Both the position numbers and the translations under genes were made by a program. From contig NZ_JAAJBT010000002.1 in assembly GCF_011392115.1 (NCBI RefSeq), positions 62,001-126,000 of the forward strand: DNA of 64,000 nt. Reading direction: 5' to 3'. Shown here piece after piece: positions 1-64,000 of this stretch. The stretch is from Flavobacterium difficile (GTDB taxonomy: Bacteria > Bacteroidota > Bacteroidia > Flavobacteriales > Flavobacteriaceae). The notes beneath the pieces were generated by a model, which saw only the letters and a list, made by a program, of their open reading frames with translations, did no database searches and was not told where the DNA came from. Numbering within the stretch: position 1 is the stretch's first letter; each line of letters opens with the position of its first letter.

Positions 1-52
1 GCTCTTTTTACTTTTCAAAAACTTGGCTCTTTTTACTTTTTACTTGGCTCTT
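1..52 (-). repeat. Short heptamer array, inverted relative to the array at 1235-1479
   Basis: Read on the - strand, 52-1 breaks into 7-bp words beginning AAG: AAGAGCC, AAGTAAA, AAGTAAA, AAGAGCC, AAGTTTT, then a 4-base irregularity and AAGTAAA plus a partial AAGAGCC cut by the window edge. The vocabulary is the same as in the array at 1235-1479 but on the opposite strand, so the first gene is flanked by inverted copies. It ends six bases before the ATG at 59. The left boundary is not visible. Confidence 0.85.
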
Positions 53-58
53 CATAAT

Positions 59-1276
59 ATGAAACTTATTTTCCTTGCTTTAGCTTATCCTAAAATTCCT
101 AGTTCGAGTAATTTATATACCGATTTGATGGAAGCATTTCGCGATCAAGGTCATGACGTTTTTGTGGTGGCACCAGCTGTAAGTGATAATGAAGTTGGCT
201 TGATTCAGGAAGAGGGTATTCAGGTTATTCGTGTAAAAACACTTCCGTTATTAAACGTAAATCCAATTCAAAAAGGAATTGCGAATGTGTTGTTGCCTTT
301 TCAATATAAAAAAGCGATTAAAAAATATTTCAAATCTGAAGCTTTAGATTTGATACTTATGCCAACGCCACCAATAAGTTTAGTTGATGTGGCGAGTTGG
401 TTAAAAAAGAACTATCAATCGAAATTGTATTTGATTTTAAGAGATATTTTTCCACAAAATGCTGTCGATTTAGGTATGATGAAGAAAGGTGGAATGTTAT
501 ACAATTTCTTTCGAAAAAAAGAACATTTATTATACGAAGTGGCTGATGAAATTGGCTGTATGTCGCAAGGAAATATCGAATATGTAATTCACCATAATGC
601 AAATGTTTCCACTGAAAAATTACATTTATTACCGAATTGGCAAAAAGAAATTCCACAATTTTCTGATGATGTAATTGCTTTAAGAACCAAATACAGTTTT
701 GATGATAATTTCGTGATTATTTTTGGTGGAAATATTGGTTTGCCTCAAAAGTTAGAAAATATATTAGCAGTTGCCGAATTGTTTCAACCTGAAGATAAAG
801 TCTTGTTTTTTATCGTAGGTCAAGGAACGGAGAAAGCGAAAATTGAAAAATTAATAAAAGAAAAAAACCTTAAAAACATTGTCATTAAGAATTCTTTACC
901 TCGTGAAGATTATCAAAATATTATTTCAGTAGCCAATTGTGGTTTGATTGCTTTACATGAAAATTTTACCATTCCGAATATTCCATCCAAATCGTTGAGT
1001 TATTTCAATGCTAAAATTCCCGTTTTAGCAGCCATTGATGAAAATACAGATTACGGAACCATTATTCAAGATGAAGTAAAAGCTGGAGTTTGGGCACCTT
1101 CCAACCAACCCAATCTAATCAAAGAAAAAATTGATTTATTGCGTTCAAATCCGCAACTTTGTAAACAAATGGGAGAAAATGGGTATCAGTATTTTATCAA
1201 TAATGTGACACCTAAACATAGTTATGAGATTATAAAGAGGCAAGTGGGAAGTGGAAAGAGCCAAGTAAAAAGTTAA
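59..1276 (+). CDS. Glycosyltransferase family 4 (WbuB-like)
   Basis: Predicted cytoplasmic GT-B glycosyltransferase that adds a sugar to a lipid-linked glycan. The N-terminal Rossmann half starts MKLIFLALAYPKIPSSS. The C-terminal donor half carries GGNIGLPQKLENIL and a PNIPSKSLSYF segment, typical of GT4 enzymes of O-antigen and capsule loci. About 405 residues, normal for the family. I chose ATG at 59 because the upstream in-frame ATG at 23 would translate the repeat array. The last 13 or so residues (RQVGSGKSQVKS) and the stop codon are encoded by heptamer repeats, so the natural C-terminus has probably been replaced or extended. It sits directly before the bacillosamine cassette, so it may act on a diNAcBac-primed glycan; that link and the sugar specificity are inference. 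Confidence 0.85.
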   Translation: MKLIFLALAYPKIPSSSNLYTDLMEAFRDQGHDVFVVAPAVSDNEVGLIQEEGIQVIRVKTLPLLNVNPIQKGIANVLLPFQYKKAIKKYFKSEALDLILMPTPPISLVDVASWLKKNYQSKLYLILRDIFPQNAVDLGMMKKGGMLYNFFRKKEHLLYEVADEIGCMSQGNIEYVIHHNANVSTEKLHLLPNWQKEIPQFSDDVIALRTKYSFDDNFVIIFGGNIGLPQKLENILAVAELFQPEDKVLFFIVGQGTEKAKIEKLIKEKNLKNIVIKNSLPREDYQNIISVANCGLIALHENFTIPNIPSKSLSYFNAKIPVLAAIDENTDYGTIIQDEVKAGVWAPSNQPNLIKEKIDLLRSNPQLCKQMGENGYQYFINNVTPKHSYEIIKRQVGSGKSQVKS

Positions 1277-1479
1277 AAGAGCCAAGTAAAAAGTTAAAAG
1301 AGCCAAGTAAAAAGTTAAAAGAGCCAAGTAAAAAGGATCAAGAGCCAAGTGGAAAGAGCCAAGTAGAAAGGATCAAGAGCCAGGTTAAAAGAGCCAAGTA
1401 AAAAGTAAAAAGAGCCAAGTAAAAAGGAGCAAGAGCCAAGTTAAAAGAGCCAAGTAAAAAGTAAAAAGAGTTAAGCAAT
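1235..1479 (+). repeat. 35-unit heptamer tandem array (AAGAGCC / AAGTAAA / AAGTTAA)
   Basis: The 245 bases divide into exactly 35 heptamers with no indel. Nearly all begin AAG; the commonest are AAGAGCC, AAGTAAA and AAGTTAA, often in that order as a 21-bp super-unit, with variants AAGTGGA, AAGGATC, AAGGAGC and AGGTTAA. The first 42 bases lie inside the end of the preceding CDS and supply its stop codon. The last heptamer (AAGCAAT) ends at the base before the ATG of the next gene, so the array fills the whole 203-base intergenic gap. An antisense open frame across it is a by-product of the repeats. Confidence 0.95.
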
Positions 1480-2085
1480 ATGTATTCAAAAATAGTAAAA
1501 CCAATTTTAGATTTTCTACTTGCTGTGATGGGATTTATTATCCTTTTGCCAGTATTTCTATTGGTGACTGTTTTGTTGTTTTTTGCGAATCAGGGAAAAC
1601 CGTTTTTTATTCAACGTCGTCCTGGAAAAAACTGTGAAGTATTTTCAATTATCAAATTCAAAACCATGAATGATAGAAAAGATGCTTCAGGAAAATTATT
1701 ACACGATTCGGAGCGCTTAACGGCTGTTGGTAAGTTTGTTAGAAAAACCTCTTTAGATGAAATTCCACAATTGTTGAATGTCATAAAAGGGGATATGAGT
1801 ATTATTGGTCCTAGACCCTTATTAACTGATTATGTACATTTGTATAACGAATACCAAAATCAACGACATACAGTTAAACCAGGCATTACTGGTTGGGCTC
1901 AAGTGAATGGGAGAAATGCGATTTCTTGGGAAAAAAAATTCGAATTAGATGTTTTTTATGTACATCATATTTCATTGGTTTTAGATGTGAAAATTTTACT
2001 CATGACCCTGAAAAAAGTAATAATTAGAGAAGGGATTTCGGCAGAAAATGCGGCTACAATAGAACCTTTTCAAGGACAATATTAA
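1480..2085 (+). CDS. pglC: Initiating phosphoglycosyl transferase, PglC type
   Basis: Small monotopic phosphoglycosyl transferase (bacterial sugar transferase family) that moves a sugar-1-phosphate, here probably diNAcBac-1-P, from its UDP donor to undecaprenyl phosphate at the inner membrane. The 201 residues match PglC length. A single N-terminal re-entrant hydrophobic segment (residues 8-35) is followed by QRRPGKN, IKFKTMND, the catalytic Asp-Glu dyad in KTSLDEIPQLLNV, SIIGPRPL and PGITGWAQVNGRN. pglD, pglE and pglF follow immediately, which supports the bacillosamine role. The ATG directly abuts a heptamer repeat array, so its ribosome binding site must lie within repeat sequence. A second, larger initiating transferase lies at 45514-46896. 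Confidence 0.9.
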   Translation: MYSKIVKPILDFLLAVMGFIILLPVFLLVTVLLFFANQGKPFFIQRRPGKNCEVFSIIKFKTMNDRKDASGKLLHDSERLTAVGKFVRKTSLDEIPQLLNVIKGDMSIIGPRPLLTDYVHLYNEYQNQRHTVKPGITGWAQVNGRNAISWEKKFELDVFYVHHISLVLDVKILLMTLKKVIIREGISAENAATIEPFQGQY

Positions 2086-2094
2086 CCCCCAAAT

Positions 2095-2739
2095 ATGAAA
2101 AAAATTGCAATAATTGGCGCTGGTGGTTTTGGTAGAGAAGTAAAAATGCTTATCGACCAAATCAATGCGGTTGAAAAAAAGTACGAATGCATCGGATATT
2201 TTGATGATGGAAAAGAAAAAGGTACATTAATTAATGGATTACCTGTATTAGGAAAAGTTTCCGACTTAAATGCTGTGACAGAAGTTTTATCTGTGGCGCT
2301 TGCTTTGGGAAATCCTGAGTATAAAAAAAAGGTGGTGACATTAATTGACAATGTAAATGTAATTTTTGAAACTTTAATTCATCCAACTGTATTAATAGGA
2401 ATAGATGAAGTTACAATTGGTAAAGGCACAATAATTTGCGCAGGAAATATCTTAACGTGTAATATTGCAATACAGGATTATGTAACGTTAAATTTAGCTT
2501 GTACTATTGGTCATGATACCGTTTTAGAGAATTTTGTATCGTTAATGCCAGCGGTAAATGTTTCAGGTGAAGTGGTGTTGGAAGAAGCCGTTTATGTAGG
2601 CACAGGCGCCAAAATTATTAATCAATTAACAATTGGGAAAAATACTACAATTGGAGCAGGAGCAGTGGTTTCTAAATCGCTTCCTGAAAATTGTACAGCA
2701 GTTGGAATTCCAGCCAAACCTATCAAATTTCATTCGTAA
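2095..2739 (+). CDS. pglD: Sugar N/O-acetyltransferase, PglD/NeuD family
   Basis: Acetyl-CoA-dependent acyltransferase with an N-terminal UDP-sugar binding Rossmann fold (IAIIGAGGFGREVKM) and a C-terminal left-handed beta-helix of hexapeptide repeats (from about residue 95, for example GKGTIICAGN and GKNTTIGAGAVV). The NLACTIGHDT stretch contains the histidine expected to act as catalytic base. PglD acetylates the 4-amino group of UDP-4-amino-4,6-dideoxy-GlcNAc, the last step to UDP-diNAcBac. Its position between pglC and pglE supports this. NeuD-type sialic acid acetylation is the main alternative, and a nonulosonate module does occur near 25-27 kb. The stop overlaps the start of the next gene by one base (TAATG). 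Confidence 0.85.
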   Translation: MKKIAIIGAGGFGREVKMLIDQINAVEKKYECIGYFDDGKEKGTLINGLPVLGKVSDLNAVTEVLSVALALGNPEYKKKVVTLIDNVNVIFETLIHPTVLIGIDEVTIGKGTIICAGNILTCNIAIQDYVTLNLACTIGHDTVLENFVSLMPAVNVSGEVVLEEAVYVGTGAKIINQLTIGKNTTIGAGAVVSKSLPENCTAVGIPAKPIKFHS

Positions 2740-3869
2740 TGACACAAGAAAAAATATGGTTGTCTTCCCCTCATATGGGTGGAACCGAACAAAAATATGT
2801 ACAAGAAGCTTTTGCTACTAATTGGGTAGCACCTTTAGGACCAAATGTTAATAATTTTGAAACGGATATTGAACGTTATTTAAATCAGGATGTTTATGTG
2901 GGCGCTCTTAGTTCTGGAACTGCGGCTTTACATCTAGGATTAATTATGTTAGATGTAAAACCTGGTGATGAGGTAATTTGTCAATCCATGACTTTTTCAG
3001 CTTCCGCCAATCCTATTGCTTATTTAGGCGCTACTCCAGTTTTTATTGATAGTGAATATGATACTTGGAATATGTGTCCGGTTGCTTTGGAGGAAGCCAT
3101 TAAAGACAGAATGGCTAAAGGTAAAAAACCAAAAGCAATTGTTCCTGTACATTTATATGGGATGCCAGCAAAAATGGATGAAATTAGCGCAGTGGCTAAA
3201 CAATATGAAATTCCAATTTTAGAAGACAGTGCAGAAGCTTTAGGAAGCGCATATAAGGGTCAGAAATGTGGTACTTTTGGAGCAATCGCAGCTTTGTCTT
3301 TTAATGGAAATAAAATCATTACCACTTCTGGTGGAGGTGCTATGGTAACGCATACTAAAGCATTAAAGGATAAAGCCGTTTTTTTATCTACTCAAGCTCG
3401 TGATAATGCGCCACATTACCAACATTCTGAAATTGGTTATAATTATAGAATGAGTAACATTTGTGCAGGAATTGGTCGTGGACAAATGGAAGTTTTAGAT
3501 GCGCATGTCGCTCTAAGAAGAGCCAATCATCAGTTTTATAAAGAATTATTTGCTGAGATTTCTGACGTTACAGTATTGACAGAACCTTCCTCTGACTTTT
3601 ATTCGAATCATTGGTTATCGGCTATTTTGTTAACTTCTTTTGAACAAAGAGAAGCGTTACGATTGGCTTTTGAAGTTGAAAATATAGAAACAAGACCTTT
3701 GTGGAAACCGATGCATTTGCAACCTGTTTTTGAAAATTCCCCTTTTTATGGGGCAACTGTTTCTGAAAGTTTATTTGAAAAAGGTTTGTGTTTGCCATCT
3801 GGATCTAATTTAAAAGCTGCAGAACGTTTAAGGATAGAAAAAGTTATCAAAGATTTCTTTACCTTATAA
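2739..3869 (+). CDS. pglE: UDP-4-keto-sugar aminotransferase, PglE type (DegT/DnrJ/EryC1/StrS)
   Basis: PLP-dependent fold-type I sugar aminotransferase expected to aminate C4 of UDP-4-keto-6-deoxy-GlcNAc made by PglF. From ATG 2739 it is 376 residues. SSGTAALHLGL (about 58-68) binds the PLP phosphate, EDSAEALGS (162-170) supplies the cofactor Asp, and SFNGNKIITTSGGG holds the Schiff-base lysine at about residue 192. The lysine is intact, unlike in the paralog at 37736. An in-frame ATG at 2691 lies inside pglD and would add 16 unrelated residues; ATG 2739 overlaps the pglD stop by one base and is preferred. Confidence 0.88.
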   Translation: MTQEKIWLSSPHMGGTEQKYVQEAFATNWVAPLGPNVNNFETDIERYLNQDVYVGALSSGTAALHLGLIMLDVKPGDEVICQSMTFSASANPIAYLGATPVFIDSEYDTWNMCPVALEEAIKDRMAKGKKPKAIVPVHLYGMPAKMDEISAVAKQYEIPILEDSAEALGSAYKGQKCGTFGAIAALSFNGNKIITTSGGGAMVTHTKALKDKAVFLSTQARDNAPHYQHSEIGYNYRMSNICAGIGRGQMEVLDAHVALRRANHQFYKELFAEISDVTVLTEPSSDFYSNHWLSAILLTSFEQREALRLAFEVENIETRPLWKPMHLQPVFENSPFYGATVSESLFEKGLCLPSGSNLKAAERLRIEKVIKDFFTL

Positions 3870-3919
3870 ATCAGGTTTCATAAGCAAATTTTGTTACATT
3901 TGTAAGCCAAATTTTAAAA

Positions 3920-5863
3920 GTGAAAAGTAATAAATTATCAAATAAATCGACCTTTTCAGACTTATTCTCAAAAGATAAAATCTTACATTTTGGTTATTTG
4001 CCAAGATGGATCATTTTTTCTATAGATATATGTATCGTCATTTTTGCTAATATTGTTACTTATTTTTTAATTTCTCAGTTAACGTTCAAATATTATAATA
4101 CTCTTGATTTAACAGGAAGAACAATAATTATTTTAGCGACTCAATCTTTTTTCTTTTTTGTTTTCAAAACCTATGCTGGAATAATTAGACATTCTACATT
4201 GAATGATGGTTATAATTTATTCAAAGCTACCTTTAGTTCTTTTATCGCTTTGTCGTTTTTAAACTATGCGCATTTTTACAAAGCAGGAGCAAAAATTTTT
4301 TTAATGCCAGCTTTACTTCTTACGTTCCTATTTTCTTTTATTTTTCTTTTATTTTTTAGAATAGTTGTTAAAATAGTGTATCAAGTTTATTTAGATGCAG
4401 GCAGTCAAAAAGATTTAGAGCATGTAGCTATTTACGGTACCGATTCGAATGCAATTTCATTAGCAAATGCCATCCAAGCAGAATACCCGAAAAGATACAA
4501 ATTGGTTGGTTTTATTGATAGTTCTAATAAAAATGTTACCAAACAAATTTTAGGATTGCCTATTTACCACTACAACCAAAATGTGGCATCCATTTTAAAA
4601 GACTTAAATGCAAAAGTTCTGATTGTTTCTAATCATGTGTTAACAAAAAATGAACAATTAGCTTTAGTGGATGAATGTTTAGAGGATAATGTTAAGTTAT
4701 TAACCATTCCTGTAATATCTGATTGGAATTTACAAAAAAATATTTCAAAGAAAATCAAAACTTTTGAAATTCAAGATTTATTAAATCGAGATGAAATTGT
4801 TTTAAATACTGAAAATATTTCAAATAAAGTATCTCATAAAACCGTTTTAATAACGGGTGCTGCCGGTTCAATAGGTAGTGAAATTGTAAGGCAAATTATC
4901 TGTTTTTCTCCGGCAAGAATACTTTTATTGGATCAAGCTGAAACACCTTTGCATCAGTTGGCCTTAGAATTAAGTCATGTGTTTGTAGAAATAATTCCAG
5001 TAATTGCAGATGTTAGAAATAAGGAACAATTAGAGAATTTATTTGAACAATACAAACCTGAATTTGTATTTCATGCAGCTGCTTACAAACATGTTCCTTT
5101 GATGGAAAAAAATCCAAGTCAAGCAGTTTTTACGAATATACTAGGGTCAAAAAATTTAGCAGATTTAGCCGTGAAATATAAGGTAGAACGATTCGTTTTA
5201 ATCTCAACTGATAAAGCTGTAAACCCGAGTAATATCATGGGAGCAAGTAAACGCATTGCAGAAAAATACGTACAATCGCTCTCCATTTATTTAGATCAAA
5301 TGGGTGAATCTTCTACTAAGTTTATTACCACACGTTTTGGAAATGTATTGGGATCAAATGGTTCTGTTGTTCCACTATTTACGAAACAAATTAATTCAGG
5401 TGGGCCAATTACTATTACTCATCCAGATATTATCAGGTATTTTATGACTATTCCAGAAGCTTGTCAATTGGTTTTGGAAGCTGGAGCTATGGGTAATGGA
5501 AGTGAGATTTTTATTTTTGATATGGGTGAACCGGTAAGAATTATTGATTTAGCTTATAAAATGATCAAATTAGCTGGATTTATACCTGAAGAAGAAATTA
5601 AAATCGAAGTTGTAGGTTTGCGTCCTGGAGAAAAATTATTTGAAGAATTATTAACTGATGCTTCTACAACTTTGCCAACATATCATCATAAAATTATGAT
5701 TGCTAAAGATGATACAGATCATTATATTTCTTTGAATGAAGAGGTTTTAGCGTTAATTGATTTGGCTAATGCGAATAAGTTAGATTCGTTAGTGATTAAA
5801 ATGAAACACATTGTTCCTGAATTCATAAGTTTAAATTCAAAATTTGAAAAGTTCGATAATTGA
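3920..5863 (+). CDS. pglF: Membrane-bound UDP-GlcNAc 4,6-dehydratase, PglF/CapD/WbpM family
   Basis: Inner-membrane nucleotide-sugar 4,6-dehydratase that starts the bacillosamine pathway. The N-terminus has four hydrophobic segments (about residues 25-155), then a CoA-binding-like Rossmann domain (around 165-280), then the SDR catalytic domain with the NAD-binding GAAGSIGSEI motif near residue 312 and STDKAVNPSNIMGASKR around 430. The 647 residues are normal for WbpM-like proteins. The start is GTG at 3920; no better in-frame ATG lies upstream. It follows pglE after 50 bases and completes the pglC-D-E-F set. The exact product (diNAcBac or another 4-amino sugar) cannot be fixed by sequence alone. 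Confidence 0.9.
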   Translation: MKSNKLSNKSTFSDLFSKDKILHFGYLPRWIIFSIDICIVIFANIVTYFLISQLTFKYYNTLDLTGRTIIILATQSFFFFVFKTYAGIIRHSTLNDGYNLFKATFSSFIALSFLNYAHFYKAGAKIFLMPALLLTFLFSFIFLLFFRIVVKIVYQVYLDAGSQKDLEHVAIYGTDSNAISLANAIQAEYPKRYKLVGFIDSSNKNVTKQILGLPIYHYNQNVASILKDLNAKVLIVSNHVLTKNEQLALVDECLEDNVKLLTIPVISDWNLQKNISKKIKTFEIQDLLNRDEIVLNTENISNKVSHKTVLITGAAGSIGSEIVRQIICFSPARILLLDQAETPLHQLALELSHVFVEIIPVIADVRNKEQLENLFEQYKPEFVFHAAAYKHVPLMEKNPSQAVFTNILGSKNLADLAVKYKVERFVLISTDKAVNPSNIMGASKRIAEKYVQSLSIYLDQMGESSTKFITTRFGNVLGSNGSVVPLFTKQINSGGPITITHPDIIRYFMTIPEACQLVLEAGAMGNGSEIFIFDMGEPVRIIDLAYKMIKLAGFIPEEEIKIEVVGLRPGEKLFEELLTDASTTLPTYHHKIMIAKDDTDHYISLNEEVLALIDLANANKLDSLVIKMKHIVPEFISLNSKFEKFDN

Positions 5864-5893
5864 TTGAAATAGAGCATTTATCAGTAAAAAAAT

Positions 5894-5901
5894 TATCTTT
5901 G
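5894..5901 (+). promoter_or_regulatory. Flavobacterial -7 element before wza
   Basis: TATCTTTG matches the Bacteroidota TAnnTTTG -7 consensus and lies 15 bases before the wza start codon. No well-spaced TTG -33 element is obvious, so confidence is moderate. It would let export genes be transcribed apart from the pgl cassette. Confidence 0.5.
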
Positions 5902-5916
5902 TAAAAAATAGGTCTA

Positions 5917-6678
5917 ATGAACAAGCATATATTTCGTTTTTTTTTAATTTTAGTAACCATGGCATCTTGTACTTCACCTTCAAAAATGGTGTATTTAAGT
6001 AGTACAGGAAAGTTAGATGCTAACGTGAAATTTGAAACCACTTTACAACCAGACGATCAATTGCTAATTATTGTTTCTTCTGAAAATGCTGAAGCCGCTT
6101 CGCCTTATAATTTGAAAACAGTTGCTTTTCAAGGTAACTCAGAAAATATTTTAGCTCAAGAGAGAAATCAAGCGTATGTTGTTGATCAAGATGGAAATAT
6201 TGAATTTCCAATGTTAGGCACCATTAAAGTTGGTGGTTTAACACGAATTGAAGCTACAAATAAAATTAAAGATTTATTAAAAAATGGTCATTTATCTGAT
6301 CCAATTGTTAATGTGAGATTGCTGAATTTTAAAGTATCAGTTTTAGGAGAAGTAGCCAATCCAGGGGTTTTTCCTATTTCAGGAGAAAGGGTAACACTTG
6401 TTGAAGCCCTTGCTTTAGCAGGCGATTTAACCATTTACGGAAAAAGAAATAGTATCTTATTAATTAGGGAGAAAAATGGGGTAAAAACCTATGAAAAAAT
6501 AGACATTACCAAAACAGATTTCATAAACTCGCCCAACTATTACCTAACTCAAAATGACGTAGTTTATGTAGAACCCAATAAAACACGTGTCAATTCATCT
6601 GTAATTGGACCTAATTTAACTGTTGGAATTTCAGCACTTTCCTTAGTGGTTACTATCTTAGCTTTAACTATAAAATAA
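5917..6678 (+). CDS. wza: Polysaccharide export outer-membrane lipoprotein, Wza family
   Basis: Outer-membrane channel component for capsule or exopolysaccharide export. The lipoprotein signal peptide ends in the lipobox TMASC with the lipidated Cys at residue 18. A Poly_export domain (about 45-135, with YVVDQDGNIEFPMLG) is followed by an SLBB domain (about 136-220, KVSVLGEVANPGVFPI). A hydrophobic C-terminal helix (VGISALSLVVTILAL) ends the protein; in Wza this helix crosses the outer membrane. At 253 residues it is shorter than E. coli Wza (about 380) but usual for Bacteroidota. Wzc follows after 3 bases, so the two are co-translated partners. Confidence 0.92.
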   Translation: MNKHIFRFFLILVTMASCTSPSKMVYLSSTGKLDANVKFETTLQPDDQLLIIVSSENAEAASPYNLKTVAFQGNSENILAQERNQAYVVDQDGNIEFPMLGTIKVGGLTRIEATNKIKDLLKNGHLSDPIVNVRLLNFKVSVLGEVANPGVFPISGERVTLVEALALAGDLTIYGKRNSILLIREKNGVKTYEKIDITKTDFINSPNYYLTQNDVVYVEPNKTRVNSSVIGPNLTVGISALSLVVTILALTIK

Positions 6679-6681
6679 ACT

Positions 6682-9051
6682 ATGCAGCCATATCGTGTAC
6701 ATCATGAAGATGATTTAGATCAGAATATCAACTTTAGAGAGCAATTCGAAAAGTACCTTATACATTGGAAATGGTTTGTAATCGGTGTGACCGTTTCTTT
6801 ACTAATTGCCTTTTTATATTTGCGATATACAGTTCCATTGTATAATGCCACCTCTACTATTTTAGTGAAAGATGATAGAAAAGGTGGTTTGGCTTCGGAG
6901 CTTTCTGCTTTTTCCGATTTAGGAATGCTAAAAGGAGCCAAGAGTAATGTTGACAACGAAATTGAGGTTATAAAATCTAGAAAGTTAATTAAAAAAACCC
7001 TTAACGAATTAGGTTTTAATATCAGTTATATCAACGAAGGACGAATAAAAGATGGCGAAATTTACAATAATTGCCCGATAAAAATTATATTTTATAACCA
7101 AAGTCCAAATTTTTATAATGAGTTTCATCAGTTTAAAGTAGTTTCCCAAACTTCTGATACTTTTGAGGTTTTTATTAATTCAAGACTTTTCGGAACTTTT
7201 AAATACGGACAATCGATTCGTTATTTAACCGGCGATTTTTCTGTTGTTAAAGATAAATTTAATTCCGAAAATTCGTTAAAAGAATTTTCAATTCGTGTGG
7301 AGGTACTTCCTATTGAAGGTTTGGCAGATAATTACAGAAGTCGTTTGAAAGTAATGACATTAAGTAAAAATACGAGTGTTATAGAATTAAATTTTGTTGA
7401 TCCGATTCATTTAAGAGCCAAAGACTTTTTAAATGCATTGGTAAAAAATTACAATCAAGACGCTATAGAAGATAAAAATTTTATAGGTGAAAACACATCT
7501 AAATTCATAGAGCAACGATTGCGTTTGATTTATAACGAATTGGAAGGGGTAGAAAAAGATGCTGAACAATTTAAAAAGTCTAATAAAGTAACCGATATCA
7601 CCTCGGAGGCTGGTTTGTTTTTAGAAAATGCCAGTGAATTTGAAAAACGAGAAATTGAAACGGAAACCCAATTAAAAGTTGTTACTACATTAATTGATTA
7701 TTTAAAAGCCAATAAATCGGAAGATTTAATTCCAGCTAATATATTAACCGCTGATGTTGATGCTTCCGATGTTATTAATCAATACAATACGTTAGTTTTG
7801 GAACGCAATCGTCTGTTAAAAACGGCAGGTGAAAAAAATGCTGTGGTTTTAGCACTAGATAAAAAAATTGCTTCTCTACGTTATACTGTAGGTGCTAGTT
7901 TGCAACAATTAAAATCGTCTTTACAAATTAAAAAGAACGATTTAGCCCGTCAAAATGCCATTGTTGAAGGTCGAATTTCTCAAATTCCTACACAAGAAAA
8001 AGAATTTAGGATTATCGCTCGTCAACAACAAGTGAAAGAAGCCTTGTATTTGTATTTGTTAGAGAAAAGGGAAGAAACAGCTATTTCACTGGCAGTAACT
8101 GAGCCAAATGCTAAAGTGATTGATGATGCTACTTCATCGGCTACTCCAGTTTCTCCTAATAGAAATGTCATTTATATTATTGCTTTAGCATTAGGACTTT
8201 TAGTTCCTTTTGGTGTATTCTATTTGATAAATTTCTTTGATAATAAAGTCAAATCAAGATTAGATATTGAAAGAAATACAACCATTCCATTTATTGGAGA
8301 TGTGCCAAAAGCTGAAAATCCAAATGAAATTATTCAGTTAAATAGTAGAACCAATACAGCAGAAGCTATTCGTATCATTAGAACTAACCTCGAATTTATT
8401 CTAAAAGATGTAAAAGAAGGCTTAGCCAAAACTATTTTTGTAACGTCTACTTTTCCTAAAGAAGGAAAAACATTTGTTTCTGTAAATTTGGCTTCTACAA
8501 TAGCTTTATCGGATAAAAAGGTTTTATTGATAGGATTGGATATAAGAAACCCAAAAATTGATACGTATTTACAAGTTCCAACTGTAGGTTTAACGAATTA
8601 TTTATCTTCAAATAAATACAGTTCCATAGATGAATTAATTGTTAAAATTGATAATTATTCCAACTTTTATGTGCTTCCTGCCGGAATTATTCCACCCAAT
8701 CCAGCTGAATTATTGATGGATAAGAAAGTAGCACTATTATTTGAAGAGTTGAAAACTAAATTCGATTACATAGTTGTAGATACTGCACCAGTAAGTTTAG
8801 TTACAGACACGCTGATTATAGGGTATTTAGCCGATGCATTTGTTTATGTTACCAGAGCCAATTATTTAGATAAACGCATGCTGAAATTGCCTCAACAATT
8901 GTATGATGAATCTAAGTTGCCAAATATGTCTATTTTAATAAATGATACCGATTCTCAAAAGGGTTATGGCTACGGCTATGGCTACGGCTATGGCTATGGC
9001 GTAGAAGTTGAAACTAAATCTTGGTGGAAAACTCTATTTACAAAGAAATAA
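6682..9051 (+). CDS. wzc: Polysaccharide co-polymerase / tyrosine autokinase, Wzc family
   Basis: Inner-membrane chain-length regulator fused to a BY-kinase. TM1 is near residues 31-50 (WFVIGVTVSLLIAFLYL), followed by a Wzz domain, a long coiled-coil periplasmic part with a GNVR region, and TM2 at about 493-515. The cytoplasmic kinase has Walker A in STFPKEGKTFVSVN, A-prime in LLIGLDIRNPK and Walker B in YIVVDTAPV. The C-terminal tyrosine cluster is a perfect (Gly-Tyr)6 run from near 8960 to 9000, encoded by a repetitive 12-bp GGCTACGGCTAT pattern. Autophosphorylation of this cluster controls polymer length in the family. The opposing phosphatase is encoded just downstream on the other strand. 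Confidence 0.93.
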   Translation: MQPYRVHHEDDLDQNINFREQFEKYLIHWKWFVIGVTVSLLIAFLYLRYTVPLYNATSTILVKDDRKGGLASELSAFSDLGMLKGAKSNVDNEIEVIKSRKLIKKTLNELGFNISYINEGRIKDGEIYNNCPIKIIFYNQSPNFYNEFHQFKVVSQTSDTFEVFINSRLFGTFKYGQSIRYLTGDFSVVKDKFNSENSLKEFSIRVEVLPIEGLADNYRSRLKVMTLSKNTSVIELNFVDPIHLRAKDFLNALVKNYNQDAIEDKNFIGENTSKFIEQRLRLIYNELEGVEKDAEQFKKSNKVTDITSEAGLFLENASEFEKREIETETQLKVVTTLIDYLKANKSEDLIPANILTADVDASDVINQYNTLVLERNRLLKTAGEKNAVVLALDKKIASLRYTVGASLQQLKSSLQIKKNDLARQNAIVEGRISQIPTQEKEFRIIARQQQVKEALYLYLLEKREETAISLAVTEPNAKVIDDATSSATPVSPNRNVIYIIALALGLLVPFGVFYLINFFDNKVKSRLDIERNTTIPFIGDVPKAENPNEIIQLNSRTNTAEAIRIIRTNLEFILKDVKEGLAKTIFVTSTFPKEGKTFVSVNLASTIALSDKKVLLIGLDIRNPKIDTYLQVPTVGLTNYLSSNKYSSIDELIVKIDNYSNFYVLPAGIIPPNPAELLMDKKVALLFEELKTKFDYIVVDTAPVSLVTDTLIIGYLADAFVYVTRANYLDKRMLKLPQQLYDESKLPNMSILINDTDSQKGYGYGYGYGYGYGVEVETKSWWKTLFTKK
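8961..9000 (+). repeat. Microsatellite-like (Gly-Tyr)6 coding repeat in wzc
   Basis: Alternating GGT/GGC and TAT/TAC codons give six Gly-Tyr dipeptides and a final Gly. The DNA alternates GGCTAT and GGCTAC, so a 12-bp unit recurs. Slippage here would change the number of phosphorylatable tyrosines without shifting the frame. Confidence 0.9.
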
Positions 9052-9075
9052 TTTAACGAATTTGGGTTTTAGTTT

Positions 9076-9810
9076 TTACTTGAAAAACTGGTTGTTTTCC
9101 ATGGCGGTTTCGAGGGCTTTAATTTCTTTTATTACCACTTTTCGTTGAAACGAATCTACGTGTTGTTTATGATGTATGTCGGAGCCCACAAAGTCTATGT
9201 ACTGATTTTGAAGTAATTTGTTAGCGGATTTCATGACTTCTTCGCCATAATAACCAACAGCTGACAATAAATTTATCTGAAATTTCAATCCCATTTTTTT
9301 TAGTCTTTCAAATTCCTTAAAATTTGAATGATAATACATGTATCTTTCTGGATGAGCCAATATGGGTTGATAACCGGCCAATTGCAATTCAAATAAATAT
9401 TCGTGCAACTGTATAGGCGGATTTAAAAATGACATTTCCACCAAAACATAATTGTCTTTGAGGGTTAATAAGGGATTTGATTTAAAATTTTCAATAAAAT
9501 TTTCATCAATAAAATATTCTGAAGCGGCTTTTAAATTTAGTTTATTTGCCAAATCAGGCCAATCATTGGATACCGTTTCTTTTGCTTTATTTATGGTTTC
9601 AATGGTGTTGTTGTACACATTTGCCATGGTATGTGGCGTTGTAATGCAATTTTTAAAACCTAAACTTACCATTGCTTCTAATAAAAATTTAGTGTCTTTT
9701 ATGTTCTTAGCACCATCATCAATTCCTGGTAAAACATGGGAATGAATGTCGGTATAATCTGCAGGAATTAGTGTGGCTAAAGTAGGCTTAGATTTGAAAA
9801 GAGATAACAT
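9076..9810 (-). CDS. PHP-family tyrosine-protein phosphatase (CpsB/YwqE-like)
   Basis: Metal-dependent phosphatase of the polymerase-and-histidinol-phosphatase fold that dephosphorylates BY-kinases such as the adjacent Wzc. Motifs: TDIHSHVLPGIDDGAKN near the N-terminus (metal-binding His and Asp), TTPHTMANVYNN, HPERYMYY, and VGSDIHHK near the C-terminus. From ATG 9810 it is 244 residues, normal for CpsB/YwqE. A longer frame reaches back to 9867, but that would include a flavobacterial -7 element at 9825-9832 and repeat sequence, so 9810 is preferred. It is convergent with wzc, leaving only 24 bases between the stop codons. Confidence 0.9.
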   Translation of the reverse strand: MLSLFKSKPTLATLIPADYTDIHSHVLPGIDDGAKNIKDTKFLLEAMVSLGFKNCITTPHTMANVYNNTIETINKAKETVSNDWPDLANKLNLKAASEYFIDENFIENFKSNPLLTLKDNYVLVEMSFLNPPIQLHEYLFELQLAGYQPILAHPERYMYYHSNFKEFERLKKMGLKFQINLLSAVGYYGEEVMKSANKLLQNQYIDFVGSDIHHKQHVDSFQRKVVIKEIKALETAMENNQFFK

Positions 9811-9824
9811 GTTATATTTTTTTA

Positions 9825-9832
9825 CAAAGATA
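9825..9832 (-). promoter_or_regulatory. -7 element of the tyrosine-phosphatase promoter
   Basis: The - strand reads TATCTTTG, an exact TAnnTTTG element, 14 bases upstream of the phosphatase start codon at 9810. It shows that translation starts at 9810 rather than at the upstream in-frame ATG. Confidence 0.6.
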
Positions 9833-9854
9833 GTTGATGTTTTTGTTTTTCGCG

Positions 9855-9882
9855 AATTACAAAGCACGAATTACGAATTACA
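9855..9882 (+). repeat. Four-unit heptamer array at the end of the 9878-10651 gene
   Basis: Four consecutive 7-bp words: AATTACA, AAGCACG, AATTACG, AATTACA. The stop codon of the - strand gene at 9878-10651 lies inside the last word. The ACGAA vocabulary resembles the large array at 10752-11255. Confidence 0.75.
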
Positions 9883-10651
9883 ATTTGGGTGACAGGTGAT
9901 TTTGAATTCCTATAATGGTAGTTGTATTCCATTTTCTATGTAACAGTTTGGTTTTGTTTCTTTTTTTAATTGAAAAACCAATGAATAGAAAGGCTATCAC
10001 TATTTCTTTTGATGATAATGACTTTACGGTGAAGTCGATTTTTGAGGTGGTATTTGTTTTTTCTAATATGATTTCATTGCTGTATTGATTTTCACAAAGA
10101 TCTTCTTTGCTATTCCAATTTGCAATTGCAAGTTGTAGGTGTACTTGATTGGCTTCTTCTTCAGGCCAATAGAAATCTTGTTCTGGATTGATTTCTTGTA
10201 AATTTAACTTGTTTTGCTCCCAAATAAAAAGGATGTTTTTTGGAAGTACTTTTTTTAAAGGTCTCATTTTGTTGGCTTCAAAACCTATGATGATTTCCTC
10301 TAGGTGTTCAGATTGTAACCCTTTTTCTATAGTTCTGCTTCCTATTTGGTTTTCGGTATCTTCACTTAAAATTTCAAATAATAATTTATTGACTCTTCCT
10401 GCAAAAGATACTTCTTTGGCTTGATCGAAAAATGTTTTAGCTAGAGTACGAAATACCGATGATTTTTTTACACAAGTTCGAAATTCAGAACTGTGCTGTT
10501 TGATTCTATCGAATATTGGATTCGTTGCAAATTGCTCTTTTGTAATTCCGGATTTCCCTTTTAGACGGACATAATTTTCACCAGATTGGACATAAAAATT
10601 CAACTCATCTAGTGTGCCTTTAATTTGAAAAGGCGCCTCTATTTTTGCCAT
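9878..10651 (-). CDS. Bacteroidota-specific protein of unknown function (KGTxxxLNFY family)
   Basis: I cannot assign a function. The N-terminus (QIKGTLDELNFYVQSGENY, then VRLKGKSGITKEQFATNP) resembles a group of short Flavobacteriales proteins that begin KGTIGxxxFY and continue with a basic R-x-KGG segment and a DPxFxRxRENxxEF motif; here the last is NPIFDRIKQHSSEF. This comparison is from memory and should be tested. 257 residues, no signal peptide or membrane helix, lysine-rich C-terminus. The stop codon lies in a heptamer array. A well-formed promoter and paired 14-bp direct repeats lie upstream. It interrupts the polysaccharide locus on the opposite strand. Confidence 0.65.
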   Translation of the reverse strand: MAKIEAPFQIKGTLDELNFYVQSGENYVRLKGKSGITKEQFATNPIFDRIKQHSSEFRTCVKKSSVFRTLAKTFFDQAKEVSFAGRVNKLLFEILSEDTENQIGSRTIEKGLQSEHLEEIIIGFEANKMRPLKKVLPKNILFIWEQNKLNLQEINPEQDFYWPEEEANQVHLQLAIANWNSKEDLCENQYSNEIILEKTNTTSKIDFTVKSLSSKEIVIAFLFIGFSIKKRNKTKLLHRKWNTTTIIGIQNHLSPKL

Positions 10652-10676
10652 TGGTTTCTTATATTTTATTTGAAAG

Positions 10677-10707
10677 CAAAACTACAGTTCTTTTTTAGCC
10701 TTGTCAA
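10677..10707 (-). promoter_or_regulatory. Complete flavobacterial promoter of the unknown gene at 9878-10651
   Basis: On the - strand TTG (complement of CAA at 10705-10707), a 20-base spacer and TAGTTTTG (complement of 10677-10684) match the -33/-7 pattern. The -7 element lies 25 bases upstream of the start codon at 10651. Confidence 0.7.
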
Positions 10708-10740
10708 GAGACAAATGGTACTGTTTGAGACAAATGGTAC
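10708..10740 (-). repeat. Two direct copies of a 14-bp motif upstream of the -33 box
   Basis: GAGACAAATGGTAC occurs at 10708-10721 and 10727-10740, 19 bp apart, each followed by a 5-base segment ending TTT. The pair abuts the -33 element of the - strand promoter. Two identical sites about two helical turns apart suggest an operator for a dimeric or tandem-binding regulator; that is inference. Confidence 0.7.
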
Positions 10741-10751
10741 GATTTAGGACT

Positions 10752-11270
10752 TTGGAAGTACGAGGTGAGAAGTACGAAGTGAGAAGTACGAGGTTAGAAG
10801 TACGAGGTTGGAAGTACGAGGTTGGAAGTACGAGGTTGGAAGTACGAGGTACGAGGTGAGAAGTACGAAATACGAAGTTGGAAGTACGAGGTGAGAAGTA
10901 CGAGGTGAGAAGTACGAAGTACGAGGTGAGAAGTACGAAATTAGAAGTTAGAAGTACGAGGTGAGAAGTACGAGGTGAGAAGTACGAAGTGAGAAGTACG
11001 AAGTGAGAAGTACGAGGTACGAGGTGAGAAGTACGAGGTACGAGGTTGGAATTACGAAGTGAGAAGTACGAAGTACGAGGTTGGAAGTACGAGGTACGAG
11101 GTGAGAAGTACGAAATACGAAGTTGGAAGTACGAGGTGAGAAGTACGAGGTACGAGGTTGGAAGTACGAGGTGAGAAGTACGAAGTGAGAAGTACGAAGT
11201 ACGAGGTTAGAAGTACGAAGTGAGAAGTGAAAAGTACGAAGTGAGAAGTACGAGGTTTGGAAGTGTGAAG
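10752..11270 (+). repeat. 74-unit heptamer tandem array (TACGARR / TKRGAAG)
   Basis: From 10752 to 11255 the sequence is 72 consecutive heptamers (504 bp) with no indel. Forty are TACGAGG, TACGAAG or TACGAAA; thirty-two are TGAGAAG, TTGGAAG, TTAGAAG or single-base variants. The two classes mostly alternate. After one extra T at 11256, two more units follow (TTGGAAG, TGTGAAG). An exact 82-bp internal duplication (10825-10906 and 11070-11151, offset 245 bp or 35 units) shows growth by segmental duplication. It occupies most of the 757-base gap between divergent genes. The antisense open frame over it is low-complexity and is not called. Confidence 0.97.
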
Positions 11271-11352
11271 TTTGATTTGTCATTTTATCTTGTTGTGACA
11301 TGTTATCTTATTTTAAATAAACTATAAAAAAAATAATGTTGCTGGGTTTCAT

Positions 11353-11383
11353 TTTGTTGGTGTATATAAAAAGATTATTTTTG
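11353..11383 (+). promoter_or_regulatory. Complete flavobacterial promoter before wzm
   Basis: TTTG at 11353-11356, a 19-base spacer and TATTTTTG at 11376-11383 fit the -33/-7 consensus. The wzm start codon is 25 bases downstream. This probably drives the long glycosyltransferase operon. Confidence 0.7.
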
Positions 11384-11408
11384 GACACTAATTAATGCTA
11401 GTATATAC

Positions 11409-12278
11409 ATGAATACAGATAAAATTCCGGAAGACGATTGGTTGTATGAAATCAAACCTAAAGACAACTTTTTTTCGTTGCATTTACAAGAAATTTGGAA
11501 TTATAGAGATTTGCTTTTTCTTTTCGTAAGAAGAGATGTGGTTACGGTTTATAAACAAACTATTTTAGGACCACTTTGGTATTTAATTCAACCTTTGTTT
11601 ACAGCGGTTACCTTTACTATTATTTTTAATAGTGTAGCAGGAATTGAAACCGGAGTAACACCTCCTTTTTTATATAATTTAGCAGGAATTATTGTTTGGA
11701 ATTATTTTACTACCTGTTTGAACGAAACTTCTGATACCTTTAAAAAAAATGCGGGTATTTTTGGGAAAGTTTATTTTCCTCGATTAATTATGCCGCTTTC
11801 TATAGTGGTATCTAATTTATTAAAATTGTCTATACAGTTACTTATTTTTATAGGTTTTTATGTGTATTACAGTTTGGCTGGTGTAGCTTTATCATGTAGT
11901 CCGTTTGTGTTTTTATTTCCAGTTTTGGTAATAATAATGGGGGTTTTAGGTTTAGGTTTAGGGATGATTATTTCCTCTTTAGTGACCAAATATCGCGATT
12001 TGTCTTTTCTTATCGGATTTGGTGTGCAATTGCTAATGTATGTATCTGCCGTAATGTATCCAATTGCATTACTTCAAGAAAAATTACCTGATTATGCTTG
12101 GTTAGTTCGTTACAATCCGTTGGCTTATATTATTGAAACCTCGCGTTATTTGTTATTGGCAGAAGGTGAAGTTTCTATGTTTGGAGTTCTTTATACCCTT
12201 GGAATCACTATTTTGTTGTTTTTTATAGGATTATTGATTTTTAATAAAACCGAGAAAAATTTTATTGATACGGTTTAA
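11409..12278 (+). CDS. wzm: ABC-2 polysaccharide exporter permease (Wzm family)
   Basis: Inner-membrane permease that, with Wzt, moves a completed undecaprenyl-linked polysaccharide to the periplasm. 289 residues with six hydrophobic segments. A cytoplasmic N-terminus is followed by the family hallmark RRDVVTVYKQTILGPLWYL (about residues 38-56); later helices include the stretch GVLGLGLGMIISSLVTKYRD. The next gene is the matching ATPase with a carbohydrate-recognition tail. Membership in the O-antigen/teichoic-acid ABC-2 family is clear; the exported glycan is not known. Confidence 0.92.
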   Translation: MNTDKIPEDDWLYEIKPKDNFFSLHLQEIWNYRDLLFLFVRRDVVTVYKQTILGPLWYLIQPLFTAVTFTIIFNSVAGIETGVTPPFLYNLAGIIVWNYFTTCLNETSDTFKKNAGIFGKVYFPRLIMPLSIVVSNLLKLSIQLLIFIGFYVYYSLAGVALSCSPFVFLFPVLVIIMGVLGLGLGMIISSLVTKYRDLSFLIGFGVQLLMYVSAVMYPIALLQEKLPDYAWLVRYNPLAYIIETSRYLLLAEGEVSMFGVLYTLGITILLFFIGLLIFNKTEKNFIDTV

Positions 12279-12290
12279 TCCATCAGCCTA

Positions 12291-12322
12291 TTTATCAATT
12301 TATCAATATGCCAATTCGTAAA
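12291..12322 (+). repeat. Octamer phrase between wzm and wzt
   Basis: Four consecutive 8-bp words: TTTATCAA, TTTATCAA, TATGCCAA, TTCGTAAA, filling much of the 56-base gap. It is an 8-bp relative of the heptamer arrays. Confidence 0.55.
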
Positions 12323-12334
12323 ATAAAAAAATAA

Positions 12335-13621
12335 ATGCATCCAAATAGAGTCATATTAAAAGCAGAAAATATTTCTAAACAATATCGTTTAGGTACGGTT
12401 GGGACTGGAACTTTAAGTCACGATTTAAATCGATTTTGGCATACCATACGTGGTAAAGAAGATCCGTATTTAAAGGTAGGTGAAGTGAACGACAGAAGCT
12501 CAAAAGGTACTAGCCAATATGTTTGGGCTTTACAAGATATTAATTTCGAAATTAATGCGGGTGAAGTTGTAGGTATTATTGGAAAAAATGGTGCCGGAAA
12601 ATCTACTTTATTAAAAATATTATCAAAAGTTACCGCACCCACAACTGGAGTAATTAAAACAAAAGGAAGAATTGCCTCTTTATTAGAAGTAGGAACAGGT
12701 TTTAATCCAGAATTAACTGGTAGAGAAAACATCTATTTAAACGGTGCTATTTTAGGAATGACCAAAAAAGAAATCACGTCTAAATTAGATGAGATCATTG
12801 CTTTTTCAGGTTGTGAACGCTACATCGATACCCCTACAAAAAGATACAGTAGTGGTATGACCGTTCGTTTGGCCTTCGCTGTTGCCGCTTTTTTAGAACC
12901 TGAAATTTTAGTTGTAGATGAAGTTTTAGCTGTTGGTGATGCCGAGTTTCAGAAAAAAGCGATAGGTAAAATGCAAGACATTTCTAAATCGGAAGGTAGA
13001 ACCGTTTTATTTGTGAGTCACAATATGGCAGCAGTAAAGAGTTTGTGTACTCGCGGAATCGTTTTAGAAAACGGAAGATTAAAGTTTGATGGTACTGTAA
13101 ATGAAGCACTTGATGTATATTCTGATATTAATAAATCAACTGAGTTTAAAGTAGTTTTTGACGACGAAACAAGCAGAAGTGGAAGTAAAAATATACAGTT
13201 TCAATCTATTGAAATTTTCAATCAACATCAAAAAAACACTCAAGAATTTTCCATTGGAGATGATTTGATTATCAAACTTCAAATTAAAAATAATTCAACT
13301 GAAAAAAGAAGTGAAATGGGCATTCAAATTTTCACTACAGAAGAAATGCCTGTTTTTCATATGATGCCTCGAGATTCTAATTTTGAAATTCATCATGAAA
13401 ATGAAATAGAAGAATTTCAAATTCAGTTAAAAGACATTAGACTTTTTCCTGGGTTGTATTATATAACGCTCACTTCTGCTAGCACTACTGGACATCAGGT
13501 GTTTGATTGTATTCAAAACGCCTTAACTTTTGAAATTATAGATGGAGGAGCATATACTTCAAGAAATTTACCACGTGCTGCGGGTCTGTTTTTTATGAAT
13601 CCGGAATGGAAAAAAATCTAA
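12335..13621 (+). CDS. wzt: ABC exporter ATPase with C-terminal glycan-binding domain (Wzt family)
   Basis: ATPase partner of the adjacent permease. The nucleotide-binding domain has Walker A GIIGKNGAGKSTLLKIL, signature YSSGMTVRLAF, Walker B EILVVDEVLAVGD and an H-loop in LFVSHNMAAV. After about residue 265 comes a beta-rich Wzt_C-type domain (FSIGDDLIIKLQIKNNS onward) that in E. coli O8/O9a reads the terminal modification of the polymer before export. At 428 residues it is the long, substrate-specific form. This implies that the exported glycan carries a recognisable non-reducing end cap, possibly placed by one of the nearby methyltransferases. Confidence 0.92.
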   Translation: MHPNRVILKAENISKQYRLGTVGTGTLSHDLNRFWHTIRGKEDPYLKVGEVNDRSSKGTSQYVWALQDINFEINAGEVVGIIGKNGAGKSTLLKILSKVTAPTTGVIKTKGRIASLLEVGTGFNPELTGRENIYLNGAILGMTKKEITSKLDEIIAFSGCERYIDTPTKRYSSGMTVRLAFAVAAFLEPEILVVDEVLAVGDAEFQKKAIGKMQDISKSEGRTVLFVSHNMAAVKSLCTRGIVLENGRLKFDGTVNEALDVYSDINKSTEFKVVFDDETSRSGSKNIQFQSIEIFNQHQKNTQEFSIGDDLIIKLQIKNNSTEKRSEMGIQIFTTEEMPVFHMMPRDSNFEIHHENEIEEFQIQLKDIRLFPGLYYITLTSASTTGHQVFDCIQNALTFEIIDGGAYTSRNLPRAAGLFFMNPEWKKI

Positions 13622-13624
13622 GTT

Positions 13625-14578
13625 ATGATTATAGTAAAACTTACTTTTAATTATGATTTTCCTTTGTTCCGACAAACGTCCAGTTTTTCTCAGATTTGGG
13701 GAGATTATAAGTTTGTAGTGGATGATAATTTGAAGGAATGTGATTTTTGGATCATTTATACCGATTATAATTTACAAGTAGAAACTGTAACATGTAATCC
13801 TGAAAATATAATCTTTATTCCGGGTGAATGTTATGCTACGAGTCCGAAATTTACACAACCTTTTTTAGATCAGTTCGGCTTGGTCATAACAGTTCAAAGA
13901 GAGTTAAAACATCGTAATATTTTGTATTCTCATAATGCCAACCCTTGGTTTGTGGGAAAATCTTACGATGAATTATGTGCCAATACTTTACCTAAAAAAA
14001 CGAAATTACTCTCTGTTGTTTCTTCGAACAAAGCTTTTACGGTAGGGCATAGAAAGCGACTCGAGTTTGTCCAACAACTTAAACAACATTTTGGTGACCA
14101 ATTAGATGTTTTTGGAAGAGGGATTGTTGATTTTGATGATAAATGGGAGGTGTTAGCTGATTATAAATATACCATTGCGATAGAAAATGATTTTTGCGAG
14201 GATTGGGTTACAGAAAAATATTTTGATTGTATTTACGCCAATACGCTTCCTTTTTATTACGGTTGTCCGAATTTAGAAGAAATTGTTTCTGAAGCTTCTT
14301 TTATTCGAATTGATATTGGTAACTTTGATGAAGCGATTCAAATTATAGAACAGGCCATTGCGAACGATGCCTATGAAAAAAGAAAGGAAAGTCTTCAAAA
14401 TCAAAAAGTAAAGAGTTTAGAAGAAGATCAATTTTTTCCTTGGATTGTTTCCTTTTTACAAGAAATGAATCCGAACTTAGAAAAGAAAAAGTTTCAATTA
14501 CAACTAAATTACTTACCTTACCATCCCATAAAAAAAATATTAAAACTAGTTTATAATAAATTGAAGAAACTATCATGA
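13625..14578 (+). CDS. Glycosyltransferase family 10 (fucosyltransferase-like)
   Basis: GT10-type alpha-1,3/4-fucosyltransferase-like enzyme expected to use a GDP-6-deoxyhexose donor. The C-terminal donor half has the family signature YKYTIAIENDFCEDWVTEKY followed by FDCIYANTLPFYYGCPNLEE (about residues 180-225), with the conserved Glu and Lys that hold the nucleotide. The N-terminal acceptor half is divergent, as usual. 317 residues. gmd and fcl-like genes for the donor lie at 35.7-37.7 kb. Because colD is also present, the sugar could be fucose or colitose. It starts 3 bases after wzt and overlaps the next gene by 4 bases (ATGA). Confidence 0.85.
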   Translation: MIIVKLTFNYDFPLFRQTSSFSQIWGDYKFVVDDNLKECDFWIIYTDYNLQVETVTCNPENIIFIPGECYATSPKFTQPFLDQFGLVITVQRELKHRNILYSHNANPWFVGKSYDELCANTLPKKTKLLSVVSSNKAFTVGHRKRLEFVQQLKQHFGDQLDVFGRGIVDFDDKWEVLADYKYTIAIENDFCEDWVTEKYFDCIYANTLPFYYGCPNLEEIVSEASFIRIDIGNFDEAIQIIEQAIANDAYEKRKESLQNQKVKSLEEDQFFPWIVSFLQEMNPNLEKKKFQLQLNYLPYHPIKKILKLVYNKLKKLS

Positions 14579-15258
14579 TTACACAATTGAAGAAAATTAT
14601 AAAAAGACTGATTCGATATGATGCTTACGGAAAATCGTTACGTGGTAATGATGCACTACAATACCAAAGGGTAAAACCTTGGATAAAAGCAAAGGGTGAC
14701 GAAACGTTACGTTTAAATTATCCGTTAGATCAAAATTCTGTTGTTTTTGATTTAGGAGGTTATAAAGGTGAATTTACGGAAGTAATATACAACCGATACC
14801 AGCCTACAATTTATGTTTTTGAGCCTATATTCGCTTTTTATACAATTATTCAAAATAAATTTGCTACTACTCCAAAAGTTATTCCATTTCAATATGGTTT
14901 AGCAGGAAAAGATTGTTCTATTCCAATTAGTATGTCTGATAATTCTTCTTCAGTGTTTTTAAAAACTGCAGAAACGGAAACTATTCAATTGAAATCTATT
15001 GTAAATTTCATCCAATCTAACGCTATTACCAAAGTAGATTTAATCAAAATTAATATTGAAGGTGGCGAGTATGAAGTATTAGAATCTTTATTAGATGCTA
15101 ATTTGATAGGTATTTTTGAAAATATTCAAGTACAATTTCATGATTTTTTATTTGAAAATGCCAAAGAACGCATGCAAGCTATTCAAGCTAGATTACAAGA
15201 AACTCATGTTTTAACTTATCAGTACGAATTTGTTTGGGAAAATTGGAAATTAAAATAA
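14575..15258 (+). CDS. FkbM-family SAM-dependent methyltransferase
   Basis: Class I methyltransferase of the FkbM family, which O-methylates sugars in many polysaccharide loci. SAM-binding motif I is in VFDLGGYKGEFTEV (about residues 58-71), the acidic motif II follows in YVFEPI, and VDLIKINIEGGEYEVLESL (about 154-172) is the characteristic FkbM segment. 227 residues. It is the first of three FkbM genes in the locus (others at 19522 and 21255). The start overlaps the previous stop (ATGA), so the two are translationally coupled. The methylated position is unknown. Confidence 0.85.
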   Translation: MITQLKKIIKRLIRYDAYGKSLRGNDALQYQRVKPWIKAKGDETLRLNYPLDQNSVVFDLGGYKGEFTEVIYNRYQPTIYVFEPIFAFYTIIQNKFATTPKVIPFQYGLAGKDCSIPISMSDNSSSVFLKTAETETIQLKSIVNFIQSNAITKVDLIKINIEGGEYEVLESLLDANLIGIFENIQVQFHDFLFENAKERMQAIQARLQETHVLTYQYEFVWENWKLK

Positions 15259-15264
15259 TTTACC

Positions 15265-16086
15265 ATGATTGTTGTAAAAATAAAAGATGGTTTGGGAAAT
15301 CAAATGTTTCAATATGCCTTTGCTAAAGCTTTTGCCTTACAAACGAAACAAAAGTTGAAATTAGATATTTCTAATTTTGAATGGTATACTTTACATCGTT
15401 ATGGTTTACATCATTTCAATATTCAGCCTTCATTTCAACCTGCTTTAAATATATGGATTAGAAGACTGAAACGATTGTATAAAAAAATTGTTTATTATCA
15501 AGAAGAAAGTTTTGCATACAATCCTGAAGTTTTTAAAATAAAAGCGGATGAACTTCATGTAGTTGGTTACTTTCAATCGCAAAAATATTTTATAGCGTAT
15601 GAAAATGAAATAAGAGATGCGTTTAAAATTATCACTCCATTACAAGCAAAAACATTAGAAACCATCGCTTATATGCGAACAGTTACTGCTGTTTCTATTC
15701 ATATTCGTAGGGGAGATTATATTGGTAATCCGAAACATGAAACGGATACTTCCTTATATTATCAAGCTGCCATGCGTTATATAGAAAAAAGAGTTCCACA
15801 TCCTGTTTATTTTATATTTTCTGATGATATGCCATGGGTAAAAGAAAATTTTTCAACAAATTTTGAAACACATTATGTTGATTTCAATGATGCGTTACAT
15901 AATTTCGAAGACTTACATTTGATGTCGAGTTGTAACCATCATATTATTGCAAATAGTAGTTTTAGTTGGTGGGGTGCTTGGCTCAATGCATCTTCGGAAA
16001 AAATAGTGGTTGCACCAAAAATATGGTTTACAGATGCTACTATTGATACTCGTGACATCCTTCCAGAAACTTGGATAACTTTATAA
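15265..16086 (+). CDS. Glycosyltransferase family 11 (alpha-1,2-fucosyltransferase-like)
   Basis: GT11 enzyme; family members form alpha-1,2-fucosyl linkages from GDP-L-fucose. It begins MIVVKIKDGLGNQMFQYAF, the GT11 N-terminal signature. VSIHIRRGDYIG (about residues 140-151) is the donor-binding HxRxGD motif. FIFSDDMPWV and ANSSFSWWGAWLN (near 230) are the other two conserved blocks. All motifs are intact in 273 residues. GT11 proteins from colitose-containing O-antigens look alike, so given colD in this locus a colitosyl donor is possible. It overlaps the next open frame by 16 bases. Confidence 0.92.
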   Translation: MIVVKIKDGLGNQMFQYAFAKAFALQTKQKLKLDISNFEWYTLHRYGLHHFNIQPSFQPALNIWIRRLKRLYKKIVYYQEESFAYNPEVFKIKADELHVVGYFQSQKYFIAYENEIRDAFKIITPLQAKTLETIAYMRTVTAVSIHIRRGDYIGNPKHETDTSLYYQAAMRYIEKRVPHPVYFIFSDDMPWVKENFSTNFETHYVDFNDALHNFEDLHLMSSCNHHIIANSSFSWWGAWLNASSEKIVVAPKIWFTDATIDTRDILPETWITL

Positions 16087-17081
16087 TTACAATTTTGAAT
16101 ACAACACCAAAAATATCTGTTTTAATGCCGGTATACAATTCAGAATTGTATCTAAGGGAAGCGGTAGATAGTATTTTAAATCAGACGTTTTCCGATTTTG
16201 AATTACTAATTATCGATGATGCTTCTACCGACCTATCTGTAGCCATTATTCAATCTTATAAAGATTCTAGAATACATTTGATTCAAAAACCCGAAAATAC
16301 AGGTTATACCCAAAGTTTAAATATGGGTTTAGCTATTGCAAAGGGAGAATTTATAGCAAGAATGGACAGTGACGATATTAGTTTGCCCACACGTTTTGAA
16401 CAGCAAATCGCTTATTTGGACGCGCATCCTGATGTACTTTTATGCGGTACGCAATTTCAGTTTATTGGTTCGAATTGGACAAGTAAACAGCCCCTTTCTT
16501 ATGAAGAGTTGAAAGTAAAATTGATTACAGCTTCATGTATTTTACATCCTTCAGTTTGTTTTCGTACTTCTTTTTTTAGAGAAAATAATATTTTTTACGA
16601 TATTCAAAAAGAACCAGCTGAAGATTATGACTTGTGGACTCGGTTAATTTTTATGGGGAAAATGGTTAACTTAGATACTGTTTTGTTGCACTATCGAAGA
16701 CATACGAATCAAGTGAGTACCACACGGTTTTTAGAACAAAGAAAAATTTCTAATCGGATAAAGTTTACTATGTTGTGTAGGCTTTCGGTACCCTTAAATA
16801 TCAATTCTATTTTATTTAAAGATGATTTGGTAGCAAGTATTTCAGCAATTAGGGAAGCCTATGATACGATAGTTTTATTAGAGTTGGTAAATACAAAATC
16901 TGAAATTTATGCCACAACGCATTTCAATTCTTTACTTGAAGAGGAAAAATATAGAATATGTAAAATGGTTAAACACAAAAATAATTTAGTGTTTGTACCA
17001 TTAGTTCAATTGTTAATGACTCGCCCCAAAATTTTTTATTACATGATTCGTTTTTATTTAAAAAAGTATTTTAAAAAATAG
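16071..17081 (+). CDS. Glycosyltransferase family 2
   Basis: Inverting GT-A glycosyltransferase. The N-terminal nucleotide-binding motif ISVLMPVYNSELYLREAV is followed by IIDDASTD and the metal-binding region ARMDSDDIS near residue 100; PAEDYDLWTR (about 183-192) holds the likely catalytic acidic residue. 336 residues, mostly cytoplasmic. The ATG at 16071 lies inside the previous gene; a TTG at 16095 just after that gene's stop would give a start nearer the conserved core and is a reasonable alternative. Sugar specificity is not predictable. Confidence 0.85.
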   Translation: MDNFIITILNTTPKISVLMPVYNSELYLREAVDSILNQTFSDFELLIIDDASTDLSVAIIQSYKDSRIHLIQKPENTGYTQSLNMGLAIAKGEFIARMDSDDISLPTRFEQQIAYLDAHPDVLLCGTQFQFIGSNWTSKQPLSYEELKVKLITASCILHPSVCFRTSFFRENNIFYDIQKEPAEDYDLWTRLIFMGKMVNLDTVLLHYRRHTNQVSTTRFLEQRKISNRIKFTMLCRLSVPLNINSILFKDDLVASISAIREAYDTIVLLELVNTKSEIYATTHFNSLLEEEKYRICKMVKHKNNLVFVPLVQLLMTRPKIFYYMIRFYLKKYFKK

Positions 17082-17086
17082 TAACA

Positions 17087-17926
17087 ATGTCTGTTTCATC
17101 CCACATTACCGTAATTATTCCTTGTTATAACGATGGCGCTTATATTCAACAAGCAGTTGACTCTGTTGTGAAGCAAACACTTAAAGCAGATAAGATTATA
17201 CTTGTAGATGACGGTTCCAAAGAAGAAACGATTCAGGTTTTACACCAATTGCAAGTTGAAAATTTAGAAATTATTTATCAAACCAACCAAGGTGTAAGTA
17301 TAGCAAGAAATAATGCAATTAAAAAGGCCACCACAGACTTTATCGTTACTCTAGATGCTGATGATTTTATGGCACCTACTTTTTTGGAGAAAACAAAACA
17401 AGTACTTCTATCTCAGTCTGAAGTTGGTATAGTAAGTTCTTATCGATTAAATTTTAATGAAGCTACTGGAAAAAAAGAAGTGATTCAACCCACTGGCGGT
17501 AAAGTCACTAATTTTCTTTTGAAAAATAACGGGAATTCTAATGCCATGTTCCGAAAAGTTTGCTGGGAGCAAGTAGGTGGTTTTGATGAAAACATGAAAG
17601 CAGGATATGAAGATTGGGAATTTTGGCTCGCTATTTTGAAAAAGAATTGGACCATGGAGATTGTTCCAGAAGTTTTATCACATTATCGTATTAAAAAAAC
17701 ATCCAGAGATAAAACCGCACTTACCGAACATGATGTGCCTTTGAGACAGTATATATTCAAAAAACATCAAGACGTTTTTATGGAAAATTTTGATTATTAC
17801 ACTTCAGAAATGATTCGAATGAATTCTTTACATAGGAATACTATATTCAAATATAAAAACTCATTAGAATACCAACTAGGTAAAATTTTACTTTATCCTT
17901 TTCGTTTTCTTAAAAAATTAAACTGA
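17087..17926 (+). CDS. Glycosyltransferase family 2
   Basis: GT-A fold enzyme with ITVIIPCYNDGAYIQQAV at the N-terminus, ILVDDGSKE, the metal-binding TLDADDFMAP (about residues 90-99) and the acceptor-side GYEDWEFWLAIL (about 172-183). 279 residues with a basic, hydrophobic C-terminal tail that may rest on the membrane. It follows the previous gene after 5 bases and is similar in layout to the next gene, so the two may be paralogs. Donor and acceptor are unknown. Confidence 0.85.
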   Translation: MSVSSHITVIIPCYNDGAYIQQAVDSVVKQTLKADKIILVDDGSKEETIQVLHQLQVENLEIIYQTNQGVSIARNNAIKKATTDFIVTLDADDFMAPTFLEKTKQVLLSQSEVGIVSSYRLNFNEATGKKEVIQPTGGKVTNFLLKNNGNSNAMFRKVCWEQVGGFDENMKAGYEDWEFWLAILKKNWTMEIVPEVLSHYRIKKTSRDKTALTEHDVPLRQYIFKKHQDVFMENFDYYTSEMIRMNSLHRNTIFKYKNSLEYQLGKILLYPFRFLKKLN

Positions 17927-17936
17927 TTCTTCTCTT

Positions 17937-18740
17937 ATGATTTCTATTGTTGTACCCGTATATAATCAAGCTGCTTTTGTTGCGGAAACCTTAAATAGCA
18001 TTGTAGCACAATCTTTTCAGGATTGGGAGTGTATTTTAGTTAACGATGGTAGTACAGATGCTTCTGAGGAAATCCTGTTAGCATTTACAGCAAAAGATAA
18101 TAGATTTACTTACTATAAAAAGGAAAATGGAGGCCTTGCAAGTGCTAGGAATTTTGGGATAAGAAAAGCCACAAAACCATTTATTTTTCCCTTAGATGCC
18201 GATGATTTAATTACTTCCGATTGTTTGTTGGAAGTTTCAAAAACCATAGATAAAAATCCAGAAGCTGCAGTTATACATTTTGATACTGAATTTTTTGGTA
18301 GTAAAACCGGTTTAAATAAATTACCTAATTATACCTATACCACTTTATTGATACAAAATTGTTTTGTGGCCTGCACCGTATTTAATAAATCCATTTGGGA
18401 AAAATGCGGTGGCTACGACGAAAATTTAAAATCTTTTGAAGATTGGGATTTTTGGATTCGCAGTTTAACTTTAGATGCTGTAGTAGTTAAAATTTCTAAA
18501 GTGCTATTCCATTATAGAAAACACGAAAAAGAAAGTTTAACCAATCGTTTCAAAAATGAACCGGGTTACTATTACAGTTTATATGATTATATTTATACCA
18601 AGAATAAAGCTATTTATGATGTACATTATGGCAATCCTATTTTGGCTTTTCATGAAAATCAATTGTTAAAACAGTTTAATTCAAAAATAAAAAATACATT
18701 TGTTTTTAAAATGTATGAAAAACTAAAGAAAATTTTATGA
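17937..18740 (+). CDS. Glycosyltransferase family 2
   Basis: GT-A enzyme starting MISIVVPVYNQAAFVAETL, with CILVNDGSTDASEE, the metal motif PLDADDLIT (about residues 86-94) and FEDWDFWIRSL (about 163-173). 267 residues. It shares domain layout with the neighbours on both sides. The last four bases of the gene overlap the next start (ATGA), which suggests translational coupling. Sugar specificity cannot be inferred. Confidence 0.85.
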   Translation: MISIVVPVYNQAAFVAETLNSIVAQSFQDWECILVNDGSTDASEEILLAFTAKDNRFTYYKKENGGLASARNFGIRKATKPFIFPLDADDLITSDCLLEVSKTIDKNPEAAVIHFDTEFFGSKTGLNKLPNYTYTTLLIQNCFVACTVFNKSIWEKCGGYDENLKSFEDWDFWIRSLTLDAVVVKISKVLFHYRKHEKESLTNRFKNEPGYYYSLYDYIYTKNKAIYDVHYGNPILAFHENQLLKQFNSKIKNTFVFKMYEKLKKIL

Positions 18741-19522
18741 TATCTGTTGTAATTAGAGCTAAAAATCAAGCAAAAGCCTTAGAATTTCTCCTTTCTAATC
18801 TAAGAAATAGATATGCTGCTGATATCGATGAAATTGTGGTGATCGATAATTTATCTACTGATACGTCTGAAGCAGTTGCGACTAAATATCAAGCTAGATT
18901 TGAAACGATTTCAACATTCAGTTACGGAGGAAGTGCTAATTTTGCTGCTCAAAAAGCGAAAAACGATATTGTAGTTATTTTTAGTGCACATTCTTATCCC
19001 GTTAGTCCCGATTTTTTTAAAGTGATTCAACAAAAATTTGACGCGAATCCGAACCTAGCCGGAACCAGATGTTTGCATACCACTAACGACTATAAAAACT
19101 ACATAAATGATATTTCTGCAACAGTAGATCCGAATAAATCAGGTTTGATCTTTTCGGGTTCTGCATTTCGTAAAAAGGTTTGGGAAAAAATTCCATTTAA
19201 TGAACATGTTCCTACTTTTGAAGACAAAGATTGGACCAAAAGGGTTTTAAAAGCAGGTTTTGATATAGAATTCGCTCCAGTTGTTTTTAATTATGAAATC
19301 AAACGTACTAAAGCGCAAGAATTTTTCCGTTTTAAAAACGATATCGTTGGTAATTACCAAATTTGGCATCAAGATTATAGTTTGAAAAATTGTTTTGCTG
19401 GTTTGTTTTTCTCTGTTTTGCGTCTTACAAAACTATTTTTTGTAGATGTGTTTTACAGTTTTAAGAGATTTTTCTATCAAATTTCTTTTCAATTCAATAA
19501 ACCCAAAAAATTCGATTATTAA
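18737..19522 (+). CDS. Glycosyltransferase family 2, SAH-variant
   Basis: GT2-like enzyme beginning MISVVIRAKNQAKALEFLL with VVIDNLSTDTSE. The segment where DxD is expected reads VVIFSAHSYPVSPDF (about residues 75-89). This Ser-Ala-His variant is characteristic of a GT2 subgroup common in flavobacterial and rhamnosyltransferase-like proteins, so it is probably active rather than degenerate. FEDKDWTKRVLKAG (about 160-173) carries the catalytic acid. 261 residues. It is coupled to both neighbours by overlapping stop and start codons. Confidence 0.78.
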   Translation: MISVVIRAKNQAKALEFLLSNLRNRYAADIDEIVVIDNLSTDTSEAVATKYQARFETISTFSYGGSANFAAQKAKNDIVVIFSAHSYPVSPDFFKVIQQKFDANPNLAGTRCLHTTNDYKNYINDISATVDPNKSGLIFSGSAFRKKVWEKIPFNEHVPTFEDKDWTKRVLKAGFDIEFAPVVFNYEIKRTKAQEFFRFKNDIVGNYQIWHQDYSLKNCFAGLFFSVLRLTKLFFVDVFYSFKRFFYQISFQFNKPKKFDY

Positions 19523-20214
19523 TGACTTATTATTCCTTAAAACAATCGGTTAAAATGTTTATTACAAAATTAATTGGAAAATACTTTCCCATTAGTTTTG
19601 CTCGTTCTGGAGATGATTTACAAGTATACAAATTATTAAATAGCGCCAGTCCAGGTGTTTATTTAGATATTGGTTCTTGGCATCCAATAAAGGCCTCTAA
19701 TACTTATTTTTTTTATCTAAGAAACTGGAAAGGAATTTGTATCGATCCCAATCCAGAACTTACTTCATTATTTAAAAAATACCGACCAAAAGACATTTTT
19801 ATTAATGCAGGAATTGGCCCGTCCGACTCGAATTTAAATTATTACATGTTTCAAAATAGTTCGATGAATACATTTAGTGATGCATTTATTCATGCGAATC
19901 AATTACAAGATAAAATAAAAAAAACTATAAAAGTTCCCTTACTCTCCATTAAAGAGATTTTAGACGAACGTTTACAACCTCATGACAGATTAGACTTTTT
20001 TGATATTGATGTAGAAGGTTTAGATTTACAGGTTTTACAAACAAATGATTGGGAGAAATACAGGCCTAAAGTTATTTTAATAGAATCTGATTTATCTCTA
20101 AAAGATGATATTATATCGGAACTCACTTCTTATTTGGAAAGTAAAAATTATAAATTTATTGGAAAGACAATTATAAGTAATGATTTGGGAAATTTAATTT
20201 TTATTCCAAATTAA
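19522..20214 (+). CDS. FkbM-family SAM-dependent methyltransferase
   Basis: Second FkbM-type methyltransferase. It has VYLDIGSWHPIKASNT (motif I, about residues 47-62), GICIDPNPEL (motif II) and the FkbM hallmark LDFFDIDVEGLDLQVLQ (about 158-174). 230 residues. The wording of the motifs differs clearly from the other two FkbM genes here, so it is not a recent duplicate and probably methylates a different sugar or position. It shares one base with the previous stop codon (TAATG). The substrate is unknown. Confidence 0.83.
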   Translation: MTYYSLKQSVKMFITKLIGKYFPISFARSGDDLQVYKLLNSASPGVYLDIGSWHPIKASNTYFFYLRNWKGICIDPNPELTSLFKKYRPKDIFINAGIGPSDSNLNYYMFQNSSMNTFSDAFIHANQLQDKIKKTIKVPLLSIKEILDERLQPHDRLDFFDIDVEGLDLQVLQTNDWEKYRPKVILIESDLSLKDDIISELTSYLESKNYKFIGKTIISNDLGNLIFIPN

Positions 20215-20224
20215 AATTTACAAC

Positions 20225-21250
20225 ATGAGAAAAGGAACAAATACTTCAAAAGAGCAAACCATTTCGAAACGAGAAGTAAACCATCGTGTAATCATTCCTT
20301 TATATATACCCCATACAGATGAGTATTACAGTGAAGCTTTTGAGATTTTCGAAATGACTTTAATGTCTCTTCACAAAACTTCAACTTATCCTAATTTAGT
20401 TTCTGTGATTAGCGATCATTGTTGTGATTCTATCAATTATAAACTTTTAGAATTAAAAGAGAAAAAGTTAATTGATGAGTTAGTTATCCAAACTCAAAAT
20501 ATTGGAAAGTTAAATGCAATTTTAAAAGTGTTGCGTACGGTTGATGAAGAATTTGTAACCATTACCGATGCAGATGTTTTATTTGTAAATGATTGGGATA
20601 AAGAAGTATTTCATGTATTCTCCTCTTTTCCAAAAGCTGCAGTGGTATCTCCAGTACCGGTTTTTAGAAATCAATTGAGTTATACGGCTAATATTTGGGT
20701 AGACTATTTTTTTTCTAAAAAGTTAGCTTTTCAACCTGTTAAAAATCCAGATGCCTTAGAAAAATTTGCCAAAAGTATTGGTTGGGATTCCCTTGAACCG
20801 CGATTTAAAGATGTGATTGTTACATTAAAAGCAGAAAATGATACTTTAGCCGTTGTAAGTGCTACCCATTTTGTTGCCACCTATAAAAAAGAATATCTTA
20901 AAAATATTCCGAAAGAAAACAGTATTTTTAAATTAGGAGGGAATAGTGAAGGGAAATATTTAGACAAACCACCATTTGATTTAGACGGGTATCGTTTAGC
21001 GACATATGATAATTACGCGTATCATTTAGGTAATAAAACCGAATTGTGGCAAAAAGAATATTATAGCGCTTTATCTGAAACTGAAAAAATTCCGTTTCCA
21101 GCAATTTCAAACTTTAAGCCTGGTAAATCATTTGTAAAAAAAATAATTGAAAAACTATTGGTAAAAGCACTATCCAATACTAAAATATATAACATGTTAC
21201 TTTTACGTAAAGGATTAACAAAACAACAATTAAAAACTTTTTGGTATTAA
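20225..21250 (+). CDS. Putative GT-A-type glycosyltransferase
   Basis: The protein is only distantly GT2-like. An N-terminal HRVIIPLYIPHTDEYY is followed by a beta-strand/helix pattern and FVTITDADVLFVNDWDKEV (about residues 115-133), a DAD metal-binding motif. A later SATHFVATYKKEY segment corresponds to the acceptor half. 341 residues, no signal peptide. It lies between two FkbM methyltransferase genes with short gaps (10 and 4 bases). A glycosyl transfer role is likely by fold and context; nothing more specific is supported. Confidence 0.65.
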   Translation: MRKGTNTSKEQTISKREVNHRVIIPLYIPHTDEYYSEAFEIFEMTLMSLHKTSTYPNLVSVISDHCCDSINYKLLELKEKKLIDELVIQTQNIGKLNAILKVLRTVDEEFVTITDADVLFVNDWDKEVFHVFSSFPKAAVVSPVPVFRNQLSYTANIWVDYFFSKKLAFQPVKNPDALEKFAKSIGWDSLEPRFKDVIVTLKAENDTLAVVSATHFVATYKKEYLKNIPKENSIFKLGGNSEGKYLDKPPFDLDGYRLATYDNYAYHLGNKTELWQKEYYSALSETEKIPFPAISNFKPGKSFVKKIIEKLLVKALSNTKIYNMLLLRKGLTKQQLKTFWY

Positions 21251-21254
21251 ATTT

Positions 21255-22145
21255 ATGAAACAACTAGTACATAACTTATTAAAAAAAGCCGGTTTCCGAT
21301 TGATAAACAGAAATAAAATGTTTAAAAAACGATTGGAATACTTAGCGAAATATCCTGTGATACAACACAAAGAGTTGTTTTTAGAAGCCTACGAATATGT
21401 GGTTAAGTTAGAAAAATACTTCCCAACGATTCATTTTAAAGATGCAAATAATGGAATTTGTGTTGCCATTGATGGCTTAGAAATTGAAGTAGAATCTTTT
21501 GAAGAATTTTTTATTATTGCAGAAATTTTTATCGATTACGATTATAATTTTTTACTAAATGAAGAAGTCGTAGTTTTAGATATTGGAATGAATATCGGAA
21601 TTGCCAGTCTGTTTTTTTCAAAAATGCATTCCGTAAGCAAGGTATATGGTTTCGAACCGGTTCCTGATACGTATGAAAATGCGTTGTATAATTTTAATTT
21701 GAATCCGAAGTATAAAAACAAAATTATTGCAAAAAACATTGGTTTAGGAAAAAATTCACGAAAAGAAACATTTTTATTCGATTCGAATTGGAAAGGAAAT
21801 ACGGGTGTACGAGGTAAAAAAAGTGCCAGTTATCAAATTTCTAAATCTAAAGAAACACGTGAAGTACAAATTGAAGCTGTATCAGAAGTTTTTCAATCCA
21901 TTCAAAAAGAGAATGAAAAAGCAAACTTTATAGTAAAAATTGACTGTGAAGGAGCAGAATATGAAATTTTCGAAAAATTAAATGCAACCAATCTTATCAA
22001 AGAAGCAAAGATTTACATGATAGAATGGCATGATGAAGGTAGCGAAATGTTAGAAAAAATTCTTGTTGAAAATCATTTTGTCGTTTTTTCCAGAAAATTA
22101 GCCGTAAATTCGGGTATGCTTTACGCTTATAATACCGTAAAATAA
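21255..22145 (+). CDS. FkbM-family SAM-dependent methyltransferase
   Basis: Third FkbM-type methyltransferase in the locus and the longest (296 residues). Motif I is in VVVLDIGMNIGIASLFF (about residues 105-121), followed by VYGFEPVPDTYENA. FIVKIDCEGAEYEIFEKL (about 226-243) is the diagnostic FkbM segment. About 95 N-terminal residues precede the SAM domain and have no recognisable motif; they may bind the glycan acceptor. The stop overlaps the following start by one base. Presumed to O-methylate a sugar of the surface glycan. Confidence 0.85.
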   Translation: MKQLVHNLLKKAGFRLINRNKMFKKRLEYLAKYPVIQHKELFLEAYEYVVKLEKYFPTIHFKDANNGICVAIDGLEIEVESFEEFFIIAEIFIDYDYNFLLNEEVVVLDIGMNIGIASLFFSKMHSVSKVYGFEPVPDTYENALYNFNLNPKYKNKIIAKNIGLGKNSRKETFLFDSNWKGNTGVRGKKSASYQISKSKETREVQIEAVSEVFQSIQKENEKANFIVKIDCEGAEYEIFEKLNATNLIKEAKIYMIEWHDEGSEMLEKILVENHFVVFSRKLAVNSGMLYAYNTVK

Positions 22146-23092
22146 TGATTTCCATCTTAATGCCTGTTTATAACAGAGAAACGCTAATCATTGAAACCCT
22201 AGAATCTATTGTTAACCAGTCTTTTGTAGATTGGGAATGTATCATTGTCGACGATGGAAGCACAGATCAAACGGCAGAAGTGGTGGAAGCATTTATTGAA
22301 AAAGATTCCAGATTTATCTTTTTAAAAAGACCCGAATACCTTCCAAAAGGACCAAGTGCTTGTAGAAATTATGCGTATGAAGTCTCAAAAGGGCAATACA
22401 TTCAGTTTTTTGATAGTGATGATATTATGCATCCCAATCATTTGTTAGCAAAAAGTAATAAAATAGCAAATGCAGATGTTGTTGTTTGTAAATTAAAACA
22501 GTTTTCTAATCAGTTTGAAAATCAATTATTTCAATTTTCAGATTCCAATCACTTGGTAATTACACATTCGGCATTCGATGATTTTGTTTCAGGAAAATTT
22601 GAAATGATGATGGTGGCTCCATTATGGAAAAAAGATTTCATTCACAAGCATTTGCCTATTCTTACGCATTTAAATATGTTAGAAGATCATGAATTATATG
22701 CCAGAGCCTTGTATGAAAATCCTAAAATTGAAATCATTAACGAGTATTTGATTTTTTATAGAAAAGGTCATGATGCCTTAACCAACACCTTTTTTAAGAA
22801 TATTTCTTCGGGTTTAAATTCTTATTTAGCTGCCAAACAAACGGTTCTAAATTTGAAAAATTCGGAAACCATTAAACTGATTATTTTAAAACAAGTTTTA
22901 GGATATTTCAGATTGGGTTTAGCCGCAAAACAATATCAAGAAGCCAAAAAATGTTTGACCTTCATTTCCAAAAATAAATTAGCTTTTAATCTTGCTTTAC
23001 AAACAAAATTAATTCGAATTAGAGTCTTATTTAATTTGATAAAGATTGTAAAAAGAGGCGATTTTTTTCTAAAACCTTATCTAAAAGTATAA
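22145..23092 (+). CDS. Glycosyltransferase family 2
   Basis: GT-A enzyme starting MISILMPVYNRETLIIETL, with CIIVDDGSTDQTAE, the metal-binding IQFFDSDDIMHP (about residues 90-101), and LEDHELYARAL (about 180-190). 315 residues with a long basic C-terminal helical tail. It is coupled to the preceding methyltransferase by a one-base overlap. The N-terminal half is close in pattern to the GT2 at 17937. The specific linkage is unknown. Confidence 0.85.
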   Translation: MISILMPVYNRETLIIETLESIVNQSFVDWECIIVDDGSTDQTAEVVEAFIEKDSRFIFLKRPEYLPKGPSACRNYAYEVSKGQYIQFFDSDDIMHPNHLLAKSNKIANADVVVCKLKQFSNQFENQLFQFSDSNHLVITHSAFDDFVSGKFEMMMVAPLWKKDFIHKHLPILTHLNMLEDHELYARALYENPKIEIINEYLIFYRKGHDALTNTFFKNISSGLNSYLAAKQTVLNLKNSETIKLIILKQVLGYFRLGLAAKQYQEAKKCLTFISKNKLAFNLALQTKLIRIRVLFNLIKIVKRGDFFLKPYLKV

Positions 23093-23095
23093 CGT

Positions 23096-24235
23096 ATGAA
23101 AATACTCATGGTAGCCATTCCTAATCATCATTTTTTTCAATGGGTTAACCAATTGGAACACGCTGGCTATGAAGTACACTGGTTTGATATTACAGATGGT
23201 GCCGGATTTTCTGATAAAATAAAATGGGTAAAACAAAGTAACGGTTGGAAACTAAAATGGAATTTTCCTTTCAGAAGTAGGTTGAAACATTATTTCCCAA
23301 CGTTTTACAAATTCGTACAAAATTATAATGAACGAAAAGTAACGGCTGTTTTCGAAAAAATGCTTCATGAAATTCAACCCGATATCGTGCATAGTTTTGA
23401 AATGCAACTTGCGGTGTGGCCTATTTTATCTGTAATGGAAAAAAATACAATTCCGTGGATTTACTCTTCCTGGGGCAGTGATGTTTTTAATTATTCTTAT
23501 TTAGGAATGAAAATCGAAGAGGTTAGAAATTGTTTAAAAAGAGTAAATTATTTAATTACAGATTGCCAAAGAGATTTTTCAATTTTAAATGAATTGGGTT
23601 ATGCCCATACCTATTTAGGTGTGTATCCAGGAAATGGTGGGGTTACCATCGATTCAAATTATAATTTAGAAATTGAGAAAAGAAACAAAATAATTATTAA
23701 AGGATATGATGATGGCGTGGGTAAAGCGCTCGAAGTTTGTAAAGCACTCACTCAACTTCCTATTGCACAACTCCAAAAGTTTGATTTGGTAATTTTTAGT
23801 GCCGATAAAAATGTTGAAGATTTCGTTAATTCTTCTGACTATTTTCAAAAATTAGAGGTGCGAATTCTTGCAAGAACAAGTTATTTTCCCAATGATAAAT
23901 TGCTTCAAATTATGGGTGAAAGTAGTATTTACATTGGAAATAGTATTTCAGACGGTATGCCCAATTCGTTAATTGAAGCTATGGGAATGGGCGCATTTCC
24001 TATTCAATCTAATCCGGGAAATGTTACTGCCGAAATTATTAAGGATGGCATAAATGGGTTTTTAATTCAAAATCCTTTAAATCTTACTGAAATTTCTACG
24101 TTAATTTCAAAAGCAATTCATGATGAGCAACTTAGAAAAGAAGCTAGAACGATAAATGTTAACTTTGTGAAAAACAATTGTGACCGCCATATTTTAAAAG
24201 ATAAAATTGTTTCTTTGTATAAAAATATAAAATAA
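23096..24235 (+). CDS. Glycosyltransferase family 4
   Basis: GT-B retaining glycosyltransferase. The N-terminal half begins MKILMVAIPNHHFFQWVN and contains PDIVHSFEMQ; YSSWGSDVFNYSY (about residues 122-134) is typical of GT4 proteins. The C-terminal half contains GESSIYIGNSISDGMPNSLI (about 274-293) and EAMGMGAFPIQSNPG, the nucleotide-sugar binding E-x7-E-type region. 379 residues, soluble or peripheral. It lies between two GT2 genes in the same operon with gaps of 3-4 bases. Sugar specificity is not predictable. Confidence 0.85.
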   Translation: MKILMVAIPNHHFFQWVNQLEHAGYEVHWFDITDGAGFSDKIKWVKQSNGWKLKWNFPFRSRLKHYFPTFYKFVQNYNERKVTAVFEKMLHEIQPDIVHSFEMQLAVWPILSVMEKNTIPWIYSSWGSDVFNYSYLGMKIEEVRNCLKRVNYLITDCQRDFSILNELGYAHTYLGVYPGNGGVTIDSNYNLEIEKRNKIIIKGYDDGVGKALEVCKALTQLPIAQLQKFDLVIFSADKNVEDFVNSSDYFQKLEVRILARTSYFPNDKLLQIMGESSIYIGNSISDGMPNSLIEAMGMGAFPIQSNPGNVTAEIIKDGINGFLIQNPLNLTEISTLISKAIHDEQLRKEARTINVNFVKNNCDRHILKDKIVSLYKNIK

Positions 24236-24239
24236 GTAC

Positions 24240-25121
24240 ATGGAAGTTTCTTTTGTTATAGTCACTAAAAATAGGGCAGAAGCTTTGGCTTTTACTTTGG
24301 AGAAAATCCGATTACTATTAGAGCCTTCTAAACATGAAGTTCTTGTTTTTGTTGATGGCTGCGCTGCAACTCAAGCCATACAATCCGATTTTCCCTGGGT
24401 AAAGTGGTATGGAGTTGCAAAAAGCATTGGTGCTTCACCAGCAAGAAATCGGTTGTATCAAAACGCAGTCGGATCGATTTTAATTGGTTTAGATGATGAT
24501 GCTCATCCCTTAACTTTGACTTGTATTGAAAAATGTAAGTCCGTATTCGAAAATCATCCCAACTTAGGTATTATTGCTTTCCAAGAAGTTAGAGGATTGT
24601 TTGCTTCCGATGCTGAGGCGCTATTGCAAGCAGAACAACAACCCATTTTTTATACAACCAATGATTTTGTAGGTTGTGGATTTGCCATTAAAAATGAAGT
24701 ATATCAAAAAACCAATGGTTTCCCTTTGTGGATGGATATTTACGGCGAGGAAACTTGTGTAGCTTATGAAGTGCTCAATGCAGGATATGATATTGTTTAT
24801 GACAATTCTATACTCGTAAATCATAGAGTAGACAAACAGCAACGTGTGGCACAAGGAAAATATTATTTTAGATTTCAAAAGCAGTTGAAAAATACCATCT
24901 TCTTTTTTTTAGTGTATCGTAAAAATCCATTCTGGCCCATCGTTAAAACCATATTGCATAATTTTAAAAAATATGCTTTAAAAGATTTTACTTATTTTAG
25001 CTTGTTTTGGCGTGCGATGTTTGAAGTGGTTTTTCATTTTTTTAGCGTTTTAAAATATAGAAAACCTTTAAATAACAGTACTTTGCAAAAAATTAAAAAC
25101 TTACAAGCTCTGAAGTATTAA
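24240..25121 (+). CDS. Glycosyltransferase family 2
   Basis: GT-A enzyme beginning MEVSFVIVTKNRAEALAFTL. The metal-binding motif is ILIGLDDDAHPLT (about residues 80-92), preceded by GASPARNRLYQNA. IYGEETCVAYEVLNAGYDIV (about 163-182) contributes the catalytic acid and acceptor contacts. 293 residues with an aromatic-rich C-terminal part that may associate with the membrane. It is the last glycosyltransferase before the CMP-nonulosonate genes. The linkage formed is unknown. Confidence 0.83.
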   Translation: MEVSFVIVTKNRAEALAFTLEKIRLLLEPSKHEVLVFVDGCAATQAIQSDFPWVKWYGVAKSIGASPARNRLYQNAVGSILIGLDDDAHPLTLTCIEKCKSVFENHPNLGIIAFQEVRGLFASDAEALLQAEQQPIFYTTNDFVGCGFAIKNEVYQKTNGFPLWMDIYGEETCVAYEVLNAGYDIVYDNSILVNHRVDKQQRVAQGKYYFRFQKQLKNTIFFFLVYRKNPFWPIVKTILHNFKKYALKDFTYFSLFWRAMFEVVFHFFSVLKYRKPLNNSTLQKIKNLQALKY

Positions 25122-25140
25122 TACATTTATTACACGAATT

Positions 25141-26310
25141 ATGAAAAAAGTAGCCATTATACCGTTAAGAAAAGGTTCCAAAGGAATTCCGGGAAAAAAT
25201 AAAAAGAAAATGCTAGGACGTCCTTTGTTTTCATGGGTTTTAGGAGCAGCCATTTTTTCTGATTTAGATGCCGTTTATGTTTTTACAGATGATGCCGAAA
25301 TACTAGCTTTTATAGAAAAGGAATACGCATGGTCGCCCAAAGTAAAAGGCTTACTTCGTGCAGCTGAAAACGCCAATGATACGGCTTCAACAGAAAGCAC
25401 AATGCTAGAATTTGCTGAAAAGATAAACTACGATTTTGACATGCTTTGCTTGCTACAAGCCACTTCTCCTATGACAACTACTGCCAACATCAATGAAGCA
25501 ATTGCAAAGATGTATGTTTCTGATACGGTTTCTGTTTTATCTGTAGTAAAAACACATCGTTTTACTTGGAATGAAGATGGCACACCACAAAATTATGATG
25601 TATTCAACAGGCCACGTCGTCAGGATTTTAATGGGTTGTTAATGGAAAATGGAGCCATATATCTGACTACAAAAGAAGCATTTGTATCATCTAAAAACAG
25701 AGTTAGTGGTAAAATTGGTTTAATAGAAATGCCCGAAGAAACCTTACACGAAATAGATTCGCTTTCCGATTGGACAATCATTGAAAATTTATTAGCCAAC
25801 AGACAAAAACAGCAAAAAAAACAAGAGCCAATTAAGTATTTAGTTTTAGATGTAGATGGTGTTTTTACCGACGGTTGCGTGTATTACGGCTCAGAAGGCG
25901 AGTTGATGAAAAAATTTGATATGCGAGACGGAATGGGCTTAGAAATTTTACGTCAGCATAGCGTTGAAGTCGTTGTTATTACTTCTGAAAATTCCGAATT
26001 GGTAGCCAAACGTATGCAGAAATTACAAATTAAACATGCCTTTTTGGGGGTTAAGGATAAATTTTCTTTTCTTCAAAACTTCATTAACGAACAAAAAACA
26101 ACTTGGTCTCATTTGGCCTATGTGGGTGATGATGTAAATGATTTGGCCGGTTTATGTACTGTGGGTTGGTCGTTTGCTCCTAATAATGCCACAACTGTTG
26201 TAAAACATAATGTAGATGTCGTTTTAAATAATAATTCTGCCAATGGCGCCATAAGAGAAGTTTGCGAATGGCTTATGAAATATAATTCTAGGTATGTAAA
26301 CGTTAAATAA
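25141..26310 (+). CDS. neuA: CMP-nonulosonate cytidylyltransferase fused to KdsC-like HAD phosphatase
   Basis: Two-domain enzyme of nonulosonic acid activation. Residues 1-220 are a CMP-sialic-acid-synthetase-type cytidylyltransferase (IIPLRKGSKGIPGKNKKKM, LLQATSPMT, RPRRQDFNGLLMENGAIY). Residues 232-385 are a type C0 HAD phosphatase with the nucleophile motif LDVDGVFTDG, the threonine motif VVVITSEN, a lysine in LGVKDKFS and the Mg motif YVGDDVNDLAG. Such a fusion suggests that a 9-phosphorylated nonulosonate is dephosphorylated and then activated with CTP by one polypeptide. It precedes neuB by 128 bases. Whether the sugar is Neu5Ac, KDN or a relative is open; no neuC is seen nearby. Confidence 0.88.
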   Translation: MKKVAIIPLRKGSKGIPGKNKKKMLGRPLFSWVLGAAIFSDLDAVYVFTDDAEILAFIEKEYAWSPKVKGLLRAAENANDTASTESTMLEFAEKINYDFDMLCLLQATSPMTTTANINEAIAKMYVSDTVSVLSVVKTHRFTWNEDGTPQNYDVFNRPRRQDFNGLLMENGAIYLTTKEAFVSSKNRVSGKIGLIEMPEETLHEIDSLSDWTIIENLLANRQKQQKKQEPIKYLVLDVDGVFTDGCVYYGSEGELMKKFDMRDGMGLEILRQHSVEVVVITSENSELVAKRMQKLQIKHAFLGVKDKFSFLQNFINEQKTTWSHLAYVGDDVNDLAGLCTVGWSFAPNNATTVVKHNVDVVLNNNSANGAIREVCEWLMKYNSRYVNVK

Positions 26311-26417
26311 TTCTACTGTTTATAAGTATGTGAATTAAAGTTGAAACCTACTCGAAAATATTTTTATTTTAATTATTTCATAATCAACAGCACCACTAAA
26401 ATTAAATAAATTTTTCC

Positions 26418-26425
26418 TACTTTTG
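26418..26425 (+). promoter_or_regulatory. -7 element before neuB
   Basis: TACTTTTG matches TAnnTTTG 13 bases before the neuB start. A -33 TTG at the right distance is not visible. neuB may therefore have its own promoter in addition to read-through from the neuA side. Confidence 0.45.
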
Positions 26426-26438
26426 CCTTTCTAATAAA

Positions 26439-27320
26439 ATGAAAATGAACACCTACAAAAAACCTTATGTAATTGCCGAAATTGGTTGTAACCACAAAGG
26501 CGACATGAATATTGCTAAAGAATTAATTAAAATTGCCAAAATTTTTTCTAATGCAGATGCTGTAAAATTTCAGAAAAGGAATAATATCGAATTATTAACT
26601 GAAGCACAATATAATGCGCCACATCCGAATCCTTCTAATTCTTATGGTGAAACGTATGGTGCACACAGAGAATTTTTAGAATTTGACGTGCATCAACATG
26701 CCGAATTAAAAGCGTATTGTGAAGAAATCGGAATTACCTATTCTACTTCAGTTTGGGATACCACTTCTGCTAAAGAGATTACTTCTTTAAACCCAGAATT
26801 TATTAAAATTCCATCTGCTTGTAATAATAATTTCGACATGCTAACTTGGTTGTGCGAAAATTACAAAGGCGAAATTCATATTTCCACTGGTATGACTACC
26901 AAAAATGAAACAGACGAACTAGTAACTTTCTTTACTGAAAAAGGAAGAAATAAAGATTTAGTTCTTTATAATTGTACTTCTGGTTACCCCGTTCCTTTTG
27001 AAGATGTTTGCTTGTTAGATATCAATTTATTAATTGAAAAATATAGCGATAAAGTAAAACATATCGGATTTTCAGGTCATCATTTAGGAATTGCTGTCGA
27101 CATAGCGGCTTTTACCCTAGGTGCAAATATTATTGAAAGACATTATACTATCGACAGAACTTGGAAAGGTACAGATCATGCCGCTTCTTTAGAACCAGAA
27201 GGTTTACGTAAATTATGTAGAGATGTTCGTGCCGTACATAAAGCTCTAACTTTTAAAAGTCAAGATATCTTACCCATTGAACAAGTTCAAAGAGATAAGC
27301 TTAAAAATCAAAAAGTTTAA
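26439..27320 (+). CDS. neuB: Nonulosonic acid synthase, NeuB family, without SAF domain
   Basis: Condenses a 6-carbon sugar (ManNAc, Man-6-P or a relative) with phosphoenolpyruvate to a nine-carbon acid. The TIM barrel motifs are intact: VIAEIGCNHKGDMNIAKEL, DAVKFQKRN, STSVWDTTSA, IKIPSACNNN, HISTGMTTKNE, GFSGHHLGIA and ERHYTIDRTWKGTDHAASLE. The protein stops at 293 residues, just after the barrel, whereas standard NeuB enzymes (about 340-350) carry a C-terminal SAF/antifreeze-like domain. A strong terminator follows at once, so the domain is truly absent rather than frameshifted. ATG 26439 or 26445 are both possible starts. Confidence 0.88.
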   Translation: MKMNTYKKPYVIAEIGCNHKGDMNIAKELIKIAKIFSNADAVKFQKRNNIELLTEAQYNAPHPNPSNSYGETYGAHREFLEFDVHQHAELKAYCEEIGITYSTSVWDTTSAKEITSLNPEFIKIPSACNNNFDMLTWLCENYKGEIHISTGMTTKNETDELVTFFTEKGRNKDLVLYNCTSGYPVPFEDVCLLDINLLIEKYSDKVKHIGFSGHHLGIAVDIAAFTLGANIIERHYTIDRTWKGTDHAASLEPEGLRKLCRDVRAVHKALTFKSQDILPIEQVQRDKLKNQKV

Positions 27321-27330
27321 ATTGTATAGA

Positions 27331-27356
27331 AAAATCCCTTTTACGAGGGATTTTTT
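27331..27356 (+). terminator. Rho-independent terminator after neuB
   Basis: A perfect 9-bp stem (AAAATCCCT pairing with AGGGATTTT), a 6-base loop TTTACG and a following T run. It ends the first long polysaccharide operon 10 bases after the neuB stop. Confidence 0.88.
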
Positions 27357-27362
27357 ATGTTG

Positions 27363-27383
27363 TGGGTTTTGGGTTTTGGGTTT
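27363..27383 (+). repeat. Three exact TGGGTTT heptamers
   Basis: TGGGTTT occurs three times head to tail just after the terminator, followed by GAGATTA. A small further example of the 7-bp word repeats, with a different vocabulary. Confidence 0.7.
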
Positions 27384-27411
27384 GAGATTAGTTTTTTCAA
27401 ACTTTTTTGGC

Positions 27412-27443
27412 TTTGAAAAGGAAAATAATAAATACTATATTTG
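27412..27443 (+). promoter_or_regulatory. Complete flavobacterial promoter of the second polysaccharide block
   Basis: TTTG at 27412-27415, a 20-base spacer and TATATTTG at 27436-27443 fit the -33/-7 consensus well. The start codon follows 20 bases later at 27464. With the terminator at 27331-27356 this marks a clear operon boundary. Confidence 0.75.
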
Positions 27444-27463
27444 CAGGCATTTAATACATACAA

Positions 27464-28858
27464 ATGAAGAAAAAAATATTCATATTTTTACCCGATGGTG
27501 TTGGTCTTAGAAACTTTGCTCTAACTAATTTTAAACAAATTGGAGAAGCCAATAATTTCGATATTACGTATTGGAACAATACACCCTTTTCTATTGAAAA
27601 AGAAATCGGTTTTAAAGAAATTAAACTCGAAAACAACAAAAATAATCCGTTAACCACAATTTTTACAAGAGCTCGTAAAAGAGCCGAATTAAATTGGTTC
27701 GATAAAAAATTCAACGAAAAAGTATATAATACCTACAACTTTCCGCAATCGTATGGCTCGCTAAAAGAGGCTGTTAAAAGTTGTATGGTTGACGTTTTAG
27801 TTGCTACTTGTTCGCATGCAAAAGGTGTGTCTTTCATTCGTAAACAAATAAAAAAATTAGAACGAAAGAGTCCAAAATATGCCTATAGTAAAACACAACT
27901 GGCACAAGAAAAACCCGATTTTATTTTTTGTACCAATCAACGTCCTAGTCAAGCTATTGCTCCAATTTTGGCTGCTCAAGATTTAGGAATTCCAACTGCA
28001 ACATTTATTTTTTCTTGGGACAATTTACCAAAAGCCACCACTTTAGTAGAAACCGATTATTACTTTGTGTGGAGCGAACACATGAAAAAAGAAGTTTTAA
28101 TGTATTGTCCGTATGTACCAGCAGATAAGATTTTGGTTACAGGAACGCCACAATTTGAAAGTCACTTCGATACAAGTTTGCTTTTAACGAAAGAAGCCTT
28201 TTTTGCACAACATAATTTAGACATCAATAAAAAGTACATTTGCTATTCAGGTGATGATATTGTTACCTCGCCGTTAGATCAGTTTTATGTAGAAGATTTA
28301 GCCCTTTCCGTAAGAGAATTAAATAAAAAAGGGTATAATTTAGGGATAATTTATAGAAAATGTCCTGTAGATTTTACCGAAAGATATCAGCCAATTTTAG
28401 AAAAATATAGCGATGTCATTGTAAATATTGACCCATTATGGCGACCAGTTGGAACCAGTTGGAATGAAATTATGCCTTCTAAAGAAGATTTTGCGCTGCA
28501 AGCCAACATTTGCGAACATACTGAGTTTGTTGCCAATGTAGCATCTTCCATGGTTTTCGATTTTGTGGCTCACCAAAAATCATGTTTGTTTTTCGATTAC
28601 GAACAACCGCAACTTAAAAAAGGAATTCGCGATATCGGACAAAATTATCATTATATCCATTTCCGATCTATGCCTAGCAAGAACGCAGCTTTGTGGTCTT
28701 TTAATAAGTTAGAATTGACTCAAACCGTTCAAGATATCATTGATGGAAAGCTATCCAATGTTCCAGAAGGACAACTTTGGTTTGAAACTATTGTAGGTAA
28801 AAATCCAACTCAAGCTTCTGAAAGTATTTGGAAGGAAATCAAAAAAATTGTAAAATAA
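27464..28858 (+). CDS. Putative GT-B-fold glycosyltransferase or glycerophosphotransferase-like protein
   Basis: Not confidently assigned. The pattern suggests two Rossmann-like halves: an N-terminal IFIFLPDGVGLRNFALTNF, a central PDFIFCTNQRPSQAIAPI and GIPTATFIFSWDNLPKATTL, and a C-terminal VANVASSMVFDFVAHQKSCL, recalling CDP-glycerol glycerophosphotransferase, UDP-GlcNAc 2-epimerase and polysialyltransferase-like GT-B proteins. 464 residues with no membrane segment. It opens the operon just downstream of the nonulosonate genes, so use of a CMP-activated donor is conceivable but unproven. The next gene starts 3 bases after its stop. Confidence 0.55.
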   Translation: MKKKIFIFLPDGVGLRNFALTNFKQIGEANNFDITYWNNTPFSIEKEIGFKEIKLENNKNNPLTTIFTRARKRAELNWFDKKFNEKVYNTYNFPQSYGSLKEAVKSCMVDVLVATCSHAKGVSFIRKQIKKLERKSPKYAYSKTQLAQEKPDFIFCTNQRPSQAIAPILAAQDLGIPTATFIFSWDNLPKATTLVETDYYFVWSEHMKKEVLMYCPYVPADKILVTGTPQFESHFDTSLLLTKEAFFAQHNLDINKKYICYSGDDIVTSPLDQFYVEDLALSVRELNKKGYNLGIIYRKCPVDFTERYQPILEKYSDVIVNIDPLWRPVGTSWNEIMPSKEDFALQANICEHTEFVANVASSMVFDFVAHQKSCLFFDYEQPQLKKGIRDIGQNYHYIHFRSMPSKNAALWSFNKLELTQTVQDIIDGKLSNVPEGQLWFETIVGKNPTQASESIWKEIKKIVK

Positions 28859-28861
28859 ACT

Positions 28862-30295
28862 ATGTTTTTTAACTCACTACATTTCGCGGCTTTTCTTCCA
28901 ATTGTTTTTATTTTGTATTGGTTCGTTTTTAATAAAAACAAATCATGGCAAAATAGTCTTTTAATCGTAGCTAGCTATTATTTTTATGCTTGTTGGGATT
29001 GGCACTTCTTGTTTTTACTCGTGTTTTCTACATTTTTAGATTATTTCACGGGAATTATGATTGAGAAAAACGAAACTGCCTCTAAAAGGAAATTTTGGTT
29101 TTGGTTAAGTATTAGCATCAATTTAGGTTTTTTAGGCGTTTTTAAATATTATAATTTTTTCGCGACTTCTTTCACCGAATTATTAACCGGATTTGGGTTT
29201 AAAGTCCATCCAACTTTGATAGAAGTAATTTTACCTGTCGGAATTTCTTTTTATACCTTTCACGGTTTGTCTTACGTTATTGATATTTACTACAAACGCA
29301 TTAAGGCAGAAACTAACTTTATCGATTATTCCCTTTTTGTTAGTTATTTTCCTTTACTAGTAGCCGGACCTATTGAACGTGCCACACATTTACTACCACA
29401 AGTAAAAGTGAAACGAGAATTTAACTTCGAAAAAGCGAAAGAAGGCATTCATCAAATTATTTGGGGATTAGTAAAAAAAGTGGTGATTGCCGATTCTTGT
29501 GCTATGTATGCTAATGAAGTCTTCAATCATACGGAGCAAATGAATTCTTTGTCTTTAGTTTTAGGAGCCATTTACTTTGCTTTTCAAATTTATGGTGATT
29601 TTTCAGGGTATTCCGATATCGCATTGGGAACCTCAAAATTATTTGGAATAGATTTATTAAAGAACTTCAATTTTCCTTATTTTTCAAGAGATATTGCCGA
29701 ATTTTGGCGCCGTTGGCACATTTCCTTATCGTCTTGGTTTAGAGATTATTTGTACATTCCATTAGGCGGAAGTAAAGGTGGGAAATGGATGCAAGTACGT
29801 AATACTTTTATCATTTTTTTAGTCAGCGGTTTTTGGCATGGCGCCAATTGGACTTTCATTGCCTGGGGATTAATCAATGCTATTTATTTTTTACCGTTGC
29901 TGTTATTAAATAAAAACAGAAGTAATTTAGAAGATATTGCTTTCAAATGGAATGCTCAAGGAATGCAAACTATTTTGAATATTTTATTCACTTTTACTAT
30001 CACGACATTTGCTTGGATTTTTTTCAGAGCAAAATCTATTTCTGACGCGTTGTTGTACCTAAAAAATATGTTTACCAATTTAAATTTTGACATTCAATAC
30101 TTAAATAACGAACGATATGCACCAGAATTACTTTTGCTAATTGGCGTTTTTGTGTTGTTTGAATGGTTTCATAAATACAAAACAGAACCTATTTCAGGAA
30201 AATACGAAAACATCAAATTGTTACTTTGTATCATGGCTATTTTAGCTTTAGGTGTATTTTCAGATTATAAAGAATTTATTTATTTTCAGTTTTAA
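28862..30295 (+). CDS. MBOAT-family membrane O-acyltransferase (AlgI/DltB-like)
   Basis: Polytopic membrane enzyme that passes an acyl group, usually acetyl, across the inner membrane for glycan O-acylation. At least ten hydrophobic segments in 477 residues. Family blocks: LPVGISFYTFHGLSYVID, PLLVAGPIERA, DIAEFWRRWHISLSSWFRDY and LVSGFWHGANWTFIAWG with the catalytic histidine at about residue 326. All are intact. The two following genes encode SGNH-like proteins of the kind that complete the transfer in AlgI/AlgX and DltB/DltD systems. The set probably O-acetylates the surface glycan. Confidence 0.92.
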   Translation: MFFNSLHFAAFLPIVFILYWFVFNKNKSWQNSLLIVASYYFYACWDWHFLFLLVFSTFLDYFTGIMIEKNETASKRKFWFWLSISINLGFLGVFKYYNFFATSFTELLTGFGFKVHPTLIEVILPVGISFYTFHGLSYVIDIYYKRIKAETNFIDYSLFVSYFPLLVAGPIERATHLLPQVKVKREFNFEKAKEGIHQIIWGLVKKVVIADSCAMYANEVFNHTEQMNSLSLVLGAIYFAFQIYGDFSGYSDIALGTSKLFGIDLLKNFNFPYFSRDIAEFWRRWHISLSSWFRDYLYIPLGGSKGGKWMQVRNTFIIFLVSGFWHGANWTFIAWGLINAIYFLPLLLLNKNRSNLEDIAFKWNAQGMQTILNILFTFTITTFAWIFFRAKSISDALLYLKNMFTNLNFDIQYLNNERYAPELLLLIGVFVLFEWFHKYKTEPISGKYENIKLLLCIMAILALGVFSDYKEFIYFQF

Positions 30296-30298
30296 TTG

Positions 30299-31183
30299 AT
30301 GCGAAATTTAGCTACATATATACTAAAGTTAGTAGTTATGGTTGTGCTTTGCAGCTATTGTTTCGACTTCATTTATACCCAAATTCACACTAGTTTTGTG
30401 CCAAAAACAAAATTTCAACATTTTAAAGCGTTAAAAAATCAACGTTTCGATTATGTGTTTTTAGGTTCTTCTAGAGTTGAAAACGGCATTTCACCTGAAA
30501 TAATTAAAAATAAAACTGGGAAATCATCGGTTAATTTAGGATTTCAAGCTTCCAAATTATCTGATGTTTATCTGATTTTGCAATTGTTAGACGCGTATCA
30601 CATTTCCTACAAAAAAGTATTCATTCAAATAGATTATATCTTTAACATGGAAGGTGGGAGTTCTAATATCTTGAGTTACGAAATTTTGCCTTTTATTCAT
30701 GAGAATGAAGCCATTTCGAAACAGTGTTTGTTTCACGATCCTGAAAATTTTTGGTGTAATAAATACCTGCCATTTTACAGATATTGTCGTACTTCACAAA
30801 AAAACGGAATACGTGAAGTGGTTTCTAAAACGATCAAAAAAAAATCTGCTGCATTTGATCAACTAGGTTATGCACCATTAAGCGGTAATTTTGTAAATGG
30901 AAAATTTATGTTGCCAAAAAAAGTAGCTTCAACAAATAAATTTTATAATGAAATTGTTTCTTATGCTACCACACATCGTAAATCAGTTGTTTTTTTTACT
31001 GCTCCCTTCCGATTTGTAAATCAAAGTTCAAATTACATTCAAAAATTAGAAACAAAAATTCCTAACCTGAAAAATTTTTCAAACGAATTACAAAACGATG
31101 CTTATTTTCAAAATAATAATCACTTAAATCATACTGGTGCTGTAGCTTTTACCACACTACTAATTGAAAAACTAAATTTATAA
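30299..31183 (+). CDS. SGNH-hydrolase-like acyl-transfer partner of the MBOAT protein (copy 1)
   Basis: Type II membrane protein: an N-terminal anchor (about residues 4-22) and an extracytoplasmic SGNH-like domain. Block I reads YVFLGSSRVENGISP, with Ser in the nucleophile position, and NNHLNHTGAVAFTTLL near the C-terminus is the histidine block. The aspartate expected three residues before that histidine is replaced by Asn. 294 residues from ATG 30299; the TTG at 30296 is only an upstream alternative. Paralogous to the next gene. The likely role is extracytoplasmic transfer of acyl groups supplied by the MBOAT protein. Confidence 0.7.
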   Translation: MRNLATYILKLVVMVVLCSYCFDFIYTQIHTSFVPKTKFQHFKALKNQRFDYVFLGSSRVENGISPEIIKNKTGKSSVNLGFQASKLSDVYLILQLLDAYHISYKKVFIQIDYIFNMEGGSSNILSYEILPFIHENEAISKQCLFHDPENFWCNKYLPFYRYCRTSQKNGIREVVSKTIKKKSAAFDQLGYAPLSGNFVNGKFMLPKKVASTNKFYNEIVSYATTHRKSVVFFTAPFRFVNQSSNYIQKLETKIPNLKNFSNELQNDAYFQNNNHLNHTGAVAFTTLLIEKLNL

Positions 31184-32059
31184 ATGAAACGTTTTTTTAA
31201 GCAATTTTTATGGTTTCTATTGGTGCTCTTACTAGGTTCTGTACTCTTAGATGTCATTTACACTACTATTCTTTCTAGTTCTTCTACTCGTAACAAAGTA
31301 GAACATATTATTCATTCGAAAAATAAAAAATTCGACGTTGTAATTATGGGAACTTCTCGTGCTAATAATCATTTTGTGACTTCATTATTTGAAAAAAAAG
31401 GATTGAAAGCGTTTAATTTTGGCATTAGTGGTTCGCATTTACTTGAAACCTCTTTGCTTTTAAAATTAATGGTTGCGAATCAGTACGATATAAAAAATAT
31501 AATTTTAGAAGCCGATTTAAGTATTTGTAATGAAAAGCGCGATGAAGGAACAACCGCTCGTTTCATGCCTTACATCCATCAGAATGCTATTATTAAAGAA
31601 CATTATAAGGATGAAGCCGATTTTAATTCGATTTATTATTTGCCTTTTTACAGATATGTGAAGTTTACTGCTAAAATAGGTTTCAGAGAAGTAGCAGATG
31701 TAACCTCAAAAAAAACTACGAATACCTTACATAACAAAGGCTATTATCCGTTGATTTCGAATAAAAAAGGGAACATGAAAAACGATATCTCGTCATTAAA
31801 AGTGATTCGAAATAAATACTATGAAGAAATCAAACAAATTTGTAAAGAACATAAAATTAATCTTATCGTAGTAATGACGCCAATGTGTGAAAATACCAAA
31901 GGATTAAATTATTTTGATAAAGTACAACAGCAATATCCAGAAATTCATAACTTTGAAAATGTAGTTACAGATGATGCTTATTTCGCTTCTTGTGGGCATT
32001 TAAACAATGAAGGTGCTATAATTTATACCAATCATATTCTCAAAACATTTTTTAATTGA
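31184..32059 (+). CDS. SGNH-hydrolase-like acyl-transfer partner of the MBOAT protein (copy 2)
   Basis: Tandem paralog of the preceding gene, starting at the base after its stop codon. An N-terminal anchor (FLWFLLVLLLGSVLLDVIY) precedes block I DVVIMGTSRANNHFV with the candidate nucleophile Ser. The C-terminal block reads CGHLNNEGAIIYTNHIL; again no Asp lies three residues before the His (Ser instead). The two copies share the layout FDxVxxGxSR, FN/NLGxxxS and LPFYRYxxxxxKxGxREV, but are well diverged. 291 residues. Two such partners for one MBOAT suggest two acylation sites or a heterodimer; this is inference. Confidence 0.7.
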   Translation: MKRFFKQFLWFLLVLLLGSVLLDVIYTTILSSSSTRNKVEHIIHSKNKKFDVVIMGTSRANNHFVTSLFEKKGLKAFNFGISGSHLLETSLLLKLMVANQYDIKNIILEADLSICNEKRDEGTTARFMPYIHQNAIIKEHYKDEADFNSIYYLPFYRYVKFTAKIGFREVADVTSKKTTNTLHNKGYYPLISNKKGNMKNDISSLKVIRNKYYEEIKQICKEHKINLIVVMTPMCENTKGLNYFDKVQQQYPEIHNFENVVTDDAYFASCGHLNNEGAIIYTNHILKTFFN

Positions 32060-33216
32060 TGCACATTGCTTTCATTACCCCAGAATATCCGCATCCGAAA
32101 ATTAAAAATTCGGGTGGTTTAGGAACGAGTATCAAAAATTTGGTAGCGGCTTTGGTATCGCAACGTATTGAGGTTACTGTTTTTGTTTATGGACAACAAA
32201 ATGCTGAGTTTTTTAAAGAGAATGGGGTTACTTTTCATTTTATTCCGAATCAGAACTATCGTTTTGCCAAATGGTTTTTTTATAGAAAATACATACAAAA
32301 GTATATTAACAAAGTAGTTGAAACCCAAAAAATAGATCTTTTAGAAGCAGCAGATTGGACAGGAATTACCGCGTTTATGAAGTTTAAAATTCCACTAGTC
32401 ATTCGTTTTCATGGAAGTGATACGTACTTTTGTCATTTAGAGCAAAGACCACAAAAACGCAAAAATTTTTGGTTTGAAAAATTAGCGGTCCAAAACGCAA
32501 CTGCTTTTATCGCTCCAACACAATTTGCTGGAGAAGTATCTGCGAAATTGTTTTCCATTCCTGCTGAAAAAGTAACTACAATTCATTATGGTTTAACTTT
32601 AAGTAACTTCGTAAATACTACTCCCGAACAATTTGAAACCGAAACCCTATTGTATTTAGGAACTGTCATAAGGAAAAAAGGGGTATTTGAATTGCCCACT
32701 ATTTTTAATGAAGTGAGAAAACAATTTCCAAAAGCCAAATTAATTATAATTGGGAATGATGCTCCAGATATTCAAACAGGTTCGCAATCGACTTGGTCGT
32801 TAGTTGAAAAGTTATTTGCTAAAGAAGCGCTTCCTTTTGTTACATTTTTAGGAAAGAAACCCTATGAAGAAGTTCAAAACTATATAAAAAAAGCACATGT
32901 TTGTTTGTTTCCCACTTATGCTGAAACCTTAGGAATGGTTACAATTGAAGCCATGGCTTTACAAAAACCTGTTGTAAATAGTAATATTGGTTGGGCGAAT
33001 GAATTGCTAATAGATGGAGAAAGTGGTTTTTTGGTTCATCCGAGCGATCATACTTTATTTGCAGAAAAAATTGTAACACTTTTTTCGGATCGTGCTTTGT
33101 GTTCAAAAATGGGTCAACTTGCCAATAAAAGAGTAGCGGCTGTTTTTGATATTGATAAAAAAGTTAGGGAAAATATTTCGTTTTATTCAAGCATACTAGA
33201 AAGTGAAAAAAATTAA
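32059..33216 (+). CDS. Glycosyltransferase family 4
   Basis: Retaining GT-B enzyme. It begins MHIAFITPEYPHPKIKNSGG with the glycine-rich loop typical of GT4. RFHGSDTYF (about residues 117-125) lines the active site. TLLYLGTVIRKKGVFELP, FPTYAETLGMVTIEAMALQK and GESGFLVHPSD form the donor-binding C-terminal half with the conserved E-x7-E pair. 385 residues. The ATG overlaps the previous stop (TGATG). It is followed by a GTG-started gene overlapping by 14 bases. Sugar specificity unknown. Confidence 0.88.
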   Translation: MHIAFITPEYPHPKIKNSGGLGTSIKNLVAALVSQRIEVTVFVYGQQNAEFFKENGVTFHFIPNQNYRFAKWFFYRKYIQKYINKVVETQKIDLLEAADWTGITAFMKFKIPLVIRFHGSDTYFCHLEQRPQKRKNFWFEKLAVQNATAFIAPTQFAGEVSAKLFSIPAEKVTTIHYGLTLSNFVNTTPEQFETETLLYLGTVIRKKGVFELPTIFNEVRKQFPKAKLIIIGNDAPDIQTGSQSTWSLVEKLFAKEALPFVTFLGKKPYEEVQNYIKKAHVCLFPTYAETLGMVTIEAMALQKPVVNSNIGWANELLIDGESGFLVHPSDHTLFAEKIVTLFSDRALCSKMGQLANKRVAAVFDIDKKVRENISFYSSILESEKN

Positions 33217-34147
33217 AATCTTTTTGAGTCGTTTTATAAGTTTTCTAAAAATTTATTGGCAACTTTTACAATCTTTTAGCGTTAGTCGATCTGAACAAAC
33301 CACAATTATAGTTTGTTTTGATGGATCAGTTTCTCATGGCGGTTTGCTAGATCGATTGAAAGGTGTGATTTCTTTCTATGAAGTAGCTAAAATTAAACAA
33401 ATCGATTTTAAAATCTATTTTAATCATCCGTTTCAACTCTCCGATTTTTTGCAACCCAATGCCGTAAATTGGAAGTTAGAAACACTACAGTTTAACCCAT
33501 TTCAAGATGAGGTTTTATATTTGATGAATAACTTTAGTGTTAATCCGTTAGCCTTAATTGATGCCAAAAAAAATAAAAAATATTTTATTTACTGTAATAT
33601 CGATTATTTAAAAAACATGCATCAGGATTTTTCTGATGCTACCATTCAGGAAACTTGGCGCACCAATTATAACCAATTGTTTACAGAATCACCCATTTTA
33701 AAAGAAGCGATTTTTAAATTGCCGCAAGAAAAAAATATAGTTTGTCATACTCGATTTACTAGTTTAATGGGCGATTTTGCTGATACTACTTCAGTAATTT
33801 TGAATGCATCAGAAAAAGAAAATTTAGTTCAAAAAATAATTGAAAAAATAAACAATATTCAGCAACAACATTCCAATCTTCCCATTTATGTTTTGTCTGA
33901 TAGTCTTGTTTTTTTAGATGCCATAAAAGCAACCACAAATTTCAATACCCTTTCTGGTACTCCAAAACATGTTGATGTAAAAAGTACTTTTTCTAGTTTT
34001 GAAGAACATTTAAAAACGTTTACCGATTTTTATTTCATTTCTAAAAGCGAACAAGTTTTTTTACTGAAAATAGATCAAATGTATAGTAGTGGTTTTTCAA
34101 AATATGCCGCAATTATTGGTAATAAACCTTTCACAATTATAGAATAA
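33203..34147 (+). CDS. Possible GT11/O-fucosyltransferase-fold protein
   Basis: Tentative. The motif order resembles the GT11/GT23/O-FucT superfamily: FDGSVSHGGLLDRLKGV (compare GGLGNQMF or GGLGDRL) near residues 39-55, CHTRFTSLMGDF (compare HIRRGDY) around 180, VLSDSLVFLDAI (compare FSDD) around 232, and a C-terminal FSKYAAIIGNKPF. If so it would use GDP-fucose or a related donor. The start is GTG at 33203, overlapping the previous gene by 14 bases; no better ATG exists. 314 residues, soluble, with a basic amphipathic N-terminus. Confidence 0.5.
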   Translation: MKKIKIFLSRFISFLKIYWQLLQSFSVSRSEQTTIIVCFDGSVSHGGLLDRLKGVISFYEVAKIKQIDFKIYFNHPFQLSDFLQPNAVNWKLETLQFNPFQDEVLYLMNNFSVNPLALIDAKKNKKYFIYCNIDYLKNMHQDFSDATIQETWRTNYNQLFTESPILKEAIFKLPQEKNIVCHTRFTSLMGDFADTTSVILNASEKENLVQKIIEKINNIQQQHSNLPIYVLSDSLVFLDAIKATTNFNTLSGTPKHVDVKSTFSSFEEHLKTFTDFYFISKSEQVFLLKIDQMYSSGFSKYAAIIGNKPFTIIE

Positions 34148-34149
34148 GT

Positions 34150-35670
34150 ATGATTTTTGTTTTTCATAAAAATAATAAAGTAGTGAAGGTAACTCAAAAT
34201 TATCTTGAAATTTCCTTTGAAAAAATGGAAGTGGTCAATGCTTTATTCTTACTTGCAAAAAAACACAAAAAGGAACACATTGTTTGGTGTCATATAGATT
34301 TTGAGCCTGATTTAAATTACAATTTTATCGCAGCACTATCTCTATCAAATCCTACTATTTTATCTTATAATCCTTATCTGAATAATTACCTTAATTCTAA
34401 ATTAGGGTATATTGATCAGAATTCGATTTTGAAGGTGAATAAAAAAGTAAGGTTTCAAACTTGGCAGATGCATGAAAGTGTAGGAATCATCTCCTCCGAT
34501 TTATTACTTAAAATAGAAAAACACGATACCGATACTACCAATTTTAATTATTTTTTAAATGCTATTGCCAATCGAACGTTTATGAATGGGGTGTTGTGTT
34601 ATTCCGAACCTCAATTATTAAATAATTTGGCTCTTAACACTTCCGCTTCTTCAACGGATAAAGAACTGTTTAAATTTGTAAAACAGCATTATAACTTAAA
34701 ATGGTTTTTTTTGTTGTTCTTTTCTGTATTCTTGTTTGAAAGAAAAATACTTTTACTTCCTTTTTTACAGGCGCTTTTTTATAAAAGAAAACCCATTATA
34801 AAAGAGGATTTTATTTCTGAAGTTTTTGAAAAAAATGTAACAATTTCCAATTGTTCTATAGATGTTGTGATTCCAACAATCGGAAGAGCCTCTTATTTGA
34901 AAGATTTTCTTGTCGATTTAAAACAGCAAGAAGTACTTCCTAATAGTGTCATTATTGTAGAGCAAAATCCTAATGTAACAGCTGAGTCTGAATTAAGTTA
35001 TCTCAGCAATGAAACTTGGCCGTTCAAAATAATTCATCAATTTATTTCTCAAACAGGAGCGTGTCATGCTCGCAATTTAGCCTTGCAAGAAATTAGTTCA
35101 GAATGGGTTTTCTTTTCCGATGATGATATTAGAATCGCACCAGATTTTTTAAAAAAGGCGGTTCAAAAAATTAAATGTTTGGAAGCTAATGCGGTTCTTT
35201 TTTCTTGTTTGTTAAAAAATCAAAAAGCCACTTTCTTACTTCCGCATCAAACAGCAGTTTTTGGTTCGGGTTGTACGATGGTAAAAGCCGAATTCGCATC
35301 AAAAATTAACTTTGATACCAAATATGAGTTTTGTTTTGGAGAAGACACCGATTATGGTATGAAATTAAAACATTTAGGAACCGATGTCATTTATTTGCCA
35401 CAGCCTGAAATTTTACATATTAAAGCGCCAATTGGAGGTTTTAGAACCCCTCCAAAATATTTATGGTCTGAGGCTGTTATTCAACCCAAACCTAGTCCGA
35501 CTATACTTTTAAATTTATTACGATACGCTACCCCTGAACAACAAAAAGGTTACAAAATGGTTTATTTTATGAAATCTTTAAATTGGAAACAACCAATTCA
35601 ATCTATTAAAGAAAATCAAGCACATTGGAAATCTAGTTTATTTTGGGCAAATAAATTAGAAAATATGTAA
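34150..35670 (+). CDS. Two-domain protein: unknown N-terminal domain plus family 2 glycosyltransferase
   Basis: The C-terminal half (from about residue 235) is a GT2 domain: SIDVVIPTIGRASYLKDFL, GACHARNLAL, the metal motif WVFFSDDDIRIAP and FCFGEDTDYGMKLKHLG. The N-terminal 180 or so residues have no clear GT2 start motif but contain a segment (HESVGIISSDLLLKI, then YFLNAIANRTFMNGVL) resembling the acceptor half of a GT-A fold, so it may be a degenerate second transferase domain. A hydrophobic stretch (about 180-205) separates the halves. 506 residues. It is the last gene before the GDP-sugar cassette, which has its own possible promoter. Confidence 0.75.
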   Translation: MIFVFHKNNKVVKVTQNYLEISFEKMEVVNALFLLAKKHKKEHIVWCHIDFEPDLNYNFIAALSLSNPTILSYNPYLNNYLNSKLGYIDQNSILKVNKKVRFQTWQMHESVGIISSDLLLKIEKHDTDTTNFNYFLNAIANRTFMNGVLCYSEPQLLNNLALNTSASSTDKELFKFVKQHYNLKWFFLLFFSVFLFERKILLLPFLQALFYKRKPIIKEDFISEVFEKNVTISNCSIDVVIPTIGRASYLKDFLVDLKQQEVLPNSVIIVEQNPNVTAESELSYLSNETWPFKIIHQFISQTGACHARNLALQEISSEWVFFSDDDIRIAPDFLKKAVQKIKCLEANAVLFSCLLKNQKATFLLPHQTAVFGSGCTMVKAEFASKINFDTKYEFCFGEDTDYGMKLKHLGTDVIYLPQPEILHIKAPIGGFRTPPKYLWSEAVIQPKPSPTILLNLLRYATPEQQKGYKMVYFMKSLNWKQPIQSIKENQAHWKSSLFWANKLENM

Positions 35671-35691
35671 TGCCAATTACATAGATAATGT

Positions 35692-35699
35692 TATATTTG
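35692..35699 (+). promoter_or_regulatory. -7 element before gmd
   Basis: TATATTTG, an exact TAnnTTTG match, 28 bases before the gmd start. No clear -33 TTG at 19-21 bases. It may give the GDP-sugar cassette independent expression. Confidence 0.5.
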
Positions 35700-35727
35700 G
35701 ACTTTCAATTCTAGAAGTTAAAATATA

Positions 35728-36813
35728 ATGAAAATAGCATTAATTACAGGTATTAACGGGCAAGATGGTTCGTATTTAGCAGAATTACTATTAGAAAAAG
35801 GATACGAGGTTCACGGAATTATTCGTCGTAGTTCGACTTTTAATACAGAACGTATTGAGCATTTATATATAGAATCACTTTTAAAAGATTTACATAAAGA
35901 TAAAAAAATCAACTTGCATTATGGCGATATGACGGATTCTACCAGTTTAATTCGCTTGGTTCAAGAAATTCGTCCAGACGAAATTTACAATTTAGCAGCA
36001 CAATCTCATGTTAAAGTTTCATTTGATATGCCAGAATATACTGCTGAAACGGATGGAGTTGGAACTTTACGTTTACTTGAAGCCATCAGAATTTGCGGAT
36101 TAGAAACGAAAACTCGTATTTACCAAGCATCTACCTCTGAATTATACGGAAAAGTACAAGAAGTTCCTCAAAAAGAAACTACGCCTTTTTATCCACGTTC
36201 TCCATACGGAGTGGCTAAATTATATGCGTATTGGATTACAAAAAATTACCGTGAGTCATACGGAATGTATGCCGTAAACGGGATTTTATTCAACCACGAA
36301 TCAGAACGTAGAGGAGAAACTTTCGTGACTAGAAAAATTACTTTATCTGCTTCAAGAATCAAACATGGTATTCAAGATAAATTGTATTTAGGAAATTTAG
36401 ATTCGTTACGTGATTGGGGTTATGCTAAAGATTATGTAGAATGTATGTGGTTGATGCTACAACAAGATACACCTGAAGATTATGTAATTGGAACAGGTGT
36501 ACAATATTCGGTTCGTTATTTTTGCGAATTGGCTTTCCGTGAAGCGGGCATTGAATTAGAATGGAAAGGTGAACATGAAAACGAAATTGGCGTTTGCAAA
36601 GCAACAGGAAGAACTATTATTGAAGTAGATCCGAATTATTACCGTCCAGCAGAAGTGGAAAGTTTATTAGGCGATCCTACAAAAGCTAAAACGCAATTGG
36701 GTTGGAATCCGAGCAAAACTTCTATTGAAGAGTTAGTTCGTATCATGATGGAACACGATTTGAAATACGTAGTTCGTTTTAAAGATAGAGATTCATTAAC
36801 TAAATACGAATAA
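35728..36813 (+). CDS. gmd: GDP-mannose 4,6-dehydratase
   Basis: Converts GDP-D-mannose to GDP-4-keto-6-deoxy-D-mannose, the common precursor of GDP-fucose and GDP-colitose. The N-terminal NADP motif [18 protein letters not shown] and [18 protein letters not shown] match Gmd closely. [14 protein letters not shown], then [14 protein letters not shown] (YxxxK), and [18 protein letters not shown] are also diagnostic. 361 residues, full length. It heads a gmd-fcl-colD cassette with a 3-base gap. GDP-mannose synthesis genes (manB, manC) are not in the window. Confidence 0.96.
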
Positions 36814-36816
36814 CGA

Positions 36817-37743
36817 ATGCGAATTCTTATTACAGGTGGAAACGGAATGGTTGGTAAGAATATTTTGGAGCACCCAAAAGCTGCCAATTATGAAATTTTT
36901 GCGCCCTCAAGTTCCGAATTAAACCTTCGAGATTTCGATTCTGTTGCCCATTATGTCGCACAAAATAAGCCTGATATTATCATTCATGCGGCTGGTTTAG
37001 TTGGTGGCATTCAGGCCAATATGGCGCGTCCAGTAGATTTTTTGGTTTACAATTTAGATATGGGAAGAAATATCATCCTGGCAGCTAAAGAAAATGGCGT
37101 GAAGTATTTCTTAAATATGGCAAGTTCTTGTATGTATCCGCGTGAAGCTCAAAATCCGTTACAAGAAGAATTGATTTTAAAAGGCGAACTAGAACCTACA
37201 AATGAAGGCTATGCTATTGCAAAAGTAGTAGCGACTCGTTTGTGTGAATATATCGTAAAAGAAAATCCAACCTTACAATATAAAACCGTTATTCCTTGTA
37301 ATTTATATGGGAAATACGATAAATTTTCGCCAGAACATTCTCATATGGTTCCGGCGGTAATTAAAAAAATATATGAAGCCCAACAAAATAATGCTACAGA
37401 AATTGATATTTGGGGCGATGGTTTGGCAAGAAGAGAATTTATGTATACGGGCGATTTGGCCGATTTTGTATTTTATGCGCTAGATCATTTCGATACCCTA
37501 CCACAAAACATAAATGTAGGATTAGGTTTCGATTATACTATTAATGAATATTATCAAGCTATTGCTGATGCTGTAGGTTTTACTGGAAAATTTGTTCATG
37601 ATTTATCCAAACCAATAGGAATGAAACAAAAACTGATTGATGATAGCAAATTGAAACAATTCGGTTGGGCACCTCAAACTAGCTTACAAGAAGGAATAAA
37701 AAAGACATTAGACTATTTTAAAAAAGAAGTTTTACATGATTAA
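36817..37743 (+). CDS. fcl: GDP-fucose synthase / GDP-colitose synthase (Fcl/ColC family)
   Basis: Bifunctional 3,5-epimerase/4-reductase of the SDR superfamily. NADP motif ILITGGNGMVGKNI; MASSCMYPREAQNPL with the active-site Ser and Cys; GYAIAKVVATRLCEYI with the catalytic Tyr and Lys; NLYGKYDKFSPEHSHMVPAV with the epimerase His. All catalytic residues of GDP-fucose synthase are present. Because colD follows directly with an 8-base overlap, the physiological product may be GDP-L-colitose (ColC: C5 epimerisation and C4 reduction), GDP-L-fucose, or both. Sequence alone cannot separate the two with certainty. 308 residues. Confidence 0.9.
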   Translation: MRILITGGNGMVGKNILEHPKAANYEIFAPSSSELNLRDFDSVAHYVAQNKPDIIIHAAGLVGGIQANMARPVDFLVYNLDMGRNIILAAKENGVKYFLNMASSCMYPREAQNPLQEELILKGELEPTNEGYAIAKVVATRLCEYIVKENPTLQYKTVIPCNLYGKYDKFSPEHSHMVPAVIKKIYEAQQNNATEIDIWGDGLARREFMYTGDLADFVFYALDHFDTLPQNINVGLGFDYTINEYYQAIADAVGFTGKFVHDLSKPIGMKQKLIDDSKLKQFGWAPQTSLQEGIKKTLDYFKKEVLHD

Positions 37744-38899
37744 GTATCCGTTAGCCTCGTCAACTTGGGACGAAAAAGAAATAGAAGCCATCAATGGAGT
37801 AATTGCCAAAGACATGTACACCATGGGTGAAGGCGTGAAACAGTTTGAAGAAAATTTTGCCACTTATGTGAACTCTAAATACGCTGTAATGGTGAATTCT
37901 GGTTCTTCAGCAAATTTAATTGCTGTTGCCGCTATGTTTTTTACCAAAAACCCAAAGCTTAAAAGAGGCGATGAGGTAATTGTACCAGCGGTTTCTTGGT
38001 CTACCACCTATTATCCTTTGGCGCAATATGGTTTAAAATTGAAATTTGTAGATGTAGATTTACACACGTTAAATTTCGATTTAGAGCAATTGAAGAACGC
38101 GGTTTCTGAGCAAACAAAAATGATTTTAGCAGTAAATTTGTTAGGAAATCCTAATGATTTTGATGCGATTAACGCAATCATTGGAGATAAAGACATTATC
38201 TTAATGGAAGATAATTGCGAATCTATGGGCGCTGAATTTAAAGGTAAACAAGCCGGAACTTTTGGTTTAGTAGGAACATTTTCTACTTTTTATTCGCACC
38301 ACATGGCCACTATGGAAGGTGGTTTAATTGTTACTGATGATGAAGAAATGTATCATGTAATGATTTGTTTACGTGCTCATGGTTGGACACGCCATTTGCC
38401 AAAAGAAAATCATGTTTCTAATAAAAGTGATAATGCTTTTGAAGAATCATTCCGATTTATTTTACCAGGTTATAATGTGCGACCAGTTGAAATGAGTGGT
38501 GTAATTGGTGTAGAACAATTAAAAAAGTTGCCTTCATTTTTAGATTACCGAAGAAAGAATGCCGAATTATTTGTCTCTTTATTTGAAAATCATAAAGATT
38601 TTTACATTCAAAAAGATATCGATACTAGTAGCTGGTTCGGATTTAGTTTTATTATCAAACCAGAATCTACTTTAGATAGAGCAGAAATTGTTAAGAAATT
38701 AGAAGCGAATCATATCGATTGCCGCCCTATTGTTACTGGCGATTTTACTAAAAATGAAGTGTTAAAACATTTCGATTACGAAATTTTTGGAGAAATGAAA
38801 AACGCACAGTATTTAGATAAAAAAGGATTCTTTGTTGGAAATCATCAAGTAGATTTAACTCAAGAAATTCACCATTTATTTGAGGTATTAACGTTTTAA
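37736..38899 (+). CDS. colD: GDP-4-keto-6-deoxy-D-mannose 3-dehydratase (ColD)
   Basis: PLP-dependent fold-type I enzyme that removes the 3-hydroxyl of GDP-4-keto-6-deoxymannose during colitose synthesis. The usual Schiff-base lysine is replaced by histidine in STFYSHHMATMEGG (His188), the hallmark of ColD, which leaves PLP unanchored. Other segments I recall from E. coli ColD are near-identical: YPLASSTWDEKE, VPAVSWSTTYYPLAQYGLK, NLLGNPNDFD, EDNCESMGAEF, RAHGWTRHLPKENHV and SSWFGFSFIIK. 387 residues, same size. It overlaps fcl by 8 bases and the next gene by one base. Confidence 0.93.
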   Translation: MIKYPLASSTWDEKEIEAINGVIAKDMYTMGEGVKQFEENFATYVNSKYAVMVNSGSSANLIAVAAMFFTKNPKLKRGDEVIVPAVSWSTTYYPLAQYGLKLKFVDVDLHTLNFDLEQLKNAVSEQTKMILAVNLLGNPNDFDAINAIIGDKDIILMEDNCESMGAEFKGKQAGTFGLVGTFSTFYSHHMATMEGGLIVTDDEEMYHVMICLRAHGWTRHLPKENHVSNKSDNAFEESFRFILPGYNVRPVEMSGVIGVEQLKKLPSFLDYRRKNAELFVSLFENHKDFYIQKDIDTSSWFGFSFIIKPESTLDRAEIVKKLEANHIDCRPIVTGDFTKNEVLKHFDYEIFGEMKNAQYLDKKGFFVGNHQVDLTQEIHHLFEVLTF

Positions 38900-39918
38900 T
38901 GATTAAAATTTATACAGATACTAATTACTTAAAGCCAGAATTTCGTAAAATTATATTTCCACTTTTATTGGATGTTCATTTTACGAAATCTGCCTTAGCA
39001 TTAGACCATTTTCTACTTGTTGAAACAATAGAAACATGCGATGTAGTTATTTTACCAGTAGCTGTAAATTATTATTATAAAAGCAAAAAAAAAGCAGCAT
39101 TACATCAGTTTATTGATTCTGCTTTAGCCAAAAACAAAAAAGTTTGGGTGTATACGGCTGGCGATTATGGTATCACATTCCGAAAAGATGTGACCGTTTT
39201 TAGATTAGGTGGCTTTGCATCCAAATTAACCAAAAATGAAGCCATTTTGCCTTCTTTTGTTACGGATGTTTATACCACCCTCTTTTCCCATCAATGGGAG
39301 CCAGTTGCTAAAAGTATTACACCGCAAATTGGTTTTGTGGGTCAGGCTAACAAAAGCATTTTTAAACTGATTAAAGAGTTTGTTTTGCATATTAAACTGA
39401 GTTTTTTAAAACTTTTTAATGTTAGTTTAGGAGATTCACAATCTTTTTATCCCTCAAGTTTTAAAAGATATCAAATTCTTAAAAAGTTACAAGATTCAGA
39501 TCAGATTTCTACTAACTTTATTTTGAGAAAATTATACCGAGCTGGCGTAAAAACGGAAGATGAAAAACAGCATACAACTTTCGAGTTTTTTAAAAATATA
39601 GAAACTAATTTATATACCGTTTGCATTCGTGGGGCTGGAAATTTTTCAGTACGTTTGTATGAAACATTAATGATGGGAAGAATTCCAATAATTATTAATT
39701 CTGATATGAAATTGCCCTTAGAAGAATACATAAATTGGAAAAATCATGTTGTTTTTACAGATGCCAAAAATCTAGTAAATGATATCGTAACGTTTCATAA
39801 CACTCATTCTGAAGAAAGGTTACTTTTCATTCAGCAAGAAAACAGAAAACTAATGCTAGGGATGTTTCAAAGAGTAAATTATTTCAAAGCATTTTATACC
39901 TTTAAAAATGAATTTTAG
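38899..39918 (+). CDS. Exostosin-like (GT47-type) glycosyltransferase
   Basis: The C-terminal half contains NLYTVCIRGAGNFSVRLYE followed by TLMMGRIPIIINSDMKLPLE (about residues 235-275), the exostosin-family donor-binding pattern. The N-terminal half (CDVVILPVAVNYYYKSKKKA) fits the acceptor half of these GT-B proteins. 339 residues, no signal peptide. It begins inside the colD stop codon (TAATG), so it is coupled to the dideoxy-sugar cassette and could use its product; that is inference. It overlaps the next gene by 11 bases. Confidence 0.72.
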   Translation: MIKIYTDTNYLKPEFRKIIFPLLLDVHFTKSALALDHFLLVETIETCDVVILPVAVNYYYKSKKKAALHQFIDSALAKNKKVWVYTAGDYGITFRKDVTVFRLGGFASKLTKNEAILPSFVTDVYTTLFSHQWEPVAKSITPQIGFVGQANKSIFKLIKEFVLHIKLSFLKLFNVSLGDSQSFYPSSFKRYQILKKLQDSDQISTNFILRKLYRAGVKTEDEKQHTTFEFFKNIETNLYTVCIRGAGNFSVRLYETLMMGRIPIIINSDMKLPLEEYINWKNHVVFTDAKNLVNDIVTFHNTHSEERLLFIQQENRKLMLGMFQRVNYFKAFYTFKNEF

Positions 39919-40909
39919 TTTAATAATTTGTACTTATAATCGACGAAAGGCCATAGAAAACCTCATGAATTCTATTGCTAATCAAACGGTATATCCGAAT
40001 CAAATTATTATTGTGGATGGGTCGTTAACTGAGGACACTAAGTTGTATTTTGAAACTACCAATTTTAAAAATTTAGAGTACTTTTTGATAGATCAAACGG
40101 TAAGAGGTTTAACCAAACAAAGGAATTTCGGTATTTCAAAAGTGAATGCCACTTCAGAAATTGTTTGTTTTTTAGATGATGATACTATTTTAGAACCTAC
40201 TTATTTTGCTGAAATTTGTGCTGCTTACGAAATACATCCTGACGCATATGGTGTTGGTGGTTTTATTACCAACGAAGTGAGCTGGGAAAAAAATCTACCA
40301 GATTATACCCAAAAGGTAGATGAATTTAGTTTTGATGGTTATCATAGAATCGAAGACAAAAGATTTAGATTAAGAAAAATGTTAGGTTTAGATTCTGATG
40401 TGTTACCCGGATATTCGCCAATGTTTTCTCACGGACGAAGTGTAAGTTTTTTACCTCCTTCAAATAAGATATATAAAGTAGAGCAGGTGATGGGTGGAGT
40501 TTCTTCCTTTAAAAGAGAAGTTTTAGCGAAACATCAATTTTCTACCTATTTTGAAGGTTATGGCTTATACGAAGATGCAGAATTTTCAATACGAGTCTCT
40601 AAATTCGGACAATTATATATCAATACCAGAGCAAAATTAGCACATCATCACGATGCTTCTGGTCGCCCGAACCAATATTGTTATGGTAGAATGGTTGTGA
40701 TTAACGGTTGGTACGTTTGGAGAACAAAAAATCCTTCACCTAAATTTATACACCAACTTAAGTGGCATAGTATTTCAATTTTGTTAGTTTTAATACGATT
40801 GACAAATGTTGTCACAACCTCTAAAAGAAAAGAAGCTTTCACCGAGAGTTTAGGTCGTATCACCGGCTGGTTATCAATTGTTATCAACCGACCTAAAGTT
40901 ATTCATTAA
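39908..40909 (+). CDS. Glycosyltransferase family 2
   Basis: GT-A enzyme with FSLIICTYNRRKAIENLM, QIIIVDGSLTED, GLTKQRNFGI and the metal-binding IVCFLDDDTILEP (about residues 82-94). YEDAEFSIRVSKFG (about 222-235) contributes the acidic catalytic residue. 333 residues. Its start overlaps the previous gene by 11 bases. A family-wide segment MGGVSSFKREVL is present. The donor sugar is unknown. Confidence 0.87.
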   Translation: MNFSLIICTYNRRKAIENLMNSIANQTVYPNQIIIVDGSLTEDTKLYFETTNFKNLEYFLIDQTVRGLTKQRNFGISKVNATSEIVCFLDDDTILEPTYFAEICAAYEIHPDAYGVGGFITNEVSWEKNLPDYTQKVDEFSFDGYHRIEDKRFRLRKMLGLDSDVLPGYSPMFSHGRSVSFLPPSNKIYKVEQVMGGVSSFKREVLAKHQFSTYFEGYGLYEDAEFSIRVSKFGQLYINTRAKLAHHHDASGRPNQYCYGRMVVINGWYVWRTKNPSPKFIHQLKWHSISILLVLIRLTNVVTTSKRKEAFTESLGRITGWLSIVINRPKVIH

Positions 40910-40930
40910 TTTTACTTATTAAAAGATATA

Positions 40931-42046
40931 ATGAATTTCGTAGTCATAACCCATGTACCACACATTAAACAAGGTTCTAATTATTATGGATATGCACCTT
41001 ATGTTCGAGAAATGAACATTTGGTTAAAATATGTAGATCAAGTAACTGTTGTAGCCCCAATTGAAAATTCGAAATTAGATACTCTTGATTTAAATTATCA
41101 ACATGAAAATTTGACTTTTAAAGCCGTTCCTAGTTTTGATACCACTACTTTTTTTAATTCGATAGTCACACTTTTAAAATTGCCTTATATTTTATGGCGC
41201 ATTTTTGTGGCTATGAAAGATGCAGATCATATTCATTTACGTTGTCCAGGTAATATGGGCTTGTTGGGTTGTTTGGTTCAAATTTTCTTTCCGAATACAC
41301 CAAAAACTGCTAAATATGCCGGAAATTGGGATCCAAATGCCAAGCAACCTTTGTCCTATAAAATTCAAAAATGGATTTTAAATCACACCTTTTTAACCCA
41401 AAATATGCAAGTTTTGGTTTATGGTGAATGGGAAAATTCTTCAAAAAATATAAAACCTTTTTTTACAGCTACTTACTCTGATAGTAAAAAGGAAATTATA
41501 CAGCCAAGAAGTTTGCATCAGACAATTCATTTTGTTTTTATAGGCACTTTGTCCGTTGGAAAACGACCTTTGTATGCGATTCAACTAGTAGAAAATTTAA
41601 AAAAAATAGGAGTAGATGTCCAATTAAGTATTTTTGGAAATGGTATTTTGTATTCAGAATTAGAGCGTTATATTGCTTCTAATCATCTTGAGGCCTTTGT
41701 TTTTCTGAAAGGTAATAGAGATAAAGATGAAGTTGAAATGGCTTTAAAAGAAAGTCATTTTTTAATTTTACCTTCAAAATCTGAGGGTTGGCCAAAAGTA
41801 GTTGCAGAAGCTATGTTTTGGTCCTGTTTACCATTAACAACTCCTGTTTCTTGTGTCAATTACATGATTGGAAATGAAAAAAGAGGGCGCTTGTTAAATT
41901 TGAATCTGGAGGAAGATGTACAATTGGTTTGCGAATTAATTGAAAATGAGGCTTTATATATGAAAATGTGTATTGAAGCACGAAATTGGTCTCAACAATT
42001 TACTACAGAATATTTTGAAAATGAAATTGTAAAATTAGTACGATAA
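40931..42046 (+). CDS. Glycosyltransferase family 4
   Basis: GT-B glycosyltransferase. It starts MNFVVITHVPHIKQGSNYYG, has HLRCPGNMGLLGCL and a GNWDPNAKQPLSYKIQ segment in the N-terminal half. The donor half contains FVFIGTLSVGKRPLYAIQ and ILPSKSEGWPKVVAEAMFW, a clear GT4 nucleotide-binding signature. 371 residues. It lies 21 bases after a GT2 gene and 2 bases before another GT4 gene. No signal peptide; expected on the cytoplasmic face of the inner membrane. Confidence 0.87.
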   Translation: MNFVVITHVPHIKQGSNYYGYAPYVREMNIWLKYVDQVTVVAPIENSKLDTLDLNYQHENLTFKAVPSFDTTTFFNSIVTLLKLPYILWRIFVAMKDADHIHLRCPGNMGLLGCLVQIFFPNTPKTAKYAGNWDPNAKQPLSYKIQKWILNHTFLTQNMQVLVYGEWENSSKNIKPFFTATYSDSKKEIIQPRSLHQTIHFVFIGTLSVGKRPLYAIQLVENLKKIGVDVQLSIFGNGILYSELERYIASNHLEAFVFLKGNRDKDEVEMALKESHFLILPSKSEGWPKVVAEAMFWSCLPLTTPVSCVNYMIGNEKRGRLLNLNLEEDVQLVCELIENEALYMKMCIEARNWSQQFTTEYFENEIVKLVR

Positions 42047-42048
42047 CT

Positions 42049-43110
42049 ATGAGAATTGTTCAATTGATAGATAGTTTAGATACTGGTGGAGCAGAACGAA
42101 TGGCGGTTACTTATGCTAATGCACTTTCTAACAAAATTGCATTTTCTGGAATTGTAGCCACTCGAAAAGAAGGTTTGTTGTTGGATAAAATAAAAAATAA
42201 AGCCAACTATTTGTTCCTCAATAAAAAAGGAGTGTTTGATATTGCTGCGATTTTTTCATTTAGAAAATATTGTGTGCAACATAATATTGGTTTTATTCAT
42301 GCGCATTCTTCTTCCTTTTTTTTAGCCGTTTTAGTAAAATTAACGTTGCCTAGAATCAAAATCATTTGGCATGATCATTATGGGAACAGTGAATTTCTTC
42401 AAGAAAGAAAATTTTTTGTATTGAAAATATGTTCTCTGTTTTTTGATAGCATAGTGGTTGTAAATCAATTACTTTTAGAATGGAATCTTAAAAAAATGTT
42501 TTGTAAAAAGGTGAGTTATTTGCGAAATTTCCCTGAAATAGAAACCGTAAATGGTACTACAAAATTGAATGGTGAAGCAGGAAAAAGAATCGTATGTTTA
42601 GCAAATGTTCGACCGCAGAAAAATTTAGAAATGTTGGTTGAAGTTGCCAATCAACTATCAAAATTGCATCCAGAATGGACGTTTCATATAGTTGGAAAAA
42701 AATTTCATGATTCTTACTTAGAAAAAATTACACTTTTAATAGCCAGCTATCAATTAGAAAATCGAGTGTTTTTATATGGTTCTAAAAATGATGTTTCAAA
42801 TGTTTTAAAACAAAGTTCTATTGGTATTTTAACTTCCAGTTCGGAGGGACTTCCTGTTTCTTTGTTAGAATATGGTTTGTCTAAATTACCCGTTATTGCT
42901 ACAAATGTTGGAGAAATTAGAGAAGTTATTATTCCTTATAAAACAGGATTTTTAATTGAAAGTAACGATACATTATCTTTTGTAAACAAATTAACTTATC
43001 TGATAGAAAATCCTCAAATTTGTGCTAATTTTGCGAATGAATTATATGTTCATATTCAAAAAAATTATTCAAAAGATGCCATCATTAACCACTATTTAAA
43101 ACTCTTATAA
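42049..43110 (+). CDS. Glycosyltransferase family 4
   Basis: GT-B glycosyltransferase with the typical start MRIVQLIDSLDTGGAERMAV (GGAER loop). IVCLANVRPQKNLEMLVEVA marks the domain junction. SSIGILTSSSEGLPVSLLEY (about residues 265-284) is the donor-binding E-x7-E region, followed by IATNVGEIREVI. 353 residues. The next gene begins with TTG immediately after this stop codon, suggesting tight coupling. Specificity is unknown. Confidence 0.9.
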   Translation: MRIVQLIDSLDTGGAERMAVTYANALSNKIAFSGIVATRKEGLLLDKIKNKANYLFLNKKGVFDIAAIFSFRKYCVQHNIGFIHAHSSSFFLAVLVKLTLPRIKIIWHDHYGNSEFLQERKFFVLKICSLFFDSIVVVNQLLLEWNLKKMFCKKVSYLRNFPEIETVNGTTKLNGEAGKRIVCLANVRPQKNLEMLVEVANQLSKLHPEWTFHIVGKKFHDSYLEKITLLIASYQLENRVFLYGSKNDVSNVLKQSSIGILTSSSEGLPVSLLEYGLSKLPVIATNVGEIREVIIPYKTGFLIESNDTLSFVNKLTYLIENPQICANFANELYVHIQKNYSKDAIINHYLKLL

Positions 43111-44472
43111 TTGAATTTTTTTAAAATAAATAAACTTAATTATCTCTTAATTCATTTGCTTTTAGGAGTCATTATTCATTTTTTTAATTCTTTTGTTTTT
43201 ATTTATTATGCAGTTTTCTTAGTGCTAGGAACTTATTGGGTAGTTAAAAATAATGATAAAGATTTTCAAGTTCTTACTTTATTGCTTTATATTGTTATTT
43301 TGGAAGTCTTGTTTAGAATGAAATCTTCCGGTTCGATGTATGATATAGGTAAATATTCTATAATCTATTTTTGTATTCTTGGATTTAGTTTTAAAAGAAT
43401 TAGTTTAAAAGCTTGGCCCTACTTTTTTATTCTTATCTTATTTATACCCGGAATTATCTTAACTGTAAACACCTTTTTTTTTGAAATAGATGTTAGGAAA
43501 AAAATCATGTTTAATTTGTTAGGTCCTTTTTCATTAATTTTTGCCTCTCTTTATACCTACAACAAAACCTTAACTTTAAATCGTTTGAATGAGTTGTTAT
43601 TCGTTATGGGAGGTCCTTTGATTAGTATTCTTTCTGCTGTAATAATTTATACTCCTTCAAATACTAAAGAGGTTTTTGAAAATACTTCTTCCAATTTTGC
43701 TACTTCTGGTGGTTTTGGTCCTAATCAAATATCTGTTATTTTGGGATTAGGTGCTTTTTTGTTTTTTATCCAGTTTTTTTTTAATAGAAAAGAGAAGCTT
43801 TTTTCCTATGTTTCTTTATTCTTATTCTTTTTGTTCGCTTATCGCGGATTAATAACTTTTTCTAGAGGAGGCGTTTTAACTTCTCTTGCTATGATTCTTG
43901 TTTTTTGTTATGTGGTTTATAACCTTTTGAACAAACCGGCAAGGTCTAAATTTTTAGGTGTTTTTTCAGTATTATTTGTTTTATCTGTAGTTGCTTGGTT
44001 ATTTACTTCTTATCAAACGGGTGGAATGATTGATAAAAGATACAACAATCAGGATGCTGCTGGAAGATTTAAAACGTCGCGACTTTCAGGTAGAGAAGAT
44101 ATTATGGAAACGGATTTGAAATTTTTTTATGAAAATCCGGTTTTTGGTGTTGGCCCAGGAATTAGTGGAATTTTACGTGAAGATGAAGGTATTTATGGGG
44201 CACAAGCACATAGTGAACCTACACGACTTTTAGCTGAACACGGCTCACTTGGTTTAATCATTTTGATATTATTAGTCTTTGTACCCATTTTAAAATACTT
44301 TAGATATAGGTTGTTTCATCATATTTATTTTTTTCCATTTTTAATTTTTTGGGGATTAACCATTAATCATGCCGCTACCCGAATTGTGGCACCTGGTGTA
44401 CTATATGCTTTAACTTTATTAAATGTTTATATTAAAAACGAAGAAGATGAAGATTCTGTATCTGGGCAATAA
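43111..44472 (+). CDS. O-antigen polymerase/ligase-like membrane protein (Wzy/WaaL family)
   Basis: Polytopic inner-membrane protein with about 11 hydrophobic segments in 453 residues. Near the C-terminus SRLSGREDIMETDLKFFYE and PVFGVGPGISG lead into AQAHSEPTRLLAEHGSLGL, the O-antigen ligase-family pattern of a large periplasmic loop with conserved Arg, His and Glu residues. It either polymerises repeat units (Wzy) or ligates finished glycan to an acceptor (WaaL). The only usable start is TTG at 43111, directly after the preceding TAA; the first in-frame ATG comes about 70 residues later, inside the membrane domain. Confidence 0.85.
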   Translation: MNFFKINKLNYLLIHLLLGVIIHFFNSFVFIYYAVFLVLGTYWVVKNNDKDFQVLTLLLYIVILEVLFRMKSSGSMYDIGKYSIIYFCILGFSFKRISLKAWPYFFILILFIPGIILTVNTFFFEIDVRKKIMFNLLGPFSLIFASLYTYNKTLTLNRLNELLFVMGGPLISILSAVIIYTPSNTKEVFENTSSNFATSGGFGPNQISVILGLGAFLFFIQFFFNRKEKLFSYVSLFLFFLFAYRGLITFSRGGVLTSLAMILVFCYVVYNLLNKPARSKFLGVFSVLFVLSVVAWLFTSYQTGGMIDKRYNNQDAAGRFKTSRLSGREDIMETDLKFFYENPVFGVGPGISGILREDEGIYGAQAHSEPTRLLAEHGSLGLIILILLVFVPILKYFRYRLFHHIYFFPFLIFWGLTINHAATRIVAPGVLYALTLLNVYIKNEEDEDSVSGQ

Positions 44473-45451
44473 ACTATCGCAACATGGTGTTAATTTAACC
44501 ACTATTGAAACGTTAGGTACTAATTTGACACAAGCTGGTTTTCATGTTGTTTCGTATTCTTCCATAAAAAATAGTTTCATAAGAATGTTGCATATGTTTT
44601 ACGGGATTTTAAAACATAAAAATGCTAGTTACATTCTCATAGATACTTACAGTACATCGGCTTTTTGGTTTGCTTTTTTTTGTAGTCAACTCGCAAGAGT
44701 TTTAAAAATTAGCTACATTCCAATTCTACATGGAGGAAATTTACCACAAAGATTACTTTCTCATCCTAAATTTTGTAAGTTGATCTTTAAAAATGCTTAT
44801 AAAAATGTTTCGCCTTCAACCTATTTAAAACATCATTTTGATGCTTTCGGAGTAACTAATGTAATTTGCATCCCAAATAGTGTAAATTTAATGGATTATC
44901 ACTATTTAGAAAGATCAAATTTTAGTCCGAAATTATTGTGGGTTCGCGCTTTTTCAACCATTTATAATCCTAAAATGGCGATTGATGTTTTGAATCTTCT
45001 ACAAAAAAAATTTCCAGAGGCTACATTAACAATGGTTGGTCCGGATAAAGACGGAAGTTTACTTGAAACCAAAAACTATGCAGCCACACTAAATTTAACG
45101 GTAAACTTTACTGGGAAATTATCAAAATCTGAATGGACAGCTTTAGCTCAAGCACACGATTTTTTTATCAATACAACGCATTTTGATAACACGCCGGTTA
45201 GTGTAATTGAAGCCATGGCTTTGGGTTTGCCTGTTTTTTCAACCAATGTTGGCGGAATTCCTTTTTTAATTTCGCACCAAAAAAATGGGTTTTTAGTTCC
45301 TGATTCTGACGCTAATGAAATGGCTAAACAAATTGAAAATAGTATTTTGTTTCCCGTAAAAACAATGGAAGTGGTACACAATGCTAAAACTTTTGTAGGA
45401 TTATTTGATTGGAAAGTTGTGAAAAATGAATGGATGGATATATTAAGATAG
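44447..45451 (+). CDS. Glycosyltransferase family 4
   Basis: GT-B glycosyltransferase. From ATG 44447 it begins MKILYLGNKLSQHGVNLTTI, the expected first beta strand; an ATG eight codons earlier lies deeper inside the preceding gene. IPILHGGNLPQRLL and VSPSTYLKHHFDAFGV are in the N-terminal half. LLWVRAFSTIYNPKMAIDVL, FINTTHFDNTPVSVIEAMAL and GLPVFSTNVGGIPFLI form the donor half. 334 residues. It overlaps the polymerase gene by 26 bases. It is the last glycosyltransferase of the block. Confidence 0.88.
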   Translation: MKILYLGNKLSQHGVNLTTIETLGTNLTQAGFHVVSYSSIKNSFIRMLHMFYGILKHKNASYILIDTYSTSAFWFAFFCSQLARVLKISYIPILHGGNLPQRLLSHPKFCKLIFKNAYKNVSPSTYLKHHFDAFGVTNVICIPNSVNLMDYHYLERSNFSPKLLWVRAFSTIYNPKMAIDVLNLLQKKFPEATLTMVGPDKDGSLLETKNYAATLNLTVNFTGKLSKSEWTALAQAHDFFINTTHFDNTPVSVIEAMALGLPVFSTNVGGIPFLISHQKNGFLVPDSDANEMAKQIENSILFPVKTMEVVHNAKTFVGLFDWKVVKNEWMDILR

Positions 45452-45461
45452 TTTCGTAAAA

Positions 45462-45469
45462 TATATTTG
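45462..45469 (+). promoter_or_regulatory. -7 element before the second initiating transferase
   Basis: TATATTTG, an exact TAnnTTTG match, in the 62-base gap before the gene at 45514 (44 bases upstream of its start). No clear -33 element. It may allow separate control of the second initiating enzyme. Confidence 0.5.
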
Positions 45470-45513
45470 TTTTTCTCTATTTAATTAGTACATTTAATTT
45501 CCAAATTGAAGCA

Positions 45514-46896
45514 ATGCCTAAACCTTATAAAAAACATTTCGAAATTTCTGAACGTAAAGTACTTTTGCGTTTCTTTGATGTGTTTTTTGTTGTAGGCTTC
45601 CTGTTTTTAACTCATGTTGGTACAGATTTAAAATATTTTTCTGAATTATCTCTTTCTTATTATTGGATTGCTGTACTAGCTGTATATATTAACTTATTAG
45701 GAACTGTTTTCGAAATGTATAATTTAGTAATTGTTAGTTTTGCTAACAAAATTACTAAAGGCTTGTTGTTAACTTCTTTTTTTACCACGCTATTTTTCAT
45801 TTTTACACCAATTATAACGCCTTCTTTTCCAAAAAAAAGAATAGAATTGTTTTTACTTTTTCTAATTATTTTAACTGCTTTAACCTTTTGGAGATTAATT
45901 TATATTTATTTGTTAGCTTCAAGAAGATTTTACAAACCCATTGTTTTAGTTTGTAGAAGTAAAGATTTTCTGAAATTATCAAGAGAATTAATTATTAACG
46001 ATCCTCACATTCGAATTGTAAAATATATTGATGTCGATTATAATAATCAAATTAGTGATTCACAACTATCTCAGCTAAGTCTGAATGAAATTGATGGTTT
46101 TTTAGCTGAAAATTTTGTTTCGGAAATTGTTATTGCCAACGATTCTAAAAATACATCCATAGAAATTTATAATAAACTTTTAGAAATAGCGGAAAACGGT
46201 ATTCCCATTACTCAATATGAAGATGTTTATGAAGAGTTAACGAACCGAATTCCCCTTCATTTGAAAGACAAATCGTTATACAAATTCTTTCCTTTTTCCA
46301 AAAAACAAAATCGCCTCTATTTGATTTTAGTGCGTATTATTGATGTTTTGGTTTCTTTACTCGGACTTACGGTATTGCTTTTCATTTCACCTTTGATTTG
46401 GTTTTTTAATTTAGTTTGGAATAAAGGTCCATTTTTGTTCCACCAAGAGCGTATTGGGAGAAAAGAAGTGCCCTTTCAAATTTACAAATTGCGAACAATG
46501 ATTGTAAATGCCGAGCAAAATGGTGCTGTATTTGCGACTGCTAATGATAGTAGAATTACACCTTTTGGTAAGTTATTACGAAAAACAAGGATTGATGAAT
46601 TTCCTCAATTTATTAATGTGCTAAAAGGGGAGATGTCAATTATTGGTCCCCGTCCGGAAAGAAAAGTTTTTGTAGATCAGATAGCTAATGAAATTCCTCT
46701 TTATCATACCCGACATATTGTAAAACCTGGATTAACGGGTTGGGCACAAATTAACTATCCGTATGGTGAAACTTTAGATGATAGTTTAATGAAGTTGGAA
46801 TACGATTTGTATTATATAAAGCATAGAACTATTTTTCTAGATATTAACATTGCCGTAAAAACTTTTGGCACTATTTTGTACATGAAAGGACAATAA
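45514..46896 (+). CDS. Polyprenyl sugar-phosphate transferase, WcaJ/WbaP type
   Basis: Large initiating phosphoglycosyl transferase that loads a hexose-1-phosphate onto undecaprenyl phosphate. Four N-terminal hydrophobic helices (about residues 18-140), a CoA-binding-like soluble domain (about 145-255), then a membrane re-entrant helix and the catalytic domain: QIYKLRTMIVNAEQNGAVFA, RKTRIDEFPQFINVLKGEMS with the Asp-Glu dyad, SIIGPRPERKVF and KPGLTGWAQINYPYG. 460 residues, standard for the family. It shares its catalytic core with the small PglC-like enzyme at 1480 but has a different N-terminal architecture, implying a second primer sugar, usually glucose or galactose. Confidence 0.92.
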   Translation: MPKPYKKHFEISERKVLLRFFDVFFVVGFLFLTHVGTDLKYFSELSLSYYWIAVLAVYINLLGTVFEMYNLVIVSFANKITKGLLLTSFFTTLFFIFTPIITPSFPKKRIELFLLFLIILTALTFWRLIYIYLLASRRFYKPIVLVCRSKDFLKLSRELIINDPHIRIVKYIDVDYNNQISDSQLSQLSLNEIDGFLAENFVSEIVIANDSKNTSIEIYNKLLEIAENGIPITQYEDVYEELTNRIPLHLKDKSLYKFFPFSKKQNRLYLILVRIIDVLVSLLGLTVLLFISPLIWFFNLVWNKGPFLFHQERIGRKEVPFQIYKLRTMIVNAEQNGAVFATANDSRITPFGKLLRKTRIDEFPQFINVLKGEMSIIGPRPERKVFVDQIANEIPLYHTRHIVKPGLTGWAQINYPYGETLDDSLMKLEYDLYYIKHRTIFLDINIAVKTFGTILYMKGQ

Positions 46897-47085
46897 GTTT
46901 CTTTTTTCGTCTCTCTTTTTATCGATTTTTGAGTGTTTTTCAACTGATATTTAAAAATAATTATCAACATTTTTATTTTTATAAAGAGTTGTTAGTCAAT
47001 GCTATTGTGCTTGTTTCTACTTGTTTTGTTCTTCTTAATAAAATGTTAACAACTTGGTTTTCAGAAAAATAATAAAAAATTGATG

Positions 47086-47093
47086 TATCTTTG
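47086..47093 (+). promoter_or_regulatory. -7 element before the lysozyme-like gene
   Basis: TATCTTTG, an exact TAnnTTTG match, about 90 bases before the ATG at 47184. The rest of the 287-base gap (46897-47183) is AT-rich with no RNA gene that I can see. Confidence 0.6.
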
Positions 47094-47103
47094 CACCGTT
47101 AAT

Positions 47104-47170
47104 TCAATTGGAGTTGTCTGATTTATGTCAATCAAACACGTTGTTAAAAATTCTTTTTTTACCCAATTGA
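47104..47170 (+). promoter_or_regulatory. 5-prime leader bracketed by an 8-bp inverted repeat
   Basis: TCAATTGG at 47104-47111 pairs with CCAATTGA at 47163-47170, enclosing 51 bases that include a smaller GATT...AATC pair. The element begins about ten bases after the -7 box and ends 13 bases before the start codon, so it would fold in the mRNA leader. Function unknown. Confidence 0.4.
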
Positions 47171-47183
47171 GAAATAAATTTAC

Positions 47184-47822
47184 ATGAGAAAAGACATTTT
47201 TTATTTTGGAGTAGCCATTGCATTTATTGCCGTAATTAGTTCAGGTTTTAGTGCATTGAAAGAAGATTCAGTAGATGGGTTTCATTTAGAAGAAACAGAA
47301 GTTTATGATTATCGAGTTCCTTCAAAAGACGAATCTGAAAAATTAAGTTTTACCATTCCTTATACCGGAAAAACTTTAATCGGATTCAAGCAAGCATTAG
47401 CAGTAAAAGAATCTGCAGGGATTTATGATTTAGTTAATGCTTACGGTTACATGGGTAAATACCAATTCGGAAGAAGCACATTGAGAAATGTAGGTGTTTA
47501 CGATTTTAAAAATTTCCTTAAAAATCCAGCTTTACAAGAAGAAGCTATTGAAGCATTACTTAGCATCAATAAATGGGAATTAAGAAAAGAAATTAGAAAT
47601 TACTCTGGACGCGTAATAAACGGTATCAAAATTACAGAATCAGGTTTATTAGCTGCAGCACATTTAGCAGGAGCAAGTTCAGTAAAAACGTATTTGCGAA
47701 GTAATGGTAAAAACGGTTTTAAAGATGGTTTTGGAACTTCTTTGAAGTCGTACATTAAAAGATTTAATGGTTACGATACTTCAACTATTTATCCCAACAG
47801 ATTCGCAAAAGTTACTCTTTAA
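47184..47822 (+). CDS. Exported lysozyme/transglycosylase-like protein
   Basis: An N-terminal signal or anchor (residues 1-24) precedes a soluble domain. FKQALAVKESAGIYDLVNAY followed by GYMGKYQFGRSTL (about residues 68-100) resembles the lysozyme-fold lytic transglycosylase pattern, in which a Glu (here in KESAG) precedes a GxYQ-like segment. The helical remainder (LLAAAHLAGASSVKTYL) fits that fold. Similar flavobacterial proteins are often annotated as peptidoglycan-binding. 212 residues. Its stop overlaps the stop of the convergent gene by four bases. Enzymatic activity is inferred from the pattern only. Confidence 0.65.
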   Translation: MRKDIFYFGVAIAFIAVISSGFSALKEDSVDGFHLEETEVYDYRVPSKDESEKLSFTIPYTGKTLIGFKQALAVKESAGIYDLVNAYGYMGKYQFGRSTLRNVGVYDFKNFLKNPALQEEAIEALLSINKWELRKEIRNYSGRVINGIKITESGLLAAAHLAGASSVKTYLRSNGKNGFKDGFGTSLKSYIKRFNGYDTSTIYPNRFAKVTL

Positions 47823-48556
47823 TTTTTTTGAATTACAAAAATACAAGGTCGGTTGTGTAAATCGACCTTTTGTTTTTTCCAGTCGTTAACCGTTTTGGTT
47901 TTAATAAATTCTGTTGGTAATGTGATGTCACAAGCGACACATAAATTTGTTTGTGGATGGAGTGTTCCTAAGATATCTTCTAAAAATTTATTGTTTCTAT
48001 AAGGGGTTTCCATGAAAATTTGTGCCTGATTTTTCTCTTGCGACCATTTTTCTAAATTTCGCAAGGCACTTTTCTTTTCGTTTTTATCAATTGGCAAATA
48101 ACCAGTAAAAGCAAAACTTTGTCCGTTCATACCGCTAGCCATTAAAGCTAATAATATAGAACTCGGTCCAACTAAAGGTACTACTTTAATTCCTTTTTCA
48201 TGCGCAAGTTTTACAATTACCGCACCAGGATCTGCAACTCCAGGACATCCAGCTTCGCTCATTAACCCTACATTAATTCCGTTTAACAAGGGCTTTATCA
48301 TTTCGTAATGCTCACTAACTTCGGTATGCTTGTTTAATTCAAAAAGTGTTAAAGTTGCTTGAATTTTCTCAGGTGCTATGCTTTTTATAAACTTTCGGGC
48401 TGTTTTACCATGCTCCACTATATAATGGTCTATTGCATCCACACAATTTTTTACTTGAGCAGGAATTACGTCAAATGGATTTATTGTAATTTCTCCAGGA
48501 TTAGATAAAGTACAAGGAATTAAATATAATGTTCCTAGTTTTGCGGATGTGCTCAT
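47819..48556 (-). CDS. Tetrapyrrole-methylase-fold SAM methyltransferase (RsmI-like)
   Basis: Member of the family that 2-prime-O-methylates C1402 of 16S rRNA. It starts GTLYLIPCTLSNPGEI; the N-terminal segment is longer and less canonical than in E. coli RsmI. GLMSEAGCPGVADPGAVIV (about residues 97-115), VPLVGPSSILLALMASGMNG and FMETPYRNNKFLEDIL are the family blocks. 245 residues against about 286 in RsmI; flavobacteria often carry this shorter paralog besides a true RsmI, so the rRNA role is tentative. It is the third gene of the dnaA operon (18-base gap) and converges on the previous gene with overlapping stops. Confidence 0.8.
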   Translation of the reverse strand: MSTSAKLGTLYLIPCTLSNPGEITINPFDVIPAQVKNCVDAIDHYIVEHGKTARKFIKSIAPEKIQATLTLFELNKHTEVSEHYEMIKPLLNGINVGLMSEAGCPGVADPGAVIVKLAHEKGIKVVPLVGPSSILLALMASGMNGQSFAFTGYLPIDKNEKKSALRNLEKWSQEKNQAQIFMETPYRNNKFLEDILGTLHPQTNLCVACDITLPTEFIKTKTVNDWKKQKVDLHNRPCIFVIQKN

Positions 48557-48574
48557 TGTTGTGTTGTATAAATT

Positions 48575-49030
48575 TTATGCTTTTATTTTAGCTGCAATTG
48601 CTTCACAAACTTCGTCTAATAATTTGTAAACGTGTTCAAAACCATCCATTTCACCATAATAGGGATCTGGAACTTCTAAATTTTTATTAGGATGTAATTC
48701 GTTTAAAATTACTTTTACTTTTTGTTTGGCTTCTTCATTTGGTGCTATTGCCATTACATTTTTGTAGTTAGACGTATCCATTACATAAATATAATCGAAA
48801 GTTTCGAAATCTGATGTAGTGATTTGCCGGCATTTTTGTTGACTAATGTCTACGCCAAATTTTTTTGCCACTGCTATGGAACGTTTGTCTGGAGCTGAAC
48901 CCACATGATAATTAGCCGTTCCGGCACTATCTACAATATAATTATTAGGAAGTTTTGCTTTTAAAATACCTTCTGCTAATGGAGAGCGACAAATGTTGCC
49001 TAAACAAACCATTAAAACTTTCACAGACAT
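48575..49030 (-). CDS. Low-molecular-weight protein tyrosine phosphatase
   Basis: Cytosolic LMW-PTP. The active-site loop MVCLGNICRSPLAEGIL (Cys-x5-Arg-Ser, residues 7-23) is intact, and the general acid Asp lies in VPDPYYGEMDGFEHVYKLL near the C-terminus. 151 residues, standard length. It starts 2 bases after the dnaA stop, so it belongs to the dnaA operon. It could dephosphorylate the Wzc-type kinase encoded 40 kb away or another phosphotyrosine protein; its operon context gives no direct link to capsule control. Confidence 0.93.
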   Translation of the reverse strand: MSVKVLMVCLGNICRSPLAEGILKAKLPNNYIVDSAGTANYHVGSAPDKRSIAVAKKFGVDISQQKCRQITTSDFETFDYIYVMDTSNYKNVMAIAPNEEAKQKVKVILNELHPNKNLEVPDPYYGEMDGFEHVYKLLDEVCEAIAAKIKA

Positions 49031-49032
49031 GT

Positions 49033-50463
49033 TTAAATGCTTAGCTTTTTGTTGATGTCTTCTACAAACTTTTTGAATTGTTTGTCTGTAGCTACTAAGT
49101 TGTCTACCGTTTTTACAGCATGTAAAACCGTAGCATGATCTCTATCGCCAATTTGCGAGCCAATATTAGCTAAAGATGCTTTCGTAAATTTCTTAGAAAA
49201 ATACATGGCCAATTGACGTGCTTGTACTATATGACGCTTTCTTGTTTTCGATTTTAATGTTTCTGTATCCAATTGAAAATAGTCTGAAACTACTTTTTGA
49301 ATGTAATCGATAGAAATTTCGCGTTTGATATTTTTTACAAACTTTTCTACAACTTGTTTGGCTAATTCTAAGTTTACTTCACGTTTGTTGAAAGAAGATT
49401 GTGCAATTAATGAAATAATAGCCCCTTCTAATTCTCTAACATTTGATTTTATGTGTTTGGCTACGTATTCTAAGATTTCTTCTGGCATTTCTACACCATC
49501 TCTGTACAAAATATTTCTTAAGATGGAAATTCTTGTTTCGTAATCTGGTTGGTGTAATTCTGCTGATAATCCCCATTTGAAACGAGATAACAAACGCTGT
49601 TCAATATCTTGCATGTCAACAGGAGCTTTGTCAGAAGTTAAGATTACTTGCTTGCCGTTTTGATGTAAGTAGTTGAAAATGTGAAAAAATACATCTTGTG
49701 TTCCTGCTTTTCCAGATAAAAATTGTACGTCATCAATAATTAATACGTCAATTAGTTGATAGAAGTGAATGAAATCATTTCTCGTGTTTTTCTTTACGGA
49801 TTCGATGTATTGTTGTGTGAAAATTTCAGCAGAAATATACAAGACTGTTTTTTCTGGAAATTTATCTTTTATTTCTACTCCAATTGCGTGCGCCAAATGT
49901 GTTTTACCTAATCCCACCCCACCGAAAATTAATAACGGGTTAAAAGATGTACCACCTGGCTTATTGGCAACAGCCATACCAGCACTTCTTGACAATCTGT
50001 TAGAATCACCTTCTAAGAAATTATCAAAACTATAATTAGCATTTAATTGAGATTCAATTTTTACATTTCGGATACCAGGAATGATAAACGGATTTTTTAA
50101 TTCCGGATTTTTGTTAACAACTGGTACGTCTATTTCTTGCGTTTTAACTGAACTACGTTGCGTACTAGGAATTTGCTCTGTAAATGGAAGTTTATTCCCA
50201 TATGTGTTTTCCATTTTAATTTTATACACTAGCTTTGCCTGGTTTCCAAGTTCTTTAGTTAATGCTGTTTTTAAAATGATTACATAATGCTCTTCAAGCC
50301 ACTCGTAAAAAAACTTACTAGGCACTTGAATGTGTAAAGCATTGTCTTCTGTTAGGTTAATTGCCACAATCGGTTCAAACCAAGTTTTGTAGGCTTGTTC
50401 CTGAATGTTGTCCTTTATAAAGGACAGACAATTATTCCAAACAGATTTTGCTGCTTTAGTCAT
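49033..50463 (-). CDS. dnaA: Chromosomal replication initiator DnaA
   Basis: Full-length initiator (476 residues). Domain I starts MTKAAKSVWNNCLSFIKDN. A linker is followed by the AAA+ domain with Walker A FGGVGLGKTHLAHAIG, Walker B VLIIDDVQFLSGK, sensor I in QVILTSDKAP and an arginine-finger region in IEQRLLSRFKWG. Domain IV carries the DNA-binding signature GDRDHATVLHAVKTV. First gene of a - strand operon with the phosphatase and methyltransferase. Upstream (50464-50690) is 227 bases of AT-rich DNA with one DnaA-box-like TGTTGATAA at 50526 and a TAnnTTTG-type element (complement of 50622-50629); this is too little to call an origin. Confidence 0.98.
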   Translation of the reverse strand: MTKAAKSVWNNCLSFIKDNIQEQAYKTWFEPIVAINLTEDNALHIQVPSKFFYEWLEEHYVIILKTALTKELGNQAKLVYKIKMENTYGNKLPFTEQIPSTQRSSVKTQEIDVPVVNKNPELKNPFIIPGIRNVKIESQLNANYSFDNFLEGDSNRLSRSAGMAVANKPGGTSFNPLLIFGGVGLGKTHLAHAIGVEIKDKFPEKTVLYISAEIFTQQYIESVKKNTRNDFIHFYQLIDVLIIDDVQFLSGKAGTQDVFFHIFNYLHQNGKQVILTSDKAPVDMQDIEQRLLSRFKWGLSAELHQPDYETRISILRNILYRDGVEMPEEILEYVAKHIKSNVRELEGAIISLIAQSSFNKREVNLELAKQVVEKFVKNIKREISIDYIQKVVSDYFQLDTETLKSKTRKRHIVQARQLAMYFSKKFTKASLANIGSQIGDRDHATVLHAVKTVDNLVATDKQFKKFVEDINKKLSI

Positions 50464-50690
50464 AGTTTATTGTTTTTTTATAGTTTTTGTAGTCTAATTC
50501 AGAATAAAAAACTTAGCAATAATTATGTTGATAAGTCTTTCATAATAGGAAGGCAAATATGTGAACAATTTTCTGTAAAAAAAAACAATTTGCTATTGTA
50601 ATTTAAAAAATATTGTTGTAAACAAAATTAAGACTTGTTTAATATTTTCTTAACATTAAATTTAACGATTTATAAATAAAAAAAAATGGT

Positions 50691-51095
50691 ATGAAAGAGC
50701 ATGAATTTACGGTACGGGTTCGGTACGCAGAAACCGATCAAATGGGCGTGGTGTATCACGGAAATTACGCGCAATACTTCGAAATGGGTAGGGTTGAGTG
50801 GTTAAGAAATCTTGGAGTTTCTTACAAATGGATGGAAGAAAATGGCGTAATGCTTCCGGTAGTTTCCTTACAAATGGACTATAAAAAACCTGCACGATAT
50901 GACGATTTATTACGCGTAAAAACGATCTTAAAAAGTCAGACTTCTGTGAAGATAGAATTTGATTATGAAATATATAATGAGGAAAATCACTTGTTAACAA
51001 CTGGTTATTCCATGTTGGTTTTTGTCGATATGAAATCGGGCAGACCGATGCTTCCTCCTTCTTATGTTTCAGAAAAAATTGAACAGGTTTTGTAG
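50691..51095 (+). CDS. Acyl-CoA thioesterase, YbgC/4-hydroxybenzoyl-CoA thioesterase family
   Basis: Hot-dog-fold thioesterase. VRYAETDQMGVVYHGNYAQY (about residues 9-28) contains the catalytic Asp and the HGNY signature; FEMGRVEWLRNLG follows. 134 residues, normal length, cytoplasmic. It is divergent from dnaA, a common neighbour arrangement in flavobacteria. The substrate is probably a short or medium acyl-CoA; YbgC homologs act with the Tol-Pal system in Proteobacteria, but no tol genes are nearby here. It converges on yigZ with a 16-base gap. Confidence 0.92.
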   Translation: MKEHEFTVRVRYAETDQMGVVYHGNYAQYFEMGRVEWLRNLGVSYKWMEENGVMLPVVSLQMDYKKPARYDDLLRVKTILKSQTSVKIEFDYEIYNEENHLLTTGYSMLVFVDMKSGRPMLPPSYVSEKIEQVL

Positions 51096-51111
51096 GTTTA
51101 TTTTTTTAGAA

Positions 51112-51735
51112 TTATTCCTCGATTTCCGAAATTTCAATTTCAAATAAATTAGAAAAAATGTCAACTATTTGTTTGGCATTTTTTTTTCTTGTGGCAATTT
51201 CAATTTCACAATTCCATTCCATTTTCTGATTTACAATGTCGAGATTTTTTTCTTTTATTACTCGCATCACTTTATTCATACTTTTATAATCAAAAGTAAT
51301 TTTGAAATGTTTGTCAATTGTTTTTTCAATAATGTTGGCTTCTTCTAAAGTGAGTTGTGCAGTAGTTTTATATGCAGCAATTAATCCTCCAACTCCTAAT
51401 TTTATACCGCCAAAATAGCGAACTACAACCACTAAGATATTTGTAACTTCAAAAGATTGAATTTGTCCGTAAATAGGCATGCCTGCAGAATTATTGGGTT
51501 CGCCATCGTCATTAGCTCTGAATTTAAAAGTTTCCGTGCCAATTTGATAGGCATAACACCAATGGCGTGCCGAAAAATGTTCCTTTTTTAAGTTTTCAAT
51601 GTGAGTTTTTACTTCATTTTCTGAAGTAATCGGAAAGGCGTACCCTATAAATTTGCTGTTTTTTTCTTTAAATAAAATATTCTCAACAGCATTTTCAATC
51701 GTATGATACGTGTCTTTTATTTCTAAATCTTGCAA
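51112..51735 (-). CDS. yigZ: YigZ/IMPACT family protein
   Basis: Member of the conserved UPF0029/IMPACT family. Hallmarks are KNSKFIGYAFPITSENEV, FSARHWCYAYQIG, then RANDDGEPNNSAGMPIYGQI and VVVVRYFGGIKLGVGGLIAA, all intact. 207 residues, full length, with a C-terminal ferredoxin-like domain (FKITFDYKSMNKVMRVI). The molecular role in bacteria is not settled; eukaryotic IMPACT regulates translation through GCN2. Third gene of a ribD-HAD-yigZ operon, 2 bases after the HAD gene. Confidence 0.93.
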   Translation of the reverse strand: MQDLEIKDTYHTIENAVENILFKEKNSKFIGYAFPITSENEVKTHIENLKKEHFSARHWCYAYQIGTETFKFRANDDGEPNNSAGMPIYGQIQSFEVTNILVVVVRYFGGIKLGVGGLIAAYKTTAQLTLEEANIIEKTIDKHFKITFDYKSMNKVMRVIKEKNLDIVNQKMEWNCEIEIATRKKNAKQIVDIFSNLFEIEISEIEE

Positions 51736-51737
51736 TT

Positions 51738-52340
51738 TTACAGTATTTTTTTGTCAAATAAATTGGTGACATCGTCTTTACCCACAATAATTTGCCAAGT
51801 ATTAATGCCTAATTGCTTCGCCGCTTCAATATTCTCTAAAGTATCGTCAACAAAAAGCGTTTTGTTGGGTTTTAAATTGTTTTGTTGCAAGATTAAATTA
51901 AAAATGGCGGTTTCTGGTTTTCTGACTTTCGTTTCGTAAGAAAAATAAATTTTTTTAAAGTGCGCATAAAATTCTCTCGCAAAAGTTAATCCCACTCTGT
52001 GTTCAAATTTGTCAATATGCGTTGGATTTGTATTGCTTAACAAAAAGATATCGTATTGGTTTTGAAGTTTTTCTAAAAACTCTAATCTTTCCAGAGGAAA
52101 ATCTCCAATTACAGCATTCCAAGCGTTTCTAATTTCTGATAATTCAGCCGTTGGAATTTCTTTCTGAATAGCTTCTAAAAATTGAAGTTCGTCTAGTTTT
52201 CCAGTTTCAAATAAAAGCGCATTTGTTTTTAAATCTGCTGTCCATTCTTTTAATCCTAATTTTTCGAATGCAGCAATACTAGCTTGATGATTCAAGTTTA
52301 AAAACACATCTCCTAAATCAAAAATAATGGCTTCAATCAT
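51738..52340 (-). CDS. HAD-superfamily hydrolase (subfamily IA, YihX-like)
   Basis: Small-molecule phosphatase-like protein. Motif I AIIFDLGDVFLNLNHQAS has the nucleophile Asp; as in YihX, Gly stands where many HADs have the second Asp. Motif II is FLLSNTNPTHID, motif III the Lys in YETKVRKPETAIF, and motif IV FVDDTLENIEAAKQLGI. 200 residues with a helical cap between motifs I and II. It overlaps ribD by 8 bases. The riboflavin pathway lacks a dedicated phosphatase in many genomes, so dephosphorylation of a riboflavin intermediate is a plausible but unproven role. Confidence 0.88.
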   Translation of the reverse strand: MIEAIIFDLGDVFLNLNHQASIAAFEKLGLKEWTADLKTNALLFETGKLDELQFLEAIQKEIPTAELSEIRNAWNAVIGDFPLERLEFLEKLQNQYDIFLLSNTNPTHIDKFEHRVGLTFAREFYAHFKKIYFSYETKVRKPETAIFNLILQQNNLKPNKTLFVDDTLENIEAAKQLGINTWQIIVGKDDVTNLFDKKIL

Positions 52341-53376
52341 AATTAATGAATATTTTTAATTGGTTATTTTTGATTTTAATTTCGTGAATGGGTTTCCAAT
52401 TAAAATCAGGTTTTTTTATGCCTTTTAAGCTGTTGTTTTCTGAAATAAAAACACGAGCTTCGTCCCAAAAATTATTATTTATAAATTGTTGTAACGTAAA
52501 TGTTCCCCCTTCGATAAGTACAGATTGAATGTTCTTTTTATACAAATCTGTTAAAATATTCGGAATGACTAAACTATCAAATGAAATGCATTCATACATA
52601 CAATTTTCCGAATTTACATAATTTTCTTCTTCTGTAAAAATTAATGTAGGATTTTTTTTGTTCTTTATCTGAAATTCTGATGAGATTTTATTTGTTTTAT
52701 CTAAAATAATTCGAGCTGGATTATTTCCGTACCAATCTCTGGCATCTAAACTCGGATTGTCTTTTAAAACAGTTGTTGTACCCACTAAAATTCCTTGTTC
52801 ATCCGTACGATATTTATGTACCAGTTGTCTAGAATATTGGTTTGATATGTTAGTGGATTTTTTGGATGTATTTTCTAAAGGGGCAATAAAGCCGTCTGCT
52901 GTTTCTGCCCATTTCAAAATGATATAAGGTCTTTTTTTGTTATGAAATGTAAAAAATCGTTTGTTGATATCTAAACATTCTTTTTCTAAAACGTTTAAAA
53001 TTACTTCACAACCCGCATTGGTTAATTTTTCGATACCTTTTCCGGCCACTTCAGAATAACTATCGATGCAACCAATAACGACTTTCGGAATTTTATGTTC
53101 GATAATTAAATTGGCACATGGTGGTGTTTTTCCAAAATGACTGCACGGTTCTAAATTCACATAAATGGTACTTTCCGAAAGTAATGCTTTATTTTTTACT
53201 GCGTTTATTGCATTTACTTCCGCATGTGGTTCGCCCGCTTTTTTGTGCCAACCTTCACCAATTATTTTTCCGTTGTGTACAATCACACTTCCTACTAACG
53301 GATTAGGATAAGTTGTGCCCAAACCATTTTTTGCCAGCTGCAAACAGCGTTTCATGTAAATTTCATGTTCAATCAT
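52333..53376 (-). CDS. ribD: Riboflavin biosynthesis deaminase/reductase RibD
   Basis: Bifunctional enzyme for steps 2 and 3 of riboflavin synthesis. The N-terminal zinc deaminase has HAEVNAINAVKNKALL and EPCSHFGKTPPCANLI (His and two Cys ligands). The C-terminal reductase includes RPYIILKWAETADGFIAP, GILVGTTTVLKDNPSLDARD and SVLIEGGTFTLQQF. 347 residues, normal. Its -7 promoter element lies only four bases before the start codon, so the mRNA may be leaderless. First gene of an operon with a HAD hydrolase and yigZ; divergent from the GNAT gene with only 37 bases between starts. Confidence 0.97.
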   Translation of the reverse strand: MIEHEIYMKRCLQLAKNGLGTTYPNPLVGSVIVHNGKIIGEGWHKKAGEPHAEVNAINAVKNKALLSESTIYVNLEPCSHFGKTPPCANLIIEHKIPKVVIGCIDSYSEVAGKGIEKLTNAGCEVILNVLEKECLDINKRFFTFHNKKRPYIILKWAETADGFIAPLENTSKKSTNISNQYSRQLVHKYRTDEQGILVGTTTVLKDNPSLDARDWYGNNPARIILDKTNKISSEFQIKNKKNPTLIFTEEENYVNSENCMYECISFDSLVIPNILTDLYKKNIQSVLIEGGTFTLQQFINNNFWDEARVFISENNSLKGIKKPDFNWKPIHEIKIKNNQLKIFINYD

Positions 53377-53380
53377 CTTA

Positions 53381-53388
53381 CAAATTTA
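53381..53388 (-). promoter_or_regulatory. -7 element almost touching the ribD start codon
   Basis: The - strand reads TAAATTTG, a TAnnTTTG match, and ends four bases before the ATG of ribD. A transcript from it would begin at or just before the start codon. Confidence 0.5.
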
Positions 53389-53413
53389 GTACTTTTACAT
53401 TTTATATTTACAC

Positions 53414-53896
53414 ATGAACTATACAATACGAAAAATTGAACCAAAAGATAACTTAAAAATCGCTACTGTTATCCGAACTATTTTTGAAGAATTAGACGCG
53501 CCAAAAGTCGGAACCGCTTATGCAGATCCGCATTTAGATACTTTGTCTGAAGTTTACCAAGCAGGAAATGAAATTTATTTTGTAGTAGAAGAAGCTGGAA
53601 TTATCCTTGGTGGTTGTGGCATTGGACAGTTGATTGATGCCGAATTTAAAATTTGCGAACTACAAAAAATGTATTTAGCAAAAGAAGCAAGAGGAAAAGG
53701 AATTGCTCAAGAATTAATGCAAAACTGTTTAGAATTTGCCAAACAAGCGGGTTACGATAAATGTTATATTGAAACATTACCTTTTATGAAGGATGCTCAA
53801 AAATTGTATGTTAAATCAGGATTTACTTATATAGATGGACCTATGGGTTCAACGGGACATAATGCTTGTGACGTATTTATGATTAAAGATTTGTAA
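53414..53896 (+). CDS. GNAT-family N-acetyltransferase
   Basis: Single-domain GCN5-related acetyltransferase. YTIRKIEPKDNLKIATVI starts the fold; the acetyl-CoA pyrophosphate loop is in LQKMYLAKEARGKGIAQELM (RGKGIA, about residues 91-98), followed by CYIETLPFMKDAQKLYVKSG, the usual C-terminal tyrosine region. 160 residues. The substrate is unknown. Its stop codon shares one base with the start of prmC (TAATG), and ribosomal-protein or release-factor-related acetylation has been suggested for such neighbours elsewhere, but nothing here decides it. Confidence 0.9.
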   Translation: MNYTIRKIEPKDNLKIATVIRTIFEELDAPKVGTAYADPHLDTLSEVYQAGNEIYFVVEEAGIILGGCGIGQLIDAEFKICELQKMYLAKEARGKGIAQELMQNCLEFAKQAGYDKCYIETLPFMKDAQKLYVKSGFTYIDGPMGSTGHNACDVFMIKDL

Positions 53897-54777
53897 TGAA
53901 AATTAAAAGCTTAAAAACGTATTTTTTCTCTGAATTACAAACCATTCAGGAAGCCACAGAAATAGAAAGTTTCTTTTTTATTTTGACGGAATATATCCAT
54001 AATTTAAAACGAATTGACATATCATTAAACCCCGATTTTGAAGTTTCAGAAACAGATTTAGAAAAATGGAACACCATAATTTCAGAACTAAAAACCGAAA
54101 AACCCATTCAATATATTACAGGTGAAGCTTGGTTTTATGGGTATCGATTTGAAGTTAACGAAAATACTTTAATTCCGAGACCAGAAACAGAAGAATTGGT
54201 AGCATGGATTATAGAAAGTCAAAAGTCAAAAACTGAAAATTTAACAATCCAACAATCTAACCATTTAAGTATTCTAGATATTGGAACCGGTTCAGGTTGT
54301 ATTCCGATTTCACTTAAAAAGGAAATTCCGAATGCTAGGGTTTCAGCGATTGATGTTTCTGAAAAAGCTTTAGAAACGGCGAGTAAAAACGCGGTTGCTA
54401 ATGAAGTTGAAGTCCATTTTATCCTTCAAAATATTTTAGAGATTGATGATTTGAAACAATTTTCCACTCCATTCGATATTATCGTTTCCAATCCGCCTTA
54501 TGTTCGAAATTTAGAAAAACAAGAAATCAAAAAGAATGTTTTGGATTATGAGCCGCATTTGGCATTGTTTGTAGAAGATACTGATGCTTTGTTGTTTTAT
54601 AGAAAAATTGCACAATTGGCTTTAACAAGTTTAGCTCCAAATGGTAAATTGTTTTTTGAAATCAATCAATATTTAGGTCAAGAAACGCTTCAATTATTAG
54701 AAAATTTAGGTTTCAGTAATATCGAATTGCGTAAAGATTTTGTTGGAAATGATAGAATGATTTGTTGCCAGATTTAA
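53896..54777 (+). CDS. prmC: Peptide chain release factor N5-glutamine methyltransferase PrmC (HemK)
   Basis: Methylates the GGQ glutamine of RF1 and RF2. The N-terminal helical domain ends near residue 80 with QYITGEAWFYGYRF. The TLIPRPETEELV segment precedes SAM motif I ILDIGTGSGCIPISL, and the catalytic NPPYV motif is near residue 197. 293 residues. An in-frame low-complexity insert (about residues 107-125, ESQKSKTENLTIQQSNHLS) sits exactly between the PETEELV helix and motif I and is encoded by 7- and 8-bp repeat words (54215-54274). In typical PrmC this linker is short. The catalytic motifs are intact, so the enzyme is probably functional. Confidence 0.96.
   Translation: MKIKSLKTYFFSELQTIQEATEIESFFFILTEYIHNLKRIDISLNPDFEVSETDLEKWNTIISELKTEKPIQYITGEAWFYGYRFEVNENTLIPRPETEELVAWIIESQKSKTENLTIQQSNHLSILDIGTGSGCIPISLKKEIPNARVSAIDVSEKALETASKNAVANEVEVHFILQNILEIDDLKQFSTPFDIIVSNPPYVRNLEKQEIKKNVLDYEPHLALFVEDTDALLFYRKIAQLALTSLAPNGKLFFEINQYLGQETLQLLENLGFSNIELRKDFVGNDRMICCQI
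54215..54274 (+). repeat. Heptamer/octamer word repeat inserted in frame in prmC
   Basis: Four 7-bp words (AAAGTCA, AAAGTCA, AAAACTG, AAAATTT) followed by 8-bp words (AACAATCC, AACAATCT, AACCATTT, AAGTATTC). Total 60 bases, a multiple of three, leaving the reading frame open. The last word may belong to the native gene. Confidence 0.75.
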
Positions 54778-54780
54778 AGG

Positions 54781-55542
54781 CTAAATGATCGATTTGTATC
54801 CGTTTAGTAGGAGTTGAAAAAGGTTTTCAGATTTTGTATAAAACCATATTTTTTCCCCAAAAAGGAGATAGCCTGAAATTAAGTAATCCAACAAAAAAAC
54901 TATATTTACAATTATAAACAATTTTAAATAGTCGTGCCATTTGTTTGAACTGAAAACTAGTTTTAAATGCCAAAAGATTATCCCTAGGCAAATTAAATAA
55001 AAGAGTTTATCAATGACGATTTTGTAGTTGATTAAAGCAAAGAAAATTGGAGTTGCTAGGATTTCAATGCAAAAGATGAAGCCATTTAAAAAAAGCCAAA
55101 ACACAATAATTTTGGCCAAATTGCTTTTGTTTCTGAATGCTAACCAAGTAATTAGTACTTCTAAAGGAATGAGATAAATAGACTTAAATTTGGTGGTTTC
55201 TATCAAAAGTCTACCCATTTCATCACCATAATTGAATAAATAATCTTGAAAATCAAAAATTCTAATTTTTAAGAAGATATATATAGTTGTAGCAATTAGA
55301 AAAAAGGTAACAGGACTAAAATATTTTTTTCTTTGACCAGAAAAATATCCGAAATAAACTTCTTTTGGCGTAAAAAATAAACTTTTTAATAGATTTAAAA
55401 TTCCTTTATCCGTGTGAGTAATGCCGTGCCAAAATTCGTGTATAACTTCATGTAAAGTTAAGTTTCCCACTGAATTTTTTTGTCCACAATTGGGGCAATA
55501 ATTGCTGTTAAAATTTATTTCACAATTTTTACAATGAATCAT
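54781..55542 (-). CDS. DUF3667 zinc-ribbon membrane protein
   Basis: Bacteroidota-specific family. An N-terminal zinc ribbon, CKNCEINFNSNYCPNCGQKN with two CxxC pairs, is followed by the conserved LHEVIHEFWHGITHTDKGIL and a basic LFFTPKEVYFGYFSGQRKKY segment. About five hydrophobic helices then follow (for example FLIATTIYIFLKI). 253 residues. Function unknown; the layout suggests a membrane protein with a cytoplasmic metal-binding head. It follows the ABC permease gene on the same strand after 33 bases and converges on prmC with a 3-base gap. Confidence 0.85.
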   Translation of the reverse strand: MIHCKNCEINFNSNYCPNCGQKNSVGNLTLHEVIHEFWHGITHTDKGILNLLKSLFFTPKEVYFGYFSGQRKKYFSPVTFFLIATTIYIFLKIRIFDFQDYLFNYGDEMGRLLIETTKFKSIYLIPLEVLITWLAFRNKSNLAKIIVFWLFLNGFIFCIEILATPIFFALINYKIVIDKLFYLICLGIIFWHLKLVFSSNKWHDYLKLFIIVNIVFLLDYLISGYLLFGEKIWFYTKSENLFQLLLNGYKSII

Positions 55543-55575
55543 AACATTTAAAAAGATTTATATCTAAATCAGCTT

Positions 55576-56817
55576 TTATTCGTAACGTAACGCTTCTACT
55601 GGGTCTAATTTTGAAGCTTTGATAGCTGGATACAGACCAGAAATAATGGTTACAATAAATGTTGTTGCAAATGCAATTACTATGGCTGCCCAAGGCGTTA
55701 CGAATTCAAAACCAGCAAGTGAAGCAATTAAAGAACCTAACAATAAGCCTAAAATGATTCCGATTATTCCGCCAATTTGACTGATTAAAAATGTTTCTGT
55801 AAAAAATTGCCAAGCTATTGTTCCTCTTTTAGCACCAAGAGCTTTACGGATACCAATTTCTCGAGTTCTTTCTGAAACAGAAACCAACATGATATTCATT
55901 AAAGCAATTGTAGATCCAAAAATGGTAATCGCACCAATAGCCACAGCTGCAATATTAATTACTGCAATGTTTTCGCCAAGTTTCTGAATTAAATCGTCGC
56001 TGCGTTTGATTCCAAAATTATCTTTCTCAACAGGATTTAGTTTTCTCACTCTACGCATGGTTAAAGTTGCGTTGTCTACACCGTCATTTAGCAGTTGTTT
56101 GTTGTTGATTTTTATATCAATTTCATAGTTAATGTTGGCTTGTGAAAAAATAGAACGCGCAATTTGAATTGGAATAATCACTCGTAAATCTTGATTGTTT
56201 CCAAAAGTAGCTCCTTTTTCTTTCAATAAACCTATAACTTTAAATTTTGCACCTCGTATTGAAATTGTTTTATCTATCGGACTCACACCTTCAAATAAAC
56301 CTTCTTTAAAATTGGCACCTACCACACAGGTGTAGTTGTTGTTGTCTATGTCAAAAGAATTAAAATTTCTTCCCGTTTCTAGTTCAAAACCATTATTAGG
56401 AATAAAATTTTCATCGGCACCTAAAATAGTAATTTCGGGATCAGTTTTTTTGTTATCAAACTTTACTTCCGCATTGGCAGAAGCTGTAAAAGATAGCGAA
56501 GTGGATGTTAAAGGAAATTCAAATTTGTCTTTGAAACTTTTAGCTTGCGGATAACTAATGATTGGATTGACTTTTTGTTCTCCATCATTTCGATTAATTT
56601 GTTCAGAATAATCGTATTGACTTATCGAAAAGGTATTCGCTCCCATAGAAGCAAAATTTCCGAATAAATTATTTTCTAACGCTTTGGTTAAGGTTAAAAT
56701 TCCTACCAAAAAAGTAATTCCTATAACAATAATAAATACTGTTAAAAACGTACGTAAAGCCTGACTTCTAATAGAGTCGATAGCAATTTTTGTATTTTCT
56801 TTAAATAATCCAACCAT
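55576..56817 (-). CDS. MacB/FtsX-type ABC transporter permease
   Basis: ABC permease with MacB topology: TM1 (TFLTVFIIVIGITFLVGIL, about residues 23-41), a large extracytoplasmic MacB_PCD domain (about 45-270), then three C-terminal helices forming the FtsX domain with the coupling motif SERTREIGIRKALGAKRGTI (about 320-339). 413 residues, typical of flavobacterial homologs. No ATPase gene is adjacent, so its partner must be elsewhere. Its upstream region (56818-57056) contains an inverted pair of heptamer arrays shared with the divergent hisS. MacB-type systems export peptides, lipoproteins or drugs; the substrate here is unknown. Confidence 0.9.
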   Translation of the reverse strand: MVGLFKENTKIAIDSIRSQALRTFLTVFIIVIGITFLVGILTLTKALENNLFGNFASMGANTFSISQYDYSEQINRNDGEQKVNPIISYPQAKSFKDKFEFPLTSTSLSFTASANAEVKFDNKKTDPEITILGADENFIPNNGFELETGRNFNSFDIDNNNYTCVVGANFKEGLFEGVSPIDKTISIRGAKFKVIGLLKEKGATFGNNQDLRVIIPIQIARSIFSQANINYEIDIKINNKQLLNDGVDNATLTMRRVRKLNPVEKDNFGIKRSDDLIQKLGENIAVINIAAVAIGAITIFGSTIALMNIMLVSVSERTREIGIRKALGAKRGTIAWQFFTETFLISQIGGIIGIILGLLLGSLIASLAGFEFVTPWAAIVIAFATTFIVTIISGLYPAIKASKLDPVEALRYE

Positions 56818-56864
56818 GACTATATGACTATGTTTTGTTTAAAATGTTACAGGTTTTTTTTAAA

Positions 56865-56974
56865 AAGAGCCAAGGAAAAAGTAAAAAGGAAAAAGTTTTG
56901 GTTGTCAATTTAATTTAGAATTGTTTTTTGTTCACACTTTTTACTTGTTTCTTTCAACTTTTTCCTTGGCTCTT
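56865..56974. repeat. Inverted pair of heptamer arrays between the ABC permease and hisS
   Basis: On the + strand from 56865: AAGAGCC, AAGGAAA, AAGTAAA, AAGGAAA, AAGTTTT. On the - strand from 56974 leftwards: AAGAGCC, AAGGAAA, AAGTTGA, AAGAAAC, AAGTAAA, AAGTGTG. The outer parts form a perfect 21-bp inverted repeat (56862-56882 with 56957-56977) separated by 74 bases. The vocabulary is that of the array at 1235-1479, more than 55 kb away. Confidence 0.9.
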
Positions 56975-57023
56975 TTTCCAATTGTCATATAAAAGTAAGA
57001 TATTTGCACCTCAATAATTGATA

Positions 57024-57055
57024 ATTGGCAAATTGCCACATTGACGTATTACTAT
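57024..57055 (+). repeat. Octamer phrase forming the hisS leader
   Basis: Four 8-bp words in register (ATTGGCAA, ATTGCCAC, ATTGACGT, ATTACTAT), preceded by a partial ATTGATA, ending one base before the hisS ATG. As at pglC, repeat words abut a start codon. Confidence 0.6.
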
Positions 57056-57056
57056 T

Positions 57057-58427
57057 ATGGCTCAAAAACCAAGTATTCCTAAAGGAACTCGCGATTTTTC
57101 ATCTACAGAAGTAGCAAAAAGAAACTACATATTTTCTATCATTAAATCTAATTTTGAACAGTTTGGTTTTCAACCTATTGAAACACCTTCTTTTGAAAAT
57201 TCCGATACTTTAATGGGGAAATATGGCGAAGAAGGAGATCGTTTGATTTTTAAGATATTGAATTCTGGAGATTATTTAAAAGATGTGCCTACAGAAATTT
57301 TAGAAAATAAACAAGAAAAAGCAATTACGCCTAAAATCTCAGAAAAAGCTTTGCGTTACGACTTAACCGTTCCATTCGCTCGATATGTAGTGCAACACCA
57401 AAACGAATTAGAATTTCCATTTAAACGCTACCAAATTCAACCTGTTTGGAGAGCGGACAGACCACAAAAAGGTCGTTTTAGAGAGTTTTTTCAATGTGAT
57501 GCCGATGTGGTGGGAAGTCATTCGCTTTGGCAAGAAGTGGAATTTGTACAATTGTACGATACGATTTTTACTGCTTTAGGTTTAAAAGGTGTCAACATAA
57601 AAATTAACAACCGTAAAATATTATCTGGAATTGCGGAAGTTATTGGTGCTTCTGACAAATTAATTGATTTTACCGTTGCTTTAGATAAATTAGATAAAAT
57701 TGGTGAAGACGGTGTGAAAAAAGAAATGCTTGAAAAAGGAATTTCTGAATCAGCAATAGAAAAAGTACAACCGCTTTTCAATTTTACAGGAACAATTAAT
57801 GAGAAAATTGAAAAATTAGCTACACTTTTAGCAGCTTCAACTGAAGGTTTAAAGGGAGTAGCAGAATTGAAATTCATTTGTGATGCGATTGACGAATTAG
57901 GTTTGCAAACCGCCAATTTAGATTTAGATGTCACGTTAGCACGTGGATTGAATTATTATACTGGTGCGATTTATGAAGTAGGTGCGCCAAAAGGTGTAGC
58001 GATGGGTTCAATTGGAGGCGGTGGTCGTTATGACGATTTGACTGGAATCTTCGGATTGAAAAACATGAGTGGTGTGGGGATTTCTTTCGGTTTAGATCGC
58101 ATTTATTTGGTTTTGGAAGAATTAGGATTATTTCCTGAAACAGTAGCAACCACATCAAAAGCAGTATTCATCAATTTCGGAGAAGCAGAAACGTTATTTT
58201 CTTTAAAAGCCATTTCGCATTTAAGACAAAACGGAATTAAAGTAGAAATGTATCCCGATGCCGCAAAAATGGGAAAACAATTTCAATTTGCTGAGAAAAA
58301 AGGTATTCCATTTGCGGTTTTAGTAGGTGAAGAAGAAATCAAACAAAACCAGTATAAAGTCAAAGATTTAGTTTCTGGAGAACAACAAACCGTTTCTATA
58401 GCGGAATTAATAGAAAAATTAAAGTAA
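57057..58427 (+). CDS. hisS: Histidyl-tRNA synthetase
   Basis: Class II aminoacyl-tRNA synthetase that charges tRNA-His. Start region [16 protein letters not shown]; motif 1 in [13 protein letters not shown]; motif 2 region [20 protein letters not shown]; the histidine-specific [16 protein letters not shown] and [11 protein letters not shown]; motif 3 in [12 protein letters not shown]. The C-terminal anticodon-binding domain starts near residue 365 ([13 protein letters not shown]). 456 residues, usual for Bacteroidota. The ATG is preceded by 8-bp repeat words rather than a recognisable Shine-Dalgarno, which is normal for this phylum. A near-match GATATTTG to the -7 element lies at 56999-57006. 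Confidence 0.98.
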
Positions 58428-58491
58428 ATAGCCACACAGATTTTACAGATTGAATCTCGATTTTTCAATTTGTATCAATCTTTTAAAAAAA

Positions 58492-58515
58492 CTTTGCGCC
58501 TTTGCGTCTTAGTGA
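58492..58515 (+). repeat. Octamer phrase upstream of the MATE gene
   Basis: CTTTGCGC, CTTTGCGT, CTTAGTGA: three 8-bp words ending six bases before the ATG at 58522. From memory the phrase resembles a dispersed flavobacterial intergenic repeat; that resemblance is not verified. Confidence 0.5.
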
Positions 58516-58521
58516 CAAAAT

Positions 58522-59880
58522 ATGAAAAAATATTTCCAAGAATTCAGATACAACTTCAACTTGGCTTTACCTGTAATTTTGGGTATGGTTGGGCACACTT
58601 TAGTTGGAGTAGTAGATAATATTTTCGTTGGCCAATTAGGTTCCACAGAATTAGCGGCAGTTTCTTTAGGAAATAGTTTCATTTTTATTGGAATGTCTAT
58701 CGGAATTGGTTTTTCAACAGCAATCACACCAATCATTGCAGAATTTGACAGTACAAAAGATAGAGAAGGCGGCCGAAGTGCTTTTCAAAACGGACTAATT
58801 TTATGTACTATTTTAGGTTTCGGATTGTTCTTTTTGTTGTTTTGTGCGAAACCCTTATTGTCTTACATGAACCAACCTGCCGATGTTGTGAAATTAGCGA
58901 AACCGTTTTTAGATATCGTTGGTTTTTCATTAGTTCCACTTGTTATTTTTCAAGCTTACAAACAATTTGCTGATGGAATGAGTGAAACTAAATATTCTAT
59001 GTATGCCACAATTTATGGTAATGTTATTAATGTAGTAATTAATGCTTTATTGGTTTTTGGTTTGTTTATGTTTCCTAAAATGGGAATCGTAGGCTCAGCT
59101 ATCGGAACCTTAGTAGCTCGAATTTTTATGGTCGTGTACATGCATTTTATTTTGTCTAGAAATGAAAAATTTAAATCGTTTTTCAAAGATTTCGGATGGC
59201 AGGCTTTTCAAAAAAGTATGTCGGATAAAATAATTAAGTTAGGAATTCCGTCTTCTATGCAAATGTTTTTTGAAGTAGCGTTATTCACTGGAGCCATTTG
59301 GCTTTGTGGCATGATAGGCACTACCAGTCAGGCTGCGAATCAAATTGCGTTGAGTTTAGCTTCGCTAACGTTCATGTTTGCTATGGGATTAAGTGTTACG
59401 GCGATGATTCGAGTAGCCAATCATAAAGGTTTAAATGAATATAAAAAGTTAAATACTGTTGCACATTCCATTTTCTTAATGGCCATCATTTTAGAAATTG
59501 TTTTTGCAATTATTTTTATGTTAGGCTGTCAGTTTTTTCCAGCATTTTTTGTGAATTCAGAAATGACTTTAAATGCTTCAGAGATAAAAGAGGTACTTTC
59601 AATTTCTTCAAAATTATTAATCGTAGCTGCTTTTTTCCAAATTTCAGACGGAATTCAAGTCGTCGTTTTAGGCGCTTTACGAGGTTTGCAAGATGTAAAA
59701 GTTCCGATGTATTTAACCTTCATAGCCTATTGGGTTATTGGTTTTCCAATTTCCATTTATTTAGGATTGTATACAAACTTAAAAGCAGAAGGCGTTTGGA
59801 TAGGTTTATTAGCAGGCTTAACAGCAGCAGCTATTATGTTGTATTTACGATTCCGATTTCTATTGAAGCACCATAGATAA
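58522..59880 (+). CDS. MATE-family multidrug/toxin efflux transporter
   Basis: Twelve-helix inner-membrane antiporter of the MATE family (NorM/DinF-like). Two MatE repeats: the first begins LALPVILGMVGHTLVGVVDN with the typical GQLGSTELAAVSLGNS; the second begins near residue 235, LGIPSSMQMFFEVALFTGAI, with AANQIALSLASLTFMFAMGL. 452 residues, full length. Substrates cannot be predicted. It lies 94 bases after hisS, a gap that contains an 8-bp word repeat, and probably has its own promoter though I see no clear -7 element. Confidence 0.94.
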   Translation: MKKYFQEFRYNFNLALPVILGMVGHTLVGVVDNIFVGQLGSTELAAVSLGNSFIFIGMSIGIGFSTAITPIIAEFDSTKDREGGRSAFQNGLILCTILGFGLFFLLFCAKPLLSYMNQPADVVKLAKPFLDIVGFSLVPLVIFQAYKQFADGMSETKYSMYATIYGNVINVVINALLVFGLFMFPKMGIVGSAIGTLVARIFMVVYMHFILSRNEKFKSFFKDFGWQAFQKSMSDKIIKLGIPSSMQMFFEVALFTGAIWLCGMIGTTSQAANQIALSLASLTFMFAMGLSVTAMIRVANHKGLNEYKKLNTVAHSIFLMAIILEIVFAIIFMLGCQFFPAFFVNSEMTLNASEIKEVLSISSKLLIVAAFFQISDGIQVVVLGALRGLQDVKVPMYLTFIAYWVIGFPISIYLGLYTNLKAEGVWIGLLAGLTAAAIMLYLRFRFLLKHHR

Positions 59881-59938
59881 AATTTGTATATTTACAAATC
59901 AAAATACCATTAACACTAATACATTTACACTATAAAAT

Positions 59939-60169
59939 ATGGAATTACCAAAATTTGTAACGGGCGATAACACTGATTTTCCAGATGATATTTTTGTCAT
60001 CCACTTAGAATATCCTAGATTTTTTATTAATCTGAAAGACGATTCAGTGGAGTTTTTAGAAGATATTGAAGAAGAAGATCAAACTGAACTAGAAGCAGAG
60101 ATGGAATATTTAATTACGCTAGCAGGTGAGTTTTATGACCGTGAAATGGAACGCTACGAACAGGCTTAA
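59939..60169 (+). CDS. Small acidic conserved hypothetical protein
   Basis: 76 residues, strongly acidic (runs such as EDIEEEDQTELEAEMEYL), no signal peptide or membrane helix. It starts MELPKFVTGDNTDFPDDIFV. Proteins of this size and sequence style are found in many flavobacteria, but I know of no function. Its own 58-base leader and good start context, plus codon use like its neighbours, support it as a real gene. It is 52 bases upstream of the lipoprotein gene and might be co-transcribed with it. Confidence 0.75.
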   Translation: MELPKFVTGDNTDFPDDIFVIHLEYPRFFINLKDDSVEFLEDIEEEDQTELEAEMEYLITLAGEFYDREMERYEQA

Positions 60170-60221
60170 TTTGCAGTTATAGAAAAGCTTAAACCCATTT
60201 ATAAATTATTTTGAAAAACAT

Positions 60222-61706
60222 ATGAAATTAAAATCTTTTGCACCTTTTATAGTTGGATTAGCTTTGCTATTAACTTCTTGTACTGGTAATGACAACAAAG
60301 AAATTTTAAAATTGACTAATGAAAAAACATTAGGAATTGTAAAAGTTAACCTGGATGACATCATACAAAAATTACCTAAAGAAAAAATTTTAGCCGATAC
60401 AGTAAATAAATTTTCTAATTCTGATAAAGAATTTAGATTGTTTGTTAGAGCTGATGAATTAGGAATAGATACCGATGAACCTTTTTATATTACAACGGAA
60501 GCTGAAAAAGATAAATTTATTACCTCTTATATTTTTTCTTTAGACGATGAACTTTTATTTTTAAGAAAGTTTAAAGAAATTTATGCTACTGATTTAACTA
60601 TTGATTATGATAAAAATTTAGTTTACGAGAATAAAAAAGCAGTAGGCGCATTTAAAGATGGTATTTTTGTAATGTCAAAAAAATCTATCGATCCTTTAAC
60701 AAGTAGAGCAAGACAATACGATTATTATTATGATGAATATGAAGAAGAAGACATTTTCGTAAGTGAAGCTTTTTATAAAAATTTCTTTACTAGAAAAGCA
60801 TTAGAAGATGATGCCATTTTAGAAACTATTGATACCGCTTTAAAAGAAGATACCGACGCAAGTATTTGGGTCAATTTGCATGGAATCATTTCAAATGCAT
60901 CTAAAGGTTATATTGAAACTTTAGCCATCAATAAATTATTAATTGGCTCTGGTTTCGGATTTAATTTAAATTTTGGTGAAGGAAATATTGCATGTAAAGG
61001 CGAATCATTTTTTAATGAAGACATGACCAAGATAGTTGAAAAATACTACGAAGATAAAGATATTAATTATGATATTGTAGATCATGTTGAATTGGATTCT
61101 GCTAATCTTTTCAATATAGGATATTTTAGTACAGATTTTGTGAAATATTTTATTAAAGAAGCCGGTTTCGAAGCTACAGCTAACAAATTTTTAGAATCAA
61201 AAGATATCACTTTAGAGGATATTTTTAAAACTTTTAACGGACAATATGCATTTGTAAATTATAAAGAAACTTCCCTAAACAAAATCGCATATGATGGAAT
61301 TTCTTACGATTATAAAGTTCCGAATTCTTTACTTGTGTTAGGCGTTACTAAAGAAAAATCTCAAAAAGTGATGAACTTATTAAATGAGCCGTTTTTAAAT
61401 TTAGGAGATAACTTTTACATTAACGATAAAGTTATTGCCTTTTCAATGGTGCCCAATAATTTTAATTTGTTTAAAACCAATAAGAAAGCCAAAAACACAA
61501 AATTAAATAAGGTTACGGATGTCACAAGCTATTCTTATGGTAATAGTAAAGAATTTAATGCTGCGTTGAAGTCAAACCTTAAAAATAATATTGTAGAAAT
61601 GATTTCTACTTCAAAAATTGATGACGGAAATGCAGTTTCTGAAGTAAACATAACTTTTGAAAAGAAAGATAAAAACATTCTACACTACATGATGGGATAT
61701 GAATAG
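60222..61706 (+). CDS. Lipoprotein, DUF4836-like
   Basis: Predicted lipoprotein: signal peptide with lipobox LLTSC and Cys at residue 20. The mature protein (about 475 residues) has no known catalytic motif. LTNEKTLGIVKVNLDDII near the start, FRLFVRADELGIDTDEPFYI and repeated alpha/beta segments resemble DUF4836 proteins of Bacteroidota; assignment is tentative. It overlaps the ABC ATPase gene by 8 bases, so it is probably the envelope partner of the two following ABC genes. An acidic Tyr-rich patch (YDYYYDEYEEED) lies near residue 170. Confidence 0.75.
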   Translation: MKLKSFAPFIVGLALLLTSCTGNDNKEILKLTNEKTLGIVKVNLDDIIQKLPKEKILADTVNKFSNSDKEFRLFVRADELGIDTDEPFYITTEAEKDKFITSYIFSLDDELLFLRKFKEIYATDLTIDYDKNLVYENKKAVGAFKDGIFVMSKKSIDPLTSRARQYDYYYDEYEEEDIFVSEAFYKNFFTRKALEDDAILETIDTALKEDTDASIWVNLHGIISNASKGYIETLAINKLLIGSGFGFNLNFGEGNIACKGESFFNEDMTKIVEKYYEDKDINYDIVDHVELDSANLFNIGYFSTDFVKYFIKEAGFEATANKFLESKDITLEDIFKTFNGQYAFVNYKETSLNKIAYDGISYDYKVPNSLLVLGVTKEKSQKVMNLLNEPFLNLGDNFYINDKVIAFSMVPNNFNLFKTNKKAKNTKLNKVTDVTSYSYGNSKEFNAALKSNLKNNIVEMISTSKIDDGNAVSEVNITFEKKDKNILHYMMGYE

Positions 61707-62349
61707 TATAACTTTACATCATGTTATTCCTAAGTTTTTTATTCCAAAAACACTAGACAATAGCCAGTCTATTTGGAAAAAAGTATCCACTTTTAAAAAA
61801 GGACATTTTTATATTATTATAGCGCCTTCAGGAAGTGGTAAATCGACTTTAGCCAATGCCGTTTTAGGCAATCATTTTGAGTACGAGGGTTCTATTTTAT
61901 ATGATAATTTGGATTTAAAATCTTTATCGATCGAACAAATTGTCAACTACAGAAAAAATGAGGTTCAACTTCTTTTTCAAGATATTAGATTAATTAACGA
62001 TTTAACAATTAGAGAAAATATAGCATTACGAGTTTTCAATAAGAAAAATGATTTATTCGAAACAAAACTATTAGCCTATGCACAACATTTAGGGATTAGT
62101 CATTTGTTAGAAAAGAAGGCTAAAAATTGTTCTTATGGAGAAAGACAACGTGCTGCCATTGTAAGAAGTTTAATTCATCCTGCCGAATTTTTAATTTATG
62201 ATGAATGCTTTAGTCATTTAGATGTTGAAAATAAAGAAAAAGCATTTCAACTTATCAATAAAGTGGCAATTGAAGAAGGAAGTGCGGTGCTATTTTTCGA
62301 ATTAAATGACTTTCCTTTTAGTCATGATTATAACCAATTAAACTTGTAA
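61699..62349 (+). CDS. ABC transporter ATPase, divergent LolD/MacB-like
   Basis: Single nucleotide-binding domain (216 residues). Walker A is intact in IIAPSGSGKSTLANAVLG, the Q-loop in EVQLLFQDIRLIN and Walker B in FLIYDECFSHLD. The signature reads CSYGERQRAA instead of LSGGQ. The switch (H-loop) histidine expected after the last strand is absent: the segment reads VLFFELNDFPFSHDY. It overlaps the upstream lipoprotein gene by 8 bases and the downstream permease by one. Together they form a lipoprotein-ATPase-permease set; the missing H-loop raises the question of reduced or altered ATPase activity. Confidence 0.85.
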   Translation: MNSITLHHVIPKFFIPKTLDNSQSIWKKVSTFKKGHFYIIIAPSGSGKSTLANAVLGNHFEYEGSILYDNLDLKSLSIEQIVNYRKNEVQLLFQDIRLINDLTIRENIALRVFNKKNDLFETKLLAYAQHLGISHLLEKKAKNCSYGERQRAAIVRSLIHPAEFLIYDECFSHLDVENKEKAFQLINKVAIEEGSAVLFFELNDFPFSHDYNQLNL

Positions 62350-63503
62350 TGAAACATTTTGTTAAATCTGCATTTTTATATGTGGGACTGCTTTTATCCT
62401 TCATTTTGGTTTTAAGTTGTATTCAATTATACAGTAATGCCAATGCTTTGTTTGGAAAAAAAAGCACCGATTCTAACTATTGGATTACCCTTTCTAAAAC
62501 AATCAATCCCACCAATATCGGTAGAAAAGAATTGATCGGTTTTAATCCTGCTGACCTCACCGAATTAAAAAAATGGAAAGAAGTAAAAGACATTTATCCT
62601 GTTGTTTCTAACGATTTTAAAGTATCGGCAGATGGAGGAAGTTTTATTCCTTTTTATACAGATATGTATTTAGAAGCTGTTGATAATGAAGCCATCGACA
62701 TTAAAGATTTGTCAGAGTTTGAAGTGAAAGACACTACCATTCCCATCATCATTTCTAGAGAATATTTGAATTTATATAACTACGGATTTGCCTTAAATCA
62801 GGGTTTACCTCAAATTACAGAAGAATTTGCTAAAAAAATTGAAGTGAATATCAATATTACTTTAAAAGATAAAAATTTAAAGTACAAAGGGAGATTAATC
62901 GGATTGTCTGATAGAATTCATTCCGTATTGGTGCCAAAAAAGTTTTTAGATTCTTTAAATGCGACGCAGACTTATACGAAAAATCATAAAGATATTAATA
63001 CCAGAATTTTAGTGAAAGTTAACGATGTGTCTGACCAAGATTTAATTGCTAAAATGACTGAAAAGGGATATGAGTCTAATCAAGAATCCTTACGATCCGC
63101 TAAAATTAAAGGAAAATTATTTTTAGTATTGAGAACCATAGCATTAATTGGTGTTTTTATATTTTTGCTTTGTATTTTCATGATTGTTAACGTCATTAAA
63201 ATGCAATTTTTAGAAAAACATGAAGAGGTTTCTATAAAATATTCTTTGGGTTATTCTCCAAAAAAGATGGTCAATTCTATTAGTAGGTTTTTTAGCATTA
63301 ACATAGCGTTACTTATTTTTATAAGTTTACTATTGCTAGCTATCGCTCAGTATTATTTTTCAAAATCTGAAATTTCAAATGGTTTATTGCCACAGCACAT
63401 CGAATACTATTTATGGAGTTTTGTAATTATTATTCCAGTTTTTATTTATTTATTAGTAAGTAAACTAATTTATCATTGGTTGTTAAAATCATGGAAATTT
63501 TAG
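62349..63503 (+). CDS. FtsX/MacB-like ABC permease
   Basis: Permease with MacB-type topology: TM1 (SAFLYVGLLLSFILVLSCI, about residues 7-25), an extracytoplasmic domain of about 220 residues, then three helices (LRTIALIGVFIFLLCIFMIV, INIALLIFISLLLLAIAQYY and YLWSFVIIIPVFIYLLVSKL). The segment EKHEEVSIKYSLGYSPKKM after TM2 is the coupling helix seen in FtsX-type permeases. 384 residues. It shares one base with the ATPase stop codon. Its operon ends in a strong terminator 44 bases downstream. Substrate unknown; lipoprotein handling or signal relay are possibilities. Confidence 0.82.
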   Translation: MKHFVKSAFLYVGLLLSFILVLSCIQLYSNANALFGKKSTDSNYWITLSKTINPTNIGRKELIGFNPADLTELKKWKEVKDIYPVVSNDFKVSADGGSFIPFYTDMYLEAVDNEAIDIKDLSEFEVKDTTIPIIISREYLNLYNYGFALNQGLPQITEEFAKKIEVNINITLKDKNLKYKGRLIGLSDRIHSVLVPKKFLDSLNATQTYTKNHKDINTRILVKVNDVSDQDLIAKMTEKGYESNQESLRSAKIKGKLFLVLRTIALIGVFIFLLCIFMIVNVIKMQFLEKHEEVSIKYSLGYSPKKMVNSISRFFSINIALLIFISLLLLAIAQYYFSKSEISNGLLPQHIEYYLWSFVIIIPVFIYLLVSKLIYHWLLKSWKF

Positions 63504-63546
63504 TTCTTAAAATACTATTCTACACTTCACATTTAAAAAAATACCT

Positions 63547-63576
63547 AAAACCGATATTTGAAAAATTATCGGTTTT
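63547..63576 (+). terminator. Rho-independent terminator after the ABC permease operon
   Basis: A perfect 10-bp stem (AAAACCGATA with TATCGGTTTT), a 10-base loop and a T run continuing to 63579. It closes the operon starting at 59939 or 60222. Confidence 0.85.
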
Positions 63577-63657
63577 TTTCTTTATTCAAAATTAGTATAA
63601 ATTAGCTTATTGTGAATATCTCTTCAAACAAAACCTGCTTTTTTTTTATTAGAAAAT

Positions 63658-63665
63658 TATCTTTG
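63658..63665 (+). promoter_or_regulatory. -7 element before the DUF4494 gene
   Basis: TATCTTTG, an exact TAnnTTTG match, 25 bases before the ATG at 63691 and downstream of the terminator at 63547-63576. Confidence 0.6.
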
Positions 63666-63690
63666 CCCTCTTAATTTATGAAATAAAAAT

Positions 63691-64000
63691 ATGAGTGCAA
63701 TTTGGTTTGAATGTAAAGTAAAATATAGAAAAACAGACGATAATGGAGTACAGAAAATAGTAACAGAACCGTATCTTATTGATGCCTTATCGTATACTGA
63801 AGCTGAAGCACGCTTAACGCAAGAAATGTCGGCTTACATTAGTGAAGAGTTTAAGATTTCGAATATTAAAATGGCAAATTATGCTGAAATTCATCCTTTT
63901 GAAAAAGCTGATCGGTGGTTTAAATCAAAAGTTTCGCTTTTAGCTTATGATGAAGAAAGCGGTAAAGAAAAAAAATCGAATATGTATCTTTTGATACAAG
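63691..64000 (+). CDS. DUF4494 protein (partial, 3-prime end outside window)
   Basis: The first 103 codons are present and the gene runs off the window. It begins MSAIWFECKVKYRKTDDNG and continues VTEPYLIDALSYTEAEARLT, the start of the Bacteroidota-specific DUF4494 family (usually about 150-200 residues). No signal peptide; presumably cytoplasmic. Function unknown. The ATG at 63691 fits the upstream -7 element and the family's N-terminus. Confidence 0.85.
   Translation, partial: MSAIWFECKVKYRKTDDNGVQKIVTEPYLIDALSYTEAEARLTQEMSAYISEEFKISNIKMANYAEIHPFEKADRWFKSKVSLLAYDEESGKEKKSNMYLLIQ

Follow-up and report, generated by a model that had tools for sequence, protein, structure and literature searches.

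Heptanucleotide STRR repeats are known from filamentous cyanobacteria. One of the closest systems described is the TAACTGA direct repeat, which, according to MacGregor (2015; PMC4679880), occurs in Beggiatoaceae, Cyanobacteria and five Bacteroidetes as one fixed word, located mostly just 5' of start codons in the main genome studied, with one Bacteroidetes set located directly behind a stop codon and with further heptamer repeats present beside TAACTGA in Gramella forsetii, A. sublithincola and Elizabethkingia anophelis. The same paper cites Mrazek (2007) as having found that heptanucleotides outnumber every other class in most genomes and as suggesting a 7-nt polymerase contact. The G-quadruplex heptamers GGGAATC and GGGGATT of Xanthomonas and Nostoc vary in length and sequence at the same intergenic sites, and inverted repeats are mentioned as well (PMC4692102, in part). 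Finally, the 23S rRNA intervening sequences (IVS, e.g., in Coxiella; PMC4990558, in part) contain an S23 open reading frame between complementary ends, and the S23/IVP proteins are described as resembling the Avd protein of diversity-generating retroelements (PMC10053308, in part).

The array considered here belongs to a 64,000-nucleotide stretch of the Flavobacterium difficile genome, hereafter the window (Table 1). It is 504 bp long, purine-rich on the plus strand and divides into 72 consecutive heptamers with zero indels, as was confirmed by a recount of the words given in a preliminary description. Of the two word classes distinguished there, the 40 TACGARR words were counted correctly, while the 32 TKRGAAG words comprise 30 exact ones plus one TTGGAAT and one TGAAAAG. 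Only eight distinct words are present. The T..GA frame is held in 71 of the 72 words (9 in the best of 2000 base-shuffled copies), and the classes do mostly alternate: they switch at 59 of the 71 steps, which none of 10000 class-order shuffles reached, although with 10 AA and 2 BB neighbours the alternation is strong rather than strict. Tandem Repeats Finder, the check proposed earlier, detected the array at periods 14, 56, 35 and 21 with 0, 0, 8 and 5% indels, respectively, the period of 7 being missing probably because adjacent words differ.

Table 1. Features of the window and their positions.
Feature	Position	Strand	Basis or remark
72-heptamer array, TACGARR / TKRGAAG classes	10752..11255	+	sequence, Tandem Repeats Finder, word count, shuffles
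11-word block, copy 1 of internal exact duplication, from word 12	10829..10905	+	lag 35 words
11-word block, copy 2	11074..11150	+	repeat of 10829..10905
257-aa protein gene, no Pfam match, left neighbour, divergent	9878..10651	-	ORF list, Pfam search
Promoter-like motif TTG-N20-TAGTTTTG, toward 257-aa gene, away from array	10677..10707	-	motif search
Promoter-like motif TTG-N19-TATTTTTG, toward permease gene, away from array	11354..11383	+	motif search
ABC-2 permease gene (Wzm-like, PF01061), right neighbour	11409..12278	+	ORF list, Pfam search
ABC ATPase gene with Wzt_C domain (Wzt-like), next after permease	12335..13621	+	ORF list, Pfam search
Second heptamer array, AAGNNNN words (AAGAGCC/AAGTAAA)	1235..1475	+	upstream ORF ends inside; next ATG directly after
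CTT-type array, right (inverted) arm of S23 cassette	22..52	-	PF05635 gene just left of window, G000:C2:61604-61918
Left stem of S23-less inverted heptamer pair	56862..56882	+	21-bp perfect stem
Right stem of S23-less inverted heptamer pair	56957..56977	+	partner of 56862..56882

The resemblance to STRR pointed out previously holds, since STRR or long SSRs (Mrazek, 2007, via PMC4679880; PMC4692102; both in part) and the present arrays are 7-nt tandem units, kept in one register, mostly intergenic and dispersed over the genome. However, the words appear to be different from those of STRR and are degenerate and of two classes, the closest relatives of the neighbouring gene are from Flavobacterium and not from cyanobacteria, and the stop-codon anchoring and S23-linked inverted pairs shown below do not appear in those parts of the STRR and long-SSR descriptions. 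TAACTGA repeats are likewise intergenic heptamer direct repeats (PMC4679880, in part), but the words of the present arrays vary by site and those examined in this genome mostly start at stops; TAACTGA itself is absent from both strands of the 72-word array. The array is also similar to those of Xanthomonas and Nostoc (PMC4692102, in part), except that it contains no GGG, the G-quadruplex heptamers having runs of at least three G. No spacers of a CRISPR array were left within it by the word count, and no Rfam family matched at gathering thresholds in the whole window. Its predicted RNA fold (z -4.5) arises from short pairs and was not counted as a sign of function. A named flavobacterial counterpart was, in agreement with the preliminary description, not found in the literature searched, among the matches listed. 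The array represents one more heptanucleotide repeat, and the stop-anchored and S23-arm patterns are of greater use.

The array separates two divergent genes, each preceded by a promoter-like motif directed away from it. The Bacteroidota promoter consensus is TTG-N17-23-TANNTTTG; the motifs were scored by this general consensus rather than by one derived from the present data. When the flank bases were shuffled, the left motif arose in 0.05% and the right one in 5.6% of cases, and none of the 2000 shuffles had both. Since both motifs point outward, neither transcript is likely to include the array, which, judging from the motifs, would be an untranscribed spacer between divergent genes and promoters. 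The same position, together with the two-class alternation and the length of 504 bp, would also suit a regulatory array at the two divergent promoters of this polysaccharide export locus, bound by approximately one protein per 7- or 14-bp word. In line with that, a homologous 257-aa gene is located upstream in four relatives, three of which (L039, L040 and L053; not L091) have a period-7 array in the gap to the permease. Nevertheless, the gap words 5' of the permease vary between species, being most alike in L053 and L249, and 88 of 100 loci are free of a period-7 array there, which makes such a binding array rather improbable. The remaining 12 loci have words mostly different from those of the 72-word array; up to ten of the loci counted are duplicates (ten of 110 considered), the pair L106/L261 among the twelve being one instance.

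We favor, with a probability of roughly two in three, the interpretation that the 504-bp array is a solo STRR-like heptanucleotide array, grown by slippage between divergent promoters and probably without a function of its own. It may have developed from a few founder words through replication slippage and block duplication. This is supported by the eight word types free of indels, the related arrays in the genome, the outward motifs and an exact internal duplication of an 11-word (77-bp) block, whose two copies are 245 bp, or 35 words, apart. Since a duplication of this length was reached in 2.6% of order-1 word simulations, in which the word-to-word frequencies were kept, the support for block duplication is no more than modest (P 0.026). 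The previous claim that some agent is needed to maintain or regenerate the period of 7 bp was too strong: eight words in 72 positions need few independent substitutions, and slippage or unequal exchange copies whole words, so that an indel-free register is to be expected of a fairly young tandem array, by reasoning rather than by measurement. That the register owes nothing to coding constraint was right. Because three heptamers equal seven codons, a repetitive reading frame can occur within such an array, and a mechanically called 117-aa ORF at 10948-11301 of the minus strand does show TSYF/LRTS-like repeats; still, a repetitive peptide as the product of the array is hardly credible, considering that the ORF covers just a part of it and that the arrays of relatives have unrelated words. 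The copy number is given as in the assembly, and short reads have difficulty with repeats of this size, but it is very improbable that the copy number or the word order was made by the assembly, given the heterogeneous words, the location inside a 665-kb contig and the similar arrays in many independent assemblies, including single-contig ones (e.g., G036).

The array is a member of a short-word array family spread over this genome and its relatives. A BLAST search with the 72-word array against the 2.95-Mb genome gave 11 matches, self included, one of them 496 bp long at 78% identity, and a search with the second, AAG-word array of the window gave 51 matches at approximately 40 sites when merged by eye. 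Five AAG anchors 7 nt apart were present in 131 of 150 Flavobacterium genomes with the own genome counted, and either this or the reversed (GAA-anchor) pattern matched in 138 of the 149 other genomes; the reversed pattern, used as a control, is itself a heptamer pattern and is thus no measure of chance. The own genome was the richest in anchored heptamer patterns (661 matches). In 80 orthologous permease loci (667 kb), where the Tandem Repeats Finder check was extended to relatives, 87 of 238 non-overlapping arrays had a period divisible by 7. The periods peaked at 7, 14 and 21 over the neighbouring ones, with 26 arrays at period 7 as compared with 4 and 6 at periods 6 and 8, respectively, and period 12 (28 arrays) was the other frequent class. 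Eleven of 81 arrays in these loci were inside a called ORF.

The usual place of the family in this genome is directly behind a stop codon. The 29 array loci examined for this were the 30 top-ranking BLAST matches among the 51, reduced to 27 by merging of overlaps, plus L002 and L003, with the 72-word array left out. For 26 of the 29 arrays, the upstream gene was encoded on the purine-rich strand (binomial P 1.5e-5). Of the 29 arrays, 23 started within 20 nt and 25 within 45 nt of the stop codon of an open frame on the same strand; the numbers are 20 and 22, respectively, without L003, L281 and L291, which rest on doubtful frames other than the chosen upstream gene. In one further array, L279, the start was placed at the stop codon by eye. 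All three stops (TAA, TAG and TGA) were used, and in nine stop-anchored cases the stop codon was inside the called array, implying that the array may have supplied the stop. The distance to the next gene was variable. Clear exceptions were L296, L299 and L304, of which L299 had a short array at the stop and the main array 281 nt further. The 72-word array is not at a stop codon and fits neither this pattern nor that of the S23 arms. Pairing was rejected as the cause of the solo stop-anchored arrays: 15 of 18 testable ones had no inverted partner before the next gene, and in 3 of 21 solo arrays tested such a partner beat all shuffles (L278 and L283, having no gap, and L297, an S23 cassette with its right arm beyond the tested gap, were not scorable). 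One idea for their position is that untranslated purine-rich nascent RNA starts at stops and could favor R-loops and slippage.

Two more general placement rules were rejected. The strand rule, i.e., G-rich after a stop and C-rich before a start, applied to 21 of 22 and 12 of 16 arrays, respectively, of the permease loci but failed in the S23 loci L129-218, where right arms closely follow the S23 stop (stop-anchored G-rich in 2 of 12, start-anchored C-rich in 24 of 29), and the other sets were too small for it. A distance rule for the permease loci was not supported either, with 31 of 54 arrays in co-directional gaps being nearer to the stop (Wilcoxon P 0.29); 23 were within 15 nt of a stop and 21 within 15 nt of a start.

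Many arrays in the relatives flank a gene of the PF05635 family (S23, a four-helix bundle), and the most elaborate form of the family, found across the phylum, consists of two mutually inverted arrays around such a gene. At a local alignment score of at least 32, the two flanks matched in inverted orientation in 31 of 56 S23 genes against 10 of 431 other genes from the same loci and 16 of 280 controls combining left and right flanks of different loci. Inverted-only flanks were rejected, since direct matches were enriched too (15 of 56 against 13 of 431). Stretches of period 7 were present in at least one flank of 24 of the 56 S23 genes and of 41 of the 431 controls, and of period 8 in 17 and 15, respectively, while periods 4-6 and 9-13 reached at most 2 of 56. 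The difference persisted among genes with intergenic gaps of 40-400 bp: inverted matches (score at least 28) in 22 of 37 against 3 of 87 (Fisher 1e-11), period 7 in 16 of 37 against 13 of 87 (P 0.001), and period 8 in 11 of 37 against 1 of 87. Within the orthologous gap between permease and ATPase, where 30 of 80 loci were not scorable, a period-7 array was present in 8 of 10 loci with S23 and in 5 of 40 without it (P 9e-5), one of these five being L074, in which a frameshifted S23 gene is still located between the arms. The gap measured 461-818 bp with S23 (11 loci, the frameshifted one included) in comparison with a median of 64 bp without it (39 loci). Over 114 S23 elements, the inverted flanks matched in 55 (score at least 32) against 5 of 570 mispairings with another site, and direct matches were found in 25.

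The own genome has ten PF05635 matches, none of which is beside the 72-word array; two of them (G000:C7:109331-109606 and G000:C2:185402-185715) have internal stops or broken frames. The array is not an arm of a cassette in which inverted short-word arms enclose a PF05635 gene, but it could be the orphaned arm of one, overgrown after loss of the S23 gene and of the arm on the other side. At a distance of 10-15 kb there are two S23 cassettes with heptamer arms (C2:58447 and C2:61604), their arms share, by inspection, an AAG(T) core with the words of the array, and the frameshifted gene of L074 represents the permease-ATPase site of a relative. On the other hand, no S23 remnant or inverted partner was seen beside the array, its GARGTNN words differ from the S23 arm words seen in this genome, and it is not at a stop codon, so we consider an orphaned arm unlikely. 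The words common to the two cassettes near the window and to the approximately 40 AAG-array sites are an exception, as are a few pairs such as L124/L125: a genome-wide word dialect as a rule was rejected, the median arm likeness being 21 within (n 49) and 20 between genomes (n 3712). The number of S23 genes per genome correlated modestly with the heptamer matches (rho 0.33, or 0.24 after genome size; n 149).

Similar to the 23S rRNA IVS (PMC4990558, in part), the cassettes contain an ORF of the S23 family (the L053 protein matches 2GSC at 1.7e-28) between complementary ends. They differ in having arms of tandem 7-8-nt words specific for each site and in being located between protein genes instead of in a 23S rRNA helix, with 109 of the 114 sampled standing between two same-strand open frames. 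In 72 of these 109 cassettes, selected by an arm score of at least 28, the left arm started a median of 3.5 nt past the upstream stop (within 15 nt in 63 of 72) and ended 54 nt short of the S23 gene, while the right arm started a median of 4 nt past the S23 stop and reached to 5 nt from the first in-frame ATG of the following open frame (within 15 nt in 56 of 72). The S23 loci were taken from the best-scoring profile matches, the permease loci and the own genome, and canonical members are therefore over-represented.

At orthologous sites, an arm matched its own partner better than partners from other species in three groups (37, 20 and 17 elements; permutation P 0.0002, 0.0002 and 0.009, respectively), with no own-partner excess in group 3 (n 7; 21 against 23). 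The median energy of the arm RNA duplex was -49.6 kcal/mol with own against -34.6 with other partners. The words thus turn over while the match of the arms is kept. Arms as transposon ends are disfavoured, because each set of arms is specific to its site and, for 91 of 98 S23 proteins, the closest one in sequence was from the same site, which indicates mostly vertical descent.

This anatomy suggests, tentatively, that the PF05635 cassettes may be an mRNA counterpart of the 23S rRNA IVS. The arms, anchored at the upstream stop and the downstream start, would pair in the operon mRNA, resembling the stem closed by the complementary ends of an IVS, exclude the S23 gene as a loop and place stop and start side by side again, and tandem words would allow the arms to slip by whole words with the match retained. 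The solo stop-anchored arrays and, rarely, arrays like the 72-word one might then be by-products or remnants of this process. Alternatively to the stop-start bridging, the stem could be cleaved by RNase III. S23 genes with short-word arms and stop-anchored heptamers as a rule were not described, nor was an S23/IVP function outside rRNA found, in the literature searched, among the matches listed. With the arms as a defined candidate RNA partner, the S23 function becomes testable.

The unit length over the 114 elements was 7 in 34, 8 in 35, 9 in 6 and 10 in a single element, and depended on the site. The largest site (group 0, 37 elements at the same gene junction, e.g., L129 and L153) had period 8 in 24 and period 7 in none, the permease-ATPase site (17 elements) had period 7 in 15 and period 8 in none, and a 20-member site was mixed (period 8 in 4, period 9 in 5). 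A universal 7-nt unit, such as a polymerase footprint, is thus not supported for the S23 arms, as the sites keep differing unit lengths; a length of 8 at one site and 7 at another bears on what determines the length of repeat units. Of 247 Bacteroidota genomes sampled, 193 had PF05635, with 183 exceeding the curated cut-off and 15 of the 193 belonging to the genus Flavobacterium. Among another 28 S23 loci, of which 26 lie outside the genus, the inverted flanks matched in 9 (7 outside) against 7 of 756 mispairings, with period 7 in 7, period 8 in 3 and other periods of 4-13 in none. In the locus L157 (G147:C1:75.7-76.6 kb), two equally scoring S23 genes stand in tandem and are flanked by perfect ACATCGA arrays in direct orientation, unlike the usual inverted arms.

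Several other structures were observed in passing. The S23-less inverted heptamer pair of the window (56862-56977) has no gene between its stems and a predicted fold of -42.1 kcal/mol (z -5.4). A composite intergenic unit is present in approximately four copies, about 170-450 bp apart, at L004:1000-2100 (G000:C2:448.5-449.5 kb), each copy combining a small heptamer array of the same GARGTNN type as the 72-word array with a REP-like stretch that is common to the copies and includes CCCGATGCTTCGGGA. In the gaps of L280, L285 and L301 of this genome, a CTTTGCGGTTAAA-like motif is repeated shortly 5' of the next gene, and a 17-bp repeat similar to it is found at L092:5364-5414. The only reverse transcriptase match (PF00078) in the genome is a 603-aa open frame in L277 (G000:C3:16153-16872). 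Near the C-terminus of the Wzc-like tyrosine kinase (window 8965-9000), six consecutive YG codon pairs are present, and similar 6- or 12-bp repeats occurred in approximately 10 of the 80 permease loci.
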